The notes below the pieces were generated by a model. That model ran no database searches. It saw nothing but the letters and a program-made list of their open reading frames with translations, and had not been told where the DNA came from. Of a stretch of DNA of 64,000 nt, positions 1 to 64,000 are shown in pieces; positions within the stretch are counted from its first letter, which is position 1, and every line of letters begins with the position of its first letter. The translations under genes were made by a program, and so were the position numbers. Source of the stretch: Ramlibacter albus (lineage in GTDB: Bacteria > Pseudomonadota > Gammaproteobacteria > Burkholderiales > Burkholderiaceae_C); the NCBI RefSeq assembly GCF_014297445.1, contig NZ_JACORU010000014.1, positions 1 to 64,000 of the forward strand. Reading direction: 5' to 3'.

Positions 1-110
1 GCCATCGCCACTGCCGCCACCGAGGCCCCCGGCTGCGCGCACTCGGCAAGAACCTGCGCCTTCAGCTCCTCGCTGTGCCGGCGCCGAGGCTCCTTCCTCC
101 AATCCTTCAT
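1..110 (-). CDS. IS66-family accessory protein TnpA, N-terminal fragment (runs off window)
   Basis: The reverse strand reads from ATG at 110 to the window edge, 36 codons. The peptide begins MKDWRKEPRRRHSEELKAQV and continues with a Gln-Pro-Gly-(Ala)-Ser-Val-Ala-Ala-Val-Ala stretch. This arginine-rich start followed by an HTH is what the first small ORF (TnpA) of IS66 elements looks like; TnpA is needed for transposition with TnpB and the TnpC transposase. The rest lies left of the window. An IS3 OrfA also starts with an HTH, but the IS66-like terminal sequence just upstream (GTAAGCG at 192-186, reverse) favours IS66. Family call by pattern, not by search. Confidence 0.7.
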   Translation of the reverse strand, partial: MKDWRKEPRRRHSEELKAQVLAECAQPGASVAAVAM

Positions 111-192
111 GGTGTCCACCTAACTCCATAGATGGACACCATCCTTGCCGCTTACGGGGCTGCGCTCAAGGGTGGGTTGGCCGGACGCTTAC
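1..192 (-). mobile_element. End of an IS66-like insertion sequence
   Basis: Read on the reverse strand, the sequence begins GTAAGCGTCCGGCC at 192 and repeats GTAAGCGGC at 155-147. IS66 elements characteristically start with GTAAGCG. The TnpA start follows at 110 after a short leader holding the inverted repeat GGTGTCCA/TGGACACC (111-118 and 133-140). Immediately right of 192, transposase-like coding of an IS3 element resumes in frame (Val-Gln-Val-Met-Cys-Glu), so 192/193 is the likely insertion point. IS66 makes 8-bp target duplications, so GGTCCAAG (193-200) should recur at the far end outside this window. The boundary is inferred. Confidence 0.65.
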
Positions 193-989
193 GGTCCAAG
201 TGATGTGCGAGTTGCACGGGGTGACGCGCTCGGGCTTCTACGCATGGTGCAAGCGCCAGCCCAGTCAGCGTGCCCGTGACGACGAGGCCTTGATGGCGCA
301 GGTTCGCCAGATCCATGCCGACAGCCGCGGCTTCTACGGCAGCCCTCGAGTGGCCGGGCAATTGCGCCTGGACGGCAGCAGCATCGGGCGGCGACGCGTG
401 GCCCGCCTGATGCGCGAGGTATGCCTCCAGGGCAGGAGTGCCCGCCTGTATCCTGTATCGTCACTCCAAGGTGTTGCAGCGTGCCTTCTACGCCGGTGTG
501 CCGTACCTGCCGGAGTCGGCCAGCACGCAGCAGCAGGACCAGGTCTGGGTGGGCGACGTGACGTATCTGAAGGTCGCTGGCCAGTGGCGCTACATGGCCG
601 CGGTGATGGACAAGCATACGCGCCGCATCGTCGGGTGGAGCTTGGGAGAGCGGCGCGATGCCGCGCTCACGCGCGAGGCTCTCGTGCACTCGGCGTGGAG
701 CCGCTGCGTTAGGCCGGGGGTCGTGTTCCACAGCGACCGTGGGATCGAGTTCGCCAACTTCGAATTCAGGAACCAGCTAAGCGAACTGGGCATGGTGCAG
801 AGCATGAACCGGCCAGGCCGGATGAACGACAACGCTCACATGGAGTCGTTCTTCCATTCGATGAAGTGCGAAGAGCTGTACGGCAAGAAGTTCGACACCG
901 AACAGCAGCTGCGCCGCACGTTGCAAAGCTACATCAACTTCTACAACCATCGACGGCTGCACCCATCGCTGCGATACTTGTCGCCGGCG
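193..989 (+). pseudogene. IS3-family OrfB transposase, interrupted and frameshifted
   Basis: Two reading frames together give most of an IS3 OrfB. The first frame (from about 193/200) reads MCELHGVTRSGFYAWCKRQP and then the HTH_21-like QVRQIHADSRGFYGSPRV. The second, from about 459, carries the integrase core with the DDE triad: D in WVGDVTYL, D in FHSDRGIEF, and E in DNAHMESFF, then YNHRRLHPSLRYLSP. A 7-bp tandem duplication at 445-458 breaks the frame. The 5' end is cut off by the IS66 end at 192 and no OrfA is present. At the 3' end coding runs without a stop into unrelated repeat sequence after about 989. The gene is dead on three counts. Confidence 0.85.
445..458 (+). repeat. 7-bp tandem duplication that frameshifts the transposase
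   Basis: CCTGTAT occurs twice in a row (445-451 and 452-458). Deleting one copy joins Arg-Ser-Ala-Arg-Leu-Tyr directly to Arg-His-Ser-Lys-Val-Leu-Gln-Arg-Ala-Phe in one frame, restoring a family-typical OrfB. The lesion is therefore a simple duplication, probably by replication slippage. Confidence 0.9.
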
Positions 990-1084
990 CGTTGCGGCAA
1001 GGTGCCGCAATGTGCAGGATTTCCGACGGCACAGTGCGGCCCCTTGCCGCAACGAGCCGGTCACCTTCACGTTCAACCGCACGG
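990..1084. repeat. Inverted repeat plus attC-like right arm between IS remnant and TA module
   Basis: A perfect 13-bp inverted repeat (CGTTGCGGCAAGG at 990-1002, CCTTGCCGCAACG at 1042-1054) starts exactly where similarity to the transposase ends. It is followed at 1058-1084 by a 27-base segment that matches 1719-1745 at 23 of 27 positions (shared core ACCTTCACGTT, then a CACGG end). The long hairpin with a conserved right arm resembles integron attC recombination sites, but this copy has GTTCAAC where attC needs GTTRRRY, so it would be degenerate. Function is inferred. Confidence 0.45.
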
Positions 1085-1119
1085 TGGACGGTGGTAGCGC
1101 GCCGAGGTAGGATGTGGTC

Positions 1120-1341
1120 ATGCAACTCGCAACTGGCACTGTCGTAAACGGAAAGGTCGTGGTCGAAGGCCTTGACCTGCCCGAGGGTACGAGCGTCACG
1201 GTATTGACCCGTGACGATGAGCTTGCAGTGAAGCTGTCGCCCGCAGATGAAGCGGAATTGCTTGAAGCGCTCGACGAAGCGGACGTCGAAGATGGAATTT
1301 CCGCCGAGGAATTGTTTGTTCGGCTACAGCGCTTCTGCTGA
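1120..1341 (+). CDS. Type II antitoxin of a RelE/ParE module
   Basis: This small acidic protein of 73 residues begins MQLATGTVVNGKVVVEG, has a beta-rich N-terminal half (AbrB/SpoVT-like in look) and ends in an acidic helical stretch rich in Asp/Glu, typical of the toxin-wrapping part of antitoxins. ATG 1120 is preferred over GTG 1114 because the AbrB-like start then aligns. It stops 2 bases before the RelE/ParE-like toxin, the usual antitoxin-first order. Modules of this type are common in integron cassettes and beside mobile elements. Pairing is inferred from position; the family is by general look only. Confidence 0.7.
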   Translation: MQLATGTVVNGKVVVEGLDLPEGTSVTVLTRDDELAVKLSPADEAELLEALDEADVEDGISAEELFVRLQRFC

Positions 1342-1343
1342 AC

Positions 1344-1640
1344 TTGCTCCAAGTTCGGGTCAAGCGGCGCGCTGAGCGCCAAATCGAGGCGGCGGCTGCT
1401 TGGTGGGCCGAGAACCGCCCTGCAGCCCCCGGTGCTGTTATGGCCGACCTTCGAGGTGCCTTGGAACTGTTGACTCGCGAGCCAGGCATCGGAAGCAAGG
1501 TCGAAACGCCTCGCGCTGAAGTCGTACGGCGCCTTTATCTTGGTCGCATCCGCTACTGGGTCTACTACCGAGTTCGCCGCAACGCCCTGGAGATTGTCTC
1601 CTTCTGGCATGAGCGGCGCGGCAGCGCGCCCAAGGTCTGA
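1344..1640 (+). CDS. RelE/ParE-family toxin
   Basis: A basic protein of 98 residues. The N-terminal helix (RVKRRAERQIEAAAAWWAEN) and C-terminal strands (RIRYWVYYRVRRNALEIVSF, then WHERRGS) match the ParE/RelE fold as found in many plasmid- and cassette-borne modules. Family members act on gyrase (ParE) or cut mRNA on the ribosome (RelE); the sequence alone does not say which. The start is TTG at 1344, two bases after the antitoxin stop, so translation is probably coupled. No frameshift is visible, and the pair looks intact although it sits among IS debris. Confidence 0.8.
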   Translation: MLQVRVKRRAERQIEAAAAWWAENRPAAPGAVMADLRGALELLTREPGIGSKVETPRAEVVRRLYLGRIRYWVYYRVRRNALEIVSFWHERRGSAPKV

Positions 1641-1745
1641 GCAGTGCGGTCGAACATGTCAGTCAACACGGACGCCTCGCGGCGTGCGCGCGCTGCGCGC
1701 GCCCCTGGCGCAAGTCGTCGGTTACCTTCACGTTAGACCTCACGG
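1635..1745 (+). repeat. attC-like site after the RelE/ParE cassette
   Basis: The segment begins GTCTGAG at 1635-1641, has a GC-rich self-complementary middle (GACGCCTCGCGGCGTGCGCG), and ends GGTTACCTTCACGTTAGAC at 1720-1738. GTTAGAC fits the integron core consensus GTTRRRY, and the arm resembles the right arm of known attC sites (CTTAACTCAAGCGTTAGAT in aadA cassettes). The left core is imperfect (GTCTGAG rather than GTCTAAC). The right part is repeated at 1058-1084 and more weakly at 2275-2291. No integrase gene is in the window. Call by pattern only. Confidence 0.5.
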
Positions 1746-1785
1746 AGCCACCAAGCGATAATCAACTTCGTACGGGAGCCGAATC

Positions 1786-1998
1786 ATGGAACTCACTGCT
1801 GTGCTTACCCCCGCCGAAGAAGGCGGCTTTGTCGCCCTCAACCCGGAGACGGGGACGACGACCCAAGGCGAAACGATCGAAGAGGCCGTGGCCAACCTGC
1901 GCGAGGCAACGTCTCGGTACTTGTCCGAGTTCCCGCTTCCGTCGACGGGCCACCCCGTCGTGACCGTCTTCACGGTACCCAACCCCCGTCATGCCTAA
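1786..1998 (+). CDS. HicB-like antitoxin
   Basis: The protein has 70 residues: MELTAVLTPAEEGGFVAL, PETGTTTQGETIEEAVANLR, then a helix and a Phe-Pro-rich tail. This is the partial RNase H-like fold of short HicB antitoxins, with the Glu-Glu-Gly-Gly-Phe-Val strand turn and the GET.EEA.ANL helix. In such modules hicB precedes and overlaps hicA, and here it overlaps the next start by 8 bases. The cognate HicA toxin is reduced to its first residues (next entry), so this antitoxin is probably orphaned. It is preceded by the attC-like repeat. Confidence 0.8.
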   Translation: MELTAVLTPAEEGGFVALNPETGTTTQGETIEEAVANLREATSRYLSEFPLPSTGHPVVTVFTVPNPRHA

Positions 1999-2260
1999 GC
2001 TGCCCCGGATTTCGGGTGCGGAGGCGCAGCGAGTTCTGGAGGGTGGCTACATGCGTAAGGAATACGACTTTTCGACCGCGCGAAAGAACCCGTACGCGTC
2101 GCAGTTAAAGAAGCAGATCACGATTCGCCTCGACGAAGAAGCGATTGACTACTTCAAGGCGATCTCGGAAGAGGTCGGCATCCCGTATCAAAGCCTGATC
2201 AATCTGTATTTGCGTGACTGCGCCGCCTCCCATAGAAAACTCAATCTGAACTGGAAGTAG
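1991..2260 (+). CDS. Chimera: HicA N-terminus joined in frame to a BrnA/CopG-type antitoxin
   Basis: Residues 1-17 (MPKLPRISGAEAQRVLE) are the start of a HicA mRNA interferase. The double-stranded-RNA-binding core and catalytic His that should follow are missing. From residue 21 the protein is a complete ribbon-helix-helix antitoxin (MRKEYDFSTARKNPYASQLK, then ITIRLDEEAIDYFKA and YQSLINLYLRD). The antitoxin has its own ATG at 2051 with GGAGGG just upstream (2038-2043), so it may be made alone or as an 89-residue fusion. No BrnT-type toxin is adjacent. The junction looks like illegitimate recombination between two modules. Confidence 0.75.
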   Translation: MPKLPRISGAEAQRVLEGGYMRKEYDFSTARKNPYASQLKKQITIRLDEEAIDYFKAISEEVGIPYQSLINLYLRDCAASHRKLNLNWK

Positions 2261-2270
2261 TGGCGCCGGC

Positions 2271-2291
2271 GGTCCACGTAAAGCCCCATGG
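2271..2291 (+). repeat. Short remnant of the inter-cassette repeat before pyrF
   Basis: CACGTAAAGCCCCATGG at 2275-2291 matches CACGTTAGACCTCACGG of the attC-like site at 1729-1745 at 12 of 17 positions, and the ATG of pyrF lies inside it. It occupies the same place, just before the next gene, as the two better copies. It may be a decayed cassette boundary or chance. Confidence 0.3.
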
Positions 2292-3010
2292 GAACCGCTG
2301 TTGTCGTTGCACTGGACTTCGATACCGAACGCGAGGCGATGTCGCTGGTCGAACGCCTTGGCCCCGCAGCAGTCTCATACAAGGTTGGTCTGCAGGCACT
2401 CACGGCAGCGGGTCCGCGCCTCGTGCGCAACCTTGTCGCGAACGGCAAACAGGTCTTCCTGGACTTGAAGCTCCACGAGATCCCGAATTCCGTTGCTGGC
2501 GCGGTACGTGCCGCAGGCGATCTCGGCGTCTCGCTCGTCACGGTCCACGCCTCCGCAGGCTCGTCAGTCCTGAAAGCTGCCGTGCAGGCCGCCAGGCCGT
2601 TTCCCCAGCTTCGTGTCCTGGGCCTGACGGTCATCACCAGCCTGGCAGACGCCGACCTGCCCGAAGTCGGCCTGGCGCCTTCCGTCGAACAGCAGGTTCG
2701 CCGGCTGGCAGGCCTGGCTTCGGCGGCCGGCTGCCACGGCGTGGTCGCGTCAGTGCAGGAGGCTTCTTTCCTGCGCGAGTCGCTTGCGCCGAATGCGCTG
2801 ATTGTCTGCCCGGGCATACAACTGCCCGACTCGGGCGATACCGACCAGGTTCGCGTCGCTACGCCCGCCGCGGCAGTGCGTGCGGGCGCAACGCACATCG
2901 TCGTGGGGCGAGCCGTCTCGGCGGCGGCAAATCCTGTTGCGGCGTACGAAGCAATCGTCGCAGCGTGCGAAGCGGCACGGTCGCGCAACCCTGGAGGGGG
3001 CAGCGTGTAA
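2288..3010 (+). CDS. pyrF: Orotidine 5'-phosphate decarboxylase (short, type 1 family)
   Basis: Catalyses OMP to UMP, the last step of de novo pyrimidine synthesis, in the cytosol. It has 240 residues. Family motifs are all present: VVVALDFDT (1st strand Asp), YKVGLQ, the catalytic DLKLHEIPNSV, VHASAG, LGLTVITSL, CPGIQL, and the phosphate site THIVVGRAVSAAANP. Burkholderiales normally use a longer type 2 PyrF of about 270 residues (family knowledge), so this short version beside IS and TA debris may be an acquired extra copy. It follows the chimeric antitoxin by 27 bases and ends at a hairpin. Confidence 0.9.
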   Translation: MGTAVVVALDFDTEREAMSLVERLGPAAVSYKVGLQALTAAGPRLVRNLVANGKQVFLDLKLHEIPNSVAGAVRAAGDLGVSLVTVHASAGSSVLKAAVQAARPFPQLRVLGLTVITSLADADLPEVGLAPSVEQQVRRLAGLASAAGCHGVVASVQEASFLRESLAPNALIVCPGIQLPDSGDTDQVRVATPAAAVRAGATHIVVGRAVSAAANPVAAYEAIVAACEAARSRNPGGGSV

Positions 3011-3032
3011 GGGCGCGAACAACGTCGCCCTT
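3009..3032. terminator. Hairpin between convergent pyrF and YCII gene
   Basis: AAGGGCG at 3009-3015 pairs with CGCCCTT at 3026-3032 (7-bp stem, 10-base loop), starting on the pyrF stop codon. There is no T-run on either side, so it is only a possible shared terminator or mRNA end for the two convergent genes. Confidence 0.4.
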
Positions 3033-3041
3033 GCGCTTGCA

Positions 3042-3383
3042 TCAAGACTCCGGGTCGAACAGGATTTCGCGGACCTCCTGTGCGCACCGGCAGGCTTTGG
3101 CGAACCGGGTTGCCCATCCCAACGCCACTTCGTGTGACGGCACCTCGACGATGCAGAACCCGCCGAGGACCGCCTTCGTCTCCGGCACCGGCCCGCGTGT
3201 ACGGGTTCCATCCGTCGCAACGATGGTCGATTGCTGGCGCTGGACTCCCGCGCCGAAGATCCACACGCCAGCAGCCTTCGCCTCGCGCATCACGGTGCGC
3301 GCTGCCTCACCCACAGCGGGCAGGTCTGCCTGTGAAATGTGGTCCATCGATCCGTCGTCGAACGAGATCAGGTATCGGGGCAT
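3042..3383 (-). CDS. YCII-domain protein
   Basis: The protein has 113 residues and starts MPRYLISFDDGSMDHI. The ferredoxin-like YCII fold is recognisable from the N-terminal strand, the strand/turn VWIFGAGV, and LGGFCIVEVPSHEVALGWAT, the pattern seen in DGPF/YCII proteins encoded near ECF sigma factors. In such proteins a His-Asp pair is proposed to be catalytic; the activity is unknown. It is convergent with pyrF. The start is followed upstream by the divergent-looking 2'-5' ligase gene. No signal peptide is present, so it should be cytosolic. Confidence 0.75.
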   Translation of the reverse strand: MPRYLISFDDGSMDHISQADLPAVGEAARTVMREAKAAGVWIFGAGVQRQQSTIVATDGTRTRGPVPETKAVLGGFCIVEVPSHEVALGWATRFAKACRCAQEVREILFDPES

Positions 3384-3448
3384 CGAGTTACTCCTTCTAT
3401 CGATCCGGTGAAGTCGACCCAGCGTGGAGTGTGGCCCAATCGGGTCTC

Positions 3449-3976
3449 ATGAACCAAAGCGGATTGGTCGTTGTCATCCCGGAAGCCGACGCGCGTTTCG
3501 GCGAGTTGCGGCGCAAGTTCGACCCCCAGGCCAGGCTCGGCGTTCCAGCGCACGTCACCATCCTGTTCCCGTTCATGCCGCCGGAGCTGGTTGACTCGGA
3601 CGTGCAGCGCCGGCTCAAGCTTCTCTTCAGGCGCTTCTCGCCTTTCAGGTGCGTGCTCGCCGAGGTCCAGCGATTTGCCGAAACGGCATACCTGGCGCCC
3701 GTTCTCGCCGCACCCTTCGTCGAACTCACGAAGGCCGTGGCACACGCGTTCCCGGACTATCCGCCGTACGGCGGGGCGCATCCATCCATCGTTCCGCACC
3801 TCACGATTGCGCAAGGCGACGTCCGAGCGGCCGACGATGCGGAGCTCGAGCTTCGCGCCGATCTCGAGCGTCATGGGCCCGTGTCCGCCCATTGTGGCAC
3901 CGTGACATTGCTGGAGAATTCATCCGGCCGGTGGCGGGCCATGCATGAATTCGCGTTCGTGGGGCACCAGGGCTGA
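3449..3976 (+). CDS. 2'-5' RNA ligase / cyclic phosphodiesterase superfamily protein
   Basis: The 175-residue protein carries both HxTx signatures of the 2H phosphoesterase superfamily, HVTI near residue 32 and HLTI near residue 116. The two His are the catalytic pair that open 2',3'-cyclic phosphates or join 2'-5' RNA ends; the natural substrate of most bacterial members is not known. The start at ATG 3449 gives MNQSGLVVVIPEADARF, the expected first strand. It is a stand-alone gene, divergent from the YCII gene, which lies 65 bases upstream. Confidence 0.8.
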   Translation: MNQSGLVVVIPEADARFGELRRKFDPQARLGVPAHVTILFPFMPPELVDSDVQRRLKLLFRRFSPFRCVLAEVQRFAETAYLAPVLAAPFVELTKAVAHAFPDYPPYGGAHPSIVPHLTIAQGDVRAADDAELELRADLERHGPVSAHCGTVTLLENSSGRWRAMHEFAFVGHQG

Positions 3977-4062
3977 CATGCCGAGAGTCGAGCACGGCTC
4001 TGGCGCAGCGCCGCGCCAAGGGCTACATTCCGCGAGGGATCTCACCCGATGAGGAGCGAAGC

Positions 4063-4548
4063 ATGGGGACAAGAAGCAAGGCAGCCGCGGCCGTGCTGGC
4101 GTTGGCGTGCTCGGGCGCATTCGCCGGGCCCGCCGAGGACGCGCAGGCCGCGTTCTCGGAATTCTTCAAGTTGTTCGTCTCGCGCAACCACGCGCAAGTG
4201 GCGGCGTTGTTCGCACCCGGTGCCCAGTTCTACGGCACCAATTCGATGGACCTGGTGACCACGCCGGACGGCGTGCTCAAGTACTTCACGGGGGCACTGG
4301 ACAACCCGGTACCGGTCCAGGCGCGCCCCATCGGGCTGACGGCCACGGCGCTGTCGGACACCGTGGTGCTCGTGGCCGGCAGCTGGGTGTCGGAGCGCAC
4401 CGTCGACGGCAAGCTCAACTCGAGCGGGCCGCTGCGCATGACTGCCGTGATGCAAAAGCGAGGCGACCGCTGGGCCGTGGTGCAGTTCCACAATTCGCGG
4501 CAGCCCGCGCCCCCGGCCGCCGCGCCGCAGACGCCCGCCTCGCGCTGA
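4063..4548 (+). CDS. Exported SnoaL/NTF2-like protein
   Basis: The 161-residue protein has a clear Sec signal (MGTRSKAAAAVLALACSGAF, cleavage near AFA-GP). The mature part has the cone-shaped NTF2-like pattern: a helix with Phe-Ser-Glu-Phe-Phe-Lys, HAQVAALFAPGAQFYG, TPDGVLKYF, then strands ending DRWAVVQFHNS. This resembles the SnoaL-like or CaMKII-association-type group. Such periplasmic proteins often have no known activity. The tail is Pro/Ala-rich. It lies 11 bases upstream of the GFA-family gene on the same strand, so the two may be cotranscribed. Confidence 0.7.
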   Translation: MGTRSKAAAAVLALACSGAFAGPAEDAQAAFSEFFKLFVSRNHAQVAALFAPGAQFYGTNSMDLVTTPDGVLKYFTGALDNPVPVQARPIGLTATALSDTVVLVAGSWVSERTVDGKLNSSGPLRMTAVMQKRGDRWAVVQFHNSRQPAPPAAAPQTPASR

Positions 4549-4559
4549 GCGTGCTCTTC

Positions 4560-4976
4560 ATGCACATCGACGGAACGTGCCACTGCGGGTCGATTTCGTT
4601 CACCGCCGAGATCGATCCCCAAGGTGTGACTGTCTGCCACTGCACCGACTGCCAGGTCATGTCGGGTGCACCCTTCAGGACCGTCGTCGAGGTGCCGATC
4701 ACGCAGTTCACACTCCGGGGTGAGCCCAAGCGATACGCGACGTTGCAGCACGGCAAACCCTGGGTCCAGGCGTTCTGCCCGGAGTGCGGCACTCCCATCT
4801 TCGCCGCCGCAGCCGAGAGCCCTTCCTCCGTAGTCATCCGCCTGGGCTGCGTGACCCAGCGCGCGCAACTTCGGCCTCACGCCCAGCTTTGGCGCAATCT
4901 CGCGTTGCCGTGGCTCGCCGAGCTGCCATCGATTCCCGACATGAATCTCGTGTCCGGCCCGACGCCGGTCGACTAG
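4560..4976 (+). CDS. GFA / CENP-V family zinc protein
   Basis: The 138-residue protein carries the two-zinc signature of glutathione-dependent formaldehyde-activating (Gfa) family proteins: GTCHCGSISF near residue 5, VCHCTDCQ near residue 29, and the FCPECGTPIF pair near residue 72. Gfa is proposed to help form S-hydroxymethylglutathione, but most family members are not tested. ATG 4560 gives MHIDGTCHCG, matching family starts; GTG at 4551 is possible. It follows the SnoaL-like gene by 11 bases. Confidence 0.85.
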   Translation: MHIDGTCHCGSISFTAEIDPQGVTVCHCTDCQVMSGAPFRTVVEVPITQFTLRGEPKRYATLQHGKPWVQAFCPECGTPIFAAAAESPSSVVIRLGCVTQRAQLRPHAQLWRNLALPWLAELPSIPDMNLVSGPTPVD

Positions 4977-4999
4977 CAACTCGTGCTGGAAGCGAGCTC

Positions 5000-5251
5000 A
5001 TGGATCCGCGCTGGTTCACTTTTGCACAAGCCTGTCGCCCTGAATTCGACAAGTGCTCGTTCCAGGGGGAGCTCATCGCGGCATGCGGCGGTGCCGAAGA
5101 CATCGCATGGGCCCTTTTCTTTCACATGGGCGCCCAGAGCATGTCATGGCTGCAGCGCAGCATCCCGGCATTGGATGGAAGTGTTCCTTCACACCTCATC
5201 GCCACTGGCCACGGCGATAGGGTTCGTGAGTGCCTGTGGAGGATGCCGTAA
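5000..5251 (+). CDS. Small MbcA/ParS/Xre-type antitoxin C-terminal domain
   Basis: The 83-residue protein starts MDPRWFTFAQACRPEF. Its C-terminal half (MSWLQRSIPALDGSVPSHLI, then ATGHGDRVRECLWRM) follows the toxin-binding domain of Xre/MbcA/ParS antitoxins (old DUF2384), in which a Trp-Leu pair is followed by Ala-Leu-x-Gly-x-x-Pro and a Gly-x-x-x-Val helix. The usual partner is a RES-domain NAD-degrading toxin, but none is adjacent. Part of the N-terminal HTH seems absent. It could be an orphan antitoxin or a different small DNA-binding protein. Confidence 0.55.
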   Translation: MDPRWFTFAQACRPEFDKCSFQGELIAACGGAEDIAWALFFHMGAQSMSWLQRSIPALDGSVPSHLIATGHGDRVRECLWRMP

Positions 5252-5272
5252 TGCCGCGCATCCTCATCCGTC

Positions 5273-5461
5273 ATGAACGCGCCGAGGAAACCGCCAGAGA
5301 CGAAACCCACGTCGCAGGGCGGTGCCGAGCAACTTGAAAACGTGCCCTCGCCGAACAGCGAGGAAGAGCACCCGGAGGCCGACATCCGGCTCATCGTGAA
5401 CGGTGTCGTGCGCCACGGCCTGAATCGCACGCCTAAAGCACTTCCTCCACCTTGTAGATAG
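5273..5461 (+). CDS. Possible small hypothetical protein
   Basis: A 62-codon frame (MNAPRKPPETKPTSQGGAEQ, Pro/Glu-rich, disordered look) lies in the otherwise empty stretch 5252-5432 and overlaps the end of the DUF3237 gene on the other strand. No ribosome site is clear and no family is recognised. It may simply be an open frame in GC-rich DNA. Nothing else is seen in this gap. Confidence 0.25.
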   Translation: MNAPRKPPETKPTSQGGAEQLENVPSPNSEEEHPEADIRLIVNGVVRHGLNRTPKALPPPCR

Positions 5462-5888
5462 GCCCGCTCGGCTCCCTCCTCCCGGTCCCCACCGCCACCA
5501 CCTTGTTCAACCACCCGTACTTCTTCGACGCCGTCTCGAACACCGGCACGATCCTGAAGTAATAGCTTGCCGGGTCCACCACCTCGCCCGCCGCCAGCCG
5601 CGCCATCACGTCCGCCGGCCCATGCCGCAGCCCGCGATACGACATGTAGATGAGCTCGCCGTCTTCCGTGCGCAGCAGCAGGCGCACATCGAGCACGGTC
5701 ACGCCGTCATTGCGCTGCAGCAGCCAGTCGCCGGCCGGCGTGCCCACCACGGTGCCGCGCAGCCGCTCGCCGGTGAACTCGCCGCCGGCGACGGTTGCGA
5801 TGCGGCGCCGCCCCAAGGGCGTATCGCCCACGTCGACGATGGTGGGCACCTGCAGGCGCAGCTCGAAGAGGGGTCGGGTCTGGATCAT
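5433..5888 (-). CDS. DUF3237 family protein
   Basis: The 151-residue beta-barrel-like protein starts MIQTRPLFELRLQVPTIVDV. Family features are the early Gly-rich turn (GGEFTGERLRGTVVG), GDWLLQRNDGVTVLDVRLLL, and the Arg-Gly-Leu-Arg-His-Gly segment. DUF3237 proteins (UPF0311) have no known activity and often sit beside catabolic genes. Its ATG overlaps the LysR stop (ATGA at 5888-5885), so it is translationally coupled to the regulator. This suggests a role in the adjacent acyl-CoA pathway. Confidence 0.8.
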   Translation of the reverse strand: MIQTRPLFELRLQVPTIVDVGDTPLGRRRIATVAGGEFTGERLRGTVVGTPAGDWLLQRNDGVTVLDVRLLLRTEDGELIYMSYRGLRHGPADVMARLAAGEVVDPASYYFRIVPVFETASKKYGWLNKVVAVGTGRREPSGPIYKVEEVL

Positions 5889-6814
5889 GGTGAAGTCTCC
5901 TGTGGAAATTCGCGCGCCGCGAGTTCGCGCAGCGCAGTGACGGTGGGGTGGGCCGGCTGCGGCCGGTAAGCCAGCGCCAGCCCGATCGGCGTGTCGCCCT
6001 TCATGTCTTCCAGCACCTTGAAGACGACATGCTCGCTGGGCGGATTGCGCACGACACCCGGGACCAGCGCAACCCCGAGGCCCGATTCGACGAGCGTCAA
6101 CACCGTGCGCACCTGCACGGCCTCCTGCGCCGCACGCGGCACGAAGCCCGCGCGCTGGCAAGCCATCATGCAGACGCTGCGCATCCCCTCGGCTTGCAGC
6201 GCGTCGTAGTTCACGAAGGGCTCGCCGGCCAGGTCGGCCAGGCGAAGCACTTTCTTCGACGCGAGCTTGTGGCCCTTGGGCAGTGCCGCCACGAGCGTGT
6301 CGCGTTGCAGAACCTGGAACTCGGCGCCCATCGGCTTCAATACTGGCGTCCACAGAAACCCGGCGTCCATGTCGCCGGTGGCCAGCGCCTGCACGATGCC
6401 CATCGACGACCCTTCGCGCAGCTGCAGCTCCACGCGAGGCATCTCGGCACGAACCCGCGGCACCAGCCGCTGCAGCACACCGTGCGTGGCGGAGCCCGTG
6501 AAGCCGATGCGCAGCACGCCCGCACGTCCCGTGTCGGCCAGCGTCGCCATCTCCGCAAAGCCCTCCGCGTGCTGCAGGATCAGGCGCGCTTCGGCCAGCG
6601 CCGCCCGCCCGCTGCCCGTGAGCTGCACGCCCTTCGCATCGCGCTCGAAGAGGCGCACGCCCAGCTCGGCTTCCAGCTTCTGGATCGACACCGTCAGCGG
6701 CGGCTGCGTCATGTGCAGCAGCTGAGCGGCCTTGCGGTAGTTCAATGCCTCGGCCAGCACCACGAAATGCCGGATGCGGCGCAGGTCGAGCGTTCGGAGG
6801 GCGGGTGGGGTCAC
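5885..6814 (-). CDS. LysR-type transcriptional regulator of the acyl-CoA operon
   Basis: A wHTH of LysR type (LDLRRIRHFVVLAEALNYRK, then AAQLLHMTQPPLTVSIQKLE) is followed by the two-lobe effector domain (VLRIGFTGSATHGVLQRLVP). GTG 6814 is chosen so that the protein starts just before the Leu-Asp-Leu-Arg-Arg helix (309 residues); an ATG at 6886 would add 24 unlikely residues. It is divergent from the acyl-CoA dehydrogenase operon with about 110 bases between starts. It probably controls that operon in response to a substrate or CoA-ester; the effector is unknown. Confidence 0.9.
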   Translation of the reverse strand: MTPPALRTLDLRRIRHFVVLAEALNYRKAAQLLHMTQPPLTVSIQKLEAELGVRLFERDAKGVQLTGSGRAALAEARLILQHAEGFAEMATLADTGRAGVLRIGFTGSATHGVLQRLVPRVRAEMPRVELQLREGSSMGIVQALATGDMDAGFLWTPVLKPMGAEFQVLQRDTLVAALPKGHKLASKKVLRLADLAGEPFVNYDALQAEGMRSVCMMACQRAGFVPRAAQEAVQVRTVLTLVESGLGVALVPGVVRNPPSEHVVFKVLEDMKGDTPIGLALAYRPQPAHPTVTALRELAAREFPQETSP

Positions 6815-6926
6815 GATTCGTGTGGCGTATCGCTGCCCGGCGATTCGGTATTGGACGGCTTGCGCACCGCCCGATATCGTGGGCATTCACCAGGAGCCCA
6901 GCCATGATACGAAACGGAGTCCGGCG

Positions 6927-8084
6927 GTGAGCGCGCTCGATTCGCTCACCCTCACGGCCCTGCCGCCCGAAGCCGAAGCCCTGCGCTCGCAGGTGCGCGC
7001 CTTCCTGCAGGAGGCCGTCTCGAAAATCCCGGCCCACATCCGCGCGCGCTCCTGGGGCGGCTACGACAGCAACCTCAGCCGTGAGCTGGGCAAGCGCGGC
7101 TTCCTCGGGCTCACCTTGCCGAAGGAATACGGCGGCGGCGGCCGCAGCCCGTTCGACCGCTACGTCGTCGTCGAGGAGTTCCTCAACTTCGGCGCGCCCG
7201 TGGGCTCGCACTGGATCGCCGAGCGCCAGAGCGCGCCGCTCATCCTCAAGTACGGGACCGAGGCGCAGAAGCGGCACTTCATCCCGGCCGTGTGCCGCGG
7301 CGAGATGTATTTCTGCATCGGCATGAGCGAGCCCAACGCGGGCTCGGACCTCGCCAGTGTCAAGACGCGCGCCACGCGCAACGACCAAGGCTGGCTGCTC
7401 AGCGGCCAGAAGATCTGGACCACCAACGCGCACAACTGCCACTACATGATCGCGCTGGTGCGCACCTCGGGCACCACCGAGGACCGCCACAAGAGCCTGT
7501 CGCAGGTGATCGTGGACCTGAAGCTGCCCGGCGTCACCGTGCGGCCGATCACCGACCTGTCGGGCGACTCGCACTTCTGCGAGGTCTTCTTCGACAACGT
7601 GCAGCTCGCGCCGGACGCCGTGCTCGGCCGCGAGGGCGACGGCTGGGAGCAGGTGATGAGCGAGCTGGCCTTCGAGCGCAGCGGGCCGGAGCGCCTCTTT
7701 TCCAGCATCGTGCTGTTCGACGAGTGGCTGGCGTACGTGCGCACGCCGCAGGGCCGCACGCCGCAGGCGCTGCGGCTGGCGGGCAAGATCGTGGCGCAGC
7801 TCGCGCCCTTGCGGGCGATGTCCGTCGCAGTGACGAGCAAGCTCGCGAAGGGTGAAAGCCCGGTGGTCGAAGCCGCGCTGGTGAAGGACCTCGGCACCGG
7901 TGTGGAGCAGCTTATCCCCACGCTGATCGCCGACGACCTGTTCCGCCGCCCCGCGCACGAAGTGCCGCTGGAGTTGCTGCGCACCCTCAACTACGTCACG
8001 CAGGTGGCGCCGTCGTATTCGCTGCGCGGCGGCACACGCGACATCCTGCGCGGCATGATCGCGCGCGGCCTCGGGCTGCGCTGA
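6927..8084 (+). CDS. Acyl-CoA dehydrogenase (long subunit)
   Basis: The 385-residue FAD enzyme introduces an alpha,beta double bond in an acyl-CoA. Visible features are the N-terminal helical domain, the flavin/substrate strands MYFCIGMSEPNAGSDLASVK and KIWTTNAHNC, and the C-terminal helices ending SLRGGTRDILRGMIARGLGL. GTG 6927 is preceded by a GGAG at good distance and gives a family-typical start. It is the first gene of a five-gene run (6927-12017). It probably pairs with the shorter dehydrogenase that follows 12 bases later, as in heteromeric acyl-CoA dehydrogenases. The substrate is unknown. Confidence 0.9.
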   Translation: MSALDSLTLTALPPEAEALRSQVRAFLQEAVSKIPAHIRARSWGGYDSNLSRELGKRGFLGLTLPKEYGGGGRSPFDRYVVVEEFLNFGAPVGSHWIAERQSAPLILKYGTEAQKRHFIPAVCRGEMYFCIGMSEPNAGSDLASVKTRATRNDQGWLLSGQKIWTTNAHNCHYMIALVRTSGTTEDRHKSLSQVIVDLKLPGVTVRPITDLSGDSHFCEVFFDNVQLAPDAVLGREGDGWEQVMSELAFERSGPERLFSSIVLFDEWLAYVRTPQGRTPQALRLAGKIVAQLAPLRAMSVAVTSKLAKGESPVVEAALVKDLGTGVEQLIPTLIADDLFRRPAHEVPLELLRTLNYVTQVAPSYSLRGGTRDILRGMIARGLGLR

Positions 8085-8096
8085 AAGGAGCTGACG

Positions 8097-9086
8097 ATGG
8101 ACGACCTTCTTTCCGATGCGCTGCGCCAGTTGCTGGAAGACCAGTGCACGCCGCAGCTCGTGCGTGCGGTGGAGGCCGGGCAATCGCCGGGCGAGTTGTG
8201 GGCGCAGATCGAGGAGTCCGGCTTTGCCGATGCGATGGTGCCGGAGGAGCAAGGCGGGGCGGGACTGGGGTTGAGTGACGTGTTCCCTCTCTTTGCCTTG
8301 TGCGGTTCGTACGCGGTGCCGGTGCCGTTGGCGCACACGATGCTCGCCCGTGCCTTGCTCGCCAATGCTGGTGTTGCACGGCCGCAGGGCAGCATCGCAA
8401 TCGCCACGAGCTCCGGAATGGCAGCCCGGGTGTCCTTCGGCGCTGTCGCGGACTGGGTGCTCACGGGTGTCAACGGTGCGACGGTGCTGCTGCCCGTCGC
8501 GGAGGCGAATGCGGAGCGCGACGTCTTCCCGCTCGATGCCACTCTGCGCTGGACCGAAGCCGCCGTTGCACGCGCCCAGCGAATCCCCGGCACACACGAC
8601 CTCGAAGCGCTCCAGGCCTGTACGGCCGCCGCGCAGCTCTCCGGCGCGCTGATGAACACTTTCAACCGTACCCTGCAATACGCCAACGAGCGCCAGCAGT
8701 TCGGCCGGCCGATCGGCAAGTTCCAGGCCATCCAGCACCAGCTGAGCGTGATGGCCGAGCACACGTTCGCCGCGCGCATGGCCGCGCAGATCGGCTGCCA
8801 CTCGGCCATGGCCACGCCCGACCGATTGCGTGTCGCCGTCGCCAAGTCGCGCACTTGCGAGGCCGCGATCGAAGTCGCCGCGCTCGCGCACTCGATCCAC
8901 GGCGCCATCGGCTTCACGGCGGAATACGATCTGCAGCTTTACACCCGCCGCCTGCACGCATGGCGGCAGGCCGCGGGTTCCGAGTCCTATTGGCAAGAAG
9001 TGCTCGGCGAGGAACTCGTCGACCGCCGCAACGGCCTGGCGCTGGACCTGATCCGCGCGACCACAGACATCCACCAAGGAGATTGA
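8097..9086 (+). CDS. Acyl-CoA dehydrogenase (short subunit)
   Basis: The protein has 329 residues, shorter than the usual ~380. It has the helical N-terminal domain (EESGFADAMVPEEQGGAGLG), a reduced beta domain with few of the flavin-contacting motifs, and a full C-terminal domain (YANERQQFGRPIGKFQAIQH; SIHGAIGFTAEYDLQLYTRR). Short members lacking a complete flavin site usually act with a longer partner, here the preceding gene. An AAAGGAG ribosome site lies in the 12-base gap. It is the second gene of the operon. Confidence 0.88.
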   Translation: MDDLLSDALRQLLEDQCTPQLVRAVEAGQSPGELWAQIEESGFADAMVPEEQGGAGLGLSDVFPLFALCGSYAVPVPLAHTMLARALLANAGVARPQGSIAIATSSGMAARVSFGAVADWVLTGVNGATVLLPVAEANAERDVFPLDATLRWTEAAVARAQRIPGTHDLEALQACTAAAQLSGALMNTFNRTLQYANERQQFGRPIGKFQAIQHQLSVMAEHTFAARMAAQIGCHSAMATPDRLRVAVAKSRTCEAAIEVAALAHSIHGAIGFTAEYDLQLYTRRLHAWRQAAGSESYWQEVLGEELVDRRNGLALDLIRATTDIHQGD

Positions 9087-9087
9087 A

Positions 9088-9876
9088 GTGAGCTTCCTGA
9101 AGAAAACGCGCGAAGGCGCCATCCTCATCCTCACCATGAGCCAGCCGGAGACGCGCAACGCCGTCACCGGCAACACGGCCGCGGCGGAGTTCGAGCAGGC
9201 CTGCGCCGAAGTGCAGGCCGACCGCAGCATCCGCGTGGTGGTCATCACGGGCGAAGGCCCGGTGTTCTCCAGCGGCGGCAACGTCAAGGACATGCAGAAG
9301 TACTTCCAGCAGCAGCTGTCGCCGGAAGACATCCGCGAGGAATACCGCCGCGGCGTGCAGCGCATCCCCAGGGCGCTCTACAACCTCGACGTGCCCGTCA
9401 TCGCCGCCGTCAACGGCCCGGCCATCGGCGCGGGCTGCGACCTCACGTGCATGTGCGACATCCGCATCGCGAGCGAGAAGGCCTCGTTCGCCGAGAGCTT
9501 CGTGAAGGTGGGCCTGGTGGCCGGCGACGGCGGCGCATGGCTGCTGCCGCGCGCCGTGGGCCTGTCGAAGGCGTCCGAGATGGCCTTCACCGGCGAAGCC
9601 GTGAGTGCGCAGGAGGCGCTGGCCTGCGGACTCGTGTCGCGCGTGGTGCCTGCCGAGCAGCTGATGGAAACCGCACTCGGCGTCGCGCGCAAGATCGCCG
9701 CCAACCCGGGCGGGCCGCTGCGCATGACCAAGCGCCTCATCCGCGAAGGCCAGCAGCAATCGCTGGAGTCGCTGCTGGAGATCTCGGCCGCCTACCAGGC
9801 CATCGCGCACCTGCAGCCCGACCACCACGAGGCCGTGAAGGCCTTCGTCGAGAAGCGCACCCCGAAGTTTTCGTGA
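9088..9876 (+). CDS. Enoyl-CoA hydratase/isomerase family protein
   Basis: The 262-residue crotonase-fold enzyme uses GTG 9088, one base after the preceding stop, with AAGGAG upstream. The CoA-binding and oxyanion-hole motifs are visible: FSSGGNVKDM near residue 70 and NGPAIGAGCDLTCMCDIRIA near residue 110, followed by VGLVAGDGGAWLLPRAVG with an Asp/Gly stretch at the catalytic loop. It would hydrate the enoyl-CoA made by the dehydrogenase pair. A family of this breadth also includes isomerases and lyases, so the exact reaction is inferred from context. Confidence 0.88.
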   Translation: MSFLKKTREGAILILTMSQPETRNAVTGNTAAAEFEQACAEVQADRSIRVVVITGEGPVFSSGGNVKDMQKYFQQQLSPEDIREEYRRGVQRIPRALYNLDVPVIAAVNGPAIGAGCDLTCMCDIRIASEKASFAESFVKVGLVAGDGGAWLLPRAVGLSKASEMAFTGEAVSAQEALACGLVSRVVPAEQLMETALGVARKIAANPGGPLRMTKRLIREGQQQSLESLLEISAAYQAIAHLQPDHHEAVKAFVEKRTPKFS

Positions 9877-9900
9877 AGTCCTGACAAGGAGACAACAAGC

Positions 9901-10872
9901 ATGACCGTCATCTCCCGCCGCGCGCTCGTCGCCGCGGCTCTTGCACTCACCGCCGCCGGCGGCGCATTCGCGCAGGCCTGGCCTACGAAGCCGATCACGA
10001 TGGTGGTCCCCTTCCCGCCGGGCGGCCCGACGGACCTGGTGGCGCGCGTGCTCGCACAGAAACTCGGCGAGCAGCTCGGCCAGAACGTCATCGTCGACAA
10101 CAAGGGCGGGGCCAACGGCAACATCGGCGCGCAGGCCGTCGCGCGCGCGCCGGCCGATGGCTACACCATCCTCTACAACACGTCGTCCATCACCCTGAGC
10201 CCCGCGCTCTATAAGAACCTGCCGTACAACCTGGAGAAGGACTTCGCGCCCGTCGCGCTGACGGCCGTGGTGCCGCTCGCCCTCGTCGTGCACCCGAGCA
10301 TTCCCGCCAACAACGTCAAGGAGTTCGTCGCGTACGCGAAGGCCAACCCGGGCAAGCTCACCTACGGCTCGGCGGGCAACGGCAACGTCACGCACCTGGG
10401 CGCTTTCCAGTTCGTGCAGGCCAACGGCATCGACGCCGTGCACGCGCCGTTCAAGGGCAGCGCGCCGGCCGACGTGGCACTGGTCGCCGGCGAGATCCAG
10501 TTCCTCACCGACACGATCAATTCCGTCATGCCTTTCATCAAGGACAAGCGCCTGAAGCTGCTGGCCGTGACGAGCGCCAAGCGCATGTCCCTGTTCCCCG
10601 ACACGCCCACGCTGGCGGAATCCGGCATGCCCGGCTTCGAAGTCGGTGCCTGGCAAGGTGTGATGGTGCCGGCCGCGACGCCGAAGGCCGTGGTGGACCG
10701 CCTCAATGCCGAGATCAACAAGGCGCTGAACAACCCGGACGTCAAGGCCAAGCTGGCCGTGCAGGGTGCGGAGCCGCTGGGCTCCACCGTGCCGGAGTAC
10801 GCGGCCTACGTGAAGAAGGAGATCGCGCGCTGGGCGCAGGTGGTCAAGGCTTCCGGAGTGACCATCGAATGA
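9901..10872 (+). CDS. Bug/TctC-family tricarboxylate-type solute receptor
   Basis: The 323-residue periplasmic receptor has a Sec signal (MTVISRRALVAAALALTAAG) cut near AFAQA. The mature part has the Bug signature WPTKPITMVVPFPPGGPTD, the loop IVDNKGGANGNIGAQAVARA and the Asp-Gly-Tyr-Thr motif. Bug receptors bind carboxylates and hand them to TctAB-type transporters. No tctAB lies here, so it works with a distant transporter or as a sensor. Its place inside the acyl-CoA operon suggests that it captures the acid degraded by these enzymes. Confidence 0.92.
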   Translation: MTVISRRALVAAALALTAAGGAFAQAWPTKPITMVVPFPPGGPTDLVARVLAQKLGEQLGQNVIVDNKGGANGNIGAQAVARAPADGYTILYNTSSITLSPALYKNLPYNLEKDFAPVALTAVVPLALVVHPSIPANNVKEFVAYAKANPGKLTYGSAGNGNVTHLGAFQFVQANGIDAVHAPFKGSAPADVALVAGEIQFLTDTINSVMPFIKDKRLKLLAVTSAKRMSLFPDTPTLAESGMPGFEVGAWQGVMVPAATPKAVVDRLNAEINKALNNPDVKAKLAVQGAEPLGSTVPEYAAYVKKEIARWAQVVKASGVTIE

Positions 10873-12017
10873 AGCTGCCGCTGGAAGGCGTGCGCGTGCT
10901 GGACCTGAGCGCCGTGGTGCTCGGGCCCTACGCGAGCCAGAACCTCGCGGACTACGGCGCCGACGTCATCAAGGTGGAGCCGCCGGAAGGCGACTCCACG
11001 CGCAACACCGGCCCCAGCACCGAGGCCGGCATGGCGGCGATCTTCCTCGGCGTGAACCGCGGCAAGCGCAGCATCGTGCTGGACCTGAAGAAGCCCGATG
11101 CGCGCGAAGCCCTGATGCGCCTCGTCGACACGGCCGACGTGCTGATGCACAGCATCCGGCCGCAGAAGCTCGAGGCCATCGGCCTCGACCCCGATGCGCT
11201 GATGGCGCGCAACCCGCGCCTCGTCTACGTCGGCCTGCACGGCTTCGGCGAGGACGGGCCGTACGGCGGCCTGCCCGCGTACGACGACATCGTGCAGGGC
11301 ATGTCCGGTTGCGCGGACCTGATGGACCGGCAGTCCGGGCATCCGCAGTACTTCCCCACCATCGCCGCGGACAAGACCTGCGGCCTCGTGGCCACGCATG
11401 CCATCCTGGCCGCGCTGTTCGCGCGTGAGCGCACGGGCAAGGGGTCTTATGTGGAAGTGCCGATGTTCGAGGCCATGGCGGCCTTCAACCTCGTCGAGCA
11501 CTACTACGGCCACCACTTCGACCCGCCGCTGGCCGGCACCGGCTACCCGCGCATCTTCGCCGCGCATCGCAAGCCGTACCGCACGAGCGACGGCTACGTG
11601 TGCCTGATGCCGTACACCGACGCGCACTGGAAGAGGTTCTTCCTCGAAGCCGGCCGGCCCGACGCCGCGGAAGACCCGCGCTTCGCGAACATGGCCGAGC
11701 GCACGCGCAACATCGCGTCGCTCTACGAGCTGGCGGCTGAATGCGCAGTTTCACGCACGACGGCGCAGTGGCTGGAGGCGTGCAAGCGCCTCGAGATTCC
11801 CGCTGCACCCGTGAACAAGCTCGACGACCTGGAGCGCGACGAGCACATGGTCGCCACCGGCTTCTTCCGCACGCTCGACGACCCGAAGATGGGCAAGGTG
11901 CGCTTCCCCGCGCCGCCGGTGCGCATCGACCGCGAGGCGCTGCCCGTGAAAATGGCGCCGCGCCTGGGCGAGCACACGCAGGAACTGCTGCGCGAAGTGG
12001 GGCTCGGGGGCGCCTGA
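10869..12017 (+). CDS. CaiB/BaiF-type (family III) CoA-transferase
   Basis: The 382-residue enzyme opens MKLPLEGVRVLDLSAVVLGP and has the family III nucleotide-binding pattern: YGADVIKVEPPEGDSTRN, NRGKRSIVLDLKKPDAREAL, then the region with the expected catalytic Asp (VGLHGFGEDGPYGG and later AYDDIVQGMSG). It would move CoA from a donor acyl-CoA to the incoming acid. The start overlaps the Bug receptor stop by 4 bases (ATGA), so it is coupled. It is the last gene of the operon and is convergent with the ABC operon on the other strand. Confidence 0.9.
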   Translation: MKLPLEGVRVLDLSAVVLGPYASQNLADYGADVIKVEPPEGDSTRNTGPSTEAGMAAIFLGVNRGKRSIVLDLKKPDAREALMRLVDTADVLMHSIRPQKLEAIGLDPDALMARNPRLVYVGLHGFGEDGPYGGLPAYDDIVQGMSGCADLMDRQSGHPQYFPTIAADKTCGLVATHAILAALFARERTGKGSYVEVPMFEAMAAFNLVEHYYGHHFDPPLAGTGYPRIFAAHRKPYRTSDGYVCLMPYTDAHWKRFFLEAGRPDAAEDPRFANMAERTRNIASLYELAAECAVSRTTAQWLEACKRLEIPAAPVNKLDDLERDEHMVATGFFRTLDDPKMGKVRFPAPPVRIDREALPVKMAPRLGEHTQELLREVGLGGA

Positions 12018-12036
12018 CCCCGGCCCCGCTTGGTAC

Positions 12037-13077
12037 TCAGCGCTCGATCGACTTGTTCCAGCGCGTGTTCCAGCCCGGGCGCAGCTCGTTGATCGTGTCC
12101 CAGTCGAGCGTGACCACGGTCTTCATGTAGCCCTTGAAGGCATCCATCGTCGCCTTCGCGGCGGGCGAGGACGGCTGCGTCTTGAGGTTGCTCGGGATCT
12201 GGTTGCCGAACTCCAGCGCGGCGGCCTGCGCCTGCGGCGTCAGCAGGAACTCGGCGAGCTTCTGCGCGAGCTCGGGGTTGTCGTTGCGCGCGGTCACGCA
12301 CTCGGCCACCATCAGCAGCACCGAGCCTTCCTTGGGCTGCGCGTATTCCATCGGGATGCCCTTGGCTTTCTGCGTCGCGACGCTGGTGGGCGTGAGCGGG
12401 AAGATCGCCGCGTCGCCGGTCTGCACCATCTCGCTGAGCTTCGCGGAGCTGGGGATGTACTCCAGCACGTTCGGGCCGATGGTGCTGCCCCACTTGTTGA
12501 AGCCGGGGTCCACGTTCTTCTCGGTGCCGCCCTGGATGCGGTTGAACATCAGGAAGCCGTGCAGCCCGAAGCTGCTGGAGGGCAGCGACTGGAACACCAC
12601 CTTGCCCTTGAACTTGGGGTCGGCGAAGTCCATCCACGAAGTGGGGGCGGGCCACTTCTTCTCGTCGAACATCTTCTTGTTGTAGCCGATGCCGGTCATG
12701 CCCACGTTCACGCCCGCGGCCATGCCGCCGGCCATGCGGGCGCTGGGGTACAGGTCCTTGAGCACGGGCGAATCGTTCATCTTCTGGCACAGGCCCAGCT
12801 TGATGGCGCGCATCATCACGCCGTCGTCCAGGAACATCACGTGCACCGGCGGCTTCTCCTTGCTGGCCTGTACCTTGGCCAGGATGTCCGACGAAGTGCC
12901 GGGCACCACCACCACCTTCACGTTGTGGATCTTCTCGAACGCGGGGAACACGTACTTGGTGTACGACTGCTCCATGACGCCACCGTTCATGCCGATGTAG
13001 AGCGTCTTGCCTTGCGCGAAGGCGCCGCCCGCGAGCGCAAGTGCGGCGAGCGCGATGGAGGTGCGAAGTAGTGACAT
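12037..13077 (-). CDS. ABC transporter periplasmic substrate-binding protein (PotD/spermidine-type family 1)
   Basis: The 346-residue protein has a signal peptide (MSLLRTSIALAALALAGGAF, cleavage after AFA). The mature part shows the extracellular solute-binding family 1 pattern seen in polyamine and iron binders: TLYIGMNGGVMEQSY, GYNKKMFDEKKWPAPTSWMD, FADPKFKGKVVFQ, and Phe-Pro-Leu-Thr-Pro. It is the last gene of the reverse-strand operon, 11 bases after the oxidase gene with GGAGCC before its start. It supplies the ABC importer; the ligand is probably the amine or amino compound oxidised by the dehydrogenase subunits. Confidence 0.9.
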   Translation of the reverse strand: MSLLRTSIALAALALAGGAFAQGKTLYIGMNGGVMEQSYTKYVFPAFEKIHNVKVVVVPGTSSDILAKVQASKEKPPVHVMFLDDGVMMRAIKLGLCQKMNDSPVLKDLYPSARMAGGMAAGVNVGMTGIGYNKKMFDEKKWPAPTSWMDFADPKFKGKVVFQSLPSSSFGLHGFLMFNRIQGGTEKNVDPGFNKWGSTIGPNVLEYIPSSAKLSEMVQTGDAAIFPLTPTSVATQKAKGIPMEYAQPKEGSVLLMVAECVTARNDNPELAQKLAEFLLTPQAQAAALEFGNQIPSNLKTQPSSPAAKATMDAFKGYMKTVVTLDWDTINELRPGWNTRWNKSIER

Positions 13078-13088
13078 GGTGGCTCCTT

Positions 13089-14195
13089 TCAGTGGACGGT
13101 GAATCTATCGATAGCGAACGGGGCGAGCGGCACTTGCGGGCGGCCGTCGCGGATCCACTGCGCGAGGGCTTCGCCGACGGCGGGGCCGGTCTGGAAGCCG
13201 GCGCCGCAGAAGCCGAAGGCGTGCAGCAGCTGCGGGTGGCGCGTGCCGGGGCCGATGACGGGCTGGTGGTCGGGCAGCGAGCCTTCCACGCCGCTCCAGA
13301 AGCGGATGACCTGTGCGTGCGCGAGCGGCGGGAACAGGCTGGCCATGCGCTGGCACAGCTCGGCGATCGCGTGCGCGCGCGGGCGCGCGAAGAGCGGCGA
13401 CGTGGATGCGCCGCGGCTGCCGCCGAGCACGCAGTTGCCGCGCGCGGTCTGGCGGCCGTAGATGCCGCCGCCTTCCACGCCGATGTTGATGTCCATGAAG
13501 CGCGGCATGGGCTCGGTGACGGCCATGCCGGGGTGGATGCTTTCCATCGGCGCATCGTCGCCGAAAGCGCGCGCCACCGCCAGCGACCAGGCGCCGGCGC
13601 AATTGAGCAGCCAGGGCGCGCGCACCTGCAGGCCCTTGCCGTCGCCGAGCACGAAGCGGTGGCCGTCGTGGGCGAGCTCGGTGACCTCGCATTGCTCGAT
13701 GATCGTCGCGCCCGCCGCGCGCGCCGCGCGTGCGAAGGCGGGGCTCACGAGGCGCGGGTTGGCGTGGCCATCGCCGGGGCACCAGGAACCTGCGATGGCG
13801 GCCGCGCCGAGCCAGGGGTAGCGGCGGCGGAATTCGGCGCCGGTGATCATCTGCAGCTCCAGGCCGTGCTCGCGCACGACGCGCGCGTAGTTCTCCAGGC
13901 TTTCGAGCTGCGCCTCGCTGCGCGCGAGCTTCAGGTGGCCCGAGCGCACGTACTCGCCGTCGATGCCGATGTACTCGGGCAGGCGGTCCCAGATCTCGCG
14001 CGAGCGCAGCGCCAGCGGCAACTGCACGGGCATGCGGCCTTGCACGCGCACGCCGCCGTAGTTGACGCCGCTGGCCGCCGCGCCGCACAGGCCGCGCTCC
14101 AGCAGCACAACCGACAGGCCCATGCGCCGCAGGAAGAGCGCGGCCGATGCGCCGACGATGCCGCCGCCGACGATGGCGACGTCGGCCTCAGTCAT
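13089..14195 (-). CDS. DadA/HcnC-like FAD-dependent amine oxidoreductase subunit
   Basis: The 368-residue DAO-fold flavoprotein has a dinucleotide-binding start MTEADVAIVGGGIVGASAAL and later VIGPGTRHPQLLHAFGFCGA with the C-terminal Gly-Phe-Gln-Thr-Gly-Pro-Ala-Val-Gly motif. It corresponds to the small-substrate oxidising subunit (beta subunit of opine, hydroxyproline or HCN synthase-type enzymes). The next two upstream genes encode the other subunits and overlap by 8 bases and 4 bases. The substrate is likely an imino or amino acid, not determinable from sequence. Confidence 0.88.
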   Translation of the reverse strand: MTEADVAIVGGGIVGASAALFLRRMGLSVVLLERGLCGAAASGVNYGGVRVQGRMPVQLPLALRSREIWDRLPEYIGIDGEYVRSGHLKLARSEAQLESLENYARVVREHGLELQMITGAEFRRRYPWLGAAAIAGSWCPGDGHANPRLVSPAFARAARAAGATIIEQCEVTELAHDGHRFVLGDGKGLQVRAPWLLNCAGAWSLAVARAFGDDAPMESIHPGMAVTEPMPRFMDINIGVEGGGIYGRQTARGNCVLGGSRGASTSPLFARPRAHAIAELCQRMASLFPPLAHAQVIRFWSGVEGSLPDHQPVIGPGTRHPQLLHAFGFCGAGFQTGPAVGEALAQWIRDGRPQVPLAPFAIDRFTVH

Positions 14196-15576
14196 CGCTT
14201 TCCTCGGCGGGCACGGGCGTGGGTTGCGCCAGCGCGGCGCCGATGACGGCGACGGGCACCGGCTTCACCGGCGGCTGCGTGCGCAAGCGGCCGACGGATT
14301 GCAGATCGCTTCCAGTCGTGTGCGCGAGCAATCGCGCCGCCGCCGCGCCGCACATGCGCCCCTGGCAGCGGCCCATGCCGACGCGGCTCTGCGCTTTCAA
14401 TCGGTTCAATTCCTGGGCGCCGGTGGCGGTGGCGCAGGCGCGCAGCTCACCGGCGGTGACGTGCTCGCAGCGGCACACCACGAGTTCGTCGGGTGCATCC
14501 GCTGCCCAGTTCGCGGGTGGCGCGGCGAGCACCGCCATGGCTTCGCGCCAGCGGTCGTGGGGCTGCATCGGCGCATCGGTTTGCGCGCGCACCGGCCGGC
14601 CCATGTCCTGCAGCAGCGCACGCGCGGCGCGCGCGCCCGCGAGCTCGGCCGCGTCGGCGCCGCGAATGCTCGCGCCGTCTCCCGCGATGTACACGCCGGG
14701 CACGCTGGTACGGCCGTGCTCGTCCCGACGCGGCAGCCATGCCTGGTCGATCGCGTCGAAGTCGAAGGCGCAGCCGGCTAGGTCGGCCAGTTGGGTCTCG
14801 CTGCGCAGCCCGTGCCCAAAAGCGACAGCGTCGCACTCCGTCGTGTGCGCCTTTCCTTCGTTCTCCCACACAAGGCGCGCCACCGCGCCTTCGCCTTCGG
14901 CGCGCAACAGCTTCACGCCGCGGTGCACGGGCACGCCGGCTGTGCGCAGCCGCCACAGGATCGCCGCGCCGCTGGCGGCAAGACGCGGGCGCGCCAGCAT
15001 CGCAGGGAGCGCACGCCGCTGCGCATCGGCAGGCGCCGTGTCCAGAACGGCGAGCACCTGCGCGCCGGCCTTCACGTACTGCGAGGCGACGAGGTACAGC
15101 AGCGGGCCGCTGCCCGCGAACACCACGCGCGGGCCGATCACACTGCCTTGTGACTTGAGCAGCACCTGCGAGCCGCCGAGCGTGAACACACCCGGCAGCG
15201 TCCAGCCGGGGAAGGGCAGGATGCGGTCGGTCGCGCCGGTGGCGATGACGAGCGCGTCGAAGGGCAGCATGCCCGCGCGGCCGTTCTCCAGCAGGTGCAG
15301 GGTGCGGTCTTCCAGCTGCCACACCAGCGTGTTCGGCCGGTGCTCGACTTCATGTTCCACGGTCGACCAGCGTGCGAACAAGTCTTGCGCCTGCGCCGCC
15401 TGCGCACCGTAGAGCGCTGTGAAAGGCCGCTGCAACTCCGGCGGCGGTTGCCGGTACACCTGCCCGCCGATGCGCGGTGCTTCGTCGATGAGCACCGGCC
15501 GCAGGCCGGCGGCTGCAACTTCGATGGCGGCACTCAAGCCCGCCGGGCCGGCGCCGACGATGGCAACTGTCGTCAT
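14188..15576 (-). CDS. HcnB/OoxA-like FAD/NAD(P)-binding subunit with BFD-type [2Fe-2S] domain
   Basis: The 462-residue protein starts MTTVAIVGAGPAGLSAAIEV, has a second nucleotide fold (GPRVVFAGSGPLLYLVASQY), and near residue 390 a bacterioferritin-associated-ferredoxin-like cluster site, CRCEHVTAGELRA then GMGRCQGRMCG (four Cys). This is the alpha subunit architecture of octopine/nopaline oxidase, D-hydroxyproline dehydrogenase and HCN synthase B. It passes electrons from the DadA-like subunit to acceptors. The start overlaps the upstream stop by ATGA, and the 3' end overlaps the DadA-like start by 8 bases. Confidence 0.88.
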   Translation of the reverse strand: MTTVAIVGAGPAGLSAAIEVAAAGLRPVLIDEAPRIGGQVYRQPPPELQRPFTALYGAQAAQAQDLFARWSTVEHEVEHRPNTLVWQLEDRTLHLLENGRAGMLPFDALVIATGATDRILPFPGWTLPGVFTLGGSQVLLKSQGSVIGPRVVFAGSGPLLYLVASQYVKAGAQVLAVLDTAPADAQRRALPAMLARPRLAASGAAILWRLRTAGVPVHRGVKLLRAEGEGAVARLVWENEGKAHTTECDAVAFGHGLRSETQLADLAGCAFDFDAIDQAWLPRRDEHGRTSVPGVYIAGDGASIRGADAAELAGARAARALLQDMGRPVRAQTDAPMQPHDRWREAMAVLAAPPANWAADAPDELVVCRCEHVTAGELRACATATGAQELNRLKAQSRVGMGRCQGRMCGAAAARLLAHTTGSDLQSVGRLRTQPPVKPVPVAVIGAALAQPTPVPAEESDD

Positions 15577-15899
15577 GGCGTGCCTTCTTTGCCGGGCGCG
15601 CGCTGCCACGCAGTTTCCTGCGGCCGTGTGAGAAGCTGCATGCCCGCAAGGAGCGGCGTCGTGCACGCCCGCAAGCGTTCGCCCGTGGCCGTGTCCATCC
15701 AGCAATCCTGGCAAGCGCCCATCGCGCAGAAGCCTGCGTGGGGTCGGCCGCTCGTCTCGTGTTCGCGCACGCGCGCGCCCTCTGCGAGCACGGCGGTGAG
15801 GACGGTGTCGCCCTCGTACGCCTGGCACGAACGCCCGTCGAGCGTGAACGGCACTTGCGCGCGCGACCCCTGCACCACGCGCTTGATCAACGCTCTCAT
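15573..15899 (-). CDS. HcnA-like [2Fe-2S] ferredoxin subunit
   Basis: The 108-residue plant-type ferredoxin domain has cluster ligands in GFCAMGACQDC (C-x4-C-x2-C) and a fourth Cys about 9 residues later (LRACTTPL). The N-terminal part (VPFTLDGRSCQAYEGDTVLT) is the usual beta-grasp start. It matches the gamma subunit of opine-oxidase/HcnABC-type heterotrimers. Both ends overlap neighbours by 4 bases, so all subunits are translated in tandem. It links the ABC permease genes to the dehydrogenase genes. Confidence 0.9.
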   Translation of the reverse strand: MRALIKRVVQGSRAQVPFTLDGRSCQAYEGDTVLTAVLAEGARVREHETSGRPHAGFCAMGACQDCWMDTATGERLRACTTPLLAGMQLLTRPQETAWQRAPGKEGTP

Positions 15900-16687
15900 T
15901 GCTGCCCCACCAGTACCCGGTCCAAGCCATACAGCCGGTCCAGCACGAACATCACGCCGGCAGTCAACGCAACGATGAGCGCCGACACCGCAGCCATCAT
16001 CGGGTCGATGGATTCCGTGGCCAGCATGTACATGCGCACGGGCAACGTCACCGTTTGCGGCGACGTGATGAAGACGGACATGGTCACTTCGTCGAAGCTG
16101 TTGATGAAACCCAGCAGCCAGCCGCCGGTGACGCCCGGCAGCATGAGCGGCAAGGTGATCCGCCGGAACACGGTCCAGCGGCTCGCGCCGAGCGAGCGCG
16201 CGGCCTGCTCGATCGACGCGTCGGCGCCGGCCAGCGCCGCGAGCATCAGCCGCAGCGCGTACGGCGTGACGATGACAACGTGCGCCACCGTGAGCCAGAA
16301 CGCGGAGCCGCGCGCATCCATCAGTGCGAACAGGCGCAGCATCGCCACGCCCAGCACGAGGTGCGGCACGATCAGCGGGCTCATGAGCAGGCCGTTGAGC
16401 GCTTGCCGCCCGGGGAATTCGTAGCGCGCGATGGCCAGCGACGCCGGCACGGCGAACAGCACCGCGCCCGTCGCGGCGAGCGCGGCGACGACCAGGCTGT
16501 TGCGGAACGACGCCATCAGGTCGCCGTGCTCGAACACCGCGCGGAACCAGCGCAGCGACCAGTCGCTCCACGGCATGGACAACGTGTCCGCGGGCGTGAA
16601 GGCCACGAGGCACACCACCACCAGCGGCGCCATCATGAAGGCGACCACCAGCGTGTGGAACGCGACGGCGAGGGGACCGTTCCTCAT
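15896..16687 (-). CDS. ABC transporter permease (PotC-type)
   Basis: The 263-residue inner-membrane protein has about six hydrophobic segments, starting with VAFHTLVVAFMMAPLVVVCL. The ABC permease coupling (EAA) loop is visible as EQAARSLGASRWTVFRRITL-P near residue 170. It is one of two permeases of the importer and corresponds to the PotC/second permease position. Start and stop each overlap the adjoining gene by ATGA. It transports the ligand bound by the periplasmic receptor encoded downstream. Confidence 0.9.
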   Translation of the reverse strand: MRNGPLAVAFHTLVVAFMMAPLVVVCLVAFTPADTLSMPWSDWSLRWFRAVFEHGDLMASFRNSLVVAALAATGAVLFAVPASLAIARYEFPGRQALNGLLMSPLIVPHLVLGVAMLRLFALMDARGSAFWLTVAHVVIVTPYALRLMLAALAGADASIEQAARSLGASRWTVFRRITLPLMLPGVTGGWLLGFINSFDEVTMSVFITSPQTVTLPVRMYMLATESIDPMMAAVSALIVALTAGVMFVLDRLYGLDRVLVGQQ

Positions 16688-17538
16688 GTGCCCATCCGCT
16701 TGCGGTAAGCCGACTCGAGCACCGCCTGCGTGCCCAGCATCACCACCAGATTGATCACCAGCAGCGCGAGCGCTATGGCGGCGCCGAGGGGCCAGTTCAG
16801 CTCGTGCAGGTACTCGTCGTAGATGAGCGTGGCGACCATCTTGATGCGCCGCCCGCCGAGCAGGCCCGGGATGGCGAAGGCACTTGCGCTCAGCGCGAAC
16901 ACGATCAGCCCGCCCGACAGCACGCCCGGCACCACCTGCGGCAACACCACGCGCCAGAGCACCGTGAAGCGCGACGCGCCGAGCGACAGCGCCGCGTTCT
17001 CCACCATCGGGTCGATCTTCTGCAGCGAGGTCCACACCGGGATCACCATGAAGGGCAGCATCACGTGCACCAGCGCCACCACGACCGCCGTCGGCGTGTA
17101 GAGCATCCGCACCGTGCCGATGCCCACCCACTGGAAGAACTGGTTGACGAAACCGTTCGGCCCGAGCACCAAGCTCCAGCCGAAGGCGCGCACGACGACC
17201 GAAACCAGCAGCGGCGCGAGGATGACGAGCAGGAACACCGAGCGCCACGGCGAGCGCATGCGGCTGAGGATGTACGCCTCCGGCACGCCCAGCACCACGC
17301 ACAGCAGCGTGGCGAGGAGCGCGATCCAGCCGGTGCGGCCGAACACTTCCCAGTAGAACGAGTCGCCCAGCACCGTGGCATAGGCCGCGAAGGTGAAGCC
17401 GGGCTGCACGCCCGTCTCGTGGTTGAAGCGCTGGAACGAGAGGATGGTGGTGAGCGCCAGCGGCAGCAACACCATCAGCGCGAACAGGGCCAACGCGGGC
17501 GCGCTCAGCCAGTACGGCGTGGCGCGTGGCTGTTTCAT
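16684..17538 (-). CDS. ABC transporter permease (PotB-type)
   Basis: The 284-residue inner-membrane protein starts MKQPRATPYWLSAPALALFA and has about six membrane spans. The EAA loop is ENAALSLGASRFTVLWRVVL-P near residue 190. It is the first permease of the pair, coupled by 4-base overlaps to the ATPase gene upstream and the second permease downstream. The family transports polyamines, iron complexes or small organic cations. Confidence 0.9.
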   Translation of the reverse strand: MKQPRATPYWLSAPALALFALMVLLPLALTTILSFQRFNHETGVQPGFTFAAYATVLGDSFYWEVFGRTGWIALLATLLCVVLGVPEAYILSRMRSPWRSVFLLVILAPLLVSVVVRAFGWSLVLGPNGFVNQFFQWVGIGTVRMLYTPTAVVVALVHVMLPFMVIPVWTSLQKIDPMVENAALSLGASRFTVLWRVVLPQVVPGVLSGGLIVFALSASAFAIPGLLGGRRIKMVATLIYDEYLHELNWPLGAAIALALLVINLVVMLGTQAVLESAYRKRMGT

Positions 17539-18581
17539 GCGGACTCCGGCGGCAGCACGCTGGCCGCGTCGGGGGCCCAGTCGAGCGCGACTTCGGCTTG
17601 CTCCGGCCAGGGCGCGCGGCCATCGTTGGCGCACGCCACCTCCAGCTCGCCGAGCGGGCACTCCACGCGGTAGAGCCACTGGCTGCCGAGGAAGAAGCGC
17701 TCGGTGATGCGGCCGCGCACGCCGCTGCCGCCTTCTGGTGTGAGCAGGATCTTCTCGGGGCGCAGCACGAGCGTGAGCTCCTGCCCGTCCGCGTAGTCGC
17801 CGGGCGCGGCGATGCGCGCGCCTCCTGCGAGTTCCACCGAGCCGTCTTTCCAGCGCCCCTGCAGCAGGTTGGTCTTGCCGACGAAGCCGGAGATGAAGCG
17901 GCTGCGCGGCTGCTCGTACAGGCGATGCGGCGCGTCCACCTGCTGGATGCGCCCGCCGTGCATCACCACGACGCGGTCGCTGATGGACAGTGCCTCTGCC
18001 TGGTCGTGCGTGACCATCAGCGTGGTGGTGCCCAGCTTGCGCTGGATGCGGCGCAGTTCGAATTGCATCGCCTCGCGCAATTTCGCGTCGAGGTTGGAGA
18101 GCGGCTCGTCGAGCAGAAGCACCGGGGGCTCGATGACGAGAGCGCGCGCGACGGCGACGCGCTGGCGCTGGCCGCCGGACAGCTCGCGTGGATAGCGCTG
18201 CGCGTACTCGCCCAGGTGCACGAGCTCGAGCATGCGCGCGACTCGCTGGTCGCGCTCCGCGCGTGGCACGCCCTTCATCTCGAGGCCGAAGGCGACGTTG
18301 TCCGCCACGGTCATGTGCGGGAAGAGCGCGTAGCTCTGGAAGACGATGCCGAGCCCGCGCTTTTCCGGCGGCACGTCGGTGATGTCCTTGCCGTCCAGCA
18401 CCACGCGGCCGCGCGTCGCGCTGACGAAGCCGGCCAGGGCCTGCAGCGTCGTCGTCTTGCCGCAGCCGGAGGGGCCCAGCAGGCTGATGAACTCGCCGCG
18501 CTCCACGCTCAGGTCGAAGTCCACCAGCGCGTGGACGCCGCCGTAACTCTTGCTGAGGCCCTGGATGACGAGGAAGGACAT
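17535..18581 (-). CDS. ABC transporter ATPase (PotA/FbpC-type)
   Basis: The 348-residue ATPase has Walker A GPSGCGKTTT near residue 37, the Q-loop VFQSYALFPHMTV, signature LSGGQRQRVAVARAL, Walker B VLLLDEPLSNLDA and the switch His in MVTHDQAEA. A C-terminal TOBE domain follows from about residue 265 (GRITERFFLGSQWLYRVEC). ATG 18581 gives MSFLVIQGLSKSYGG; this is the first gene of the seven-gene operon. It is divergent from the IclR regulator with a 15-bp palindrome between. Confidence 0.93.
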   Translation of the reverse strand: MSFLVIQGLSKSYGGVHALVDFDLSVERGEFISLLGPSGCGKTTTLQALAGFVSATRGRVVLDGKDITDVPPEKRGLGIVFQSYALFPHMTVADNVAFGLEMKGVPRAERDQRVARMLELVHLGEYAQRYPRELSGGQRQRVAVARALVIEPPVLLLDEPLSNLDAKLREAMQFELRRIQRKLGTTTLMVTHDQAEALSISDRVVVMHGGRIQQVDAPHRLYEQPRSRFISGFVGKTNLLQGRWKDGSVELAGGARIAAPGDYADGQELTLVLRPEKILLTPEGGSGVRGRITERFFLGSQWLYRVECPLGELEVACANDGRAPWPEQAEVALDWAPDAASVLPPESA

Positions 18582-18658
18582 GGCAATTCCAGTTTCCTTC
18601 CACGCCGCGCCGCGCGTCAAGGGTTGAATCCCGCTAACCGAGAGGAACTTGAAAGTTT

Positions 18659-18673
18659 TTCCGAATATCGGAA
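18659..18673. promoter_or_regulatory. Candidate IclR operator
   Basis: TTCCGAATATCGGAA is a perfect inverted repeat (6-bp arms, 3-base centre) in the 128-base gap between the ABC operon start (18581, reverse) and the IclR gene (18710). IclR-family regulators bind palindromes of about this size, so it probably serves both promoters. Binding is inferred. Confidence 0.6.
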
Positions 18674-18709
18674 GAATAGGGCTACCAGAACGAGAGAGTA
18701 TTCGAAACA

Positions 18710-19507
18710 GTGAAATCCGAAGACCCGGCAGTTTCCAGCCTGCAGCGCGCGGTGGCGGTGCTCCGCGCCCTCGCGAGCGGCGCCGGCCGCGTGAGCGATC
18801 TTGCGAAGACGCTCGACTACACCCAGGCCACGACGCACCGGTTGCTGCAGCAGCTGGTGCAGGAGGGCCTGGTCGAGCAGTTGCCCGACAAGCGTTATGC
18901 ACTCGCGCTCGGCTTGTTCGAACTCGCCGCGCGTGCGGGAGAGCGCGGCGGATTGCGTTCGCAATGCCGGCCCTCGTTGCTGCGGCTGGGCGCCGCGCTG
19001 GGCGACAGCGTGTTCCTGCTCGTGCGCGCGGGCTTCGACGCGATGTGCCTGGACCGGTGGGAGGGTCCCTTCCCGATCCGCAGTTTCACCGGCGACATCG
19101 GCGGCCGCGTGCCGCTCGGCGTGGGGCAGGGGTCGATGGCGATCCTCGCCAACCTGCCCGAGGCCGAACGCGAGGAGGTGATCCGCCACAACGTGCCGCG
19201 GCTCGCGGGGCGCGGCCCGATGGATGGCGTGTACCTGCGCACCGAGATCGCGAAGGCGCGCAAGCTCGGTTATGCCGCGACCAACTCGGGGCTCATCGAA
19301 GGCATGGCCGGTGTGGGCGTGCCGGTATTCGATGCGCGCGGCGAGGTGGTGGCGGCGCTCAGCATCGGCACGCTGGCCGAGCGCGTGAAGGGCGAGCGGC
19401 TGCAGGTGGTGGTCGACCTGCTGCAGCGCGAGGCGCGCACGCTGTCGGCGCAGATCAACCCGTTCGACCGCGGGTTGCGCAGGCCTGCGGAGGCGCTGGT
19501 GTCGTGA
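18710..19507 (+). CDS. IclR-family transcriptional regulator
   Basis: The 265-residue regulator has an N-terminal wHTH (SLQRAVAVLRALASGAGRVS, then TQATTHRLLQQLVQEGLVEQ) and an IclR GAF-like effector domain (FPIRSFTGDIGGRVPLGVGQ, GVGVPVFDARGEVVAALSIG). GTG 18710 is preceded by a purine stretch GAGAGAG about 12 bases away. It is divergent from the ABC/dehydrogenase operon and most likely represses or activates it; IclR proteins usually also control themselves. The ligand is unknown. Confidence 0.9.
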   Translation: MKSEDPAVSSLQRAVAVLRALASGAGRVSDLAKTLDYTQATTHRLLQQLVQEGLVEQLPDKRYALALGLFELAARAGERGGLRSQCRPSLLRLGAALGDSVFLLVRAGFDAMCLDRWEGPFPIRSFTGDIGGRVPLGVGQGSMAILANLPEAEREEVIRHNVPRLAGRGPMDGVYLRTEIAKARKLGYAATNSGLIEGMAGVGVPVFDARGEVVAALSIGTLAERVKGERLQVVVDLLQREARTLSAQINPFDRGLRRPAEALVS

Positions 19508-19519
19508 ACTGCGCGTGAC

Positions 19520-19872
19520 CTACACGGCTCGGATGTCGAGCCGCTTGCCGAGCACCTGCAGTGCAGCGTCGATGCCGTCGATCTTCGTTGCGTGCCTCAG
19601 GGTCGTGAGCCGGTTCACGTCCTGGGGCGAGGTTCCCAGCTTGCGCGCGAGCTCCGAAGGCCGCACCCTTTGCCTGGCCATCTCGTTGAGAAGCAGCACC
19701 TTCGCGGCGATGGGGGGACTTCGACGGGAACCTGTCCCTTCTTCACGCGGGAAGGTTCCGGGACTTCGCGGTTGTCTTCGAAATAGAACTCGAACGCGGT
19801 CACCAAGGCGTCCAACGCCATCGACACGGCTTCGACGCAATGGAGGGGCTGGAAGCAGCCGAAAGGATAGGG
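19520..19872 (-). pseudogene. HicB-family antitoxin remnant, frameshifted
   Basis: One reverse frame gives MALDALVTAFEFYFEDNREV and PEPSRVKKGQVPVEVPPS, the second half of a HicB RNase H-like domain. Another frame continues IAAKVLLLNEMARQRVRPSE and DVNRLTTLRHATKIDGIDAA, the HTH end of the same protein, to the stop at 19520. The break is next to the six-G run at 19712-19717. Adding one base there, or restoring a lost ATCG repeat (which gives the family-typical Pro-Pro-Ser-Ile-Ala-Ala-Lys), repairs it. The N-terminal ~25 residues and any hicA are also missing. A sequencing indel cannot be ruled out for the frameshift alone. Confidence 0.75.
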
Positions 19873-19900
19873 TCGGCGGTAGGCGCCCGCGCGCCGAGAG

Positions 19901-20452
19901 CTACGACGCAGCCTTCGGCCCGAACTGCACGAGCAGGCCGTCGTCCACGACGGTGATCGTCTGCGGCTGCACGCCCATCGTGTCTGCGAGCGCGAGCTCG
20001 CGGTCGGTGAACCTGTGCACGACGAACTCGCCGACGGCCTGCCGGGCCATCTCGCGCAGCAAGCGCCGCACGGCCTGCGAGGTGCGCTCGGGCATGCGCG
20101 ACCAGCGCACGTCGTGGAAGTCAGGCCGGTAGGCGCGCAGCGTGCGGTCGGACGGCTCGTACCGCAACGCAAACAGGAGATCGACCTCGCCCGTCTGCGG
20201 CTCGGGCATCTGCGGGCCCGATGCGTTCAGCTGCAACGTCGCGCCGATCTGCTGGCGGGCCGGGGCCAGAAGGAGCTGCGGCGCATCGGCCGAGAGCTCC
20301 ACCACGCCCGGCACACCCCAGCGCACCGGAAAGCGCGCCGAGAGCGCCTTGTAGATCTGCGCCGCGGACACGCGCAAGCTCGGCCGTGGCGCCTCCTGTG
20401 CGGGCAGCACGGCGGGTGCGAACAGCGCGGCGAGCAGCGAGCGACGGAGCAT
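19901..20452 (-). CDS. Exported DUF1439-like protein
   Basis: The 183-residue protein has an Arg-Arg start and short hydrophobic signal (MLRRSLLAALFAPAVLPAQE). The mature domain has the layout of the YceB/DUF1439 lipid-binding-like (SRPBCC or tubular) group: SAAQIYKALSARFPVRWGVP, then LQLNASGPQMPEPQTGEVDL and LRYEPSDRTLRAYRPD. No lipobox Cys is seen, unlike E. coli YceB. The role is unknown. It is divergent from the YfcE-like phosphodiesterase, with starts 48 bases apart. Confidence 0.6.
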   Translation of the reverse strand: MLRRSLLAALFAPAVLPAQEAPRPSLRVSAAQIYKALSARFPVRWGVPGVVELSADAPQLLLAPARQQIGATLQLNASGPQMPEPQTGEVDLLFALRYEPSDRTLRAYRPDFHDVRWSRMPERTSQAVRRLLREMARQAVGEFVVHRFTDRELALADTMGVQPQTITVVDDGLLVQFGPKAAS

Positions 20453-20500
20453 GCGGCGATTGTCGCTCCGGCCGCGTGCTCCTGCGGTGACAATGAAGGC

Positions 20501-20989
20501 ATGCAACTGCGACTGGGTGTGATCTCGGACACGCACGACCTCGTGGGGCCGGCTGCCTTCCGGTTCCTGCAGGGGTGCGACCGCATCCTTCACGCGGGGG
20601 ACATCTGCGGCGCGGAAGTGCTCGACGAACTCGCGAAGATCGCACCCGTGACCGCCGTGCGCGGCAACAACGACCGCGGCGACTGGGCACGCAAGCTGCG
20701 CGAGACGGAACGGGTCGAACTCGGCGGCGTGGCCGTCTACATCATCCACGACCTCAAGCAGATCGACATCGACCCGAAGGCGGCCGGCGTGCGGGTCGTG
20801 ATCTCGGGTCACTCGCACCGGCCGCGCTGCGACGAAGTGGACGGCGTCCTTTACTTCAACCCGGGCAGCGCCGGCCCACGCCGGTTCAACCTGCCCATCA
20901 GCATCGGCGAACTGGTCGTCGGCGGCGGCAAGGTTTCCGCGCGCCTCGTCGACCTCGAAACACTCAGTTCGCCGGCGGGTACTTCCTGA
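20501..20989 (+). CDS. YfcE/MJ0936-type metallophosphodiesterase
   Basis: The 162-residue calcineurin-like phosphoesterase has all metal-binding motifs in order: SDTHD (residues 9-13), GDICG, RGNNDR, and SGHSHRP, with NPGS before the C-terminus. Members of this size hydrolyse phosphodiesters such as cyclic nucleotides or model substrates; the natural substrate is not known. ATG 20501 follows GAAGG. Its last 26 bases overlap the 3' end of the convergent exported-protein gene. Confidence 0.88.
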   Translation: MQLRLGVISDTHDLVGPAAFRFLQGCDRILHAGDICGAEVLDELAKIAPVTAVRGNNDRGDWARKLRETERVELGGVAVYIIHDLKQIDIDPKAAGVRVVISGHSHRPRCDEVDGVLYFNPGSAGPRRFNLPISIGELVVGGGKVSARLVDLETLSSPAGTS

Positions 20990-22049
20990 ACCACTGGGCC
21001 AGCAAGCCGTTCGTGCGCTGCAAGACGTCGCGCGCCGCGGCGGCATAGGCCTCGTCGGTGCTCTCGGCCACGGCCTTCTTCGAGCTGCGCGAAGCGCCAC
21101 CGGCGTTCTGCATGCCGGCGAGTTTGCCGAGCACGTCGAACGCGGTCTTGACGGCGGTGTTGTCCTCGCTGGCCGTTTCCTTCAGCGTGCCGAACTGCAT
21201 CGCGCTCGTCACGGCCTGCGCGAGCGAGAAGTTGCCCTCGTCCCCCTGCATGTGCATGCCATTGCGGAACTCGGTGGTGCGCACGTAGTAGCTGTTGAGC
21301 GCCGCCACCGACATGCCCAGCTCCGCGCCCGTCTCCGCCGCGCGCGCGACCAGGCCGCTCTGGTTGCCGCTCGATCGCATCTTCGCGAAGTTGACGAACA
21401 GCATCGGCGCGATCACCACGGTGTTGTGCTTGCCCGAGATCTCCTGCAGCTTGCGGTAGTTGTGCAAATCCAGCATGCCGCCGTCGCCCCACGCACCCTC
21501 GAAGTGCGTGAACACCAGCGGCAGCCCCGTCGGCGAGAAGAATGCCGCGGTCTGGCCGTTCTGCTCCTTCGTGTAGCCCGGCTTCGACGCCTTCAGCTCG
21601 CCGATCATGTCCTTCAGCGGGTCGAGGGGCACGACCTCGCGGCCCGACGCGGCGAGTTGCGCCAGCAGGTCCTCGTACGCCTTGTCCGTGAGCGCCTGCA
21701 TGGTCTTCGGGTCCACGCCCTTGAGCGCCACGAACAGCGAAGAGCGCGCACCACTCATGTCGATGCCGCCGGGCAGGTACGCGCCGCGCACTTGCGCGGT
21801 GACGCTGTTGTCCGTGATGAAGGCGACGCGGAACGCGGCGACCGCGATCCGCTTGCCCGCGGGCATCACCTCGATGATGTTCTTGCCGAACGTGCCGCCC
21901 ATGCGGCCTTTGAAGAACGTGTCGGGGTCGGTGGCGGCGGCGCTTACCGCGGAGGATGCGGGCTGCGCATCATTCGTTTGCGCGATGGCGCCGCATGTGG
22001 CGGCCGCCAGCAGCGTGGAAAGGGCGAGCGAACGGACAACGGACTGCAT
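20964..22049 (-). CDS. Exported protein of unknown function
   Basis: The 361-residue protein has a clear signal peptide (MQSVVRSLALSTLLAAATCG, cleavage near AIAQ). The mature part begins with a low-complexity Ala/Ser linker and then a globular domain with VMPAGKRIAVAAFRVAFITD, QVRGAYLPGGIDMSGARSSL and several Gly-rich turns. I do not recognise a family. The last third is helical and ends LLAQWFRKYPPAN. It is convergent with the phosphodiesterase gene and has a 26-base tail overlap. Length, codon use and signal peptide argue that it is real. Confidence 0.75.
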   Translation of the reverse strand: MQSVVRSLALSTLLAAATCGAIAQTNDAQPASSAVSAAATDPDTFFKGRMGGTFGKNIIEVMPAGKRIAVAAFRVAFITDNSVTAQVRGAYLPGGIDMSGARSSLFVALKGVDPKTMQALTDKAYEDLLAQLAASGREVVPLDPLKDMIGELKASKPGYTKEQNGQTAAFFSPTGLPLVFTHFEGAWGDGGMLDLHNYRKLQEISGKHNTVVIAPMLFVNFAKMRSSGNQSGLVARAAETGAELGMSVAALNSYYVRTTEFRNGMHMQGDEGNFSLAQAVTSAMQFGTLKETASEDNTAVKTAFDVLGKLAGMQNAGGASRSSKKAVAESTDEAYAAAARDVLQRTNGLLAQWFRKYPPAN

Positions 22050-22125
22050 GGAACACCTCCTGTCCCATGCTAAGCACGCTTCGCGCCTGCGTCACCCCTG
22101 TGAAAACGGGGGTTGACGGCGGGCC

Positions 22126-22791
22126 TTACCAGGGCCAGCGGCGCTGCTGCATCGCTTGCGCCGTCGTGGCGCGGTTCTCGAGTTGGGTCGTGGTCGTCGC
22201 GTTGCCGACGTTCAGCGCGCCGAACACCTGCGACATCGCCGCGGCGTTGTCGTTCCACTGCACGACATAGCGGCCCTCGTACACGCCCGGCTGCAGCTCG
22301 CGCATCTGCACGCGCATGCCGCTGGGCATGTCGATGTACGCATTGCCGCCCGGGCGGCCCATCAGCACGAATACGGCTTCGCTGCCGGGTTGCAGCGAAC
22401 CCTGCGCGAGGTAGAAGCGGCTGATCATGTGCCCACCGGGTGCCGCGGGAGCCACGCCATACGGCGAGCTGTAAGGCACTGCGCCGTTGTTCAGGTAGAC
22501 GATGCGGCCGTACTGGTCGTATTGGAATTGGCGGCCGGACGCGTCGGTGTAGACCGCGCCGGGTTGCACCGCGCTATCGAGATAGACCTGGCGCCCGTAC
22601 TGGTCGTACTGGAAGCGGCGGCCGTAGGAGTCGGTGTAGATCGAGCCGTAGCCCGGCGACGCCACGACGGCAGGCGTGGACGGCTGGGTGCCGAAGATGC
22701 CGGACAGGATGCTGCCCAGGTTCTGGGCGGATGCGGACGTGGCCGCGGCGCCGGCGGCAACGGCCAGTGCGAGCAGGGTCTTCTTGTTCAT
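22126..22791 (-). CDS. Exported protein with two tandem Tyr-rich repeats
   Basis: The 221-residue protein has a signal peptide (MNKKTLLALAVAAGAAATSA). Residues ~49-100 contain two copies of a 25-residue unit: IYTDSYGRRFQYDQYGRQVY and VYTDASGRQFQYDQYGRIVY, each followed by Leu and a short spacer. This Tyr-Asp/Gly-Arg repeat resembles YD/RHS-like or amyloid-type strands. The C-terminal half (GSEAVFVLMGRPGGNAYIDM; LQPGVYEGRYVVQWND) looks like a beta-sandwich. No family was recognised. It probably acts in the periplasm or outer membrane. Confidence 0.72.
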   Translation of the reverse strand: MNKKTLLALAVAAGAAATSASAQNLGSILSGIFGTQPSTPAVVASPGYGSIYTDSYGRRFQYDQYGRQVYLDSAVQPGAVYTDASGRQFQYDQYGRIVYLNNGAVPYSSPYGVAPAAPGGHMISRFYLAQGSLQPGSEAVFVLMGRPGGNAYIDMPSGMRVQMRELQPGVYEGRYVVQWNDNAAAMSQVFGALNVGNATTTTQLENRATTAQAMQQRRWPW

Positions 22792-22874
22792 GATGGGTCT
22801 CCAGTTGACCCATTGGACCTTGGCCGCACGCAGGCGGCCAGCGGATGAGGACCTGTGCGTGTGTAGGCTTGTTG

Positions 22875-23927
22875 CTAAGGATGAAGTACCACGCGGCCCA
22901 CCACGCGGCCCTCGCGCAGGTCGTCGAGGCTCTGCTGTGCGGCGTCGAGGGGCCGCTCGGTGATCGGGATCTGCGGCGCGCCCTTCGTGCGCGCGAGGGT
23001 CACGAGCTCCTGCAGGTCCGCGAGCGAGCCGACATACGAGCCTTGCAACGTGAGCGCGCGCAATGGCAGCAGCGGCAACGACAACTCAAGGGCGCCACCG
23101 AACAGGCCGACGATCACGACCTTGCCACCGCGATGCACCACCTGCATCGCAAAGCCGGTGCTGGAGGGCGCGCCGACGAAGTCGATCGCCGCCGCGGCGC
23201 CACCGCCCGTCGCCGAGAGGATGTCCTTCACCGATTGCTTCTCGCGCGGATCGAACGCCTGCGCGGCGCCGGCTTGCAAGGCAGCTTCGCGCTTGGCAGG
23301 GTCGATGTCGGCGACGTACGCGGCGATGCCGTGGAACTCCTTCGCCATGCGCACCGCGGCGAGGCCCACGCCGCCTGCACCGACGATCACGAGCGGGCCG
23401 GGCAGCGCCTTCTTCAGCGCGCTGAACGCAGTGAGGCCCGAGCACGCGTAGGTGCACGCGAGTTGTTGCGGGATTTCGCCTGCATCCACCAGGTAGCGCT
23501 CGTGCGGCACGAGCACGTGCGTGCTGAAGCCACCCGCCGCCCGCACGCCCAGGTCTCGGGGCATGCCGGTGCAGATGTGCTCGTTGCCGCTCTTGCATGC
23601 GGCGCACTGGCCGCAGCCGATCCACGGATAGACCACGCGCCGGTCGCCCACCCTGGCCACGCGCGCCTCGGGCCCCACGGCGACCACCTCACCCGCGATC
23701 TCGTGCCCGAGCGTGTGGGGCATCGGCGTGTTCTTGCCCAGCTCCGCCTTGCGGCCGTTGCCAAGGTCGAAGAAGCCTTCCCAGATGTGAACGTCGCTGT
23801 GACACACGCCGCTGGAGCCGACGCGCACCAGCACCTCGGTGCCTTGTGGCTGCGGCAGGGGGTCGGTGTACTCGCGAAGCCGCTCGCCGGGAGCCGGCAT
23901 CTTGTAGCTGCGCCAGGGGTCGGTCAT
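22875..23927 (-). CDS. Zinc-dependent alcohol dehydrogenase (MDR family)
   Basis: The 350-residue medium-chain dehydrogenase has a GroES-like N-terminal domain with catalytic zinc ligands (GVCHSDVH; GHEIAGEV), structural zinc Cys cluster (GCGQCAACKSGNEHIC), and the NAD(P) fold VIVGAGGVGLAAVRMAKEF. ATG 23927 is chosen over a start 10 codons upstream because a GGAGG ribosome site (23931-23935 region) fits it. Members oxidise primary or aromatic alcohols; a wider substrate is possible. It stands alone between the repeat protein and DUF2892 gene. Confidence 0.9.
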   Translation of the reverse strand: MTDPWRSYKMPAPGERLREYTDPLPQPQGTEVLVRVGSSGVCHSDVHIWEGFFDLGNGRKAELGKNTPMPHTLGHEIAGEVVAVGPEARVARVGDRRVVYPWIGCGQCAACKSGNEHICTGMPRDLGVRAAGGFSTHVLVPHERYLVDAGEIPQQLACTYACSGLTAFSALKKALPGPLVIVGAGGVGLAAVRMAKEFHGIAAYVADIDPAKREAALQAGAAQAFDPREKQSVKDILSATGGGAAAAIDFVGAPSSTGFAMQVVHRGGKVVIVGLFGGALELSLPLLPLRALTLQGSYVGSLADLQELVTLARTKGAPQIPITERPLDAAQQSLDDLREGRVVGRVVLHP

Positions 23928-23984
23928 ACGGAGGCCTCCTCGACAAGAAGCCCCCAATCTAGCCGAAATCGCGCCGCGCGCGTG

Positions 23985-24176
23985 TCACGTGGGGCGCTTG
24001 CAGGTGCTGATGCCCAGCATCGCATACGGCGGGCACCAGCCCAGGGCCGCGGTGGCGAGCGGCACGATGCCCAGCCAACCCCACCAGCCCACGGTGCCCG
24101 TGGCGGCGAGGGCGATGAGCACGAGGCCGGCGACGGCGCGCACGCCGCGGTCGATCGTTCCGATATTGGTCTTCAT
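23985..24176 (-). CDS. DUF2892 inner-membrane protein
   Basis: The 63-residue protein has two hydrophobic helices (AVAGLVLIALAATGTVGWWG and GIVPLATAALGWCPPYAMLG) after the conserved start NIGTIDRGVRA. It matches the DUF2892 family (YgaP-type membrane domain), which ends in a Cys/Pro segment near WCPPY...ISTCK. Such domains occur alone or fused to rhodanese; function is unknown. A short gap follows to the DUF1932 dehydrogenase gene. Confidence 0.85.
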   Translation of the reverse strand: MKTNIGTIDRGVRAVAGLVLIALAATGTVGWWGWLGIVPLATAALGWCPPYAMLGISTCKRPT

Positions 24177-24232
24177 GGTGACTCCTTCGCCTGCATGCTG
24201 CCGCGCGGCGCCCCCTTGCAAGTTGACGGCCG

Positions 24233-25132
24233 TCAACCTTGCGGCGGGCGCTGCGCGAGCAGCGCGTCGGCGTACTCCTGCCAGCGCGCGGCCTTGTCGA
24301 CCTGCTTGAACACGCCGTCGGCCGCCTGGTCCGCCACCCACTGCTGCTTGTCGGCGATGGCGCGGGCCATGAACGGCTCGAAGCCGGCTTCCTTCACCGT
24401 GTTGGCCGACTCGCGCATCTCCTCGGCGCGCCGCTTGCCGTGCTGCACGACGCGGCTGAAGAAGTAGGCGCCCTGCTTCTGCCAGTCGATGGACGGGAAG
24501 GTCTCCTGCAGCGTGGGCAGCACGTGGTCTTCCACGCCGTAGGCGCGCGCGGTCGTGTAGCTTTCGATCACGAGCGCCTCCAGGCCCTTGATCATCACGC
24601 TGCGGCACATCTTGATCGCGCTGGCCACGCCGAGCCGGTCGCTCACGGCCCTGGCGTCCATGTCCCAGGACTGCAGCAGGGCGGCAAGTTCCTCCGCGCG
24701 CGCGCCGCCCAGCAGCATCGGCACCTGGATGCCGTACGGCGGCACCGACGTCATCACGCCGGCCTCGACGTAGTACGCGCCCGCGCCGTCGATGGCGGCG
24801 GCGGCCTGCTGCTTGGTGCCGGGGGAGGCGGAGTTGAGGTCGAGGAAGACGGTGCCCGGCCTGATGACCTTCGCGGCTTCGAGCGCAACGGCCAGCGTGT
24901 TCGATGCCGTGACGGCGGAGATGACGAGGTCGCTCTCGATGCACAGCTCGCGCATCGAATTGCACGCCTTGATGCCTTGCGTGGCGGCGTGAGAGCGCTC
25001 GGTGTCGCGCGTTTCGCGCGCCTCGAACTTCAGGTCCCAGGCACTTGCCTGCTCGACGCGTTGCTTCAGGCCCGATGCGAAGATCTTGCCGACTTCACCG
25101 TAGCCGACAAGGCCGAGGCGCTGGAATTTCAT
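24233..25132 (-). CDS. NAD(P)-dependent beta-hydroxyacid-type dehydrogenase with DUF1932 domain
   Basis: The 299-residue enzyme starts MKFQRLGLVGYGEVGKIFAS, a Rossmann fold of the 6-phosphogluconate/3-hydroxyisobutyrate dehydrogenase group. The catalytic Lys-containing helix is in GVASAIKMCRSVMIKGLEAL (Lys near residue 175), and the C-terminal part is DUF1932. Substrates are beta-hydroxyacids of unknown kind. It is the last gene of the Liv/Bug operon, 10 bases after the Bug receptor, so it likely acts on what the operon imports. Confidence 0.8.
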   Translation of the reverse strand: MKFQRLGLVGYGEVGKIFASGLKQRVEQASAWDLKFEARETRDTERSHAATQGIKACNSMRELCIESDLVISAVTASNTLAVALEAAKVIRPGTVFLDLNSASPGTKQQAAAAIDGAGAYYVEAGVMTSVPPYGIQVPMLLGGARAEELAALLQSWDMDARAVSDRLGVASAIKMCRSVMIKGLEALVIESYTTARAYGVEDHVLPTLQETFPSIDWQKQGAYFFSRVVQHGKRRAEEMRESANTVKEAGFEPFMARAIADKQQWVADQAADGVFKQVDKAARWQEYADALLAQRPPQG

Positions 25133-25142
25133 GGGCGGGCTC

Positions 25143-26114
25143 CTACTGTTTCTGGATGCCGGCGCGCTCGATCACGGCGCCCCAGCGTTTCGTTTCGCTC
25201 GCGAGCAGCGCGGCCAGCTGCTCCGGTGTGCTGGCGCGTGCCTCGACGTCCAGTTGCGCGAGCTTCTCGCGCACGTCGGGCATCGACAGCGCCGAGCGTA
25301 GCTCGTAACTCAGGCGCTGCACGACTTCGCGCGGCGTCTTCGCGGGTGCGGCGAGGCCGTTCCACGAGGTCACGTTGAACTTCGCGAGCGCGCCGCCGCT
25401 CTCGGCGACCGTGGGCACGTCGGGCAGGCGCTTGTTGCGCTTCTCGCCCATCGTGGCCAGCACTCGCAGGGCCTTGGCGTCGACCTGCGCCCGCACCGGG
25501 CCGAGGATCTCCACGGCCGCGTCCACTTCGCCGCTGCGCAGCGCCGTGATCACAGCCGGCGTGCCGTTGAACGGCACCACCTGCACCTTGATGCCGGAGG
25601 TGGACTTGAACAGTTCCGCCGCGAGGTTCTGCGTGCTGCCGACGTTGATGGTCGCGATGTTCAGTTTGCCCGGCTTCACCTTCGCCGCCCAGAACAGCTC
25701 CCCGATGTTGCGGATCGGCGATTGCGCGGGCACGACGATGGCGAGGTCGAAGACACCGATCAGCGAGATCGGCGCGAAGTCCTTCTGCGCGTCGAAGGGC
25801 AGGCGTTTGAAGAGGTTGGCACTCACGGCCGTGCCGTTGCTCATGAGCAGCAGCGTGTAGCCGTCGGGGTCCGCGCGCGCCACCTGCTCGCCCGCGACCA
25901 CGCCGCCGGCACCGGGGCGGTTGTCGATGATCACGGACTGCTCGATGCGCTTCGAGAGTGCGTCGCCGACGGCGCGGGCGGTGAGGTCGGCGATGCCGCC
26001 GGCGCCAAAGGGCACGAGGATGCGCACGGGCCGGCTGGGATACGGCGCCTGCGCTCGGGCAGCTGCGGTAGCAAAGGCGGCAACTGCGGCGGCCGCCTGC
26101 CGGCGATTCAGCAT
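25143..26114 (-). CDS. Bug/TctC-family solute receptor
   Basis: The 323-residue periplasmic receptor has a twin-Arg-like signal (MLNRRQAAAAVAAFATAAAR, then AQAPYPSRPVRILVPFGAGG). The Bug signatures IIDNRPGAGGVVAGEQVARA and Asp-Pro-Asp-Gly-Tyr-Thr-Leu are intact. No tctAB genes are near. It sits between livF (4 bases away) and the DUF1932 dehydrogenase in one operon, so two receptor types for carboxylates are made together. This is the second of three Bug genes in the window. Confidence 0.9.
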   Translation of the reverse strand: MLNRRQAAAAVAAFATAAARAQAPYPSRPVRILVPFGAGGIADLTARAVGDALSKRIEQSVIIDNRPGAGGVVAGEQVARADPDGYTLLLMSNGTAVSANLFKRLPFDAQKDFAPISLIGVFDLAIVVPAQSPIRNIGELFWAAKVKPGKLNIATINVGSTQNLAAELFKSTSGIKVQVVPFNGTPAVITALRSGEVDAAVEILGPVRAQVDAKALRVLATMGEKRNKRLPDVPTVAESGGALAKFNVTSWNGLAAPAKTPREVVQRLSYELRSALSMPDVREKLAQLDVEARASTPEQLAALLASETKRWGAVIERAGIQKQ

Positions 26115-26118
26115 TCCC

Positions 26119-26815
26119 TCATCGTGCCACACCGAGCAGCCGGTCGAGAAGCTCCGGCGCGTGCAGCAGCTCGTCTGCGCCGCTCGAGTGCACCACCGTC
26201 CCCCGATCCAGCACGATCGCCCGATGCGAAATCCGCAGGATCGCCTGCGGATGCTGCTCCACGATGATCGCCGACAGGCCTTCCTCGCGCGTGATGCGGT
26301 GGATCGCCTTGAGCAGCTCGGCCACGATGATCGGCGCAAGCCCTTCCAGCGGCTCGTCGAGCAGCAGCAGCTTCGGGTTGACCACGAGCGCGCGGCCCAC
26401 AGCCAGCATTTGCTGCTCGCCGCCCGACAGCTGCGTGCCGAGGTTGCCCTTGCGCTCGGCCAGCCGCGGGAACATCTCGTACACACGCGCTGGCGTCCAC
26501 TTGCCCGGCCGTGCCACCGCCGTGAGGTTCTCGTGCACCGTGAGCGACTTGAAGATGTTGCGCTCCTGCGGCACCCAGCCGATGCCCGCTGCGGCGCGCT
26601 CGTGCGAGGGCAGCTTGTGCAGCGCCGCGTCGCCGAGCGCGATCGTGCCGGCATGTTGGCGAGTCGCGCCGGCCAGCGTGTTGATCAGCGTCGTCTTGCC
26701 GGTGCCGTTGCGGCCCAGCAGCGCCAGCGTCTCGCCTTCGCCCAGCGAGAAATTCACGTCGTGCAGCACGACAGCCTCGCCGTAGCCGGCACTGAGCTTT
26801 TCGACTCGGAGCAGG

Positions 26816-26826
<11 letters not shown>
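26119..26826 (-). CDS. livF: LivF-type ABC ATPase of a branched-chain amino acid or aromatic acid transporter
   Basis: The 235-residue ATPase has Walker A GRNGTGKTTLI near residue 39, signature LSGGEQQMLAVGRALV, Walker B LLLLDEPLEGLAP and the switch His in EQHPQA. Size and the short C-terminus are typical of LivF. It overlaps the end of livG by 11 bases. Substrates of this transporter class include leucine-type amino acids, amides, urea and aromatic acids; here the exact one is unknown. Confidence 0.92.
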
Positions 26827-27579
<753 letters not shown>

Positions 27580-27583
<4 letters not shown>

Positions 27584-28539
27584 GACTTCTTCCACCACGT
27601 CCACGGTTTGAACAAGCGGTCGCGGCCGACGAGTACGAGCACCACGAGGAACAGGCCCAGCCAGAACGTCCAGTACTGCGGCGTGACGGACGAGATCGCG
27701 TCCTGCATCAGCTTGAACAGGACGGCGCCCGCGACACCGCCATAGAGCCACCCTGTGCCGCCCACGACGAGCATCAGCATCAGGTCGGCGGAGCGGTGGA
27801 ACTCGAACACGTCGAGCGACGAGAAGCCCGAGGTCTGCGTGAACAGCGCGCCGGCAGCGCCTGCCATTGCGGCGGCAATGGTGTAGATCGCGACGAGCCG
27901 CGCATGAACCGGGATGCCGATCGCCATCGCACGCAATCGGTTGTCGCGGATGGCCATGAGCGTGGCGCCGAAGGGCGAGTTGACGAGGCGTCGTGCAATG
28001 AAGAACAGGACCAGCAGCACCACCAGCGAGTAATACGACGCGGTGATGCCGGCCAGGTCGAACTCGAACTTGCCGAGCAGCGGCGAGAACATCAGGCCCT
28101 GGATGCCGTCCGTACCGCCGGTGAGCCAGTCGAGCTTGTTCGCGAGTTCGAGCAGGATGAGCGCGACGCCCAGCGTGACCATCAATCGCGTGAGGTCGGT
28201 GCCGCGCAGCACCGTGAACGCGGCGAAGAAGCCGAGCACCGCGGCGGCACCCATGGACACGAGCAGGCCCAGGTGCGGATCGGGGTTCACGTGCTTGCAG
28301 AAGAGGGCTGCGGTGTACGCACCCAGCCCGAAGAAAGCCGCATGCCCCAGCGACACGATGCCGGTGAAACCGAGCACCAGGTCGAGCGACACCGCGAAGA
28401 GCGCCACGATCGCGATCTCGTTGACGATGAGCGCGGACTTCGGCAGCAGCATCGGCACGGCGAACGCCACCAGCCAGATCGCCGGCTCCCACGTCTTGAT
28501 GCGGCTGGCGTTCAGCAGGGATTTCTGCGCTTCGATCAT
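27580..28539 (-). CDS. livM: LivM-type permease
   Basis: The 319-residue inner-membrane protein has about ten hydrophobic segments and the LivM motif GHAAFFGLGAYTAAL near residue 65 and FGATLMAIRDNRLRAMAIGI near residue 180, which is the ATPase-contact loop. It partners LivH. The start overlaps the livH stop by 4 bases and the end overlaps livG by 4. Confidence 0.92.
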
Positions 28540-29399
28540 GCCTTGCCGCCTTGCCGAACGAAGAGGCCCTGCGGCCGCCAGATCAGGATCACGATCATCA
28601 GCGTGTAGACGATGAACGCGCCCATCTTCGGGATGTAGTACTTGCCGGCCACGTCGGCGATGCCGAGCAGCAGCGCCGCGAGCAGCGGCCCCGTGATGGA
28701 CGACGTGCCGCCCACGGCCACCACGATCAGGAAATAGATCATGAACTTGAGCGGGAAGATCGGGTCGAGGCCGAGCACTTCAGCGCCGAGTGCGCCGCCG
28801 AGGCCCGCGAGGCCGGAACCGAACGCGAACGTCGAGAGGAACACCACGTTGACGTTGATGCCCATGCCCGCGGCCACGCGCTGGTCATCGACCGACGCGC
28901 GCAGCCGGCTGCCGAAGCGCGTCTTCGACAGGATGTACTGCAGGCCCACCGTCAACGCGGCGCAGATCACGATGATGAAGAGCCGGTAATGGCCCATGCC
29001 CAGCGAGCCGATCTCGGTGCGGCCCTTCAGCCACTCGGGCAGCTGCAGGATCTGCTGCGTGGACCCGACGAAGTAGTCGACCGCGGCGACGGCCATGAAC
29101 ACCAGCCCGATGGAGAACAGCACCTGGTCGAGGTGGGGTTTGCTGTAGAGCGGCCGGTACAGCGTGCGCTCCAGCACCGCGCCGAGCAGCGCCGAGCCGG
29201 CAAACGCCAGTGGCAGGCACACGAGGAACGGCACGTCCGCGCGCTGCATCAGCAGCACGGTGATGTACCCGCCCACCATGGCGAATGCGCCGTGCGCGAG
29301 GTTGATGAAGTTCATCAACCCCATCGTCACCGCCAGGCCGACGGCGAGGATGAACAGCAGCATGCCGTAGGCAACGCCGTCGAACAGTATGGTCAACAT
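28536..29399 (-). CDS. livH: LivH-type permease
   Basis: The 287-residue inner-membrane protein has about eight spans, starting MLTILFDGVAYGMLLFILAV. LivH motifs MNFINLAHGAFAMVGGYITV and FGSRLRASVDDQRVAAGMGI (ATPase-contact region) are present. No clear ribosome site lies before ATG 29399, but a 10-bp hairpin ends a few bases upstream and could set translation level or protect the upstream message. Confidence 0.92.
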   Translation of the reverse strand: MLTILFDGVAYGMLLFILAVGLAVTMGLMNFINLAHGAFAMVGGYITVLLMQRADVPFLVCLPLAFAGSALLGAVLERTLYRPLYSKPHLDQVLFSIGLVFMAVAAVDYFVGSTQQILQLPEWLKGRTEIGSLGMGHYRLFIIVICAALTVGLQYILSKTRFGSRLRASVDDQRVAAGMGINVNVVFLSTFAFGSGLAGLGGALGAEVLGLDPIFPLKFMIYFLIVVAVGGTSSITGPLLAALLLGIADVAGKYYIPKMGAFIVYTLMIVILIWRPQGLFVRQGGKA

Positions 29400-29405
29400 G
29401 GAAGG

Positions 29406-29426
29406 ACACGGCCCTCAGGGCCGTGT
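29406..29426 (-). promoter_or_regulatory. Hairpin between the receptor gene and livH
   Basis: ACACGGCCCT at 29406-29415 and AGGGCCGTGT at 29417-29426 are a perfect 10-bp inverted repeat with one base between. It is 2 bases from the livK stop and 6 bases from the livH start. On the reverse transcript no U-run follows, so it is more likely an mRNA-stabilising or attenuating hairpin that raises receptor over permease, as seen in malE-malF. On the + strand it is followed by TTTT, but no + gene ends there. Confidence 0.55.
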
Positions 29427-29428
29427 TT

Positions 29429-30604
29429 TCACTTCGTTTTACCGGGGTCCTTGACGTCCTTGATGACGTCGAACTCCACGTTCCACAGCTGCCCGTCCTT
29501 CTTCTCCACCTTGCGCAGGTAGATGTTCTGGACGATGTCGCGCGTTTGCGCGTCGATGAACACCGGGCCGCGCGGGCTCTCGAAGATCTGGCCCTTCATC
29601 GCGGCCAGCAGCGCGTCGCCGCCGCCCTTGCCGCCGGTCTTCTTCAGCGCTTCGTAGATCACGCGCATGCCGTCGTAGCCGCCCACCGACATGAAGTTGG
29701 GGCGCAGCTTGTTGTTGGCCTTCATGAAGGCCTCGACGTACTTCTTGTTCGCGGGCGAGTTGTGCGCCGTGGAATAGTGGTGCGAGGTGACCACGCCCAG
29801 GGCCACGTCGCCCATGTCGTTGAGCTGGTCGTCGTCCGTCACGTCGCCCGTGCCGATCAGGCGGATGCCGGCCTTGTCCATGCCGCGCTCGCCGAACTGC
29901 TTCATCACCGCCGCGCCCGCGCCCGACGGCACGAACACGAACAGCGCGTCGGGCTTGAGGTCGCGCACCTTCTGCAGGAACGGCGCGAAGTCGGGGTTGC
30001 GCAGCGGCACGCGCAGTTTCTCCAGCACCTTGCCGCCGTTGAACAGGAAGCGGTCGTTGAAGAACTTCTCGGCGTCGATGCCGGGGCCATAGTCCGTCAC
30101 GAGAGTCACGACGGTCTTGATGTTGTTCTTGGGCGCCCAGTCGCCCATCGCCACCGCGGCCTGCGGCAGCGTGAAGCTGGTGCGCACGACGTAGGGCGAA
30201 GCTTCCGTGATGCTCGAAGTGGCAGCCGCCATCACCACCAGCGGCGTCTTCGACTGCGTCGCGATCGGCGCCACGGCCAGCGCGGACGGCGTGATGCCGA
30301 AGCCGGCCACCACGTCCACCTTGTCGTTCACGATCAGTTCCTGCGCCACGCGGCGCGTCACGTCGGGCAGGCTGGTGTCGTCCTTGACGATCAGCTGCAC
30401 CTTGCGGCCCGCGACGGTGTCGCCGTTCTGCGCCATCCACAGCTTGGCGGCCGCTTCGATCTGCCGGCCGGTGGTGGCCTGCTGGCCCGTCATCGGCAGG
30501 ATCAGGCCGATCTTGAACGGGGCTTGCTGGGCGAAGGCGCTCGTTCCGGCAGCGGCGAGCACGCTCGCGGCCGCGAGCGTGCGCAGGAAGAATCGTTTTT
30601 GCAT
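29429..30604 (-). CDS. LivK-like periplasmic receptor (peripla_BP_6)
   Basis: The 391-residue protein has a signal peptide (MQKRFFLRTLAAASVLAAAG, cleavage near AFAQ). The mature part is a type I periplasmic fold: FKIGLILPMTGQQATTGRQI, VDVVAGFGITPSALAVAPIA, PLVVMAAATSSITEASPYVV. It binds a ligand for LivHMGF. It is the first gene of the operon 30604-24233. The 116-base gap to the divergent aroG gene has a 14-bp CCCGCGCGCGCGGG palindrome at 30638-30651. Ligand specificity cannot be read. Confidence 0.92.
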   Translation of the reverse strand: MQKRFFLRTLAAASVLAAAGTSAFAQQAPFKIGLILPMTGQQATTGRQIEAAAKLWMAQNGDTVAGRKVQLIVKDDTSLPDVTRRVAQELIVNDKVDVVAGFGITPSALAVAPIATQSKTPLVVMAAATSSITEASPYVVRTSFTLPQAAVAMGDWAPKNNIKTVVTLVTDYGPGIDAEKFFNDRFLFNGGKVLEKLRVPLRNPDFAPFLQKVRDLKPDALFVFVPSGAGAAVMKQFGERGMDKAGIRLIGTGDVTDDDQLNDMGDVALGVVTSHHYSTAHNSPANKKYVEAFMKANNKLRPNFMSVGGYDGMRVIYEALKKTGGKGGGDALLAAMKGQIFESPRGPVFIDAQTRDIVQNIYLRKVEKKDGQLWNVEFDVIKDVKDPGKTK

Positions 30605-30720
30605 GCGGGGTCTCCTTGGAGGGTGCGCAATTCTCTTCCCGCGCGCGCGGGTTGGGCAAAGTCGGGCGGGGTCTAGCAGTTATGCGGGTTTGCGATAGCC
30701 GGCTTTAAGATATCGCGGAT

Positions 30721-31791
30721 ATGACGCATCCCCCCATCGACGAGGACAAGCCCGTCGCCACCCCGCTCGACGACGTCCGCATCCGCCAGGTGCGGCCCCT
30801 CATCTCGCCGGCGCTCCTTCAATATGACCTGCCTGCCGATGCGGCCGTGCAGCGCTTTGTGGAGGACGCGCGCAGGCAGGTGGCGGACGTCGTGCACGGC
30901 CGTGACCCGCGTTTGCTGGTCGTTGTCGGCCCGTGCTCGATCCATGACCGGGATCAAGCCCTGGAATACGCGCGGCGGCTGAAGGCGCTGGTGCCTGCGG
31001 TGCAGGACAAGCTGCTCATCGTCATGCGCGTGTACTTCGAAAAGCCTCGCACCACGGTCGGCTGGAAGGGCTTCATCAACGACCCGTACCTCGATGGTAC
31101 CTTCCACATCAACGAAGGTTTGCGCCTCGCGCGCGAGCTGCTGCTCGACATTGCGAAGATGCAGCTGCCGGCGGCCACGGAGTTCCTGGACCTGCTCAGC
31201 CCCCAGTACGTGTCGGACCTGATCAGCTGGGGCGCGATCGGCGCGCGCACGACCGAGTCGCCGAGCCATCGCCAGCTGGCTTCGGGCTTGAGCTGCCCGA
31301 TCGGCTTCAAGAACGGCACCGACGGCGGCGTGCAGATGGCGGCCGATGCGCTGATCGCGTGCCGCTCGCCGCATGCGTTCATGGGCATGACCAAGATGGG
31401 GCTGGCGGCGGTGTTCGAAACCGAGGGGAACGAGGACTGCCACATCATCCTGCGGGGCGGGTCGCGCGGGCCGAATTACTCGGCGGCTGACATCGAGGCC
31501 GCGTGCGCGATCCTGAACAAGGCCGGCGTGACGGAGCGGGTGATGGTGGATTGCTCGCATGCGAATTCGCAGAAGAACTACGAGCGGCAGGTCGAGGTGG
31601 CGCGAGACCTGGGCGCGCAGATCCGCGCGGGGGAGAAGCGAATCCTCGGGTTGATGATCGAGTCGCATCTGCATGCTGGGCGGCAGGACCTGAAGCCCGG
31701 CGTTGCGTTGAAGCCCGGCATCTCGATCACCGACGCGTGCATTGGTTGGGAACAGACCGAGGCCGTGCTGCGCGAGTTGGCTGGCCACTAG
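30721..31791 (+). CDS. aroG: 3-deoxy-7-phosphoheptulonate (DAHP) synthase, class I
   Basis: Condenses phosphoenolpyruvate and erythrose 4-phosphate, the first step of the shikimate pathway. It has 356 residues, a normal AroG/AroF/AroH length. Motifs: VVVGPCSIHDRDQALEYARR (~68), metal and PEP site residues in YFEKPRTTVGWKG, GFKNGTDGG, and the metal His/Glu/Asp set including DCSHANSQK. The feedback type (Phe, Tyr, Trp) cannot be safely assigned, so the symbol is the generic one. The last 4 bases overlap the convergent RsgA-type gene. Confidence 0.93.
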   Translation: MTHPPIDEDKPVATPLDDVRIRQVRPLISPALLQYDLPADAAVQRFVEDARRQVADVVHGRDPRLLVVVGPCSIHDRDQALEYARRLKALVPAVQDKLLIVMRVYFEKPRTTVGWKGFINDPYLDGTFHINEGLRLARELLLDIAKMQLPAATEFLDLLSPQYVSDLISWGAIGARTTESPSHRQLASGLSCPIGFKNGTDGGVQMAADALIACRSPHAFMGMTKMGLAAVFETEGNEDCHIILRGGSRGPNYSAADIEAACAILNKAGVTERVMVDCSHANSQKNYERQVEVARDLGAQIRAGEKRILGLMIESHLHAGRQDLKPGVALKPGISITDACIGWEQTEAVLRELAGH

Positions 31792-32849
31792 CCTCGCTTG
31801 TCGCGAGTGCGCGCGGCGCCCGCCTTGTGCAGCTTCTTCCACTTCTTCCTCACCTGGATGCGATCCAGCGCGGTGAGGTTCACCCGCTCCGCATCGCGCA
31901 CCAGCTTCTGAAAGTTCACCAGCCGGTCCTGTGCCACGTGCTCTCGCACCGCGCACCCCGGCTCGCCTTCGTGGCGGCAATCGCGGAAGCGGCAGAGCGG
32001 CGCGAAGGACTGCACGTCGTCGTAAGTCGCCGCAAGTGACTGCGCATCCGCGTCCGGCCGCCACGTACGCAGGCCCGGCGTGTCGATGATGCAGGCGCCG
32101 GTTTCGCACAAGTGGAGTGAACGCGCAGTCGTCGTGTGCTGCCCGCGCCCGTCGCCGCGTCGCACCTCACCGGTGTCCTGGACGTCGCTCGCAAGCAGCG
32201 TGTTGGTGAGCGTCGACTTGCCCGCACCAGACGCACCGAGCAACACCAGCGTGCAACCAGGCGCGAGCCACGGTGCGAGCTCCTTGCGCGCGGATGGGCT
32301 CGTGCCGTTCACCGCCAGCACCGGGATGGTCGCCGGCAACCGGTCGCACATCTCGCGATAGTGCTCACGCGCCCCGATGTCGGCCTTCGTCAACACAACC
32401 ACAGGTGCCACATCGGCCGCCTTGACGATGGCGATGTAGCGCTCCATGCGCCGCAGGTTGAAGTCGTTGTCCATGCCCATCACGAGCAAGGCCGTGTCCA
32501 CGTTGCTCGCGAGCGTCTGCCTGCGCCCGTCGTTCGCGCGCCGCGCGATCTGCGTCACGGGCGCGATCCGCTCGTGGATCCACCATTGCCCGTGCTCGCC
32601 CGGCGCGGCGAGCACCCAGTCGCCGATGGTGAGCGCGTCGCCGTCGGCCTGCAGCACTTCCGAGACACGCGCCAGAGCGCGTGCGCGCAGCTCGTGCGTG
32701 CCGTCATGCAGCGTGAACACGTCGCGCTGCGTTTCCGTCACCCGGGCGAGGCGCGTGCCGGGTACCGGTGAAGCGAGCTCACCCAGGCGGCTCGTGATGC
32801 CTTGCGCCAGCCCGATGCGGCGCAGCTTGTCGAAGTCGATGTCGATCAT
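31788..32849 (-). CDS. rsgA: RsgA/YjeQ-type circularly permuted GTPase (small ribosomal subunit maturation)
   Basis: The 353-residue protein has an N-terminal OB-like domain, the permuted G motifs in order G4 LTKAD (near residue 155), G1 GASGAGKSTL (near 208) and G3 DTPGLRTW (near 254), and the C-terminal zinc knuckle C-x4-C-x-H-x5-C (CRFRDCRHEGEPGC). It would bind the 30S subunit late in assembly. The N-terminus is longer than canonical RsgA and resembles the second type found in Burkholderiales and other proteobacteria, so a second rsgA elsewhere is plausible. No strong ribosome site precedes ATG 32849. Confidence 0.9.
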   Translation of the reverse strand: MIDIDFDKLRRIGLAQGITSRLGELASPVPGTRLARVTETQRDVFTLHDGTHELRARALARVSEVLQADGDALTIGDWVLAAPGEHGQWWIHERIAPVTQIARRANDGRRQTLASNVDTALLVMGMDNDFNLRRMERYIAIVKAADVAPVVVLTKADIGAREHYREMCDRLPATIPVLAVNGTSPSARKELAPWLAPGCTLVLLGASGAGKSTLTNTLLASDVQDTGEVRRGDGRGQHTTTARSLHLCETGACIIDTPGLRTWRPDADAQSLAATYDDVQSFAPLCRFRDCRHEGEPGCAVREHVAQDRLVNFQKLVRDAERVNLTALDRIQVRKKWKKLHKAGAARTRDKRG

Positions 32850-32974
32850 GGAGGGTCATGTTGAAAAGCGAACGTATCCGCCACGCCCGTCGAAAACAGG
32901 CGCGGAGCATGTGCGAAAGGAAACGTCGGCCGCGCAGCGCGGCGAATCAACGGAGACCCGCGAGAGGCGCTGGT

Positions 32975-33013
32975 TTACGCAGCCGACAGGAGGGCAATGG
33001 GCGTGTTCGTCAT
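32975..33013 (-). CDS. Possible 12-residue leader peptide upstream of rsgA
   Basis: In the 225-base gap 32850-33074 the reverse strand holds ATG at 33013 with an ideal AGGAG (33025-33021) 7 bases before it. It reads MTNTPIALLSAA and stops with TAA at 32977-32975, 125 bases before the rsgA start. The strong ribosome site in an otherwise empty gap suggests a translated mini-gene or leader. It could also be the start of a decayed gene. Nothing else is seen in the gap. Confidence 0.35.
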   Translation of the reverse strand: MTNTPIALLSAA

Positions 33014-33074
33014 GGCTTGTCTCCTGGAGGTGGTTGAAGAAGGCGCGGAGTTTGCCGCGCCTCGCGGGGTTTCG

Positions 33075-36000
33075 TCAAGCCGCGGCTGTGACGCGGATAC
33101 CACGGATCTGCCCGGCCACCGGCGCGCTCGTGGGCCGCGGGTACGCGACCGGGTCGAACCTGTGCAGCAGCTCGGCCTCGCGCACGCGCGCGAGCGCGAC
33201 GTTGGCGAGCTTCACGTGGCCGAAGCCGCGCATCTGCATCGGCAATGCGGCGATCTCGGTGGCGGCCTTGATGCGGTCGGCCGAGAGCGTGGGCAGCAGC
33301 GACTCGATGCGCTGCATGTACGCGGTGACCAGCTCGCGCTCCATCCGGCGCTCATCCGTCCTGCCGAACAGGTCGAGCGCCGTGCCGCGCAGGTGCTTGC
33401 CGAGGGCAAGCACGCGCATGAAAGGCAGCATCCAGCCGCCCAGGCGCACCTTGCGCGGCGGCTGGCCGTTCTTCGCGCGCGAGAGCGCGGGCGGCGCCAT
33501 GTAGAACTCCAGCGCGACCTTGCCTTCGAATTGCTCGTCCAGGGTCTTGAGGAACTCGCCGTCTGTGTACAGGCGCGCCACTTCGTATTCGTCCTTGTAC
33601 GCCATCAGCTTCAGCAGGCTGTGCGCGACGGCGCGGGTGAAAGGCAGCGAGAGGTCGCCGCCGGCGGAGAGCTCGCGCTGGTGCACGCGCAGGATGAAGT
33701 CGCCATAGCGCTTGGCGTACGCGGCGCTCTGGTAGGCCGTGAGGTGCTTCATGCCTCGTTCGACGATGAGGTCGAGCGAGTCGTTCATGGACGGGTGCCC
33801 GGCCGGTTCTTCCAACAGCGACACCAGCAGCTCGGGCTCGCCGGCAGCGAGGCGTCCGATGGAGAGCGCGAGCTTGTTGTTGTCGACGGCGACCTTGTTC
33901 AGCTCCACCGCGCGCAGCAATGCTTCGAGGCTCACCGGCACCACGCCGCGCTGCCACGCGTAACCGAGCGCCACGATGTTGGAATAGATGGAGTCGCCGA
34001 GGAAGGCTTCGGCCAGCGCCTGCGCGTCGAAGGTCTCGACGCGGTCGGCGCCGGCTGCGAAGCGCAGTTTCTCCAGCAGCGCGGGTGTCTTCAATGAAGC
34101 ATCGGGATTGCGCAGGCTCTCGGCCACCGGCGTCTCATGCGTGTTCGCGAGCACGCGTGTGCGGCCGTGGCGCACCGTCGCCAGTGCATCGGGTGACGCG
34201 CCGACGACGAGATCGCACGCGAGCAGCGCATCCGCTTGCTGCGTGTCGATGCGCACCTGGTTGAGGCGCGACGGAATGTCGGCCATGCGCACGAACGACA
34301 GCACCGAGCCGCCCTTCTGCGCGAAGCCCATGAAGTCGAGCACGCTGGCGCTCTTGCCTTCCAGGTGCGCGGCCATCGCGATCAGCGCACCGACCGTGAC
34401 GACGCCCGTGCCGCCGACGCCGGTGACCAGCAGGTCATACGGGCCGGTCCACTGCCACGCTTCGGGCAGCGGCAGCGCGCCGACGTGCTTCATGAACTCC
34501 GTGCTCCCGGAAGCGAGCGCGCCCGCTTTCTTGCGCGGCTTGCCACCGAGCACGCCGACGAAGCTGGGGCAGAACCCCTTCGCGCACGAATAGTCCTTGT
34601 TGCAGGACGACTGGTCGATCTTGCGCTTGCGCCCCAGCGGCGTTTCCAGCGGCTGCACCGCCACGCAGTTCGATTGCACCGAGCAGTCCCCGCAGCCTTC
34701 GCACACGCGGTCGTTGATGAAGACGCGCCGCGCCGGGTCCACCATCTCGCCCTTCTTGCGGCGGCGGCGCTTCTCGGCGGCGCAGGTCTGCTCGTAGATC
34801 AGCACGGTGACGCCGGGCACTTCGCGCAGCTCTCGCTGCACGCGGTCCAGCTCGGCGCGGTCGAAGAACTCCGTGCCAGCCGGGAACCTGTCGTGGATGC
34901 CGTCGTACTTGGTGATGTCGTCGGACAGCACGACGACCTTCTTCACGCCTTCGGCTTCCACCTGCCGCGCGATGCCGTCGACGCTGATGATGCCGTCCAC
35001 CGGCTGGCCGCCCGTCATCGCGACGGCGTCGTTGAAGAGGATCTTGTAGGTGAGGGTGCTCTTCGCGGCCACTGCCTGGCGGATCGCCAGGTAGCCGGAG
35101 TGGTAGTAGGTGCCGTCGCCCAGGTTCTGGAAGATGTGCGGCACCTTGGTGAACATCGCGTGCGACACCCAGTCCACGCCTTCGCCGCCCATCTGGATCA
35201 GGCCCTCGGTGTCGCGGTTCATCCAGCTGGCCATGAAGTGGCAGCCGATGCCGGCCTGCGCGTGCGAGCCTTCGGGCACCTTCGTGGACGTGTTGTGCGG
35301 GCAGCCGGCGCAGAAGTAGGGCAGGCGCTTGACCGAGTCGCTTTCGTTCGACAGCAGCTCGGGGAGCGTGAAGTCGCGCACGAGGTGGCGGCGGTCGAGG
35401 TCGGGGTAGTGCGCGACGAGCCAGTTGGCGATGATCGCGATCAGGCGCGAGGGGCGCAATTCGCCGAGTTCGGAAACGAGCGGCGCGCCCTGCACGTCCT
35501 TCTTGCCGACGATGGCCGGGCGCACCGCGTCGTTGTAGAACATGGAGCGCAACTGCTCCTCGACGACGGGGCCCTTCTCCTCGATGACGAGGATCTCGTT
35601 CAACCCGTTCGCGAATTCGCGCATGCGCGTGGGCTCGATCGGATACGTCAGGCCCAGCTTGTAGATGCGCACGCCGTGCTGCGCCAGCGTGCCCGGCGAG
35701 ATGTCCAGGCGCCGCAGCACCTCCATGAAGTCGTAATGCGCCTTGCCCGCGGTGACGATGCCGACCGTGGCTTGAGGGCTCGTCACGATGTGCCGGTCGA
35801 TGCTGTTGACGCGCGCAAACGCGCGCACGGCGTCCAGCTTGGCATGCAGGCGCTGCTCGATCACCAGCGACGGCAGGTCGGGCCAGCGGTAGTGCAGTCC
35901 ACCTGCAGGCGGCTCGTAGCCCGTCGCGGCGCGCACGGTTTCGGCGTCCTGCCACATCGCGACCCGCGCGTTGACGAGGTCGAGGTCCACCGTCGAGCCG

Positions 36001-36647
36001 CTCTCCACGACTTCCGACAGCGCCGTGAAGCCGACCCAGTTGCCCGAGAAGCGCGAGAGCTGCCAGCCGTAAAGCCCGAACTCGAGGTACTCCGCCACCG
36101 AAGCCGGCGACACGATCGGCGCATGCCACGACTGGAACGCCTGGTCGCTCTGGTGCGGCATCGACGACGACACGCAGCCGTGGTCGTCGCCCGCGATCAT
36201 CAGCACGCCACCATGCGGCGAAGCGCCGTACGCGTTGCCGTGCTTCAGCGCATCGCCCGCGCGATCCACGCCCGGCCCCTTGCCGTACCACATCGCGAAC
36301 ACGCCCTTGCAGGTCTTGTCCGGGTCGGCTTCGACACGCTGCGTGCCGAGCACCGCCGTCGCGCCCAGCTCTTCATTGATCGCGGGCAGGAACCGGATGC
36401 CCGCCTCCTCGAACTTCTTGCCGGCCTTCCAGACTTGCTGGTCCACCATGCCGAGCGGCGAGCCCCGGTAGCCGCTGATGAAGCCTTGCGTGTCCAGGCC
36501 CGCGGCCGCGTCGCGCTGGCGCTGCATCAGCATGAGGCGCACGAGCGCTTGCGTGCCCGTGAGGAAGATCGCGCCGCTGCGGGCCCACAGGCTGTCGGCC
36601 AGCTGGTAGTCGGGGCGGGCGATCGGCGTGGAGGTGCTCGTTTGCAT
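33075..36647 (-). CDS. Fused indolepyruvate:ferredoxin oxidoreductase
   Basis: The 1190-residue protein combines alpha and gamma parts of the 2-oxoacid:ferredoxin oxidoreductase family. It oxidises aryl pyruvates to acyl-CoA with ferredoxin reduction. Visible: an N-terminal pyrimidine-binding domain (TGTQALVRLMLMQRQRDAAA), the TPP domain with a GCPHNTSTKVPEGSHAQAGI cluster-type Cys motif near residue 445, ferredoxin-like Cys motifs (CEGCGDCSVQSNC; CNKDYSCAKGFCPSF) near 640-690, and the C-terminal gamma part with GVGGTGVVTVGALIA near 730. It is divergent from the Lrp-type regulator. Confidence 0.93.
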   Translation of the reverse strand: MQTSTSTPIARPDYQLADSLWARSGAIFLTGTQALVRLMLMQRQRDAAAGLDTQGFISGYRGSPLGMVDQQVWKAGKKFEEAGIRFLPAINEELGATAVLGTQRVEADPDKTCKGVFAMWYGKGPGVDRAGDALKHGNAYGASPHGGVLMIAGDDHGCVSSSMPHQSDQAFQSWHAPIVSPASVAEYLEFGLYGWQLSRFSGNWVGFTALSEVVESGSTVDLDLVNARVAMWQDAETVRAATGYEPPAGGLHYRWPDLPSLVIEQRLHAKLDAVRAFARVNSIDRHIVTSPQATVGIVTAGKAHYDFMEVLRRLDISPGTLAQHGVRIYKLGLTYPIEPTRMREFANGLNEILVIEEKGPVVEEQLRSMFYNDAVRPAIVGKKDVQGAPLVSELGELRPSRLIAIIANWLVAHYPDLDRRHLVRDFTLPELLSNESDSVKRLPYFCAGCPHNTSTKVPEGSHAQAGIGCHFMASWMNRDTEGLIQMGGEGVDWVSHAMFTKVPHIFQNLGDGTYYHSGYLAIRQAVAAKSTLTYKILFNDAVAMTGGQPVDGIISVDGIARQVEAEGVKKVVVLSDDITKYDGIHDRFPAGTEFFDRAELDRVQRELREVPGVTVLIYEQTCAAEKRRRRKKGEMVDPARRVFINDRVCEGCGDCSVQSNCVAVQPLETPLGRKRKIDQSSCNKDYSCAKGFCPSFVGVLGGKPRKKAGALASGSTEFMKHVGALPLPEAWQWTGPYDLLVTGVGGTGVVTVGALIAMAAHLEGKSASVLDFMGFAQKGGSVLSFVRMADIPSRLNQVRIDTQQADALLACDLVVGASPDALATVRHGRTRVLANTHETPVAESLRNPDASLKTPALLEKLRFAAGADRVETFDAQALAEAFLGDSIYSNIVALGYAWQRGVVPVSLEALLRAVELNKVAVDNNKLALSIGRLAAGEPELLVSLLEEPAGHPSMNDSLDLIVERGMKHLTAYQSAAYAKRYGDFILRVHQRELSAGGDLSLPFTRAVAHSLLKLMAYKDEYEVARLYTDGEFLKTLDEQFEGKVALEFYMAPPALSRAKNGQPPRKVRLGGWMLPFMRVLALGKHLRGTALDLFGRTDERRMERELVTAYMQRIESLLPTLSADRIKAATEIAALPMQMRGFGHVKLANVALARVREAELLHRFDPVAYPRPTSAPVAGQIRGIRVTAAA

Positions 36648-36747
36648 GGGGCGAGCTTACTCACGCGAAGTGAAAAAGTGCTTCTTTCATTCCCCCCGTT
36701 CTCGAAGGCTGGGAGAATGTTGTTCTTCCAGAATGGGGTTTTCAGGA

Positions 36748-37254
36748 ATGGAACAACTCGACCGCCAGGACATCCTGCTGCTCTCCGAGCTGCAGCGCGA
36801 CTCGCGCCAGACCGTGCAGCAGCTCGCCGCCGCCGCGGGCCTGTCCAGCACACCGTGCTGGAAGCGGGTGAAGGAGATGGAGGGCAGCGGCATCATCCGC
36901 GGCTACACCGCACTCGTGGACCGCGAGAAGGTGGGCCTCACGCTTTGCGTGCTTGCGGAAGTCAACCTCACCCGCCACAAGGAAGACGACGTGCAGCAGT
37001 TCGAGCGCGCCGTCGCCGCCTGCCCGCAGATTGTCAGCTGCTATTCGACGACGGGGCAGGCCGACTACATGATCAAGGTGCTGTTGCCCGACATCAAGGC
37101 GTACGAGTCCTTCCTGCACGAGGTGGCGTTCAAGCTGCCCGGCGTGACGCACGTGCGCTCGAGCGTCGTGCTGAAGGAGGTGAAGGCGGAGACCAGGTTG
37201 CCGCTGGAGGCGCCCGCGAAGCCGGCGGTGCGGCGAAGAAAGGGGAGGGAGTAA
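36748..37254 (+). CDS. Lrp/AsnC-family regulator
   Basis: The 168-residue regulator has an N-terminal HTH (MEQLDRQDILLLSELQRDSR, then LAAAAGLSSTPCWKRVKEME) and an effector RAM domain (GLTLCVLAEVNLTRHK; CYSTTGQADYMIKVLLPDIK). ATG 36748 is preceded by AGGA. It is divergent from the indolepyruvate oxidoreductase gene, 100 bases away, which is the usual arrangement in proteobacteria, so it most likely tunes that gene in response to aromatic amino acids. In the gap, AGAATG occurs at 36714 and 36730 (16 bases apart); these could be half-sites. Confidence 0.9.
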   Translation: MEQLDRQDILLLSELQRDSRQTVQQLAAAAGLSSTPCWKRVKEMEGSGIIRGYTALVDREKVGLTLCVLAEVNLTRHKEDDVQQFERAVAACPQIVSCYSTTGQADYMIKVLLPDIKAYESFLHEVAFKLPGVTHVRSSVVLKEVKAETRLPLEAPAKPAVRRRKGRE

Positions 37255-37255
37255 G

Positions 37256-37504
37256 ATGGCCCGACCCACTTCGCGATCGACCATGGCCTCCTCTTTTTCG
37301 AAGCTCGAAGCTGAAGCGCTGAAGCTCTCCGTGGAAGAGCGCGTGCAGCTCGCCGACCACCTGCTCGCGAGCGTGTCCACAGAGCCCGACGTCGACGCCG
37401 CTTGGGCCGAAGAGGTCGAACGCCGCGTTGCCCAAGTCGAAGCCGGAGCCCCCCTCGTCAGTCTGGAGGATGCAGTCGCACGTGCGCGCCGAGCGATCCA
37501 GTGA
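37256..37504 (+). CDS. Addiction-module antitoxin (TIGR02574-type)
   Basis: The 82-residue protein (73 if ATG 37283 is used) has the helical pattern of the putative addiction module component family: ALKLSVEERVQLADHLLASV, then Trp-Ala-Glu-Glu-Val-Glu-Arg-Arg and a Leu-Glu-Asp-Ala-Val-Ala-Arg-Ala-Arg end. ATG 37256 is preferred since GGGAGGGAG lies just before it. It begins one base after the Lrp stop. It overlaps the toxin by 4 bases. Confidence 0.85.
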   Translation: MARPTSRSTMASSFSKLEAEALKLSVEERVQLADHLLASVSTEPDVDAAWAEEVERRVAQVEAGAPLVSLEDAVARARRAIQ

Positions 37505-37794
37505 GGATTTCGCTCAGTGCTGATGCGCAGCGGGAGCTCGAAGAGGGAGCGGTCTTCTACGCGCGGCATGCCAACCGGCTGATTGCCGATGCTTTCATCT
37601 CCGAGTTCGATCGCTCTGCGAAGTTGCTCATCGAGTACCCTGAACTCGGCTCGATCTGGCGCCGCAAGACCCGGCGACTGCCCCTGAGGCGGTTTCCCTA
37701 CAGCATCGTTTACTTCGTGCGAGAGACCGAGGTCCGGGTCGTTGCCGTCGCACACCATCGACGGCGGCCGGGGTTCTGGAGGGGCCGCAGTTAG
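37501..37794 (+). CDS. ParE/RelE-family toxin
   Basis: The 97-residue protein starts at GTG 37501 inside the antitoxin stop (GTGA). It has the ParE pattern RISLSADAQRELEEGAVFYA, LLIEYPELGSIWRRKTRRLP, and RRFPYSIVYFVRETEVRVVA, then VAHHRRRPGFW. The conserved Arg and Tyr at RRFPYSIVY match RelE/ParE strands. This is the second intact RelE-type pair in the window; the first is at 1120-1640. Confidence 0.88.
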   Translation: MRISLSADAQRELEEGAVFYARHANRLIADAFISEFDRSAKLLIEYPELGSIWRRKTRRLPLRRFPYSIVYFVRETEVRVVAVAHHRRRPGFWRGRS

Positions 37795-37834
37795 GGAGCT
37801 CTGCAAGTCCGGGTTGAATTTCACCCGGTATTTA

Positions 37835-37863
37835 TTGACGAAATATTTCGTCCGGGTAATAAT
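37835..37863 (+). promoter_or_regulatory. Sigma-70-like promoter with overlapping palindromic operator
   Basis: TTGACG (37835-37840) and AATAAT (37858-37863) are 17 bases apart, a strong -35/-10 pair. The perfect 16-bp palindrome GACGAAATATTTCGTC (37837-37852) overlaps the -35 and spacer. The predicted transcription start is near 37870-37872, on the ATG at 37871, so the message would be leaderless. A regulator encoded in the operon (MarR-like, 38781) could bind here. All by inspection. Confidence 0.65.
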
Positions 37864-37870
37864 CTCGCCC

Positions 37871-38437
37871 ATGAACCCGGACCCGAACCAGACCTACACG
37901 GCCTTCCTGGGCGGCCGCCTTCTCGCATCGGGGCTGCTTGCGGAGGTGGCCGTCGCGGCGCGTGCCGCGCCGGAACCCGGCGTGCTGATCTTCCGTGATG
38001 CCACCGGCGACCAGCTCGACCTGGACCTGCGCGGCGGCGAGGGCGACGTGCGCAGCCGGTACGAGCCCTTGCCGCGCCCGCGTGGGCGGCCGAAGCTCGG
38101 CGTGGTCGCTCGTGAAGTCACCTTGCTGCCTGACCAGTGGGACTGGCTGGCATCACAGCCGGGCGGCGCGTCGGTGGCGCTGCGCAAGCTCGTGCAGGAG
38201 GCACGTCGCAGCGGCTCCGGGCGTGAGCGCATGCGCCGCGCGCAGGAGCGCAGCTACAAGGTGATGGTGGCGCTGGCGGGGGACCGGCCCGGTTTCGAGG
38301 AAGCCGCGCGCGCCCTGTTTGCAAATGACATGCAGGCCTTCCGGACCCGCATCAAGGCATGGCCGGCCGACATCCGCGCGCACCTCGTGAAGCTCGCGGA
38401 CCCCGAACACGACCCCGACACCAGGAGTGCAGAGTGA
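37871..38437 (+). CDS. DUF2239 family protein
   Basis: The 188-residue protein starts MNPDPNQTYTAFLGGRLLAS and has LEVAVAAR-type helix, FRDATGDQLDLDLRGGEGDV, RPRGRPKLGVVAREVTLLP and a long C-terminal helical part (QEARRSGSGRERMRRAQERS). This is the DUF2239 pattern. The Gly-Arg-Pro-Lys and basic helix suggest DNA contact, but no function is known. The start lacks a ribosome site, consistent with leaderless initiation. It is first in a three-gene operon with 4-base overlaps. Confidence 0.8.
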   Translation: MNPDPNQTYTAFLGGRLLASGLLAEVAVAARAAPEPGVLIFRDATGDQLDLDLRGGEGDVRSRYEPLPRPRGRPKLGVVAREVTLLPDQWDWLASQPGGASVALRKLVQEARRSGSGRERMRRAQERSYKVMVALAGDRPGFEEAARALFANDMQAFRTRIKAWPADIRAHLVKLADPEHDPDTRSAE

Positions 38438-38784
38438 CCACATCCCAATCGAGTGCCGAGCGCCGCAGGCTGTCGCGTGAAGCGCGCGACGCTTTCCCGC
38501 CCATGGGCATCTACGCCGTGCGCAACCGCGCGAGCGGCACGCTGCGCGTCGCGTCCAGCCGCAACGTGCACGGGGCCATCAACCGGCTGCAGTTCGAGCT
38601 GCGGCTCGGCCGCCATGCCGACAAGGCGTTGCAGGCGAACTGGAACGACGACCCGTCGCAGATCACGTTCGACGTGCTCGAACTCGTGAAGCAGCGCACC
38701 GACCCGGCGTTCGACTACGCCGCCGAATTGAAGGCGCTCGAAGAGATCTACGCGGCCGACCTTTGCGGGGGAGCGCAGCCATGA
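38434..38784 (+). CDS. GIY-YIG nuclease-like protein
   Basis: The 116-residue protein begins at GTG 38434 within the DUF2239 stop. It has MGIYAVRNRASGTLRVASSR (the GIY strand and turn), then NVHGAINRLQFELRLGRHAD and NRxG-type helices, DPSQITFDVLEL. The catalytic Tyr of GIY-YIG is present in GIYAVRN; a conserved Arg and Glu follow. The family cuts DNA at branch points or restricts foreign DNA; this short standalone version is of unknown target. It overlaps the MarR-like start by 4 bases. Confidence 0.8.
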   Translation: MTTSQSSAERRRLSREARDAFPPMGIYAVRNRASGTLRVASSRNVHGAINRLQFELRLGRHADKALQANWNDDPSQITFDVLELVKQRTDPAFDYAAELKALEEIYAADLCGGAQP

Positions 38785-39143
38785 GCGCCGTGGAATTGCA
38801 GGCCCTGTTCGAACGCGAGCGTGTCCACGCGGCGGCCACATCCCGGCTCGACGAAGCGCTGGGCAGGCTGCACGGGATGTCTTGGGCGGACTTCGTCCTG
38901 CTGCAGCACCTGCACGACGCGCCCGGCGCGGCGCCGGAGCCGCAGCTGGCCGCAGCGCTCTGCGTTTCCCGCTCGAGGCTGCTCGTGCAGGTGCGGCCGC
39001 TCGAGAAGCTGGGGCTCGTCACGCGCTCCGCCCAGGAGGCGGGCCGCAGCGTCGGGCTGACCGCATTGGGCCTCAGGATGCTGCGCGAAGCGCGTAAGAC
39101 CGCGGCGCTGGCCTGCTTGCGGATGGCGCAGGCGCGCGGCTGA
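38781..39143 (+). CDS. MarR-like winged-helix regulator
   Basis: The 120-residue wHTH protein starts MSAVELQALFERERVHAAAT and has the MarR recognition pattern: MSWADFVLLQHLHDAPGAAP, LAAALCVSRSRLLVQVRPLE, then KLGLVTRSAQEAGRSVGLTA. It closes the DUF2239 operon and is a plausible autoregulator at the palindrome 37837-37852. The start overlaps the GIY-YIG stop by ATGA. Confidence 0.82.
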   Translation: MSAVELQALFERERVHAAATSRLDEALGRLHGMSWADFVLLQHLHDAPGAAPEPQLAAALCVSRSRLLVQVRPLEKLGLVTRSAQEAGRSVGLTALGLRMLREARKTAALACLRMAQARG

Positions 39144-39217
39144 CGCCTTTCGGCGTACACGGCGCGCCGGCCGTTCGCGCATACGATGGCGTGTCGCGAA
39201 CAACGAAGTACCTGCCG

Positions 39218-41500
39218 ATGACCGACCCTGCGCATCACCCCAGCAAAGGCCGCCGCGAGGACGCGCGGCTCACCACCGGCCGCGGTGAATATACCGACGA
39301 CGTCGAGTGCCCCGGCGCGCTGCACACGTTCTTCGTGCGGTCGCCGTATCCGTCGGCAACGGTGCGCTCGATCGATGCGGCTTCCGCGCTCGCCCAACCC
39401 GACGTCGTCGCCGTCCTGACCGGGGCGGACTTCGTCGCCGACGGCTTCGTCGATTGCCCCGCTCCATTCAGGTTCCCGCAGGGCGACGGCACCGAGGCGG
39501 TGGAAACACCGAGGCAACTGCTGGTGCGCGACCGTGTGCGATTCGCGGGCGAACCGGTCGCGATGGTGCTGGCGCGCAGCTTTGCCGCGGCGCAGGACGC
39601 CGCCGAGCTCGTGATGGTCGACTACGAAGAGCATCCTTGCGTGACGCAGCCCGCCGACACCCCGCTCGTGTGGGACGACCGCCCCGGCAACATCGCCTAC
39701 CACTGGCGGCATGGCGACGCGGCCGGCGTGGACGCGGCCCTCGCGGCTTCGGCGCACGTTGCGCGACTCACGTCGAAATCGACGCGGGTCGCGGCGATGG
39801 CGATGGAGCCTCGTTCGGCGCTCGCGTACACGGGAGAGGACGGCCGCACCGTCATGCGCCTGTCGCACCAGGGCCCGCACCAGTTCCGCGACGAGCTGGC
39901 CAAGCGCTTCGGCCTGCCGCCCACGGACATCCGTGTGGTCATCGGCGACGTCGGCGGCTCGTTCGGCATGAAGTCCGGCGCGCTGCGCGAGGAAGTGCTC
40001 GTGTTCTGGGCCGCGCGGCGAATGAAGCAGCCGGTGCGCTGGACCGCCACACGAGCGGAGTCGTTCCTCAGCGACGAACACGGCCGCGACATCCGGATCC
40101 ACACCGAATTGGGGCTCGACGCCGCAGGCCGCTTCACCGCGCTGCGGGTGCGCTACGACGTGAACGTCGGCGCGTACATGAACTGGCGCTCGACCTCGCC
40201 CGTCAACAACATCGGCGGCATCTCCGGCGTGTATGCGACGCCGGTCACCGCCGCCGAAGTGCGCGGTTGGTTCACGAACACGCAGCCCACCGCACCGTAT
40301 CGCGGTGCCGGCCGCCCCGACGCCACGTACGTCATCGAACGCATCATCGACGTCGCCGCCGCCGAGATGGGCATCGACCCCGCCGAGCTGCGCCGCCGCA
40401 ACCTGATCCCCGCCAGCGCGATGCCATACCGGACGAGCTTCCGCTTCGAGTACGACTGCGGCGAGTTCGAGCGCAACCTCGACAAGGCGATGGAGCTGGC
40501 GAAGTACGCGCAGTTCCCGCAGCGCCGCGACGAAGCGAGGCAGCGCGGCATGCTGCGCGGCATCGGCATCGCGATGCCCATCGAAATGGCCGGCGGCCTG
40601 CTCGCGGACAACGCGAGGCTGACCGTCAACACGCACGGCACCGTCACACTGCGCGTCGGTTCGGTGTCGGTGGGGCAGGGTCACGAGACCGGATTCTCCA
40701 GGCTGGTTGCGGATGCACTCGGCATACCCATCGAAAACGTGCGCTACGAGCAAGGCGACACCGACCTGCTCGCCGTCGGCCGCGGCAACGGCGGCTCGTC
40801 CGCGCTCATCCAGGGCGGCTCCGCATTGCGGCACGCGTCCGAGAACCTGATCGAGAACGCGCGCAAGGCGGCCGCACGCAAGCTCGAAGCCCACGCGGAC
40901 GACATCGAGTTCGTGCGCGGCCGATTCCAGGTGCGAGGCACGGACCACGGCGTCGCGCTCATGGAGCTTGCGCGCGAAGGCGAGGCACTCGAAGGCACCG
41001 GCGCCTACAAGCCGGAGCGGCCCACGTTCCCCAACGGCTGCCACATCTGCGAAGTGGAGATCGACCCCGCCACCGGCCAGGTGAAGCCCGTGCTCTACGT
41101 CAGTGTCGAAGACGTCGGCCGGGTGATGAACCCCGTGATGGTCGAAGGCCAGATCCACGGCGGCGTCGCGCAGGGCCTCGGCCAGGTGCTGATGGAGGAG
41201 ATCCGCTACGACGAGTACGGCCAGCTGCTCACCGGCTCGTTCATGGACTACGCGATGCCGCGCGCGGACGACATGCCGCCGATGGTCAGCGCGAATGTCG
41301 AGACGCCGACCGCACTCAACCCACTGGGTGTGAAGGGCGTCGGCGAAGCGGGCACCGTGGGCGCGATGAGCGCCACCATGAACGCCGTCTGCAACGCGCT
41401 GCAGCCCGAAGGCGTGCGCCACCTCGACATGCCTGCCACGCCCGCAAGGGTCTGGCACGCATTGCAGGCCGCTACCGGTAGCCGCGCGTCATCCGCCTGA
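39218..41500 (+). CDS. Orphan molybdopterin-binding subunit, xanthine dehydrogenase family
   Basis: The 760-residue large subunit has the family layout: TTGRGEYTDDVECPGALHTF, RVRFAGEPVAMVLARSFAAA, QGPHQFRDELAKRFGLP, GGSFGMKSGALREEVL, APYRGAGRPDATYVIER, and the catalytic Glu loop VKGVGEAGTVGAMSATMNAV at the C-terminus. ATG 39218 is used; GTG 39191 is possible. No [2Fe-2S] or FAD subunit is adjacent, so electrons must go to distant partners. Substrate is probably an aldehyde or N-heterocycle. Confidence 0.88.
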   Translation: MTDPAHHPSKGRREDARLTTGRGEYTDDVECPGALHTFFVRSPYPSATVRSIDAASALAQPDVVAVLTGADFVADGFVDCPAPFRFPQGDGTEAVETPRQLLVRDRVRFAGEPVAMVLARSFAAAQDAAELVMVDYEEHPCVTQPADTPLVWDDRPGNIAYHWRHGDAAGVDAALAASAHVARLTSKSTRVAAMAMEPRSALAYTGEDGRTVMRLSHQGPHQFRDELAKRFGLPPTDIRVVIGDVGGSFGMKSGALREEVLVFWAARRMKQPVRWTATRAESFLSDEHGRDIRIHTELGLDAAGRFTALRVRYDVNVGAYMNWRSTSPVNNIGGISGVYATPVTAAEVRGWFTNTQPTAPYRGAGRPDATYVIERIIDVAAAEMGIDPAELRRRNLIPASAMPYRTSFRFEYDCGEFERNLDKAMELAKYAQFPQRRDEARQRGMLRGIGIAMPIEMAGGLLADNARLTVNTHGTVTLRVGSVSVGQGHETGFSRLVADALGIPIENVRYEQGDTDLLAVGRGNGGSSALIQGGSALRHASENLIENARKAAARKLEAHADDIEFVRGRFQVRGTDHGVALMELAREGEALEGTGAYKPERPTFPNGCHICEVEIDPATGQVKPVLYVSVEDVGRVMNPVMVEGQIHGGVAQGLGQVLMEEIRYDEYGQLLTGSFMDYAMPRADDMPPMVSANVETPTALNPLGVKGVGEAGTVGAMSATMNAVCNALQPEGVRHLDMPATPARVWHALQAATGSRASSA

Positions 41501-41710
41501 GCCGCGGCAACGCTCCAGCCGTTGGCGCGCGAGCTGGATCGCGTCGGCCATGCGTTGGCTCTCGAGCCTGAACTCGGCCATGGAATTCCTGGAGTCCGCC
41601 ACGACACGCAGCCGCTGTTGCTCCAGCTGCTGCAGCCGGGCCTTCTTGTCCTCGATTTCGAGGGCGAATTCGCCGCGGGCGACGGGTGGGTGATCGAGCG
41701 TGTCTTGCAC
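41489..41710 (-). CDS. Small coiled-coil protein of unknown function
   Basis: The 73-residue protein is nearly all helical, heptad-like: EIEDKKARLQQLEQQRLRVV and RLESQRMADAIQLARQRLER. The GTG start at 41710 follows a strong GGAGG (TCTGGAGGCACC-GTG). Its last 12 bases overlap the convergent hydroxylase gene. No family recognised; a cytosolic structural or regulatory role is possible. Confidence 0.55.
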   Translation of the reverse strand: MQDTLDHPPVARGEFALEIEDKKARLQQLEQQRLRVVADSRNSMAEFRLESQRMADAIQLARQRLERCRGSGG

Positions 41711-41836
41711 GGTGCCTCCAGAAGGAGCGAGTGCAAGAACGGGCTGAGGTGGTATGAGCCGTCGGCAGGAGGCACCAGAAGAGCCGACTCAGTGGAACCC
41801 ACAGTGTAGTGCCTGCGGCCCGGCTGGGCGTCGGCT

Positions 41837-42301
41837 TTACGCAGGCCGCAGCCCGGCCGTGATTCGCGGCCAGACGACGCGCTCGAGCGACCATTTGCCC
41901 GGCCCGAAGACGGCGATGCCGGCGAGGAGCGAGCCCCAGAACACGTGCTGCTGCAAGGCGGCAGGCGCGATCTCCGGGAGCGACAGCACGGCGACGACGT
42001 TCACGACCGAAAGCCCCAGCGCCGCGAACCGGCCGCCCAGCCCAAGGATGAGCAGCACGGGCAGCACGAGCTCGCCACCCGTGCCCATCACGGCGGCCAG
42101 CTGCGGCGGCAGCAACGGCACGTGGTACTCGTCCGTGAACAGCGCCAGGGTCGTGTCCCAATCGCGGATCTTCGTCAGCCCGGAAAGGAAGAAGGCCTGC
42201 GCGACGTACGCCCTCGCGGCGAGCGCGGCGAGGGGCTGCAGGGCGTCAAGCGCGGCGACGATGGACTGCCAGGCGGCCAGGATGCGGTCGATGTATTTCA
42301 T
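41837..42301 (-). CDS. DoxX-family membrane protein (gigT position)
   Basis: The 154-residue protein has four membrane helices (VAQAFFLSGLTKIRDWDTTL, AVMGTGGELVLPVLLILGLG, AALGLSVVNVVAVLSLPEIA, VFWGSLLAGIAVFGPGKWSL). It belongs to the DoxX/quinol-related group. In bufferin and gig operons a DoxX protein closes the set and may supply or accept electrons. The start overlaps the bufC stop by 4 bases, so it is part of the same message. Confidence 0.85.
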   Translation of the reverse strand: MKYIDRILAAWQSIVAALDALQPLAALAARAYVAQAFFLSGLTKIRDWDTTLALFTDEYHVPLLPPQLAAVMGTGGELVLPVLLILGLGGRFAALGLSVVNVVAVLSLPEIAPAALQQHVFWGSLLAGIAVFGPGKWSLERVVWPRITAGLRPA

Positions 42302-43005
42302 GAAGGCTTCTCCAAAGTGCGGATGCGGCAGGCACGCAGCACGAGTTGCTGCTCCACCGCGGATGCGAGCCAGCTCGCGAAGTCGATGCCGGGTGCGGCG
42401 TCGAGCGCGGATGCGAGCGGTTGCCGCGCGAGCAGGGCGGCGACGAGTTCGGCCTCACCTTGCGCGAGCGGCCGCGACACGGGCCGGAAACCCTGCCGCC
42501 ACACCAGCGTGTCGCCCACGAGCGCCGTCGCGGGCGCGAGGCGCAAGGTCACGCGGTCGGGCGGCAGGTTCACCAGCAGCTGCAGCGTGGGCAACTGCTG
42601 CGCGTCGTTGGCGGCCGTTGCTGCGCAGTGCAGCGCCCAGTCGACACGTGCGAGGTGCGCGAGCTGCGGCTCGTCGGCCACCAGCTGGGGAATCGACTCG
42701 ATGTGCTGCGCGAGCCTTGCGCCCCAGCGTGCGATGTCGCCTTGCGCGGGCGGGCGGCGCAGCCAGTGCGTGCGCGCGAGGCCGTCGAAGTTCTCTTCGC
42801 CGAGCACGTGCAGCACGGTGGGGTACGCGGCGGCCAGCGCGCGACTGGCGAGTGCGCGCCCGTTGGCGCGATAAGCGCGCAACCCTCGCACCGACTTCCC
42901 GTCCGCGCGAGCCAGCTGCGGACCGGCGAGCAACGCCGCCGTCTCGATCCCCGGCAACCACAAGGAACGCAGCAGCGCCCGTTGCTGGGCGGCGAGGGCG
43001 TTCAT
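42298..43005 (-). CDS. bufC: BufC/GigB-type partner protein (DUF2063)
   Basis: The 235-residue protein starts [20 protein letters not shown] and has the DUF2063 N-terminal helical domain ([40 protein letters not shown]), then a C-terminal domain. This is the RiPP-recognition partner of the MNIO enzyme BufB in bufferin synthesis (established for related operons). The start overlaps bufB by 4 bases and the stop overlaps the DoxX gene by 4. Confidence 0.88.
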
Positions 43006-43856
43006 GCGGCGAGCTCCACTTGCTGCAGCACGTTGCGGGCCACGTGCTGTGCGATGGCCGCTTCGTCCAGCAGGGTGTCGAGCGCAGGCACATCGGTGTC
43101 CCATTCGACCAGTGTGGGCACCTCGCCGAAGCAGAGCAGCGCATGTTCGTAGACCCGCCACACGCCGGCCGCGACGCGGCTGCCGTGGTCGTCGATGACG
43201 ATGTCGTCCAGCACCTTGTGCCCCGCGACGTGGATCTCGCCGACGCAGCCGGTGGGGATGCGGTCGAGCCAGCGGTTGCAGGCCGCGACAGGATCGGCCT
43301 CGCCGGCATTCAGCGCATTGACGTAGATGTTGTTCACGTCGACCAGCAGCTGGCAGCCGGTGCGCCGCGCGAGTTCGGCCAGGAAGTCCGGCTCGTCGCG
43401 ATCGGCGCCCGCGAGCGTGATGTACGCGGAGAGGTTCTCCACGAGCAGGGGGCGCTTCAGGCGGTCCTGCACGCGCTGCACGTTGGCGCACAGCACGGCG
43501 AGCGCCTGCGCATTGAAGGGCAGGGGCAGCAGGTCGGCCGCATGCAGGCAGCGGCCGCCGATCAACCCGCGCGCGAACGACGCGTGGTCGCTCACGCGCA
43601 CCGGGTCGATGCGGTCGACCAGCCGCTCCAGCTGGTTGAGGTGCCACGCGTCGATACCCGCGGCCGAACCGAGCGAGAGCCCCACGCCGTGCAGGCTGAC
43701 CGGGTACTCGCGCCGGCCCGCCTCGAGCACCGCGAGCGCGGCGCCGCCTTCACCGAAGAAGTTCTCCGAATGCACTTCGATGAAGTCCAGCGCGGGCCGC
43801 TGCTCGAGCAGCTCGCCGTAGTGCGCGTGGCGCCAGCCGATGCCGACCTGCGTCAT
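43002..43856 (-). CDS. bufB: BufB, MNIO-family (DUF692) multinuclear iron oxidase
   Basis: The 284-residue TIM-barrel enzyme modifies Cys residues of the BufA precursor, in related systems to thiooxazole-type groups that bind copper. Iron-ligand residues are placed in [64 protein letters not shown] and VEWDTDVP. These His, Glu and Asp positions match DUF692. It follows bufA by 7 bases. Confidence 0.92.
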
Positions 43857-43863
43857 GGCCCGC

Positions 43864-44142
43864 TTACGCCTTCTTGGCCTTGGCCTTGGCTTCGTCGGCC
43901 GTCAGGCCGCCCATGGATTTGCAGCTGCCTTTCTCGACGTACTTCCAGGCGCCGGGGTCGTTGTCGGCCTTGGCCTGGCCCGCGCAGGAGTGCGTGCCGG
44001 CGATGTTGGCGCAGTCGTTCTGGCCGGCCTTGGCGATGCCGTAGCACTTGTCCTTGCCGGGTTGCGGCGCGGCGGGGCCGGCCAGCAGCGTGGTGGACAG
44101 CACGGACAGCGCGGCGGCGGCGATCAGGGCACGTTGGTTCAT
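43864..44142 (-). CDS. bufA: BufA-type bufferin precursor (DUF2282)
   Basis: The 92-residue peptide has a signal ([20 protein letters not shown], cleavage near LAG) and four Cys at residues 33, 44, 53 and 74 in the order [24 protein letters not shown], and KGSCKSMGG. This is the four-Cys BufA1/GigP class, exported and used as a periplasmic metal-binding peptide after modification by BufB/BufC. AAGGAG lies 11 bases before ATG 44142. It is the first gene of a four-gene operon (bufA-bufB-bufC-DoxX), the same order as gigPABT in Cupriavidus. Confidence 0.93.
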
Positions 44143-44173
44143 GGTTCGATGGCTCCTTGAAGGGTTGAAAGGT

Positions 44174-44193
44174 CAACCAGCAGCGGCTGGTTG
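44174..44193. promoter_or_regulatory. Inverted repeat in the bufA leader
   Basis: CAACCAGCAGCGGCTGGTTG has perfect 8-bp arms (44174-44181 and 44186-44193) and a 4-base centre. It lies downstream of the predicted bufA -10 (44204-44201) and 31 bases before the start, so it may be a 5'-UTR hairpin or a repressor site. Confidence 0.45.
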
Positions 44194-44200
44194 GGCGTCT

Positions 44201-44226
44201 GTCGGGGCTGCGCGCAGGTTCTTACA
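44201..44226 (-). promoter_or_regulatory. ECF-type promoter of the bufferin operon
   Basis: Reverse strand TGTAAGA (44226-44220), 15 bases, then CGAC (44204-44201). The identical layout precedes the AraC gene on the + strand and the nucleotide cyclase. ECF sigma factors of related bufferin/gig operons use a similar -35 GTAA and -10 CGAA-type motif. The start of transcription would fall near 44195, about 50 bases before bufA. Confidence 0.6.
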
Positions 44227-44238
44227 CGCCGCATGCGA

Positions 44239-44264
44239 TGTAAGGCGCGGCGCGTGCGTGCGAC
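44239..44264 (+). promoter_or_regulatory. ECF-type promoter of the AraC-family gene
   Basis: TGTAAGG (44239-44245), 15 bases, CGAC (44261-44264), on the + strand. The two divergent -35 boxes give TTACA-N12-TGTAA (44222-44243). Transcription would begin near 44271, 0-3 bases before ATG 44273, so the araC-type message may have almost no leader. Confidence 0.6.
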
Positions 44265-44272
44265 CTCTCGTC

Positions 44273-45079
44273 ATGTACGACCTGATCTTCGACAGCGGCC
44301 AGCTGGCCGCGCGCGTGGTGTTCGTGGGCACGCGCTGCTCCCGCGACAACCTGCTGCGCAATTACCGGACGGGCTCCATCCATTTCGTGCGCTCGGGCCG
44401 CGCGGAGGTGCTCACCGGGCAAGGTGCGCCGATCCGCATCGAGGAGCCTTCGCTGGTGTTCTTCCCGCTCGGTTGCCCGCACTGGGTGCGCGCCATGGAC
44501 GACGAGGGCTTCGACCTCGTGTGCGCTTTCACGAGTTATGGCGAGGGCTTCAGCCAGGCCATCTCGCTGTCGTTCCCCGAAGTGCTCGTGATGCCGCTCG
44601 CGCGCCTCGACGGCATCCGCCAACTGCTTGACGCCTTTTTCGCCGAAGCGGCGTCACAAGCGCCGGGCAGCCGGCAGCTCGCGGACCGCTTGTGCGAAGT
44701 GGTGCTCGGCTACATCGCGCGCCATGCGCTCGAAAGCGGCCGCTGCGCTGCAGGCGCGCTGGCGGGTGCCAGCGACCCGCAGATCGCAGCGGCCCTGCGC
44801 GCCATCCACACACGCTACCCCACCGCACTGGACATCGACGCGCTCGCGGCCGAAGCGGGCATGTCGCGCTCGCGCTTCGTGGAGCGCTTCCGCGCGGTGG
44901 TGGGCACCAGCCCGCACGACTACCTCACGCACTACCGCATCGGCGTCGCGCAGCAGCTGCTGCGCCGCCGCGTGCCGGTGAAGACCGTCGCCGGCCGGGT
45001 CGGCTACACCAGCGTTGCCGCCTTCGTGCGCCGCTTCAAGGGCGTGGTGGGCCTGCCGCCCGCCGCCTGGGCCGGATAG
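44273..45079 (+). CDS. AraC-family regulator with cupin-like N-terminal domain
   Basis: The 268-residue protein has an N-terminal cupin-like sensor (TGSIHFVRSGRAEVLTGQGA; EPSLVFFPLGCPHWVRAMDD) and C-terminal paired HTH (LAAEAGMSRSRFVERFRAVV, SPHDYLTHYRIGVAQQLLRR, VAGRVGYTSVAAFVRRFKGV). It is the AraC type with Cys in the sensor (C-P-H-W). It is divergent from the bufferin operon and shares its promoter type, so it may control bufA in addition to the ECF sigma. ATG 44273 is family-typical; no ribosome site is seen. Confidence 0.88.
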   Translation: MYDLIFDSGQLAARVVFVGTRCSRDNLLRNYRTGSIHFVRSGRAEVLTGQGAPIRIEEPSLVFFPLGCPHWVRAMDDEGFDLVCAFTSYGEGFSQAISLSFPEVLVMPLARLDGIRQLLDAFFAEAASQAPGSRQLADRLCEVVLGYIARHALESGRCAAGALAGASDPQIAAALRAIHTRYPTALDIDALAAEAGMSRSRFVERFRAVVGTSPHDYLTHYRIGVAQQLLRRRVPVKTVAGRVGYTSVAAFVRRFKGVVGLPPAAWAG

Positions 45080-45149
45080 CAAACACTCGCGGCCGATCGG
45101 GCAACAGGAGCGGGGCTCGCGCAACGACAGTTCACCGTCCGGCCTGCTC

Positions 45150-45476
45150 ATGGCCGAACCCACAGCCCGGGAGCTTTCGATGCTGCACCCTGCCGAACCC
45201 GATGCCGACACGCGCTTGCGCGCGGTGGAGGAGCTCGACGAGTTCGTCGCCGAGATCGTGCGATGCGCGCACAGGCGCGGCATCCATGTGCCGCCGCACC
45301 TGTTCGATTGGGCGGTCGGCGAAGGCTCCTGGGCTGTGGCCCTGTTCGCGGCTCGTTGCCCGCACGCCGCACTGCGCACCGCGGTGCGGCAGTGGGTCGC
45401 GCCGTACATCGCCTCGCACTTCGGGAACTTGCGCGAGGTCCTTGCCTGTCTGCTTCAACTTGAGGAATCGAAATGA
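45150..45476 (+). CDS. Hypothetical protein coupled to the EF-hand gene
   Basis: The 108-residue helical, cytosol-type protein starts MAEPTARELSMLHPAEPDAD; a second ATG is at 45180. It has HRRGIHVPPHLFDWAVGEGS and two Cys plus a His pair (ARCPHAALRTAVRQWVAPYI). I do not recognise a family. It lies 70 bases after the AraC gene on the same strand and overlaps the EF-hand gene by ATGA, so the two are cotranslated. Confidence 0.55.
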   Translation: MAEPTARELSMLHPAEPDADTRLRAVEELDEFVAEIVRCAHRRGIHVPPHLFDWAVGEGSWAVALFAARCPHAALRTAVRQWVAPYIASHFGNLREVLACLLQLEESK

Positions 45477-45760
45477 CTTTCCAGAAAATCGCCGGCCGCA
45501 TCGCGGTTGCCACTTCCATCCTGTGCGCGGGCAGCGCTTTCGCCGCCGGCCCTACCAACGCCGAGTACTACCCCTTCGCCGAGATCATGGCCATGAAGAT
45601 GATGGACAAGAACAAGGACGGCATGGTGTCCAAGAAGGAGTTCATGGACATGATGGGCATGGCCTGGGACATGAACGCGAGGAAGATGGGCGCCAAGGGC
45701 GACATGCTCACCGTGCAGCAGTTCCAGGAACTGCTGTCGTACATGCGGGCGGGCGGCTGA
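45473..45760 (+). CDS. Exported EF-hand calcium-binding-type protein
   Basis: The 95-residue protein has a signal peptide (MTFQKIAGRIAVATSILCAG, cleavage near AFAAG). The mature part has one canonical 12-residue EF loop DKNKDGMVSKKE with Asp at 1, 3-like Asn, Asp 5 and Glu 12, preceded and followed by Met-rich helices (EIMAMKMMDK; FMDMMGMAWDMN). The many Met could bind Cu(I), in line with the bufferin neighbour, but this is inference. The stop is one base before the cyclase stop on the other strand. Confidence 0.82.
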   Translation: MTFQKIAGRIAVATSILCAGSAFAAGPTNAEYYPFAEIMAMKMMDKNKDGMVSKKEFMDMMGMAWDMNARKMGAKGDMLTVQQFQELLSYMRAGG

Positions 45761-47173
45761 TCAGCCGATCTCGTAGACGGTGTAGTCGTCGGCGATCCCG
45801 CGCAGGGCGCACTTGCGCGGGGTCGCCTTCAGGCCGGCACGCGAAATGAGCTCGCTGGAGGCCTGGTGCGAGATGACCGGCTCGGTCGCGAAAACCGACG
45901 CGGAATCGGCCAGCGCCTGCACGCGCGAGGCGATGTTCACGGTCTGGCCGAAGTAGTCGAGCCGGTCGTTCAGCGTGACGGCCAGGCACGGCCCTTCGTG
46001 CATGCCGATCTTGAGCATCAGGTCCTCGCGGCCGTGCGACTCGTTCAGGCGCTGCATGGCCTCGCGCATGCGCAGCACGGCGGCGATGCCGCGGTCCGAT
46101 GAAGGGAAGGTGGCCATCACCGCGTCGCCGATGGTCTTGACGACCGCGCCCGACTCGCTGGCCACCGCGTGCCCGAGCACGCCGAAGTGCGCCTTCACCA
46201 GCTCGTACGCGGCGAGGTCGCCCACGCGCTCGTACAGCTCGGTCGACGCCTTGAGGTCCGTGAACACGAAAGCAAGGTTGGTGATCTTCAGCCGCTGGTC
46301 CGGCGCCAGCGTCTCGGCGCCGAACAGGTTGCGAAAGGTCTGGTGCGTGAGCAGGCGCTGCGCGGTGAGGAACTGCTTGCGCCGGCCCAGCATGTGGTGC
46401 AGCGCGTCCCCGGCGATGAAGAGGGCCGGCAGCACGCGCGTGTCGGTGCGGTTCTCCAGCGTCAGGCGCAGCGGGCCGGGCCGCATCATGTGCTTGGCCG
46501 TGGGCGACTGCACCTGGTTGAACACGATGCCCAGCTCCTGCCGCTCGCGCGTGGGCTCGCCCTGGATGTCCATGAAGACCGCCGCGTGCGTGACGGGCTC
46601 GAACGCGATGATGAACCCCGGTGGCAGCTGCACGGACATCGTGGCTTTCTCGCCCGCGCCGATCTCCACCCAGTCCAGCACCATGTCCTGCATGTGCTTC
46701 GCGAAATCCTCCGGCGGGGGCAGCACGATGCCCGACGCCCAGAACATCTGGCGCACGTATTCCCACATTGGCAGCTCGTGCGGCGTGTGGGCCGCGATCC
46801 TGCGCACGCGCGGGTTGACGGTGAAGGAGACCTCCACCACTTCATCGAGCGTGGGCTCGTAGTGGGCCGCGCAGATCGCGCAGTTGTATTCGCTGCGGTC
46901 GACGGAGCGCAGCGTGGCGTTGGCGTGCAGCACGCCGCCGCAGCCGGGGCACAGGATGTTCCAGGACATGTCGAACATGCCCAGCCGCGAAGCGTGCAGG
47001 AAGGCGTCGAGTGCCTTCTCCATGGGCAGGTTGCGCTGCTCGGCGAACTCGATCACGTTGACGCGGTTGAGGTCCGGGTCGGCGCCGTCCCGGACGAGGG
47101 CCTCGAGGGCCGCGACCGCGGCGGGGTCGGCGGACTGGCGCAGGACGCTGAACCGGGATTCGGTATCGCTCAT
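45761..47173 (-). CDS. Class III nucleotide cyclase with N-terminal DUF5939-like and zinc-ribbon parts
   Basis: The 470-residue protein has an N-terminal region with a zinc ribbon (Cys 75, 78, 98, 101 in CPGCGGV and NCAICAA), a middle DUF5939-type domain, and a C-terminal class III cyclase: FTDLKASTELYERVGDLAAY (metal Asp near residue 303), GAVVKTIGDAVMATFPSSDR, FGQTVNIASRVQAL. It should make cAMP or cGMP. GGAGGTT precedes ATG 47173. An ECF-type promoter (47202-47227) lies just upstream. Divergent from the sigma factor. Confidence 0.9.
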   Translation of the reverse strand: MSDTESRFSVLRQSADPAAVAALEALVRDGADPDLNRVNVIEFAEQRNLPMEKALDAFLHASRLGMFDMSWNILCPGCGGVLHANATLRSVDRSEYNCAICAAHYEPTLDEVVEVSFTVNPRVRRIAAHTPHELPMWEYVRQMFWASGIVLPPPEDFAKHMQDMVLDWVEIGAGEKATMSVQLPPGFIIAFEPVTHAAVFMDIQGEPTRERQELGIVFNQVQSPTAKHMMRPGPLRLTLENRTDTRVLPALFIAGDALHHMLGRRKQFLTAQRLLTHQTFRNLFGAETLAPDQRLKITNLAFVFTDLKASTELYERVGDLAAYELVKAHFGVLGHAVASESGAVVKTIGDAVMATFPSSDRGIAAVLRMREAMQRLNESHGREDLMLKIGMHEGPCLAVTLNDRLDYFGQTVNIASRVQALADSASVFATEPVISHQASSELISRAGLKATPRKCALRGIADDYTVYEIG

Positions 47174-47201
47174 GGAACCTCCACGGGTTTCGCACCGTTT
47201 G

Positions 47202-47227
47202 GTCGTGTGCGATCATCAAGTCTTACA
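47202..47227 (-). promoter_or_regulatory. ECF-type promoter of the cyclase gene
   Basis: TGTAAGA (47227-47221), 15 bases, CGAC (47205-47202), reverse strand. It is the same heptamer and spacing as at bufA (44226-44201). Transcription would start near 47195, about 22 bases upstream of ATG 47173, with GGAGG in between. Confidence 0.6.
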
Positions 47228-47230
47228 CCG

Positions 47231-47797
47231 ATGAGCATCGAAAGCCAACTTGCCGACCACCGGGTGTACCTGCTGAGGTACGCCCGGCTGCAGTTGCGCA
47301 ACGACGCCTGGGCGGAGGATGCCGTTTCCGAGACGCTCCTGGCGGCCGTCGCCAAGCCGCAATCCTTTGCCAACCGCAGCCAGCTCAAGACCTGGCTGGT
47401 GGGCATCCTCAAGCACAAGATTGTCGACGCGCTGCGGCAGCGCAGCCGCGAGGTGGCGCTGGACACGGACGAGGGCGACGGCAGCGAGGAGCTGGAGGCG
47501 CTGGCTTTCAAGGCCGACGGCCACTTCCAGCAGCAGCCGGCCGACTGGGGCAACCCCGAGCAGGACCTGAGCCGGCGCCAGTTCTTCGCGGTGCTGGAAG
47601 CGTGCACCGACAAGCTGCCGCCCGCCATGGGCCGGCTCTTCCTGATGCGGGAGTGGCTGGAGCTGTCCAGCGAGGACATCTGTAAGGAACTCCAGCTGAC
47701 GCCGACGAACCTGTACGTCCAGCTGCACCGCGCCCGCTTGCGCCTGCGCGAGTGCCTGGAGCTGAACTGGTTCGGTAACAAGGAAGCCTCGTCGTGA
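47231..47797 (+). CDS. ECF-type sigma factor
   Basis: The 188-residue sigma factor has region 2 (LLRYARLQLRNDAWAEDAVS; ETLLAAVAKPQSF and KTWLVGILKHKIVDALRQR) and region 4 (VLEACTDKLPPAMGRLFLMR; LSSEDICKELQLTPTNLYVQ, LHRARLRLRECLE). It is the likely driver of the three TGTAAGR-N15-CGAC promoters nearby, in the manner of RpoQ at gig operons. Its own -35/-10 is not clear; GGAACC-N16-CGTT at 47174-47199 is a weak candidate. It overlaps the anti-sigma gene by 4 bases. Confidence 0.9.
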   Translation: MSIESQLADHRVYLLRYARLQLRNDAWAEDAVSETLLAAVAKPQSFANRSQLKTWLVGILKHKIVDALRQRSREVALDTDEGDGSEELEALAFKADGHFQQQPADWGNPEQDLSRRQFFAVLEACTDKLPPAMGRLFLMREWLELSSEDICKELQLTPTNLYVQLHRARLRLRECLELNWFGNKEASS

Positions 47798-47991
47798 CAA
47801 TGCTGCGCCGCACCTGCAAGGAGGTCGCCGCCCTCCTGGTGGCTCGCGAAGACCGCGAGCTGTCGGCGGTCGACCGCCTGGCGCTGCGGCTGCACCTGGC
47901 GGCGTGCAAGGCGTGCCCGGACTTCGAGCGGCAGATCCTGACCATGCGCAATGCGTTCGCGCGATGGCGCAATTACCAGGAAGGCGATTGA
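47794..47991 (+). CDS. Zinc-finger anti-sigma factor (zf-HC2)
   Basis: The 65-residue protein has the HxxxCxxC zinc motif in LHLAACKACPDFERQI, with an upstream Cys near residue 8 (RTCKEVAALL). It has no membrane helix, so it is a cytosolic ZAS-type anti-sigma. GTG 47794 lies inside the sigma stop (GTGA). Release by oxidation or metal would free the sigma factor. Confidence 0.85.
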   Translation: MTMLRRTCKEVAALLVAREDRELSAVDRLALRLHLAACKACPDFERQILTMRNAFARWRNYQEGD

Positions 47992-47994
47992 GCT

Positions 47995-48468
47995 GTGAAG
48001 CGCCGGGCGCTCGTGCTCGCAGCGACGCATGCGCTTGCTGTCGTGGCCGGGTTCGCGCTCGGCGTGTACTTCCTGCCCATCCTCGCGGCACCGCCGTCGC
48101 CGACCACGGCGCAGGTGCGCGATGTCTCCAAGGGTGCGAGCTACCACGGTGAATTCCGCCGCGCGCTGAAGGGCAGCGACGCGCTGCACTGGGGCGAAGG
48201 CCGCGTGAGCATCTCGCCGCAGGCGGTGAGCCTCGAAGGCCGCATCGCGCCCGGGCCTGCGTACCGCCTCTACCTCGTGCCCGAGTTCGTGGAGACCGGC
48301 GAGGACTTCCAGCGCTTGAAAGCGCGCTCGCTCATGGCGGGCGACATCAAGACCTTCGAGAATTTCCTCGTGCACCTGCCCGCCGGCACGGTGCTGGAGG
48401 AGTACCGCGCCGTGGTGGTGTGGTGCGAGGCGTTCTCGCAGTTCATCACGGCGGCGCGGTACCGGTAG
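47995..48468 (+). CDS. Exported DM13-domain protein
   Basis: The 157-residue protein starts GTG 47995 with an N-terminal membrane/signal helix (AATHALAVVAGFALGVYFLP). The DM13 domain follows: GASYHGEFRRALKGSDALHW, VSLEGRIAPGPAYRLYLVPE, FENFLVHLPAGTVLEEYRAV, VVWCEAFSQFITAARYR. DM13 is linked to electron transfer with a redox Cys (here in VVWCEAF). It is third in the sigma operon, 3 bases after the anti-sigma. Confidence 0.85.
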   Translation: MKRRALVLAATHALAVVAGFALGVYFLPILAAPPSPTTAQVRDVSKGASYHGEFRRALKGSDALHWGEGRVSISPQAVSLEGRIAPGPAYRLYLVPEFVETGEDFQRLKARSLMAGDIKTFENFLVHLPAGTVLEEYRAVVVWCEAFSQFITAARYR

Positions 48469-48481
48469 GGGTGTGAAAAAG

Positions 48482-48544
48482 GGACATATATGACCGATAA
48501 AGCCGGATAAGCGGTCATATATGTCCGGAGTTTCACGAAACTCC
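48482..48544 (-). terminator. Long hairpin pair between convergent genes
   Basis: GGACATATATGACCG (48482-48496) and CGGTCATATATGTCC (48512-48526) form a perfect 15-bp stem; outer GTGAAA/TTTCAC can extend it. On the reverse strand it is followed by CTTTTT, so it should end the Bug receptor transcript. A second stem, GGAGTTTC/GAAACTCC (48527-48534, 48537-48544), is next to it. It lies between DM13 and the Bug gene and may serve both. Confidence 0.75.
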
Positions 48545-48556
48545 AACGCAGCCTGA

Positions 48557-49534
48557 TCAGTCCGCGTACTCGCCCGCTTCCTTGATCACCTTGCCCCAAC
48601 GCGCCACCTCGGCTTCGATGAATTTGCGGTGACCCGCGGGTCCGACGCGGCTGTCGGTGATCACGCTCAGGCCCAGGGCCTCTTCGCGCTTGATCAGCTC
48701 CGGGTCCTTCAGCGCGGTGCGAAGCGCGGCATTCAGCTTCGCCAGCACGGCGGGCGGCGTGCCCTTCGGCGCGTAGAGGCCGTGCCACACCTGCACGTTG
48801 ACGTTCTGCAAACCGGATTCGGCCAGCGTCGGCACGTCCTTGAGCGCCGGCACACCCAGGCGCTTCACGCCCGTCTGCGCGAAGGCCTTCACCTTCCTGC
48901 CTTCGATCTGCGGCACGGCGTTGGTCGCCTGCTCGCACATCAGGTCCACCTGCCCACCGATGAGGTCGTTCATCGCCGGGGCCGTGCCCTTGTAGGGCAC
49001 AGGCGTCATCTTCACGTTCAGCGCGCTTTGCAGCATCAGGCCGCACAGGTGCGACGCGGAGCCGAGGCCCGCGTTCGCGAGCGTCACCTTGTCGCCGGTG
49101 CTGGCGATCCACTTGCGCAGGTCCGCGAAGGTGTTCGCAGCCAGCGACGGCTTGCTGATCACGACGGAAGCCGCCTCGTTGATCACGCCGAGCATCTCGA
49201 AGTCGTCCGGCACCTTGTACGTCAGCTTGCGATACAGCGCGGGCGCCGTCGCCATGCCGATGTGGTGCACGAGCAGCGTGTAGCCGTCGGGCGTGGCTTT
49301 GGCTACCTTGGCCGAGCCGATGGTGCCGCCGGCACCGGCCGTGTTGTCCACCACTACCGGTTGGCCGAGCGGCTTGCGCAGGGCCTCGGCCAGGTCGCGG
49401 GCGATCTTGTCGCTGGGGCCGCCGGCCGCGAACGGCACGACGAGCGTGACCGGTTTGCTCGGGAAGTCGCCCTGCGCCGCCGCCATCAGCGGGACGAGCG
49501 CGAGCGCCGCAACGTAGTTGCGCTTTGCTGTCAT
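48557..49534 (-). CDS. Bug/TctC-family solute receptor of the tartrate locus
   Basis: The 325-residue receptor has a signal (MTAKRNYVAALALVPLMAAA) then the Bug start GDFPSKPVTLVVPFAAGGPS and VVVDNTAGAGGTIGSAKVAK with Asp-Gly-Tyr-Thr. It lies 33 bases downstream of tarD on the same strand and probably binds tartrate or a similar hydroxyacid. No tctAB genes. It is the third Bug receptor of the window. Confidence 0.92.
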   Translation of the reverse strand: MTAKRNYVAALALVPLMAAAQGDFPSKPVTLVVPFAAGGPSDKIARDLAEALRKPLGQPVVVDNTAGAGGTIGSAKVAKATPDGYTLLVHHIGMATAPALYRKLTYKVPDDFEMLGVINEAASVVISKPSLAANTFADLRKWIASTGDKVTLANAGLGSASHLCGLMLQSALNVKMTPVPYKGTAPAMNDLIGGQVDLMCEQATNAVPQIEGRKVKAFAQTGVKRLGVPALKDVPTLAESGLQNVNVQVWHGLYAPKGTPPAVLAKLNAALRTALKDPELIKREEALGLSVITDSRVGPAGHRKFIEAEVARWGKVIKEAGEYAD

Positions 49535-49567
49535 GTTGTCTCCTCGGGTATTACTGGGGATTTCCCG

Positions 49568-50734
49568 TCAGCCGGCGAGTGCCTTCATCTCGCGATACAG
49601 GTCGGCCTTGCCTTCGAAGCCGATGCCGGGCAGGTCGGGCAGCGTCACGTAGCTGTTCTCCACCTTCACGCCATCGGGGAAGCCGCCATAGGGCTGGAAC
49701 AGGTCGGGGTACGACTCGTTGCCACCCAGGCCCAGGCCCGCCGCGATGTTCAGGGACATCTGGTGGCCGCCGTGCGGGATGCAGCGGCTGGGCGACCAGC
49801 CGTGTTGCTTCAACATCTCCAGCGTGCGCAGGTATTCCACCAGGCCGTACGACAGCGCGCAGTCGAACTGCAGCCAGTCGCGGTCGGGGCGCATGCCGCC
49901 GTAGCGGATCAGGTTGCGCGCATCCTGCATGGAGAAGAGGTCTTCGCCCGTCGCCATCGGGTTCTTGTAGTAGTTGCGCAGCGTCGCCTGCAGCTCGAAG
50001 TCCAGCGGGTCGCCCGGCTCCTCGTACCAGAACAGGTCGTACTGCGAGAGTGCCTTCGCATAGGCAATGGCCGTGTCCAGGTCGAAGCGGCCGTTGGCGT
50101 CCACGCACAGCTTCTGGCCGTCCTGCAGCACTTCCATGATCGCGTCGATGCGGCGCAGGTCCTCATCCAGCGAGGCGCCGCCGATCTTCTTCTTCACGAC
50201 CGTGTAGCCGCGGTCGATGTAGCTGCGCATCTCGTCCTGCAGCTTCCTGTAGTCCTGGCCGGGGTAGTAGTAGCCGCCGGCCGCGTAGACGAAGATCCGG
50301 CGGTTGGGCTTGCCGTCCCCGTACCGGTCAGCCAGCAGCTGGAACAGAGGCTTGCCTTCGATCTTGGCCACCGCATCCCACACGGCCATGTCGATCGTGC
50401 CGATGGCGACCGAGCGCTCGCCGTGGCCACCCGGCTTCTCGTTCTTGAACATTGCCGCCCAGATCTTGTGCGGGTCGAGGTTGTTCCCGGTGGCGTCCAC
50501 CAGGTCCGCCGGGTTCGTCTCCATGATGCGCGGAATGAACCGCTCCCGCATCATGTTGCCCTGGCCGTAGCGGCCGTTGGAGTTGAAGCCGTAGCCGATG
50601 ACTGGCTTGCCATCGCGGATGACGTCGGTGACGACAGCCACGAGGCTGAGGTTCATCTTGCTAAAGTCGATGTAGGCGTTGCGAATCGACGAGCTGATGG
50701 GAACGGTCTTTTCGCGGATTTCGACGATCTTCAT
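49568..50734 (-). CDS. tarD: D(-)-tartrate dehydratase (enolase superfamily)
   Basis: The 388-residue enzyme dehydrates D-tartrate to oxaloacetate. It closely follows the TarD pattern: MKIVEIREKTVPISSSIRNA, GYGFNSNGRYGQGNMMRERF, GGHGERSVAIGTIDMAVWDA. Catalytic Lys pair is in VVKKKIGGA; metal ligands in VDANGRF (Asp), WYEEPGDP (Glu) and ATGEDLFS (Glu); the His is in IPHGGHQMSLN. It is divergent from a LysR gene and precedes a Bug receptor, a complete little tartrate locus. Confidence 0.9.
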   Translation of the reverse strand: MKIVEIREKTVPISSSIRNAYIDFSKMNLSLVAVVTDVIRDGKPVIGYGFNSNGRYGQGNMMRERFIPRIMETNPADLVDATGNNLDPHKIWAAMFKNEKPGGHGERSVAIGTIDMAVWDAVAKIEGKPLFQLLADRYGDGKPNRRIFVYAAGGYYYPGQDYRKLQDEMRSYIDRGYTVVKKKIGGASLDEDLRRIDAIMEVLQDGQKLCVDANGRFDLDTAIAYAKALSQYDLFWYEEPGDPLDFELQATLRNYYKNPMATGEDLFSMQDARNLIRYGGMRPDRDWLQFDCALSYGLVEYLRTLEMLKQHGWSPSRCIPHGGHQMSLNIAAGLGLGGNESYPDLFQPYGGFPDGVKVENSYVTLPDLPGIGFEGKADLYREMKALAG

Positions 50735-50842
50735 GGCACGGTGTCCTGGTGTTGGAAGGGATGGCCGTGATGTTCGTCGTTCGGCGGCCGCAAGGCCAAT
50801 GCTGGTTTTGGCTCGTACGATGCGCGGCACGAACCGCCCCTT

Positions 50843-51745
50843 ATGAAATTCGACTTCACCTGGCTCGAGGACTTCCTGGCGCTCGCCGCCACGGGCAACT
50901 TCACCCGCGCGGCCGAGGACAGGCACAGCTCGCAGCCGGCCTTCAGCCGCCGCATCCGCGCGCTGGAGGAGTGGATCGGGGCACCGCTGGTGGACCGCAG
51001 CACGCAGCCGGCGCGGCTGACCGAAGTCGGTGAATGGTTCAGGGCGGTGGCGCAGGAACTCGTCGCGCGCACCACCCGCCTGCCGGGCGAGGCGAAGCAG
51101 GTTGCCGAAGCGAGCGCCGGCACGCTTCGGATCGCGAGCACGCACACGTTGGCGTTCACGTTCCTGCCGAAGTGGCTGCGCGGGCTGGAATCGACGCTGG
51201 CCCTCGGCCCCGTCGAACTCACGTCCGACGTGATGGCGCGTTGCGAGGCCCAGATGCGAGAGGGCAAGGTCCACTTCGTGCTCGCGCATTCGCACCCGTT
51301 GGTCCAGGGCGCGCTCGAGACTGACGCCTACCAGTCCGCGGTCATCGGCCGCGATCGCCTTGTCGCCGTGTCGAAGCCGTCATCCGGCAGCAAGCCCGTG
51401 CATCGCCTCGAGAAGAAGCCCGCGCAAGGCAGCGTGCCGGTACTCGCCTATTCCGAGGAGTCCGGCATGGGCCGAGTGGTCCGCTCGGTGCTCGGGCGCA
51501 AGCTGGAGGCGATCCCGGGCCATGTCATCTTCACCGCGCACCTCGCTTCGGTGCTTCGTTCGATGGCATTGGACGGCCGCGGTATCGCCTGGTTGCCGCA
51601 CACGTTGATCGAGGAAGACCTCGCGTTGAAGCGGCTCGTGCCGGCGGCGGAGGATGCCTGGGGCGTCGACCTGGAGATTCGCCTCTATCGCCAGCGCGAG
51701 GCGATCGGGCGGGCCGCGGAGGCTTTCTGGCACGCAGCGAACTAG
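50843..51745 (+). CDS. LysR-type regulator divergent from tarD
   Basis: The 300-residue regulator has a LysR wHTH (FTWLEDFLALAATGNFTRAA, SSQPAFSRRIRALEEWIGAP) and the effector domain (LRIASTHTLAFTFLPKWLRG; VPVLAYSEESGMGRVVRSVL; ALDGRGIAWLPHTLIEEDLA). It is 108 bases from tarD on the other strand, so it most likely controls tartrate use. Confidence 0.9.
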   Translation: MKFDFTWLEDFLALAATGNFTRAAEDRHSSQPAFSRRIRALEEWIGAPLVDRSTQPARLTEVGEWFRAVAQELVARTTRLPGEAKQVAEASAGTLRIASTHTLAFTFLPKWLRGLESTLALGPVELTSDVMARCEAQMREGKVHFVLAHSHPLVQGALETDAYQSAVIGRDRLVAVSKPSSGSKPVHRLEKKPAQGSVPVLAYSEESGMGRVVRSVLGRKLEAIPGHVIFTAHLASVLRSMALDGRGIAWLPHTLIEEDLALKRLVPAAEDAWGVDLEIRLYRQREAIGRAAEAFWHAAN

Positions 51746-51831
51746 GGTTCTCCCCATAAGAAAATTCCTGCCTCCCGCTTCGCGGCGCAGCTCTACCATT
51801 CCTTCCCACCCAGTCGTACAGGGAGTCGGCA

Positions 51832-53430
51832 ATGGATAGGCTCAAAGGTCCTGCAGCTGATGCGATCGCGGGCAGCGCCCTCAAGGGCATGCTCGCTTCC
51901 CGCGGCGACGCGTTGTTGCTTACCCACCAGGACGTTCGCAGGGCGGAGTCTCTGCTCACGATGGCCGCGAGGATGGGGCGGCTCGGTGCCTGGTCGGTCG
52001 AAGTGCCTGCCATGGACCTCACCTGGTCGGACAAGGTCTGTGCGATCCATGGCGTCGCCCCCGGCTACAAGTGCTCCGTGGAGCGCGCCATCGAGTTCTA
52101 CCTGCCGAATTGCCGCGACACGATCCGCAGGGCGTTCGACCAGTGCGTGCTTCAAGGCACGCCGTTCGACCTGGAACTGCAGATCCTCGATGCCACGGGC
52201 CGGCACGTGTGGGTGAGGTCGATCGGCGCCGCGGAGCGCGACGACGATGGCCGCATCGTCCGGGTGCAAGGCGCCTTCCAGGACATCACGGCGAGCAAGC
52301 TCGCCGCGGAGCACAACCGGGAGCTCGCCGAGCGCCTGTCGATGACCCTGGACTCGCTGACCGAGGGCTTCTTCACCGTCGACCGCGACTGGCGCTTCAC
52401 CTTCATCAATCCGCAGGCCGAGAAGCTGATCCGGCGCGACCGGTATCAGCTGCTGGGCCGGTGCCTCTGGGACGAGTTCCCGGACCTGCTCGACACGCAG
52501 GTGGCATTCCAGTACCACAAGGCCATGGCGACGAACACGCCGGTGGAGTTCGAGGACTACTACGCACCGCTCGAGGCGTGGTTCCACGTGCGCGCTTCGC
52601 CCTCGCCGCAAGGCCTTGCCGTGTGCTTCCACGACATCACGCAGAGCGTGCGCTCCCGCGAGGAGGCCCTGCGCCTCAACGGCGCGCTGGAGGAGCGCGT
52701 GCGCGAACGCACGGCCGAACTGCAGGCCGCCAACCGCGAGCTGGAGGCGTTCTCGTACTCCGTTGCCCACGACCTGCGCGGCCCGCTCTCGGCCATCAGC
52801 GGCTTCGCGCAGAGCCTGCAGGAGCGCGAGGGCCACAAGCTGTCGGCCGCCGGCGTGAACTACCTGCAACGCATCCGGCGCGCGGCCGGCAACATGGACG
52901 AGATGACGACGGGCCTGCTCACCCTCGCCAAACTGTCGCGCACGGCGATGCACATGGAGCGCGTCGACATCAGCGCGCTCGCGTGCGAAGCGCTGGGCTT
53001 CCTGCAGGCTCGCGACCCCGCCAGGAAAGTGCAACTGCGCATCGCGAGGAACCTGCAGGCCGAGGGCGACCGCGTGCTCCTCGCGCGCGTCTTCGAGAAC
53101 CTGCTGTCGAATGCGTGGAAGTTCACGGCGAAGCAGGAGCGCGCCGTGATCGAAGTGGGCGTCGAGGCGTACGTCGAAGGCTACGACGTGTTCTTCGTGC
53201 GCGACAACGGCGCGGGCTTCGACATGCAGTACGCCAGCCGCCTCTTCGGGGTGTTCGAGCGGCTGCACCCGGTGAGCGAGTTCGAGGGCACCGGCGTCGG
53301 GCTGGCGACCGTGCAGAAGATCATCACCATGCACAAGGGCCGCATCTGGGCGACGTCGGCGCCGGGGCAGGGCGCCACCTTCCACTTCATGCTGGGCGGG
53401 CAGGCGACGGGGTTCGGCGGGCTCTATTGA
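51832..53430 (+). CDS. PAS-domain sensor histidine kinase
   Basis: The 532-residue protein has no membrane helix, so it is cytosolic. Domains: PAS/PAC ~45-165 (LGAWSVEVPAMDLTWSDKVC; VQGAFQDITASK), second PAS ~180-285 (FFTVDRDWRFTFINPQAEKL), coiled link, HisKA with H-box SVAHDLRGPLSAISGF near residue 312, HATPase with N-box ENLLSNAWKF, DNGAGFD and GTGVGLATV. The phosphoacceptor class resembles phytochrome-like kinases. No response regulator is adjacent, so its partner is elsewhere. Its 3' end overlaps the pepA-like gene. Confidence 0.9.
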   Translation: MDRLKGPAADAIAGSALKGMLASRGDALLLTHQDVRRAESLLTMAARMGRLGAWSVEVPAMDLTWSDKVCAIHGVAPGYKCSVERAIEFYLPNCRDTIRRAFDQCVLQGTPFDLELQILDATGRHVWVRSIGAAERDDDGRIVRVQGAFQDITASKLAAEHNRELAERLSMTLDSLTEGFFTVDRDWRFTFINPQAEKLIRRDRYQLLGRCLWDEFPDLLDTQVAFQYHKAMATNTPVEFEDYYAPLEAWFHVRASPSPQGLAVCFHDITQSVRSREEALRLNGALEERVRERTAELQAANRELEAFSYSVAHDLRGPLSAISGFAQSLQEREGHKLSAAGVNYLQRIRRAAGNMDEMTTGLLTLAKLSRTAMHMERVDISALACEALGFLQARDPARKVQLRIARNLQAEGDRVLLARVFENLLSNAWKFTAKQERAVIEVGVEAYVEGYDVFFVRDNGAGFDMQYASRLFGVFERLHPVSEFEGTGVGLATVQKIITMHKGRIWATSAPGQGATFHFMLGGQATGFGGLY

Positions 53431-54862
53431 CGAGGAAGTGCGCCAGCAGCGCGACCGGCCGGCCCGTCGCGCCCTTGTCGGCGCCGCTTCGTGACGCAGT
53501 CCCGGCGATGTCGAGGTGCACCCACGGGTAAGCCCTCGTGAACCGCGAGAGGAAGCAGGCGGCGGTGATCGCATCGGCGGGGTGCGAGCCGGTGTTCGGC
53601 AGGTCCGCGAAGTTGGATTTCAGCGCTTCCTGGTAGTCGTCCCACAGCGGCATCTGCCAGGCGCGGTCCCAGGCGCTGTCGCCGGCCTCGATGACTTCGC
53701 GCGCGAGCGCGTCGCGGTTCGAGAACACGCCCGAGGCAACGGGCCCGAGTGCGCTGACGATGGCGCCGGTGAGCGTGGCGACGTCGACAACCACCGCGGG
53801 GTTGAAACGCTCCGCGTAAGTGAGCGCATCGCAGAGCACGACCCGGCCTTCGCAATCGGTATCGAGGATTTCGACGGTCTGGCCCGACATCGTCGTCACC
53901 ACGTCACCCGGCTTGACGGCGTTGTCGCCGGGCATGTTCTCGGTGGCGGCGACGATGCCGACGATGTTCAGCGGCAGCTTCATGAGCGCAGCCGCGTGCA
54001 TCGCACCGAGCACGGCCGCGGCGCCGCACATGTCGAACTTCATCTCGTCCATCTCGTGCGCCGGCTTGATCGAGATGCCGCCCGCATCGAAGGTGATGCC
54101 CTTGCCGACCAGCACGACCGGCTGCGCACGCGGCGCGCCACCGTGGTACTGCAGCACGACCAGCTTGGGGGGCTCCCGGCTGCCGCGTGCCACGGCGAGG
54201 AAGGCGCCCATGCCCAGCTTCTCGATCTGCTCCCGCTCGAAAACGTTCACCTCGAAACCGTGGCGCCTGCCGAGTTCCACTGCCTTGTCGGCGAGATAGG
54301 TCGGCGTGCACAGGTTGCCGGGCATGTCGCCGAGGTTGCGCGCGAGCATCACGCCTTCGGCGATCGCCACGCCGCGGTCGATGGCGGCCTGGCACGGCGC
54401 GTCGGCGCGGAAGGCGACCTTTCGCAAGACCTGCTTGCGAGGCGACGGCTTGGTCTTCAACGTGTCGAAGCAATACAGGCCGTCCATCACGGCAAGGACC
54501 GCCCGCTCGATCTTCCACGCCTCGTCGCGGCCGTTCACCGGCAGTTCATGGAGACAGAGAATCGCGTCCGTCGCGCCCGTTGCGCGCAGGACCTTCATGG
54601 CCGAGGCGAGGGCCGCGAGGTAACGGCTTTCCCCGAATTCGTCCTCCGGGCCGAGGCCGACGAGCAGCACGCGCTCGGCATTTCCAACGCCGTGCAGCAT
54701 AAGCGTCGTGCCGAGCTCGCCGTGCATGTCGCCGTGCAAGCTCTCGAAGGAAGCCACCAGTTCGCGAGCCGAAGGCGAAAGCACACGGCCCTCGTACACA
54801 CCCACCACGATGCAGCCGGTGCGCTGGGTGTCCAGCCTGCCGCTCGCTAGGCCGAATTCCAT
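53387..54862 (-). CDS. pepA: Leucyl aminopeptidase-type M17 peptidase
   Basis: The 491-residue M17 enzyme has the N-terminal macro-like domain and C-terminal catalytic domain: VGKGITFDAGGISIKPAHEM (metal Lys/Asp), MKFDMCGAAAVLGAMHAAA, and DTDCEGRVVLCDALTYAERF. The usual NTDAEGR is here DTDCEGR, an unusual change at two positions. Metal Asp and Glu are kept. It cleaves N-terminal residues. Its start overlaps rimK-like by 16 bases and its end overlaps the kinase gene by 44 (convergent). Confidence 0.88.
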   Translation of the reverse strand: MEFGLASGRLDTQRTGCIVVGVYEGRVLSPSARELVASFESLHGDMHGELGTTLMLHGVGNAERVLLVGLGPEDEFGESRYLAALASAMKVLRATGATDAILCLHELPVNGRDEAWKIERAVLAVMDGLYCFDTLKTKPSPRKQVLRKVAFRADAPCQAAIDRGVAIAEGVMLARNLGDMPGNLCTPTYLADKAVELGRRHGFEVNVFEREQIEKLGMGAFLAVARGSREPPKLVVLQYHGGAPRAQPVVLVGKGITFDAGGISIKPAHEMDEMKFDMCGAAAVLGAMHAAALMKLPLNIVGIVAATENMPGDNAVKPGDVVTTMSGQTVEILDTDCEGRVVLCDALTYAERFNPAVVVDVATLTGAIVSALGPVASGVFSNRDALAREVIEAGDSAWDRAWQMPLWDDYQEALKSNFADLPNTGSHPADAITAACFLSRFTRAYPWVHLDIAGTASRSGADKGATGRPVALLAHFLVNRARRTPSPARPA

Positions 54863-56316
54863 GGCTGCCGCTCCGCGATGCGCCGCGCGAACACGCCAAC
54901 GACTTCCCGGTACAGCGCTTCGCCCAGCACCTGGTCCTCGTTGCCCGCGTCGATGTTCGGGTTGCAGTTCACCTCGATCAGGTAAACGCGGTCGCCGTCC
55001 TGCTTCAGGTCGACGCCGTACAGCCCGCGGCCGATCAGGTTGGCGGCGCGCACGGCCATGCTCACCACCTGCTCCGGCGCTTCACCCACCGACATCGCCA
55101 CCGTCTTGCCTTCGATCAGCTTCTGGCCTTCGGCCACCTGGTTCACCTTCCAGTGGCCGGGCGCCATGAAGTACTTGGCGACGAAGAGCGGGCGGCGGTC
55201 GTAGACGCCCACGCGCCAGTCGAAGCCGGTGGGCAGCCATTCCTGCGCGACGATGAGTTCGGAGACCTTGAAGAAGCGCTCCGCCTCGCGCCGCAGGTCC
55301 TCGTCCGATTCGATCTTCAGCACGTCGAGGCCGAAGCCGCTGTCCGGCAGCTTCAGCACGCAGGGCAGGCCCAGCGTCGGCACCACCTGGTCGAGGATCG
55401 TGCGATGAACGATCAGCGTGCGCGGCTGCGTGATGCGGTGCCGGTTCATCAACTCGTGCATGTAGACCTTGTTGAGGCACTTCAGGATCGACTGCGGGTC
55501 GTCCACGACGGGCATGCCCAGTGCCTCGGCGCGCCGGACGAACTCGTAGATCACGCCGTTGACCTCGGGGCTTGCGCGGTTGAAGAGGCCGTCGAATTCC
55601 TGCAGGCGCTCCAGCGCATCGGGGCCGATCAGTTCGGCTTCCATGCCCACGAGCGGAGCGGCCTTCACCAGGCGATGCAGCGCCTCCTTGTTGGAGGGCT
55701 TGTGCGGCTCCTTCTCGTCCCACAGGATCGCCAGCCGTGGCTTGCGTTCGGCCGTGCGCCGCGCCTTGGGCGCGGACGTTTCCGGGATGAACGCCTTGAC
55801 CGCATCGAGGAGAAAAGGGCGGTGCTGCGGCGGGATGTCGGCCAGGCCGATCGCCTGCACCGCTTCGAGTTGCCAGCGGCCCTCGACGCGGCGGAACATC
55901 GCGCGCAGCAGCGGCGCCCGCACGCTCGCGAAGAGCTTCTCCGAAAGCGCGGGGTGGCGTTCGGCAGGGTCCTTGCCCAGGTACGCGTTCAGCTCGAAGC
56001 GGTCGCTTTCGTCGTGGCGCAGCGTCGCCTGCACCAGGGTCTCCAGCTCACCGGCCAGGGCCTGCACCCGCGCTTGCGACTTCAGGTCCTCGACCGTCTT
56101 GACGTCCGGCAGCGAGCGCTGGCCGCGCGCTTCGGCCAGCAGCGACACGTAGTAGCCGCGGCCCTGGTAGCGGCCGGTGCGGCAGAGGTTGAGCAGCTGC
56201 ACGCCGGGCTCGGCGTCGCCGTCGGGCTCCGCGAGGTAGCGGCGCGCCGTGAGGACGGTCGCGTCCGGGATCTCGAGCCATTCCTGCTGGTGTTCGGTGA
56301 CGATGACGGTGCGCAT
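54847..56316 (-). CDS. RimK-like ATP-grasp ligase with RLAN N-terminal domain
   Basis: The 489-residue protein has an N-terminal RimK-like (RLAN) domain (VIVTEHQQEWLEIPDATVLT; RTGRYQGRGYYVSLLAEARG) and a C-terminal ATP-grasp: VYMHELMNRHRITQPRTLIV, LPCVLKLPDSGFGLDVLKIE, EWLPTGFDWRVGVYDRRPLF, VDLKQDGDRVYLIEVNCNPN. It would join an amino acid to a carboxylate of a peptide or protein. The next gene is an aminopeptidase, overlapping by 16 bases, which suggests a tag-and-trim pair. Confidence 0.88.
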   Translation of the reverse strand: MRTVIVTEHQQEWLEIPDATVLTARRYLAEPDGDAEPGVQLLNLCRTGRYQGRGYYVSLLAEARGQRSLPDVKTVEDLKSQARVQALAGELETLVQATLRHDESDRFELNAYLGKDPAERHPALSEKLFASVRAPLLRAMFRRVEGRWQLEAVQAIGLADIPPQHRPFLLDAVKAFIPETSAPKARRTAERKPRLAILWDEKEPHKPSNKEALHRLVKAAPLVGMEAELIGPDALERLQEFDGLFNRASPEVNGVIYEFVRRAEALGMPVVDDPQSILKCLNKVYMHELMNRHRITQPRTLIVHRTILDQVVPTLGLPCVLKLPDSGFGLDVLKIESDEDLRREAERFFKVSELIVAQEWLPTGFDWRVGVYDRRPLFVAKYFMAPGHWKVNQVAEGQKLIEGKTVAMSVGEAPEQVVSMAVRAANLIGRGLYGVDLKQDGDRVYLIEVNCNPNIDAGNEDQVLGEALYREVVGVFARRIAERQPWNSA

Positions 56317-56347
56317 CGCCCCATGCTGGGCCGCGGCGCCCGGGCGT

Positions 56348-56396
56348 GCCGTCGGCGAGGGCCGACGGCTCCTGTCGGGCGAGCGTGTCAGCTCGC
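56348..56396. repeat. Two adjacent hairpins upstream of the RimK-like gene
   Basis: GCCGTCGGC/GCCGACGGC (56348-56356 and 56361-56369) is a perfect 9-bp stem; GCGAGC/GCTCGC (56379-56384 and 56391-56396) is a 6-bp stem. They fill the short gap between the small zinc-protein stop and the ligase start and may end or protect the upstream message. No T-run is present. Confidence 0.45.
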
Positions 56397-56614
56397 TAGG
56401 CCGCCTGCCGGCCCGGCGCCTCGCAACCTTCCTTGCAGCGGTATTGCAGCGCCCCCGCCAGCCGGAACGGCATGAGCCGCGAGCGGGGCAGGTGGCGCCC
56501 GCAGACGATGCAGCTCATCGTGGCCCCGAACGGGCCGGGGAACTCGGTGCCGCTCGCCTTCGATTTGTAGCGCAGGCCGTTGGCCCGCACCTTCGTCGTG
56601 ACCTCACCCTTCAT
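56396..56614 (-). CDS. Small Cys-rich (zinc-binding-type) protein
   Basis: The 72-residue protein starts MKGEVTTKVRANGLRYKSKA and has a likely zinc site, MSCIVCGRHLPRSRLMPF and ALQYRCKEGCEA (Cys pairs C-x2-C and C-x3-C). It resembles small Burkholderiales proteins of unknown role. It is preceded and overlapped by 11 bases by the next small gene on the same strand. Confidence 0.65.
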   Translation of the reverse strand: MKGEVTTKVRANGLRYKSKASGTEFPGPFGATMSCIVCGRHLPRSRLMPFRLAGALQYRCKEGCEAPGRQAA

Positions 56615-56756
56615 GAGCGCCGTCGCTCGGGGCGGGTGCGTTCGCCGGCGCGGGGGCGGGCTGGGGGGCGGACTTGCGCGCGGCCTTTTCGGCCTTCTTG
56701 CGCTTTTTCTCGAGCTCGCGCTGGCGCTTCTCGAAACCGTAGTTGGGTTTGGGCAT
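56604..56756 (-). CDS. Small Lys/Glu-rich protein
   Basis: The 50-residue protein begins MPKPNYGFEKRQRELEKKRK, a charged helix, and ends in Pro/Ala. Proteins with this start are widespread in Burkholderiales; function is unknown. It overlaps the next gene by 11 bases, so the two are likely cotranslated. The start is 49 bases from the divergent DUF4256 gene. Confidence 0.65.
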   Translation of the reverse strand: MPKPNYGFEKRQRELEKKRKKAEKAARKSAPQPAPAPANAPAPSDGAHEG

Positions 56757-56805
56757 GGGGCCATTCTGCGCCCGTTTTCGGGGACCGCCTACTATCCGGT
56801 CCACC

Positions 56806-57345
56806 ATGAAAACCCCTGAAAAAGACGCCCTCCTGCGCACCCTGCAAACCCGCTTCGAGAAGCACATCCCGCGCCACCGCAAGGCGGCATGGAAGGACGT
56901 GCTGGCGAGGCTGGACGCCAAGGCCATCAAGGCGCTGCAGGCGATGGAAGCCTCCGGCGGCGAGCCGGACGTTGTGGACCTGGGCGGCCCCGCCGGCCGA
57001 TACACCTTTTGCGATTGCGCCCCCGAATCGCCCGCCGGCCGGCGCAGCCTGTGCTACGACCGCGAAGCGCTCGACTCGCGCAAGGAAAACAAGCCCGCCG
57101 GCAGCGCCGTGGAGGAGGCAGCGGCCATGGGCATCGAGCTGCTCAACGAGGAGCAGTACCGCGCGCTGCAGCAGCTCGGCGAATTCGACCTGAAGACGTC
57201 GAGCTGGATCCTCACGCCGCCCGAGGTGCGCAGGCTCGGCGGCTCGCTGTTCTGCGACCGCCGCTTCGGCCGCGTGTTCACCTACCACAACGGTGCGCAG
57301 TCGTACTACGCCGCGCGGGGTTTCCGGGGCGTGCTCAGCGTCTGA
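56806..57345 (+). CDS. DUF4256 family protein
   Basis: The 179-residue protein follows the DUF4256 pattern through its length: LQTRFEKHIPRHRKAAWKDV, MEASGGEPDVVDLGG, YTFCDCAPESPAGRRSLCYD, FDLKTSSWILTPPEVRRLGG, FCDRRFGRVFTYHNGAQSYY, AARGFRGVLSV. The conserved Cys, Asp and Glu in FCDCAPESP and the Arg pairs suggest an enzyme, but no activity is known. Divergent from the small-gene pair. Confidence 0.9.
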   Translation: MKTPEKDALLRTLQTRFEKHIPRHRKAAWKDVLARLDAKAIKALQAMEASGGEPDVVDLGGPAGRYTFCDCAPESPAGRRSLCYDREALDSRKENKPAGSAVEEAAAMGIELLNEEQYRALQQLGEFDLKTSSWILTPPEVRRLGGSLFCDRRFGRVFTYHNGAQSYYAARGFRGVLSV

Positions 57346-57424
57346 CCGATACGCACTGTTCCCCTCCTCCGACAGCCCCCGCTGCCACGGCCCGGCCATG
57401 CTGGGGAAAACAGGGAGAACCGCA

Positions 57425-58534
57425 GTGCAACCCCAACCGCAGCCCGGCGTGGTGCTCGCGCTCGCGTCCGAGCACCCCGACGAACTCAGCGAGCACCAGC
57501 GCTGCACGCTGCTGGGCTTCGTGCGCCAGGTCGCCGCGCTGCGCGGCGAGCGGGCCGGCGGCTTCCACCACCCGGGCGCCACGCACGACGAGCGGCCGTT
57601 CTTCGTGCCGCAAGACACGTTGACCACCGAGGAGGCGGCCGCGCTCGGCATCCACGGGCCGCAGCAGTTGTTCGGCGGCGTGGTGCCGCATGCCTTCGTC
57701 GCCACGAAAGCGATCAGCCACGCGCTCGTCGACCCGGGCGCGACTTGTGTGCACGGCTGGGTCCACGGCCTCGCGGCCGGCATCGAAGCATGCGTGTTGC
57801 CGGGGTTCACCGTGTTCGATCAGGGCGACGCGCTCACGGCGGGGCAGCGCCTGCTCGCCCGCGGGCCGGTGCGGCTCAAGCCGGTGCGCGCCAGCGGCAG
57901 CCGCGGCCAGAGCGTGGCGCAGGATGACGCGTCGTTGCGTCGGGCGGTCGCGCAAATGGACCCGCACGAGATCGCGACGCACGGGCTGGTGGTGGAGGTG
58001 CAGGTGGATGAGCTGCACACCTTCAGCATCGGCCAGGTGCAGGTGGCCGGCCTCACGGCCAGCTATTTCGGCGTGCAGCGCTCCACTCGCGACAACGAAG
58101 GCGTGTCGGCCTACGGCGGCTCCTCCCTGACCCTTGTGCGCGGCGGCTACGACGCCTTGCTGGCCCTGCGACCCGCGCCCGAGGTGATGCACGCCATCGG
58201 GCAGGCGCGCTGCTACGACGACGCGGTCAGTGCCTGTTATCCCGGGTTCCACACGTCGCGCAGCAATTGCGACGTGCTGCTGGGCCGGGACGCTTCGGGC
58301 ACGCTGCTGTGCGGCGTGCTGGAGCCGTCGTGGCGCGTGGGCGGCGCCACGGGCGCGGAGCTGGCCGCGCTGGAACGCTTCGCGGCCGACCCGGGCTGCA
58401 AGCTCGTGCGCGCCTCCTGCCACGAGGTTTACGGCGACAGCCCCGAGCCGCCGCCTTCGGCCACCGTGCACTACCGCGGCATCGACCCGCGCCAGGGCCC
58501 GCTGACCAAGTACACGGTCCTGGAGGACGAATGA
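57425..58534 (+). CDS. DUF3182 family protein, ATP-grasp-like
   Basis: The 369-residue protein begins at GTG 57425 with GGGAG 8 bases upstream. It has GPVRLKPVRASGSRGQSVAQ (resembles the ATP-grasp Lys/Gly-rich strand), LVVEVQVDELHTFSIGQVQV, SAYGGSSLTLVRGGYDALLA, and HTSRSNCDVLLGRDASGTLL. DUF3182 is uncharacterised. The pattern fits a degenerate ATP-grasp fold. Its stop overlaps the next gene by ATGA. Confidence 0.78.
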   Translation: MQPQPQPGVVLALASEHPDELSEHQRCTLLGFVRQVAALRGERAGGFHHPGATHDERPFFVPQDTLTTEEAAALGIHGPQQLFGGVVPHAFVATKAISHALVDPGATCVHGWVHGLAAGIEACVLPGFTVFDQGDALTAGQRLLARGPVRLKPVRASGSRGQSVAQDDASLRRAVAQMDPHEIATHGLVVEVQVDELHTFSIGQVQVAGLTASYFGVQRSTRDNEGVSAYGGSSLTLVRGGYDALLALRPAPEVMHAIGQARCYDDAVSACYPGFHTSRSNCDVLLGRDASGTLLCGVLEPSWRVGGATGAELAALERFAADPGCKLVRASCHEVYGDSPEPPPSATVHYRGIDPRQGPLTKYTVLEDE

Positions 58535-59331
58535 GCACTCGCGCGCGCACCATCGACATCCCCGTGGACGGCCAGCACATCGACGGCACGCTCGTCGGCC
58601 CGGACACGCTCGTGCCCGGCGTGCTGCTGGTGCACGGGTGGGACGGCAGCCAGGAGCAGTACACCGCGCGCGCCCACGAGATCGCGGCCATGGGCTGCAT
58701 CTGCCTCACCTTCGACCTGCGCGGCCACGTGCGCCACCAGGCCGAGCGCGACACCGTCACGCGCGAGGACAACCTGCGCGACCTGCTGTGCGCGTACGAC
58801 GTGCTGGTCGGCCACCCCTCGGTGGACCCGCGCGCGGTGGCGATCGTCGGTAGCAGCTACGGCGGCTACCTCGCGGCGATCGCGTCGTCCCTGCGGCCGG
58901 TGCGCTGGCTCGGGCTGCGCGTGCCGGCGCTGTACGAGGACGAGGACTGGGACCGGCCCAAGAACTCGCTCGACCGCGAGCGGCTCAAGGCCTATCGCAA
59001 CCGCGACCTGCCGCCCGATGCCAACCGCGCACTCGTCGCCTGCACGCAGTTCAAGGGCGACGTCCTCATCGTCGAATCGGAGCACGACGACCTCGTGCCG
59101 CACCCGGTGATCCAGAACTACAAGAAGGCGCTCGCGCAGGCGCAGTCGGTCACCTACCGCGTGATCGCGGGCGCCGACCACGCGCTGTCGAAGAAGGAAT
59201 GGCAGCAGAACTACACCTCGCTGCTCGTGCACTGGATGACGGAGATGGTGCTCAACGCGCGCGCCGGGCGCACCAGCCCCGCGGCCCAGATGCCGCTCGC
59301 GCGCTCCGCGCAGGCCACGCCGCAGGACTGA
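58531..59331 (+). CDS. Alpha/beta hydrolase
   Basis: The 266-residue protein has LVPGVLLVHGWDGSQEQYTA (oxyanion strand), AIVGSSYGGYLAAIASSLRP (nucleophile Ser in G-S-S-Y-G), VLIVESEHDDLVPHPVIQNY (acid Asp), and IAGADHALSKKEW (catalytic His). Substrate is unknown; it resembles dienelactone- or peptide-type hydrolases. Coupled to DUF3182 by a 4-base overlap, so both likely act in one process. Confidence 0.88.
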   Translation: MSTRARTIDIPVDGQHIDGTLVGPDTLVPGVLLVHGWDGSQEQYTARAHEIAAMGCICLTFDLRGHVRHQAERDTVTREDNLRDLLCAYDVLVGHPSVDPRAVAIVGSSYGGYLAAIASSLRPVRWLGLRVPALYEDEDWDRPKNSLDRERLKAYRNRDLPPDANRALVACTQFKGDVLIVESEHDDLVPHPVIQNYKKALAQAQSVTYRVIAGADHALSKKEWQQNYTSLLVHWMTEMVLNARAGRTSPAAQMPLARSAQATPQD

Positions 59332-59376
59332 CGGGGGCACCTTGACGCGCCCGCGCCGCTGTGCGACAAGGCGCGC

Positions 59377-62300
59377 ATGGCAACGCTCGCGCAGTGGCTG
59401 GCCGGCATCGGGCTTACGCAGTATGCGGAGGTGCTCGCGAGCAACGACGTCGATCTCGAGGCGGCCGCGCACCTGACCGATGCGGACCTCGTGTCGCTGG
59501 GCATGTCGCTGGGGCACCGGCGCAAGTTCCTTGCGGCGGCCGAGGCCTTGCGCAGTGCGTCTGCGCCGCCGCCTGCGGCCACCCCGGCCTCGCCGGCCTC
59601 GCCGGCCTCGCAGGTGGAGCGCCGCCAGGTCACCGTGCTCTTCGCGGACCTCGTCGGGTCCACCGCGCTCGCCACGATGCTGGACCCGGAGGAGATGGGC
59701 CTGCTGCTGCGGCAGTTCCAGAACGCGTGCAGCGAGCGCATCGCGGCCAACGAAGGCTACGTCGCCAAGCTGATGGGCGATGGCGTGCTCGCCTACTTCG
59801 GCTACCCCGCCGCGAGCGAGAACTCGGCCGAGAGCTCAGTGCGCGCCGGCCTGGAGATCGTGCGTGCGATCACGGCGTTGCGCCGCCCCGACGGCGGCAG
59901 CTGCGAAACGCGCGTGGGCATCGCGACCGGTGTGGTCGTCGTGGGCGAGCTGATCGGGGCCGACTCCGCGCAGGAGCGCACGATCGTCGGCGAGACGCCG
60001 AACATGGCCGCGCGCCTGCAGGCACTGGCCGCGCCGGGTGAAGTGCTCGCGAGCGAACTCACCCGGCAGCTCGCCGGCCGCTTCTTCGACAGCGAGTTCC
60101 GCGGCGTGCACGACCTGAAAGGCTTCGCGCAGCCGGTGCCGGTGTGGCGCATGGCGCGCGAGCTGGAGGTGGAAAGCCGCTTCGCCGCGGCGCGTGCGGA
60201 TTCCGCGGCGCGCCTGTTCATCGGGCGCGAGCGCGAGAGCGCCATCGTGCGGCAGGCCTGGCAGTCCGCGCTGCGCGGGCAGGGCCAGATGGTGATGCTG
60301 CGCGGCGAGGCGGGGATCGGCAAGTCGCGGTTGCTGGAGGTGGTTGCGTCGCACGTCGCGACGGAGCCGCGCCGGCTGCTGCGCTGCCAGTGCTCGCCGT
60401 ACCGGCGCACGAGCGCGCTGTTCCCGGTGGCGCAGATGCTGCGCCGCGCGGCGGACCTGCACCCCGAGCAGGACGCGGCGGTGCAGTTCGATGCGCTGGG
60501 CCGGCTGCTCGCCGCAAGCGGGCTCGATTCGCGGCAGGCGCGGCTGCTCGTGGCGGAACTGCTGGACATCCCGACACAGGACCAGATCGCGCCGATGGAG
60601 ATGACCAAGGCGCAGAAGAAGGCGCAGTCGATCGCCTTGCTCGCGCGCTGGCTCTGCGCCGCGCCCGGCGGCGGCCCCACGCTGCTGCTGGTGGAAGACG
60701 CGCACTGGATCGACCCGACCACGCAGCAACTGCTGGCCACCGCCGCCGAAGCGCTGGTGCACGAGCCGCTGCTCGTCGTGGTCACGCACCGCCCCGAGTA
60801 CGAACCGCCGTGGGCCGAGCTGCCGCAGGCCACGACCGTCGCCTGCAAGAAGCTCTCGGCCGACGATTGCCGCGACCTCGTGCGCGGCATCGCGGCGCAG
60901 GCCGCGATCCAGCAGTCGGAGGTGGAGGAGATCGTGCGGCGCAGCGACGGCGTGCCGCTGTTCATCGAGGAGCTGACCAAGGCGCTCGTGGAGTCGCACT
61001 CGGCCGAAGGGCGCGCCGTGCCGGCGACGCTGCGCGATTCGCTGATGGCGCGGCTGGATCGCCTCGGCACGGCGAAGGACGTGGCGCTGGCCGCATCCGT
61101 GATCGGGCGGCAATTCACGCTCGACCTGCTGCGCGAGCTGCCCGACGTGCCGGGGCACGAGCTGGAGGCCGCGCTCGGGCGCCTGTGCCAGTCGGGGCTG
61201 GCGTTCCGCGTGAGCATCGAGGACGACGCGCCCGACGCGTACAGCTTCAGCCACGCGCTGGTCCAGGAAGCCGCCTACGAGTCGCTGCTGAAGTCGCGGC
61301 GCATCGCCTTGCATGCGAAGGTGGCCGATGCGCTGGCGCGGGACGGGCATGACGCCGCCGAGGTCGTGGCGTTCCACCGCAGCCGCGCCAACCAGCCGGC
61401 GCAGGCCGCGCAGGAATGGATGCGCGCGGCCGATGCCGCGTCGGCGCGATCGGCTTTCGCCGAAGCGCTGGGCTGCCTCGACCAGGCGCTGGAGGAGGCG
61501 CGGCGCGCCGGCGGCGACGCGGGCGAGCGTCTCGAGCTGGACGCGACGCTCAAGCGCAGCGCGATCATCGTCATCCAGGCCGGCCCGCAGAGCCCGGATG
61601 CGACGCCCGTGCTCGAACAGGCGCGCGCGCTGGCCGAGCGCCAGGGGCTGGATCGGCCGCTGTTCCAGGCCACGTGGGGCCTGTACCTGAACGCCGCGGC
61701 GTCGCGGCGCTTCGACGACGCCGACCGGCACGGGCATGCGCTGAAGGACATCGTGGGCCGGATGGGCGACACGGACCTCGCGTTCGAGAGCCTGCACCAC
61801 CTGTGGGGCATGGCCTTCTTCAAGGGCCATACGCGCGAGCTGAGGCAACTGGCAGAGCGCGGCGTGCGCGACTACCGCCGCGAAAGGCATCACGTGCTGG
61901 CCCATGTCTACGCGGGGCACGACCCGGGCGTGTGCGCGTGGGCCTGCATGCTGCACGCCGGGCACCTGCTGGGTCGCGCGGCCGAGTGCCGAGGGATGGC
62001 GGCGCACGGCGTGGAGCTTGCGCAGTCGCTCGGGCACCCCACCAGTATCCAGTTCATGCACGGGTCCGTGGCGACGATGCACTTCCTCGGGGGCTTCCAC
62101 GAGGACGCGCTGGAGCATGCCAACCTGCAGCTGGAACTGGCGCGGCGCTACGCGTTCGACGCAGCCGTGCCCTCGGCCGCTTTCCATGCCGCGGCGGTGC
62201 AGCAGCTGGCCGACCCGGTGGGCCGGCCGCTCACCGTGCTGCGCGAGACCTATGCCGGTGCGTTGAAGTACGGCTTCAGCGCGCTGTACCCCGCCGTGAT

Positions 62301-62685
62301 GTACTGCGAAGCGCTCGTGCGCGCGGGTTGCGCGGAGGAAGGCTTGCGGGCGATCGAGCAGGTGATCGGGACGATGCCGGATGCGCAGGTCGGGATGAAC
62401 ATGCCCGAGATGTGGCGCGCGCGCGGGCGCGCGGCGCTCGCCGCATCGCGCGGCAACGCGCAGCAGGCGCAGCAGTGCTTCGAGACGGCGCTGCGCATCG
62501 CGCAGGAGCAGGAAGCACTGATGTACGGCCTGCGCGCGGCCGTCGAACTCGCCCGGCTGCACGAAGGCGAGGGCCGGCGCGAAGAGGCCCGCACGGTCCT
62601 CGGCCGGGTGCTGGAAGGCTTGCCCGACACGTGCGACTGCGCCGACCGAGACGCCGCACGCGGCCTCTTCACGCAACTGCTCTGA
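59377..62685 (+). CDS. SAM domain + class III cyclase + AAA ATPase + TPR signalling protein
   Basis: The 1102-residue protein has a SAM domain (residues ~1-62, GLTQYAEVLASNDVDLEAA), a short Ala-Ser-Pro repeat linker, class III cyclase ~80-250 (VTVLFADLVGSTALATMLDP, metal Asp 91; GYVAKLMGDGVLAYFGYPA), an ATPase with Walker A RGEAGIGKSRLLE near 310 and Walker B LLLVEDAHWIDPT near 438, then TPR-like helices to the end. Proteins of this class may sense a ligand through the ATPase and TPR parts and make cAMP. Both metal Asp residues are present. Confidence 0.9.
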   Translation: MATLAQWLAGIGLTQYAEVLASNDVDLEAAAHLTDADLVSLGMSLGHRRKFLAAAEALRSASAPPPAATPASPASPASQVERRQVTVLFADLVGSTALATMLDPEEMGLLLRQFQNACSERIAANEGYVAKLMGDGVLAYFGYPAASENSAESSVRAGLEIVRAITALRRPDGGSCETRVGIATGVVVVGELIGADSAQERTIVGETPNMAARLQALAAPGEVLASELTRQLAGRFFDSEFRGVHDLKGFAQPVPVWRMARELEVESRFAAARADSAARLFIGRERESAIVRQAWQSALRGQGQMVMLRGEAGIGKSRLLEVVASHVATEPRRLLRCQCSPYRRTSALFPVAQMLRRAADLHPEQDAAVQFDALGRLLAASGLDSRQARLLVAELLDIPTQDQIAPMEMTKAQKKAQSIALLARWLCAAPGGGPTLLLVEDAHWIDPTTQQLLATAAEALVHEPLLVVVTHRPEYEPPWAELPQATTVACKKLSADDCRDLVRGIAAQAAIQQSEVEEIVRRSDGVPLFIEELTKALVESHSAEGRAVPATLRDSLMARLDRLGTAKDVALAASVIGRQFTLDLLRELPDVPGHELEAALGRLCQSGLAFRVSIEDDAPDAYSFSHALVQEAAYESLLKSRRIALHAKVADALARDGHDAAEVVAFHRSRANQPAQAAQEWMRAADAASARSAFAEALGCLDQALEEARRAGGDAGERLELDATLKRSAIIVIQAGPQSPDATPVLEQARALAERQGLDRPLFQATWGLYLNAAASRRFDDADRHGHALKDIVGRMGDTDLAFESLHHLWGMAFFKGHTRELRQLAERGVRDYRRERHHVLAHVYAGHDPGVCAWACMLHAGHLLGRAAECRGMAAHGVELAQSLGHPTSIQFMHGSVATMHFLGGFHEDALEHANLQLELARRYAFDAAVPSAAFHAAAVQQLADPVGRPLTVLRETYAGALKYGFSALYPAVMYCEALVRAGCAEEGLRAIEQVIGTMPDAQVGMNMPEMWRARGRAALAASRGNAQQAQQCFETALRIAQEQEALMYGLRAAVELARLHEGEGRREEARTVLGRVLEGLPDTCDCADRDAARGLFTQLL

Positions 62686-62699
62686 GCGCCTCTGCTACA

Positions 62700-62723
62700 T
62701 TAACCAACCGATCGGTCGGTTAA
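62700..62723. promoter_or_regulatory. PaaR/TetR-type operator before paaZ
   Basis: A 24-bp near-palindrome with arms TTAACCAACCGA and TCGGTCGGTTAA (one mismatched pair) ends 14 bases before ATG 62738. TetR-family PaaR regulators of phenylacetate genes in Burkholderiales bind a very similar AACCGACCGNTCGGTT-type site (established for the family). TAATTT at 62721-62726 could be the -10. Confidence 0.7.
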
Positions 62724-62737
62724 TTTCGGGCAACACC

Positions 62738-64000
62738 ATGAAGACGCTCCAGAGCTACATCGCGGGCCAATGGCTCGGCACGCAATCCGCGCAGGTGCTG
62801 CGCAGCGCCGTCAACGGCAAACCCGTCGCCGCCACGCATGCGGAGAAGGTCGACTTCGCGGCGGCCGTCGAACATGCGCGCAAGGTCGGCGTGCCGAACT
62901 TGATGAAGCTGGACTTCCAGCAGCGGGCCGAGCGGCTGAAGGCGCTCGCCAAGTTCCTCGGCGAACGCAAGGAGGAGCTGTACGCGATCTCCGCGCACAC
63001 GGGCGCCACGCGCACCGACAGCTGGATCGATATCGAAGGCGGCAGCGGCACGCTGTTCGCGTATGCGAGCGTGGGTGCGAACGAGCTGCCTTCGGGCAAC
63101 GTGGTGCATGAAGGGCCGGCGATGCCGCTGGGCAAAAAGGGCGGGTTCGCGGGCACGCACATCCTCGTGCCGCGCGGCGGGGTGGCGGTGCACATCAACG
63201 CGTTCAATTTCCCGGTGTGGGGCTTGCTGGAGAAGTTCGCACCGAGCTTCCTCGCGGGCGTGCCCTGCATCGGCAAGCCGGCGACTTCGACGAGCTACCT
63301 CACCGAGGCGATGGTGCGGCTGGTGATGGAGTCCGGCCTGCTGCCCGAGGGGTCCCTGCAGCTCGTGATCGGCTCGACCGGCGACCTGCTGGACCGTCTA
63401 GATGGCAGCGACGTGGTCACGTTCACGGGTTCCGCGGATACCGCCGCGAAGCTGCGCGTGCACCCGAACATCGTGCGGCAGTCGATCCCGTTCAACGCGG
63501 AAGCGGATTCATTGAACATGGCCGTCCTTGCCCCGGACGTGACGCCGGATGACGAGGAATTCGACCTCTACGTGAAGGAGGTCGCGCGCGAGATGACGGT
63601 GAAGGCCGGCCAGAAGTGCACCGCCATCCGCCGCGCGATCGTGCCGGCGAAATACGTGGACGAAGTGGCGAAGCGGCTGAGGGCACGGCTCGCGAAGGTG
63701 GTTGCGGGCGACCCCGCGCTCGAAGACGTGAAGATGGGCGCGCTGGCTTCGCACGACCAGCAGCAGGACGTGGCCGCGCGCGTCGAGGCGTTGATGAAGA
63801 GCGCCGAGCTCGTGTTCGGCGCGAAGGACGGTTTCTCGCCGAAAGGCGAGGGCGTGGCCGAAGGCGCGTTCTTCTCGCCGACGCTGCTGCTGGCGAAGAA
63901 CCCGATGCGTGACGATGCCGTGCACGACATCGAAGCGTTCGGGCCGGTGAGCACGCTCATGCCCTACGACACGCTCGACGACGCGCTGGCGCTGGCTGCG
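62738..64000 (+). CDS. paaZ: PaaZ, ring-opening/aldehyde dehydrogenase of phenylacetate catabolism (truncated by window end)
   Basis: 421 codons are seen and the frame is open to the end; full PaaZ has about 680 residues with a C-terminal hydratase domain (family knowledge) that is outside. The N-terminal aldehyde dehydrogenase domain is clear: TGATRTDSWIDIEGGSGTLF, HINAFNFPVWGLLEKFAPSF, VVTFTGSADTAAKLRV, NAEADSLNMAVL (catalytic Glu) and KAGQKCTAIRR (catalytic Cys). It opens the oxepin-CoA ring and oxidises the aldehyde. Starts after a PaaR-like site. Confidence 0.9.
   Translation, partial: MKTLQSYIAGQWLGTQSAQVLRSAVNGKPVAATHAEKVDFAAAVEHARKVGVPNLMKLDFQQRAERLKALAKFLGERKEELYAISAHTGATRTDSWIDIEGGSGTLFAYASVGANELPSGNVVHEGPAMPLGKKGGFAGTHILVPRGGVAVHINAFNFPVWGLLEKFAPSFLAGVPCIGKPATSTSYLTEAMVRLVMESGLLPEGSLQLVIGSTGDLLDRLDGSDVVTFTGSADTAAKLRVHPNIVRQSIPFNAEADSLNMAVLAPDVTPDDEEFDLYVKEVAREMTVKAGQKCTAIRRAIVPAKYVDEVAKRLRARLAKVVAGDPALEDVKMGALASHDQQQDVAARVEALMKSAELVFGAKDGFSPKGEGVAEGAFFSPTLLLAKNPMRDDAVHDIEAFGPVSTLMPYDTLDDALALAA

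Follow-up and report, generated by a model that had tools for sequence, protein, structure and literature searches.

Do three neighboring genes with divergent promoters, encoding a bufferin precursor (bufA), an AraC-family regulator and a class III nucleotide cyclase, belong to one regulon, and which sigma factor would read them? The initial annotation had placed the same layout, TGTAAGR-N15-CGAC, before each of the three. In the window, that is, the whole 64-kb stretch of DNA analyzed here, the three sites proved exact, with both boxes and the 15-base spacer as claimed, and the motif matches four times, as compared with a mean of 0.01 and a maximum of 1 in 100 dinucleotide shuffles:

44201–44226, reverse strand: box TGTAAGAACCTGCGCGCAGCCCCGAC, proposed bufA promoter; a related box precedes bufA in the fetched relatives
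44239–44264, forward strand: box TGTAAGGCGCGGCGCGTGCGTGCGAC, proposed to drive the araC operon and placed 8 nt ahead of the araC ATG
47202–47227, reverse strand: box TGTAAGACTTGATGATCGCACACGAC, proposed to drive the cyclase gene and separated by 3 nt from the oppositely oriented sigma ATG
47681–47706, forward strand: a further exact match, within the sigma coding sequence, encoding CKELQLTPT

The distance from CGAC to the start codon is 58 nt for bufA, 8 nt for araC and 28 nt for the cyclase gene. The fourth match, absent from the initial annotation, occupies the same place in most of 80 fetched relatives; because it encodes a conserved peptide (CKEL..PT) and recurs at that place, we rejected it as a promoter and regard it as a coding coincidence. 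For the other three sites, the reading that we prefer, with a probability of about 0.8, is that they are predicted promoters read by the extracytoplasmic function (ECF) sigma factor encoded at 47231–47797. This neighboring sigma factor, of the TIGR02943 family, most likely controls them within an envelope-oxidation/copper regulon similar to that of Neisseria SigE. As had been proposed, a sigma/anti-sigma operon (47231–48468) adjoins the cyclase gene, and profile matches identify its three genes:

47231–47797, forward strand: ECF sigma factor proposed to read the box, TIGR02943/PRK12520 family (NCBIfam NF009173 and TIGR02943)
47794–47991, forward strand: zinc-finger (zf-HC2) anti-sigma factor with the ZAS motif C-X25-H-X3-C-X2-C (PF13490)
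47995–48468, forward strand: third in the sigma operon, encoding a DM13 (electron-transfer) protein (PF10517)

The sigma factor scores 299.7 bits against NF009173 (cut-off 255) and 234.2 bits against TIGR02943 (cut-off 162.2), and is the only one of 10 sigma-like matches in its own genome to exceed the TIGR02943 cut-off. All 79 anti-sigma matches of the 80 fetched loci share a C-X22..27-H-X3-C-X2-C motif with the anti-sigma factor of the window. DM13-like genes also lie elsewhere behind a box of their own in two relatives, G018 and G021 (loci L194 and L198, the former identified by profile). The sigma gene carries no TGTAAG-type box of its own, and a housekeeping promoter probably drives it. 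The sigma tree had too few supported branches to place the window sigma with either bufferin-linked or solitary copies.

We then considered the frequency of the motif in the whole own genome. The genome-wide enrichment that the initial annotation named as possible support was not found in raw numbers: the exact motif occurs 7 times versus 5 for its backwards control, hardly more often, and looser forms give 9 versus 21, 9 versus 20 and 16 versus 37. What did hold was placement, since six of the seven exact matches lie 8–58 nt upstream of a start codon in the correct direction; spacing is likewise biased, with N16 in 7/9 matches of the form TGTAAG-N14..18-CGAC. Given that raw enrichment is absent from the own genome, the argument rests on conservation, spacing and presence of the sigma factor; the signal is one of position, spacing and conservation, not of raw motif number. 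Two further own-genome matches overlap TAA stop codons. Matches also occur at a GST gene (L006) and at a histidine-kinase-like gene (L001, named by eye), where chance is possible.

The strongest conservation is seen before bufA, the first gene of a predicted operon with the content of a Bufferin 1 cluster (DUF2282 precursor, MNIO maturase, DUF2063 protein and DoxX):

43864–44142, reverse strand: bufA, DUF2282 bufferin precursor (PF10048)
43002–43856, reverse strand: bufB, MNIO bufferin maturase (NF050167, 314.5 bits, cut-off 310)
42298–43005, reverse strand: bufC, DUF2063 partner (PF09836)
41837–42301, reverse strand: last in the bufferin operon, encoding a membrane protein of the DoxX family (PF07681)

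BufA, the sole DUF2282 match in its own genome, has four Cys residues and, by eye, a signal-peptide-like start. We compared the 51 of 80 fetched loci that carry bufA near this ECF sigma factor, a set that shares descent and partly duplicates the genus genomes. The exact form TGTAAG-N17-GAC lies at −90 to −139 of bufA in 39/51 loci, and [TC]GTAAG-N17/18-GAC in 50/51, neither being found backwards or on the opposite strand (0 and 0 in both cases). A still looser pattern, fitted after the misses had been seen, covers 51/51 loci, with 3 backwards and 2 opposite-strand matches.

The box also tracks the sigma factor across the genus. The motif gives 58 matches outside the sigma gene in 19 sigma-bearing genomes (96.6 Mb; 117 backwards) and 19 matches in 40 genomes without the sigma factor (179.7 Mb; 193 backwards), a difference that is significant by Mann-Whitney test when not corrected for phylogeny (p = 1.6e-7). 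Fourteen of the 40 sigma-less genomes still contain a match, which in G026 and G048 is the uvrD-adjacent one described below. In six sigma-bearing genomes, N16 accounts for 43 of the 79 matches to TGTAAG-N14..18-CGAC (243 backwards), four of these 43 being the match within the sigma coding sequence, and the other spacings for 2, 15, 9 and 10. The preferred box thus appears to be TGTAAG-N16-CGAC, with a general form that may be written YGTAAG-N17-GAC-YAA.

On the other side of the bufA promoter region lies the putative araC operon:

44273–45079, forward strand: AraC-family regulator, cupin plus HTH (PF12833 and PF12852)
45180–45476, forward strand: small ORF that follows araC and precedes the EF-hand gene
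45473–45760, forward strand: EF-hand protein, secreted-looking (PF00036)

Because the box stands only 8 nt from the ATG, the araC mRNA is predicted to be leaderless. A box 8–9 nt before the ATG is present in 4/4 close AraC orthologues, all in sigma-bearing genomes, and absent from six distant AraC homologues with readable upstream sequence. An EF-hand orthologue lies downstream of araC on the same strand in four relatives (G018, G028, G027 and G043), and in G018 and G028 a homologue of the small ORF directly follows the EF-hand gene (tblastn 48–49%; L224 and L225).

The third site faces the cyclase gene:

45761–47173, reverse strand: DUF5939 plus class III nucleotide cyclase (PF19363, 436.8 bits; PF00211, 69 bits)

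Aligned to the solved cyclase Ma1120, the protein shows FTD, VVKTIGD and DYFGQTVNIASR; its catalytic domain has the metal-binding Asp, Lys, Asp and Asn-Arg residues of class III enzymes, which we take to be the decisive ones and which appear intact. The Lys/Asp pair is suggestive of cAMP rather than cGMP as the likely product. A single-sequence structure prediction was unusable (mean pLDDT 38.5). The cyclases of G000, G018 and G028 form one clade (96/95) and all three are boxed, imperfectly in G028 (CGTAAG and N17); those of G018 and G028 lie on contigs other than those of their sigma factors. In G050, an EF-hand gene followed by a cyclase gene adjoins the sigma gene behind CGTAAGA-N15-CGAC. 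Eight of the 11 genus cyclases have no box in the 258–300 nt directly upstream: that of G050, whose box precedes the EF-hand gene, and seven others, five of them in sigma-bearing genomes. Cyclase and sigma factor co-occur (8/9 versus 10/49, p = 1.7e-4, with G004 left out and phylogeny not corrected). In loci L009 and L014, the slot of the cyclase is taken by a thioredoxin-like (tlpA-like) gene behind a closely similar box, so the cyclase may have landed behind a pre-existing promoter.

Further genes stand behind the motif in sigma-bearing genomes of the genus: msrA, msrB, msrP, msrQ, tlpA-like, DUF1223, DM13, araC and EF-hand genes. Methionine sulfoxide reductases are thus among the candidate targets, as judged by the box; a molybdopterin oxidoreductase of the MsrP type is boxed in relatives, and in the own genome variant boxes precede msrP (a one-base variant) and a DUF1223 gene. 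A Cys-rich secreted gene divergent from uvrD is boxed in L007 and eight relatives (L166 less certain). Its box overlaps the uvrD coding start (UvrD by profile in L007) and is also present in the sigma-less G026 and G048, which makes this gene a weak candidate.

Four other explanations of the three sites were weighed against sigma-dependent control. The most probable of these, although still unlikely, is that ECF control is genuine for bufA and araC while the cyclase box is a leftover of the tlpA-like promoter, so that control of the cyclase would have no selected function. The thioredoxin-like gene in the slot of L009 and L014 would fit this, as would the five unboxed cyclase orthologues in sigma-bearing genomes, the lack of a close tlpA-like orthologue in the own genome (best 36%), and the probable constraint that the sigma gene start on the other strand places on the box spacer. 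Against it, the sister cyclases of G018 and G028, encoded on other contigs, each carry a box, G018 additionally retains the tlpA-like gene in the slot, and G050 provides a further cyclase-sigma linkage. Reading of the boxes by another ECF sigma factor is improbable: there are 10 sigma-like matches in the own genome, and the motif persists in 14 of the 40 genomes devoid of the TIGR02943 sigma, but the motif excess tracks the presence of this sigma factor, which lies near a boxed bufA in 51/80 loci and is the single one above cut-off in the own genome.

The two −35 boxes between bufA and araC also make an inverted repeat, TCTTACA-N12-TGTAAGG, which AraC or some other dimeric regulator might bind as a palindromic operator. 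This we consider very improbable, as a single box precedes bufA in relatives with no AraC nearby, a single box likewise occurs at cyclase and araC genes elsewhere, and a fixed GAC at a fixed distance is a promoter feature. Least probable of the four is chance, for which one could invoke the overlap of TGTAAG with stop codons (as in the two TAA-overlapping matches), the abundance of CGAC in GC-rich DNA and the nearly equal backwards control in the own genome; conservation at bufA, the spacing peak and the association with the sigma factor speak against it, and we regard it as refuted for bufA and araC and possible for the L001 and L006 sites. The regulon of bufferin, AraC and cyclase put forward in the initial annotation is hence supported at the level of sequence: the box tracks the sigma factor and is conserved at bufA, at four AraC genes and at related cyclases.

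Under sigma-dependent control, and by analogy with published relatives, the sigma factor would be held in the unstressed cell by its small ZAS-type zinc anti-sigma factor. It would be freed when the zinc-thiol site is oxidized or when a related signal arises in the envelope (HOCl-like oxidants, copper), and transcription would start at TGTAAG-N16-CGAC. The outputs in the window would be bufABC-doxX, araC-ORF-EF-hand with an apparently leaderless start, and the class III cyclase with its DUF5939 domain; in the rest of the own genome, msrP and the DUF1223 gene would likely respond, and perhaps the GST and the Cys-rich secreted protein. This predicted target set points to methionine oxidation (HOCl-like stress) at least as much as to metal, copper or gold being signals that we infer from the published relatives. 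Through the cyclase, envelope repair and metal buffering would gain a second messenger, probably cAMP, as an additional output. We propose tentatively, at somewhat less than even odds, that the sigma factor recruited a DUF5939 cyclase, possibly twice (in the G000-G018-G028 clade and in G050), such that damage would raise cAMP and couple buffering and repair to a global program, with AraC and the EF-hand protein as a further leaderless arm.

Stress-sensing sigma systems of this kind are known from oxidized-protein repair and copper handling. If the present model is true, bufferin, Msr and thioredoxin-like functions would be joined in one regulon, and a TIGR02943-type sigma factor that lies near bufferin operons in many Comamonadaceae-type genomes would gain a promoter code and a target list. 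The model also implies that a second messenger would be among the outputs of envelope oxidation; in the literature on DUF5939, or on class III adenylyl cyclases in connection with ECF sigma factors, we found no ECF-cyclase link and no published target gene of that sort, and the mentions of adenylate cyclase in the parts of the ECF literature examined concerned two-hybrid assays. Among the best 15 of 79 matches, adenylate/guanylate cyclases with DUF5939, mostly from rhizobial plasmids, share 57–58% identity over the full length; in the 4 of the 79 neighborhoods that were inspected, the gene table, itself incomplete, shows neither an ECF sigma nor a bufferin gene.

An assignment to the SigF/NrsF type, which we take to be ECF16 (a label partly assumed), was rejected, the sigma partner here being zf-HC2 and not NrsF (DUF1109). 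The new element is the cyclase, as earlier papers already describe bufferin-type operons under ECF control for Caulobacter SigF (PMC3511200), Neisseria SigE (PMC2893595) and Haemophilus RpoE2 (PMC7907618), in the sections of these papers available to us, to which the following comparisons also refer. Caulobacter SigF controls two DUF2282-DUF692-DUF2063 operons and a yedY-type gene, but its anti-sigma factor NrsF (DUF1109) differs from the zf-HC2 ZAS protein, and its sigF promoter resembles those of its targets (PMC3511200), whereas the window sigma gene has no box. In Cupriavidus metallidurans, the bufferin-type operon gigPABT is divergent from an ECF sigma gene, rpoQ, that is read by RpoD; there, control of gig by RpoQ was not demonstrated, the anti-sigma factor is predicted to be membrane-bound, and no box was seen in the available sections (PMC10304878). 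Haemophilus influenzae RpoE2/HrsE, with a 67-aa ZAS anti-sigma factor, is HOCl-induced and weakly autoregulated, and targets msrAB and a DoxX-DUF cluster, as proposed here; these sections show no cyclase or AraC target (PMC7907618). The sigma factor of Neisseria meningitidis SigE (NMB2144)/MseR lies inside its DoxX operon and is autoregulated, unlike that of the window, its −10 reads CGTC instead of CGAC/NGAC, and no cyclase, araC or EF-hand target appears in the sections seen (PMC2893595). It too pairs an ECF sigma with a small ZAS anti-sigma factor, drives msrAB and a DoxX cluster (the NMB2140–2145 operon) that by our reading of its genes is of the bufferin type, and uses boxes, GTMAGBWTT (−35) and CGTCTAAH (−10), at nearly the same spacing (PMC2893595). 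The window system resembles the SigE/RpoE2 kind in its ZAS anti-sigma factor, its candidate targets and its box: an ECF sigma factor with a small ZAS anti-sigma factor, and a GTAAG / CG(A/T)C promoter at the corresponding spacing, are found here as well.

The initial annotation had proposed that bufA, an AraC gene and a cyclase gene share the promoter box TGTAAGR-N15-CGAC, and all three sites are present in the window sequence (44226-44201, reverse; 44239-44264, forward; and 47227-47202, reverse, respectively), so that the shared-box observation is right. The genes concerned, with the adjoining ECF sigma gene as proposed reader of the box, are the following:

Bufferin operon: bufA (DUF2282), bufB (MNIO, NF050167), bufC (DUF2063) and DoxX
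Start at 44273: AraC gene, followed on the same strand by a small ORF and an EF-hand gene
45761-47173: cyclase, DUF5939 and class III catalytic domain
47231-47797: ECF sigma factor, TIGR02943 and PRK12520, both over cut-off
47794-47991: zf-HC2 anti-sigma factor, 65 aa, directly after sigma
47995-48468: DM13 protein, after the anti-sigma gene

The anti-sigma factor carries the pattern C-X25-H-X3-C-X2-C, which, with X22..27, is found in 79 of 79 anti-sigma matches among 80 fetched loci (the best 80 of 132). By sequence, the solved chain closest to the cyclase is Ma1120. Directly after the DM13 stop codon lies a 14-bp inverted repeat, GGACATATATGACC ... GGTCATATATGTCC (48482-48495 and 48513-48526), AT-rich amid a GC-rich region, which is possibly an operator or a terminator.

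The sigma gene itself contains a fourth exact match (47681-47706). Because this match encodes the peptide CKELQLTPT and is kept at the equivalent position in most of the 80 relatives retrieved (best 80 of 132), we read it as a coding coincidence and rejected it as a promoter. The window yields a mean of 0.01 matches per shuffle (100 shuffles). The whole-genome search suggested in the initial annotation was favorable as to position, with six of seven exact matches placed 8-58 nt ahead of a correctly oriented start codon, but not as to number: the 6.15-Mb genome holds seven exact matches versus five for the motif scanned backwards, and the count alone thus proves nothing. With spacers of N14-N18 there are nine matches, seven of them N16. 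Across six sigma-bearing genomes the counts are 2 (N14), 15 (N15), 43 (N16, including four coding matches within the sigma gene), 9 (N17) and 10 (N18), a total of 79, fewer than the 243 given by the backwards control.

We then turned to relatives, using one scan with the sigma protein that returned 80 loci (the best 80 of 132 confirmed), prominently from Ramlibacter, Caenimonas, Rhodoferax, Hydrogenophaga and Polaromonas. A bufA homologue lies within the flank (up to 6 kb) in 51 of these 80, and TGTAAG-N17-GAC is found 90-139 nt upstream of bufA in 39 of the 51, compared with 0/51 both backwards and on the opposite strand. The other twelve comprise nine with CGTAAG at unchanged spacing, one with TGTAAT, one with TGTAAG and an additional spacer base, and L085 with both CGTAAG and the extra base. 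Consequently, [TC]GTAAG-N17/18-GAC precedes bufA in 50/51 loci (none backwards or on the opposite strand), and the loosest form in 51/51 (three backwards, two on the opposite strand). All 39 exact boxes have A at base 7, and 37 of them have A at base 29, so that the consensus reads TGTAAGAA-N15-GAC-YAA. In 20/79 loci, moreover, the strand opposite to sigma carries a related box within 60 nt of the sigma gene's start. In eight loci whose ORFs were listed, a thioredoxin-like protein is encoded between bufA and sigma in six (L009, L012, L022, L024, L038 and L048), that of L009 matching AhpC-TSA, Redoxin and Thioredoxin_8; such a gene also occurs in the genome of L014 (tblastn).

Among 59 genomes of the genus, including our own, the sigma factor is found at E <= 1e-30 in 20; G013, whose match reaches only 44%, was counted as lacking it. 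Several genomes and loci (G018/L009, G020/L014, G025/L022 and others) appear to be the same assemblies, and the two sets cannot be treated as independent samples. Exact motifs outside the sigma gene number 58 in 19 sigma genomes and 19 in the 40 others, with backwards controls of 117 and 193. By our own reading, 45 of the 58 precede a few gene families: MsrA, MsrB, MsrP, MsrQ, cytochrome b561, DUF1223, thioredoxin-like, DM13, EF-hand, AraC, bufA and a Cys-rich secreted protein. The last, a gene adjoining uvrD, accounts for 11 of the 45 (four assigned from the match sequence alone); the proportion is 34/47 without this family and 32/42 when our own genome is also removed. Among the remaining matches are three sites of our own genome (cyclase, GST and kinase-like), one at a LysR gene, and others without a clear gene. 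Nine of ten representative proteins matched expectation in a profile check (two of MsrP type, MsrA, MsrB, the MsrQ ferric-reductase domain, DUF1223, DM13, cytochrome b561 and GST), with MsrP, MsrA, MsrB and MsrQ named over cut-off; the tenth, Cys-rich, had no family match. Thioredoxin, EF-hand, AraC and LysR examples were confirmed by family check. From the sigma-less genomes, 18 of the 19 matches were fetched and 17 distinct ones read: judged roughly by codon bias, six of them stand ahead of a plausible gene start (the Cys-rich gene in two cases), and most others sit inside an extended reading frame belonging to a different gene. Our own genome has one-base variant boxes before msrP (L131:511-1476; 24 nt upstream, N16 followed by AGAC) and before a DUF1223 gene (L244:1564-2298; CGTAAG), which would extend the likely regulon beyond the window.

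The Cys-rich, secreted-looking family (ADCxxCW) is divergent from uvrD in L007, L160, L167-L169, L173, L180 and L187, and its box overlaps the uvrD start; the L007 and L160 proteins have no Pfam match. No bufA was found in 14 of 20 genus stretches fetched around sigma (e.g., L133, L135, L143, L145), some of which are short and one of which, G013, is a weak match. In several of these, the upstream sequence resembles, by eye, an ammonium-transporter gene end. G010 carries two sigma/anti-sigma copies (L147 and L139), one without bufferin genes in its stretch and the other beside tlpA-like-bufABC-doxX, with further boxes ahead of an EF-hand gene and msrA.

The AraC gene has homologues at E <= 1e-30 in 12/59 genus genomes including our own; among the 80 sigma loci (best 80 of 132) there is only one 34% partial match, in L036. 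The four close orthologues (58-70%; G018, G028, G027, G043) all occur in sigma-bearing genomes, with the box 8-9 nt ahead of the ATG (one additional spacer base in G028, CGTAAG in G027) and an EF-hand gene following on the same strand. Six distant homologues (33-39%) whose upstream DNA could be read lack the box, one of them in a sigma-bearing genome (G022); a further homologue with unreadable upstream DNA was left out. Neisseria SigE transcripts are reported to start, by our arithmetic, about 10 nt after CGTC (PMC2893595); if this holds here, the araC transcript would start at the ATG and would be leaderless.

No cyclase was detected in any of the 80 sigma loci (best 80 of 132), and 10 of 59 other genomes of the genus encode a full-length orthologue (64-72%); a family sample of 299 genomes gave two matches at E <= 1e-60, both from the genus. 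Homologues below 60% come from 79 plasmid records, nearly all rhizobial, and four of these neighbourhoods, read from an incomplete gene table, list no ECF or bufferin gene. The cyclases of our own genome, G018 and G028 group together in one clade (support 96/95), and all three are preceded by a box: exact in our genome, TGTAAGC-N15-CGAC 20 nt before the start in G018, and the imperfect CGTAAG-N17-CGAC in G028. In both G018 and G028 the cyclase and sigma genes lie on different contigs. For seven further orthologues, no box appears within the 258-300 nt upstream; five are in sigma genomes (G035, G022, G010, G043, G020), G054 lacks sigma, and G004 was left out of the sigma search. In G050, sigma is followed divergently by EF-hand and cyclase genes, with CGTAAGA-N15-CGAC ahead of the former. 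The boxed and boxless labels require at least two changes on the cyclase tree, consistent either with two separate gains or with one gain plus losses. The window cyclase occupies the slot of the relatives' thioredoxin-like gene, behind a box resembling that of L009, and no close copy of that gene is present in our genome (best 36%). At the promoter level, the cyclase link in our own genome is probably real, with an estimated probability of about 0.75. This genome has 15 matches to the cyclase, nearly all to the catalytic domain, a crowding of cyclic-nucleotide signalling from which the ECF-linked enzyme would need to be distinguished.

Taken together, the comparison makes a putative ECF regulon joining bufferin, AraC and cyclase, as the initial annotation read it, a well-supported interpretation, whose new element is the cyclase link; in the accessible text of open-licence papers we found no nucleotide cyclase as target of such a sigma factor, which is weak evidence. 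Published work does describe ECF control of DUF2282-DUF692-DUF2063-DoxX type operons and msr-type genes by Caulobacter SigF (PMC3511200), Neisseria SigE (PMC2893595) and Haemophilus RpoE2 (PMC7907618), and notes sigma genes within bufferin-1 clusters (PMC12452194). The sigma gene itself has no forward [TC]GTAAG-N16..18-GAC in the 200 nt upstream, in 79 loci and the window; visual comparison suggests that a TGTGCGATCAT-like sequence ahead of the gene is conserved, and this may be a housekeeping promoter. The boxless sigma gene agrees with what two reports say of related systems, namely that C. metallidurans rpoQ is RpoD-dependent (PMC10304878) and that autoregulation of H. influenzae rpoE2 is weak (PMC7907618).
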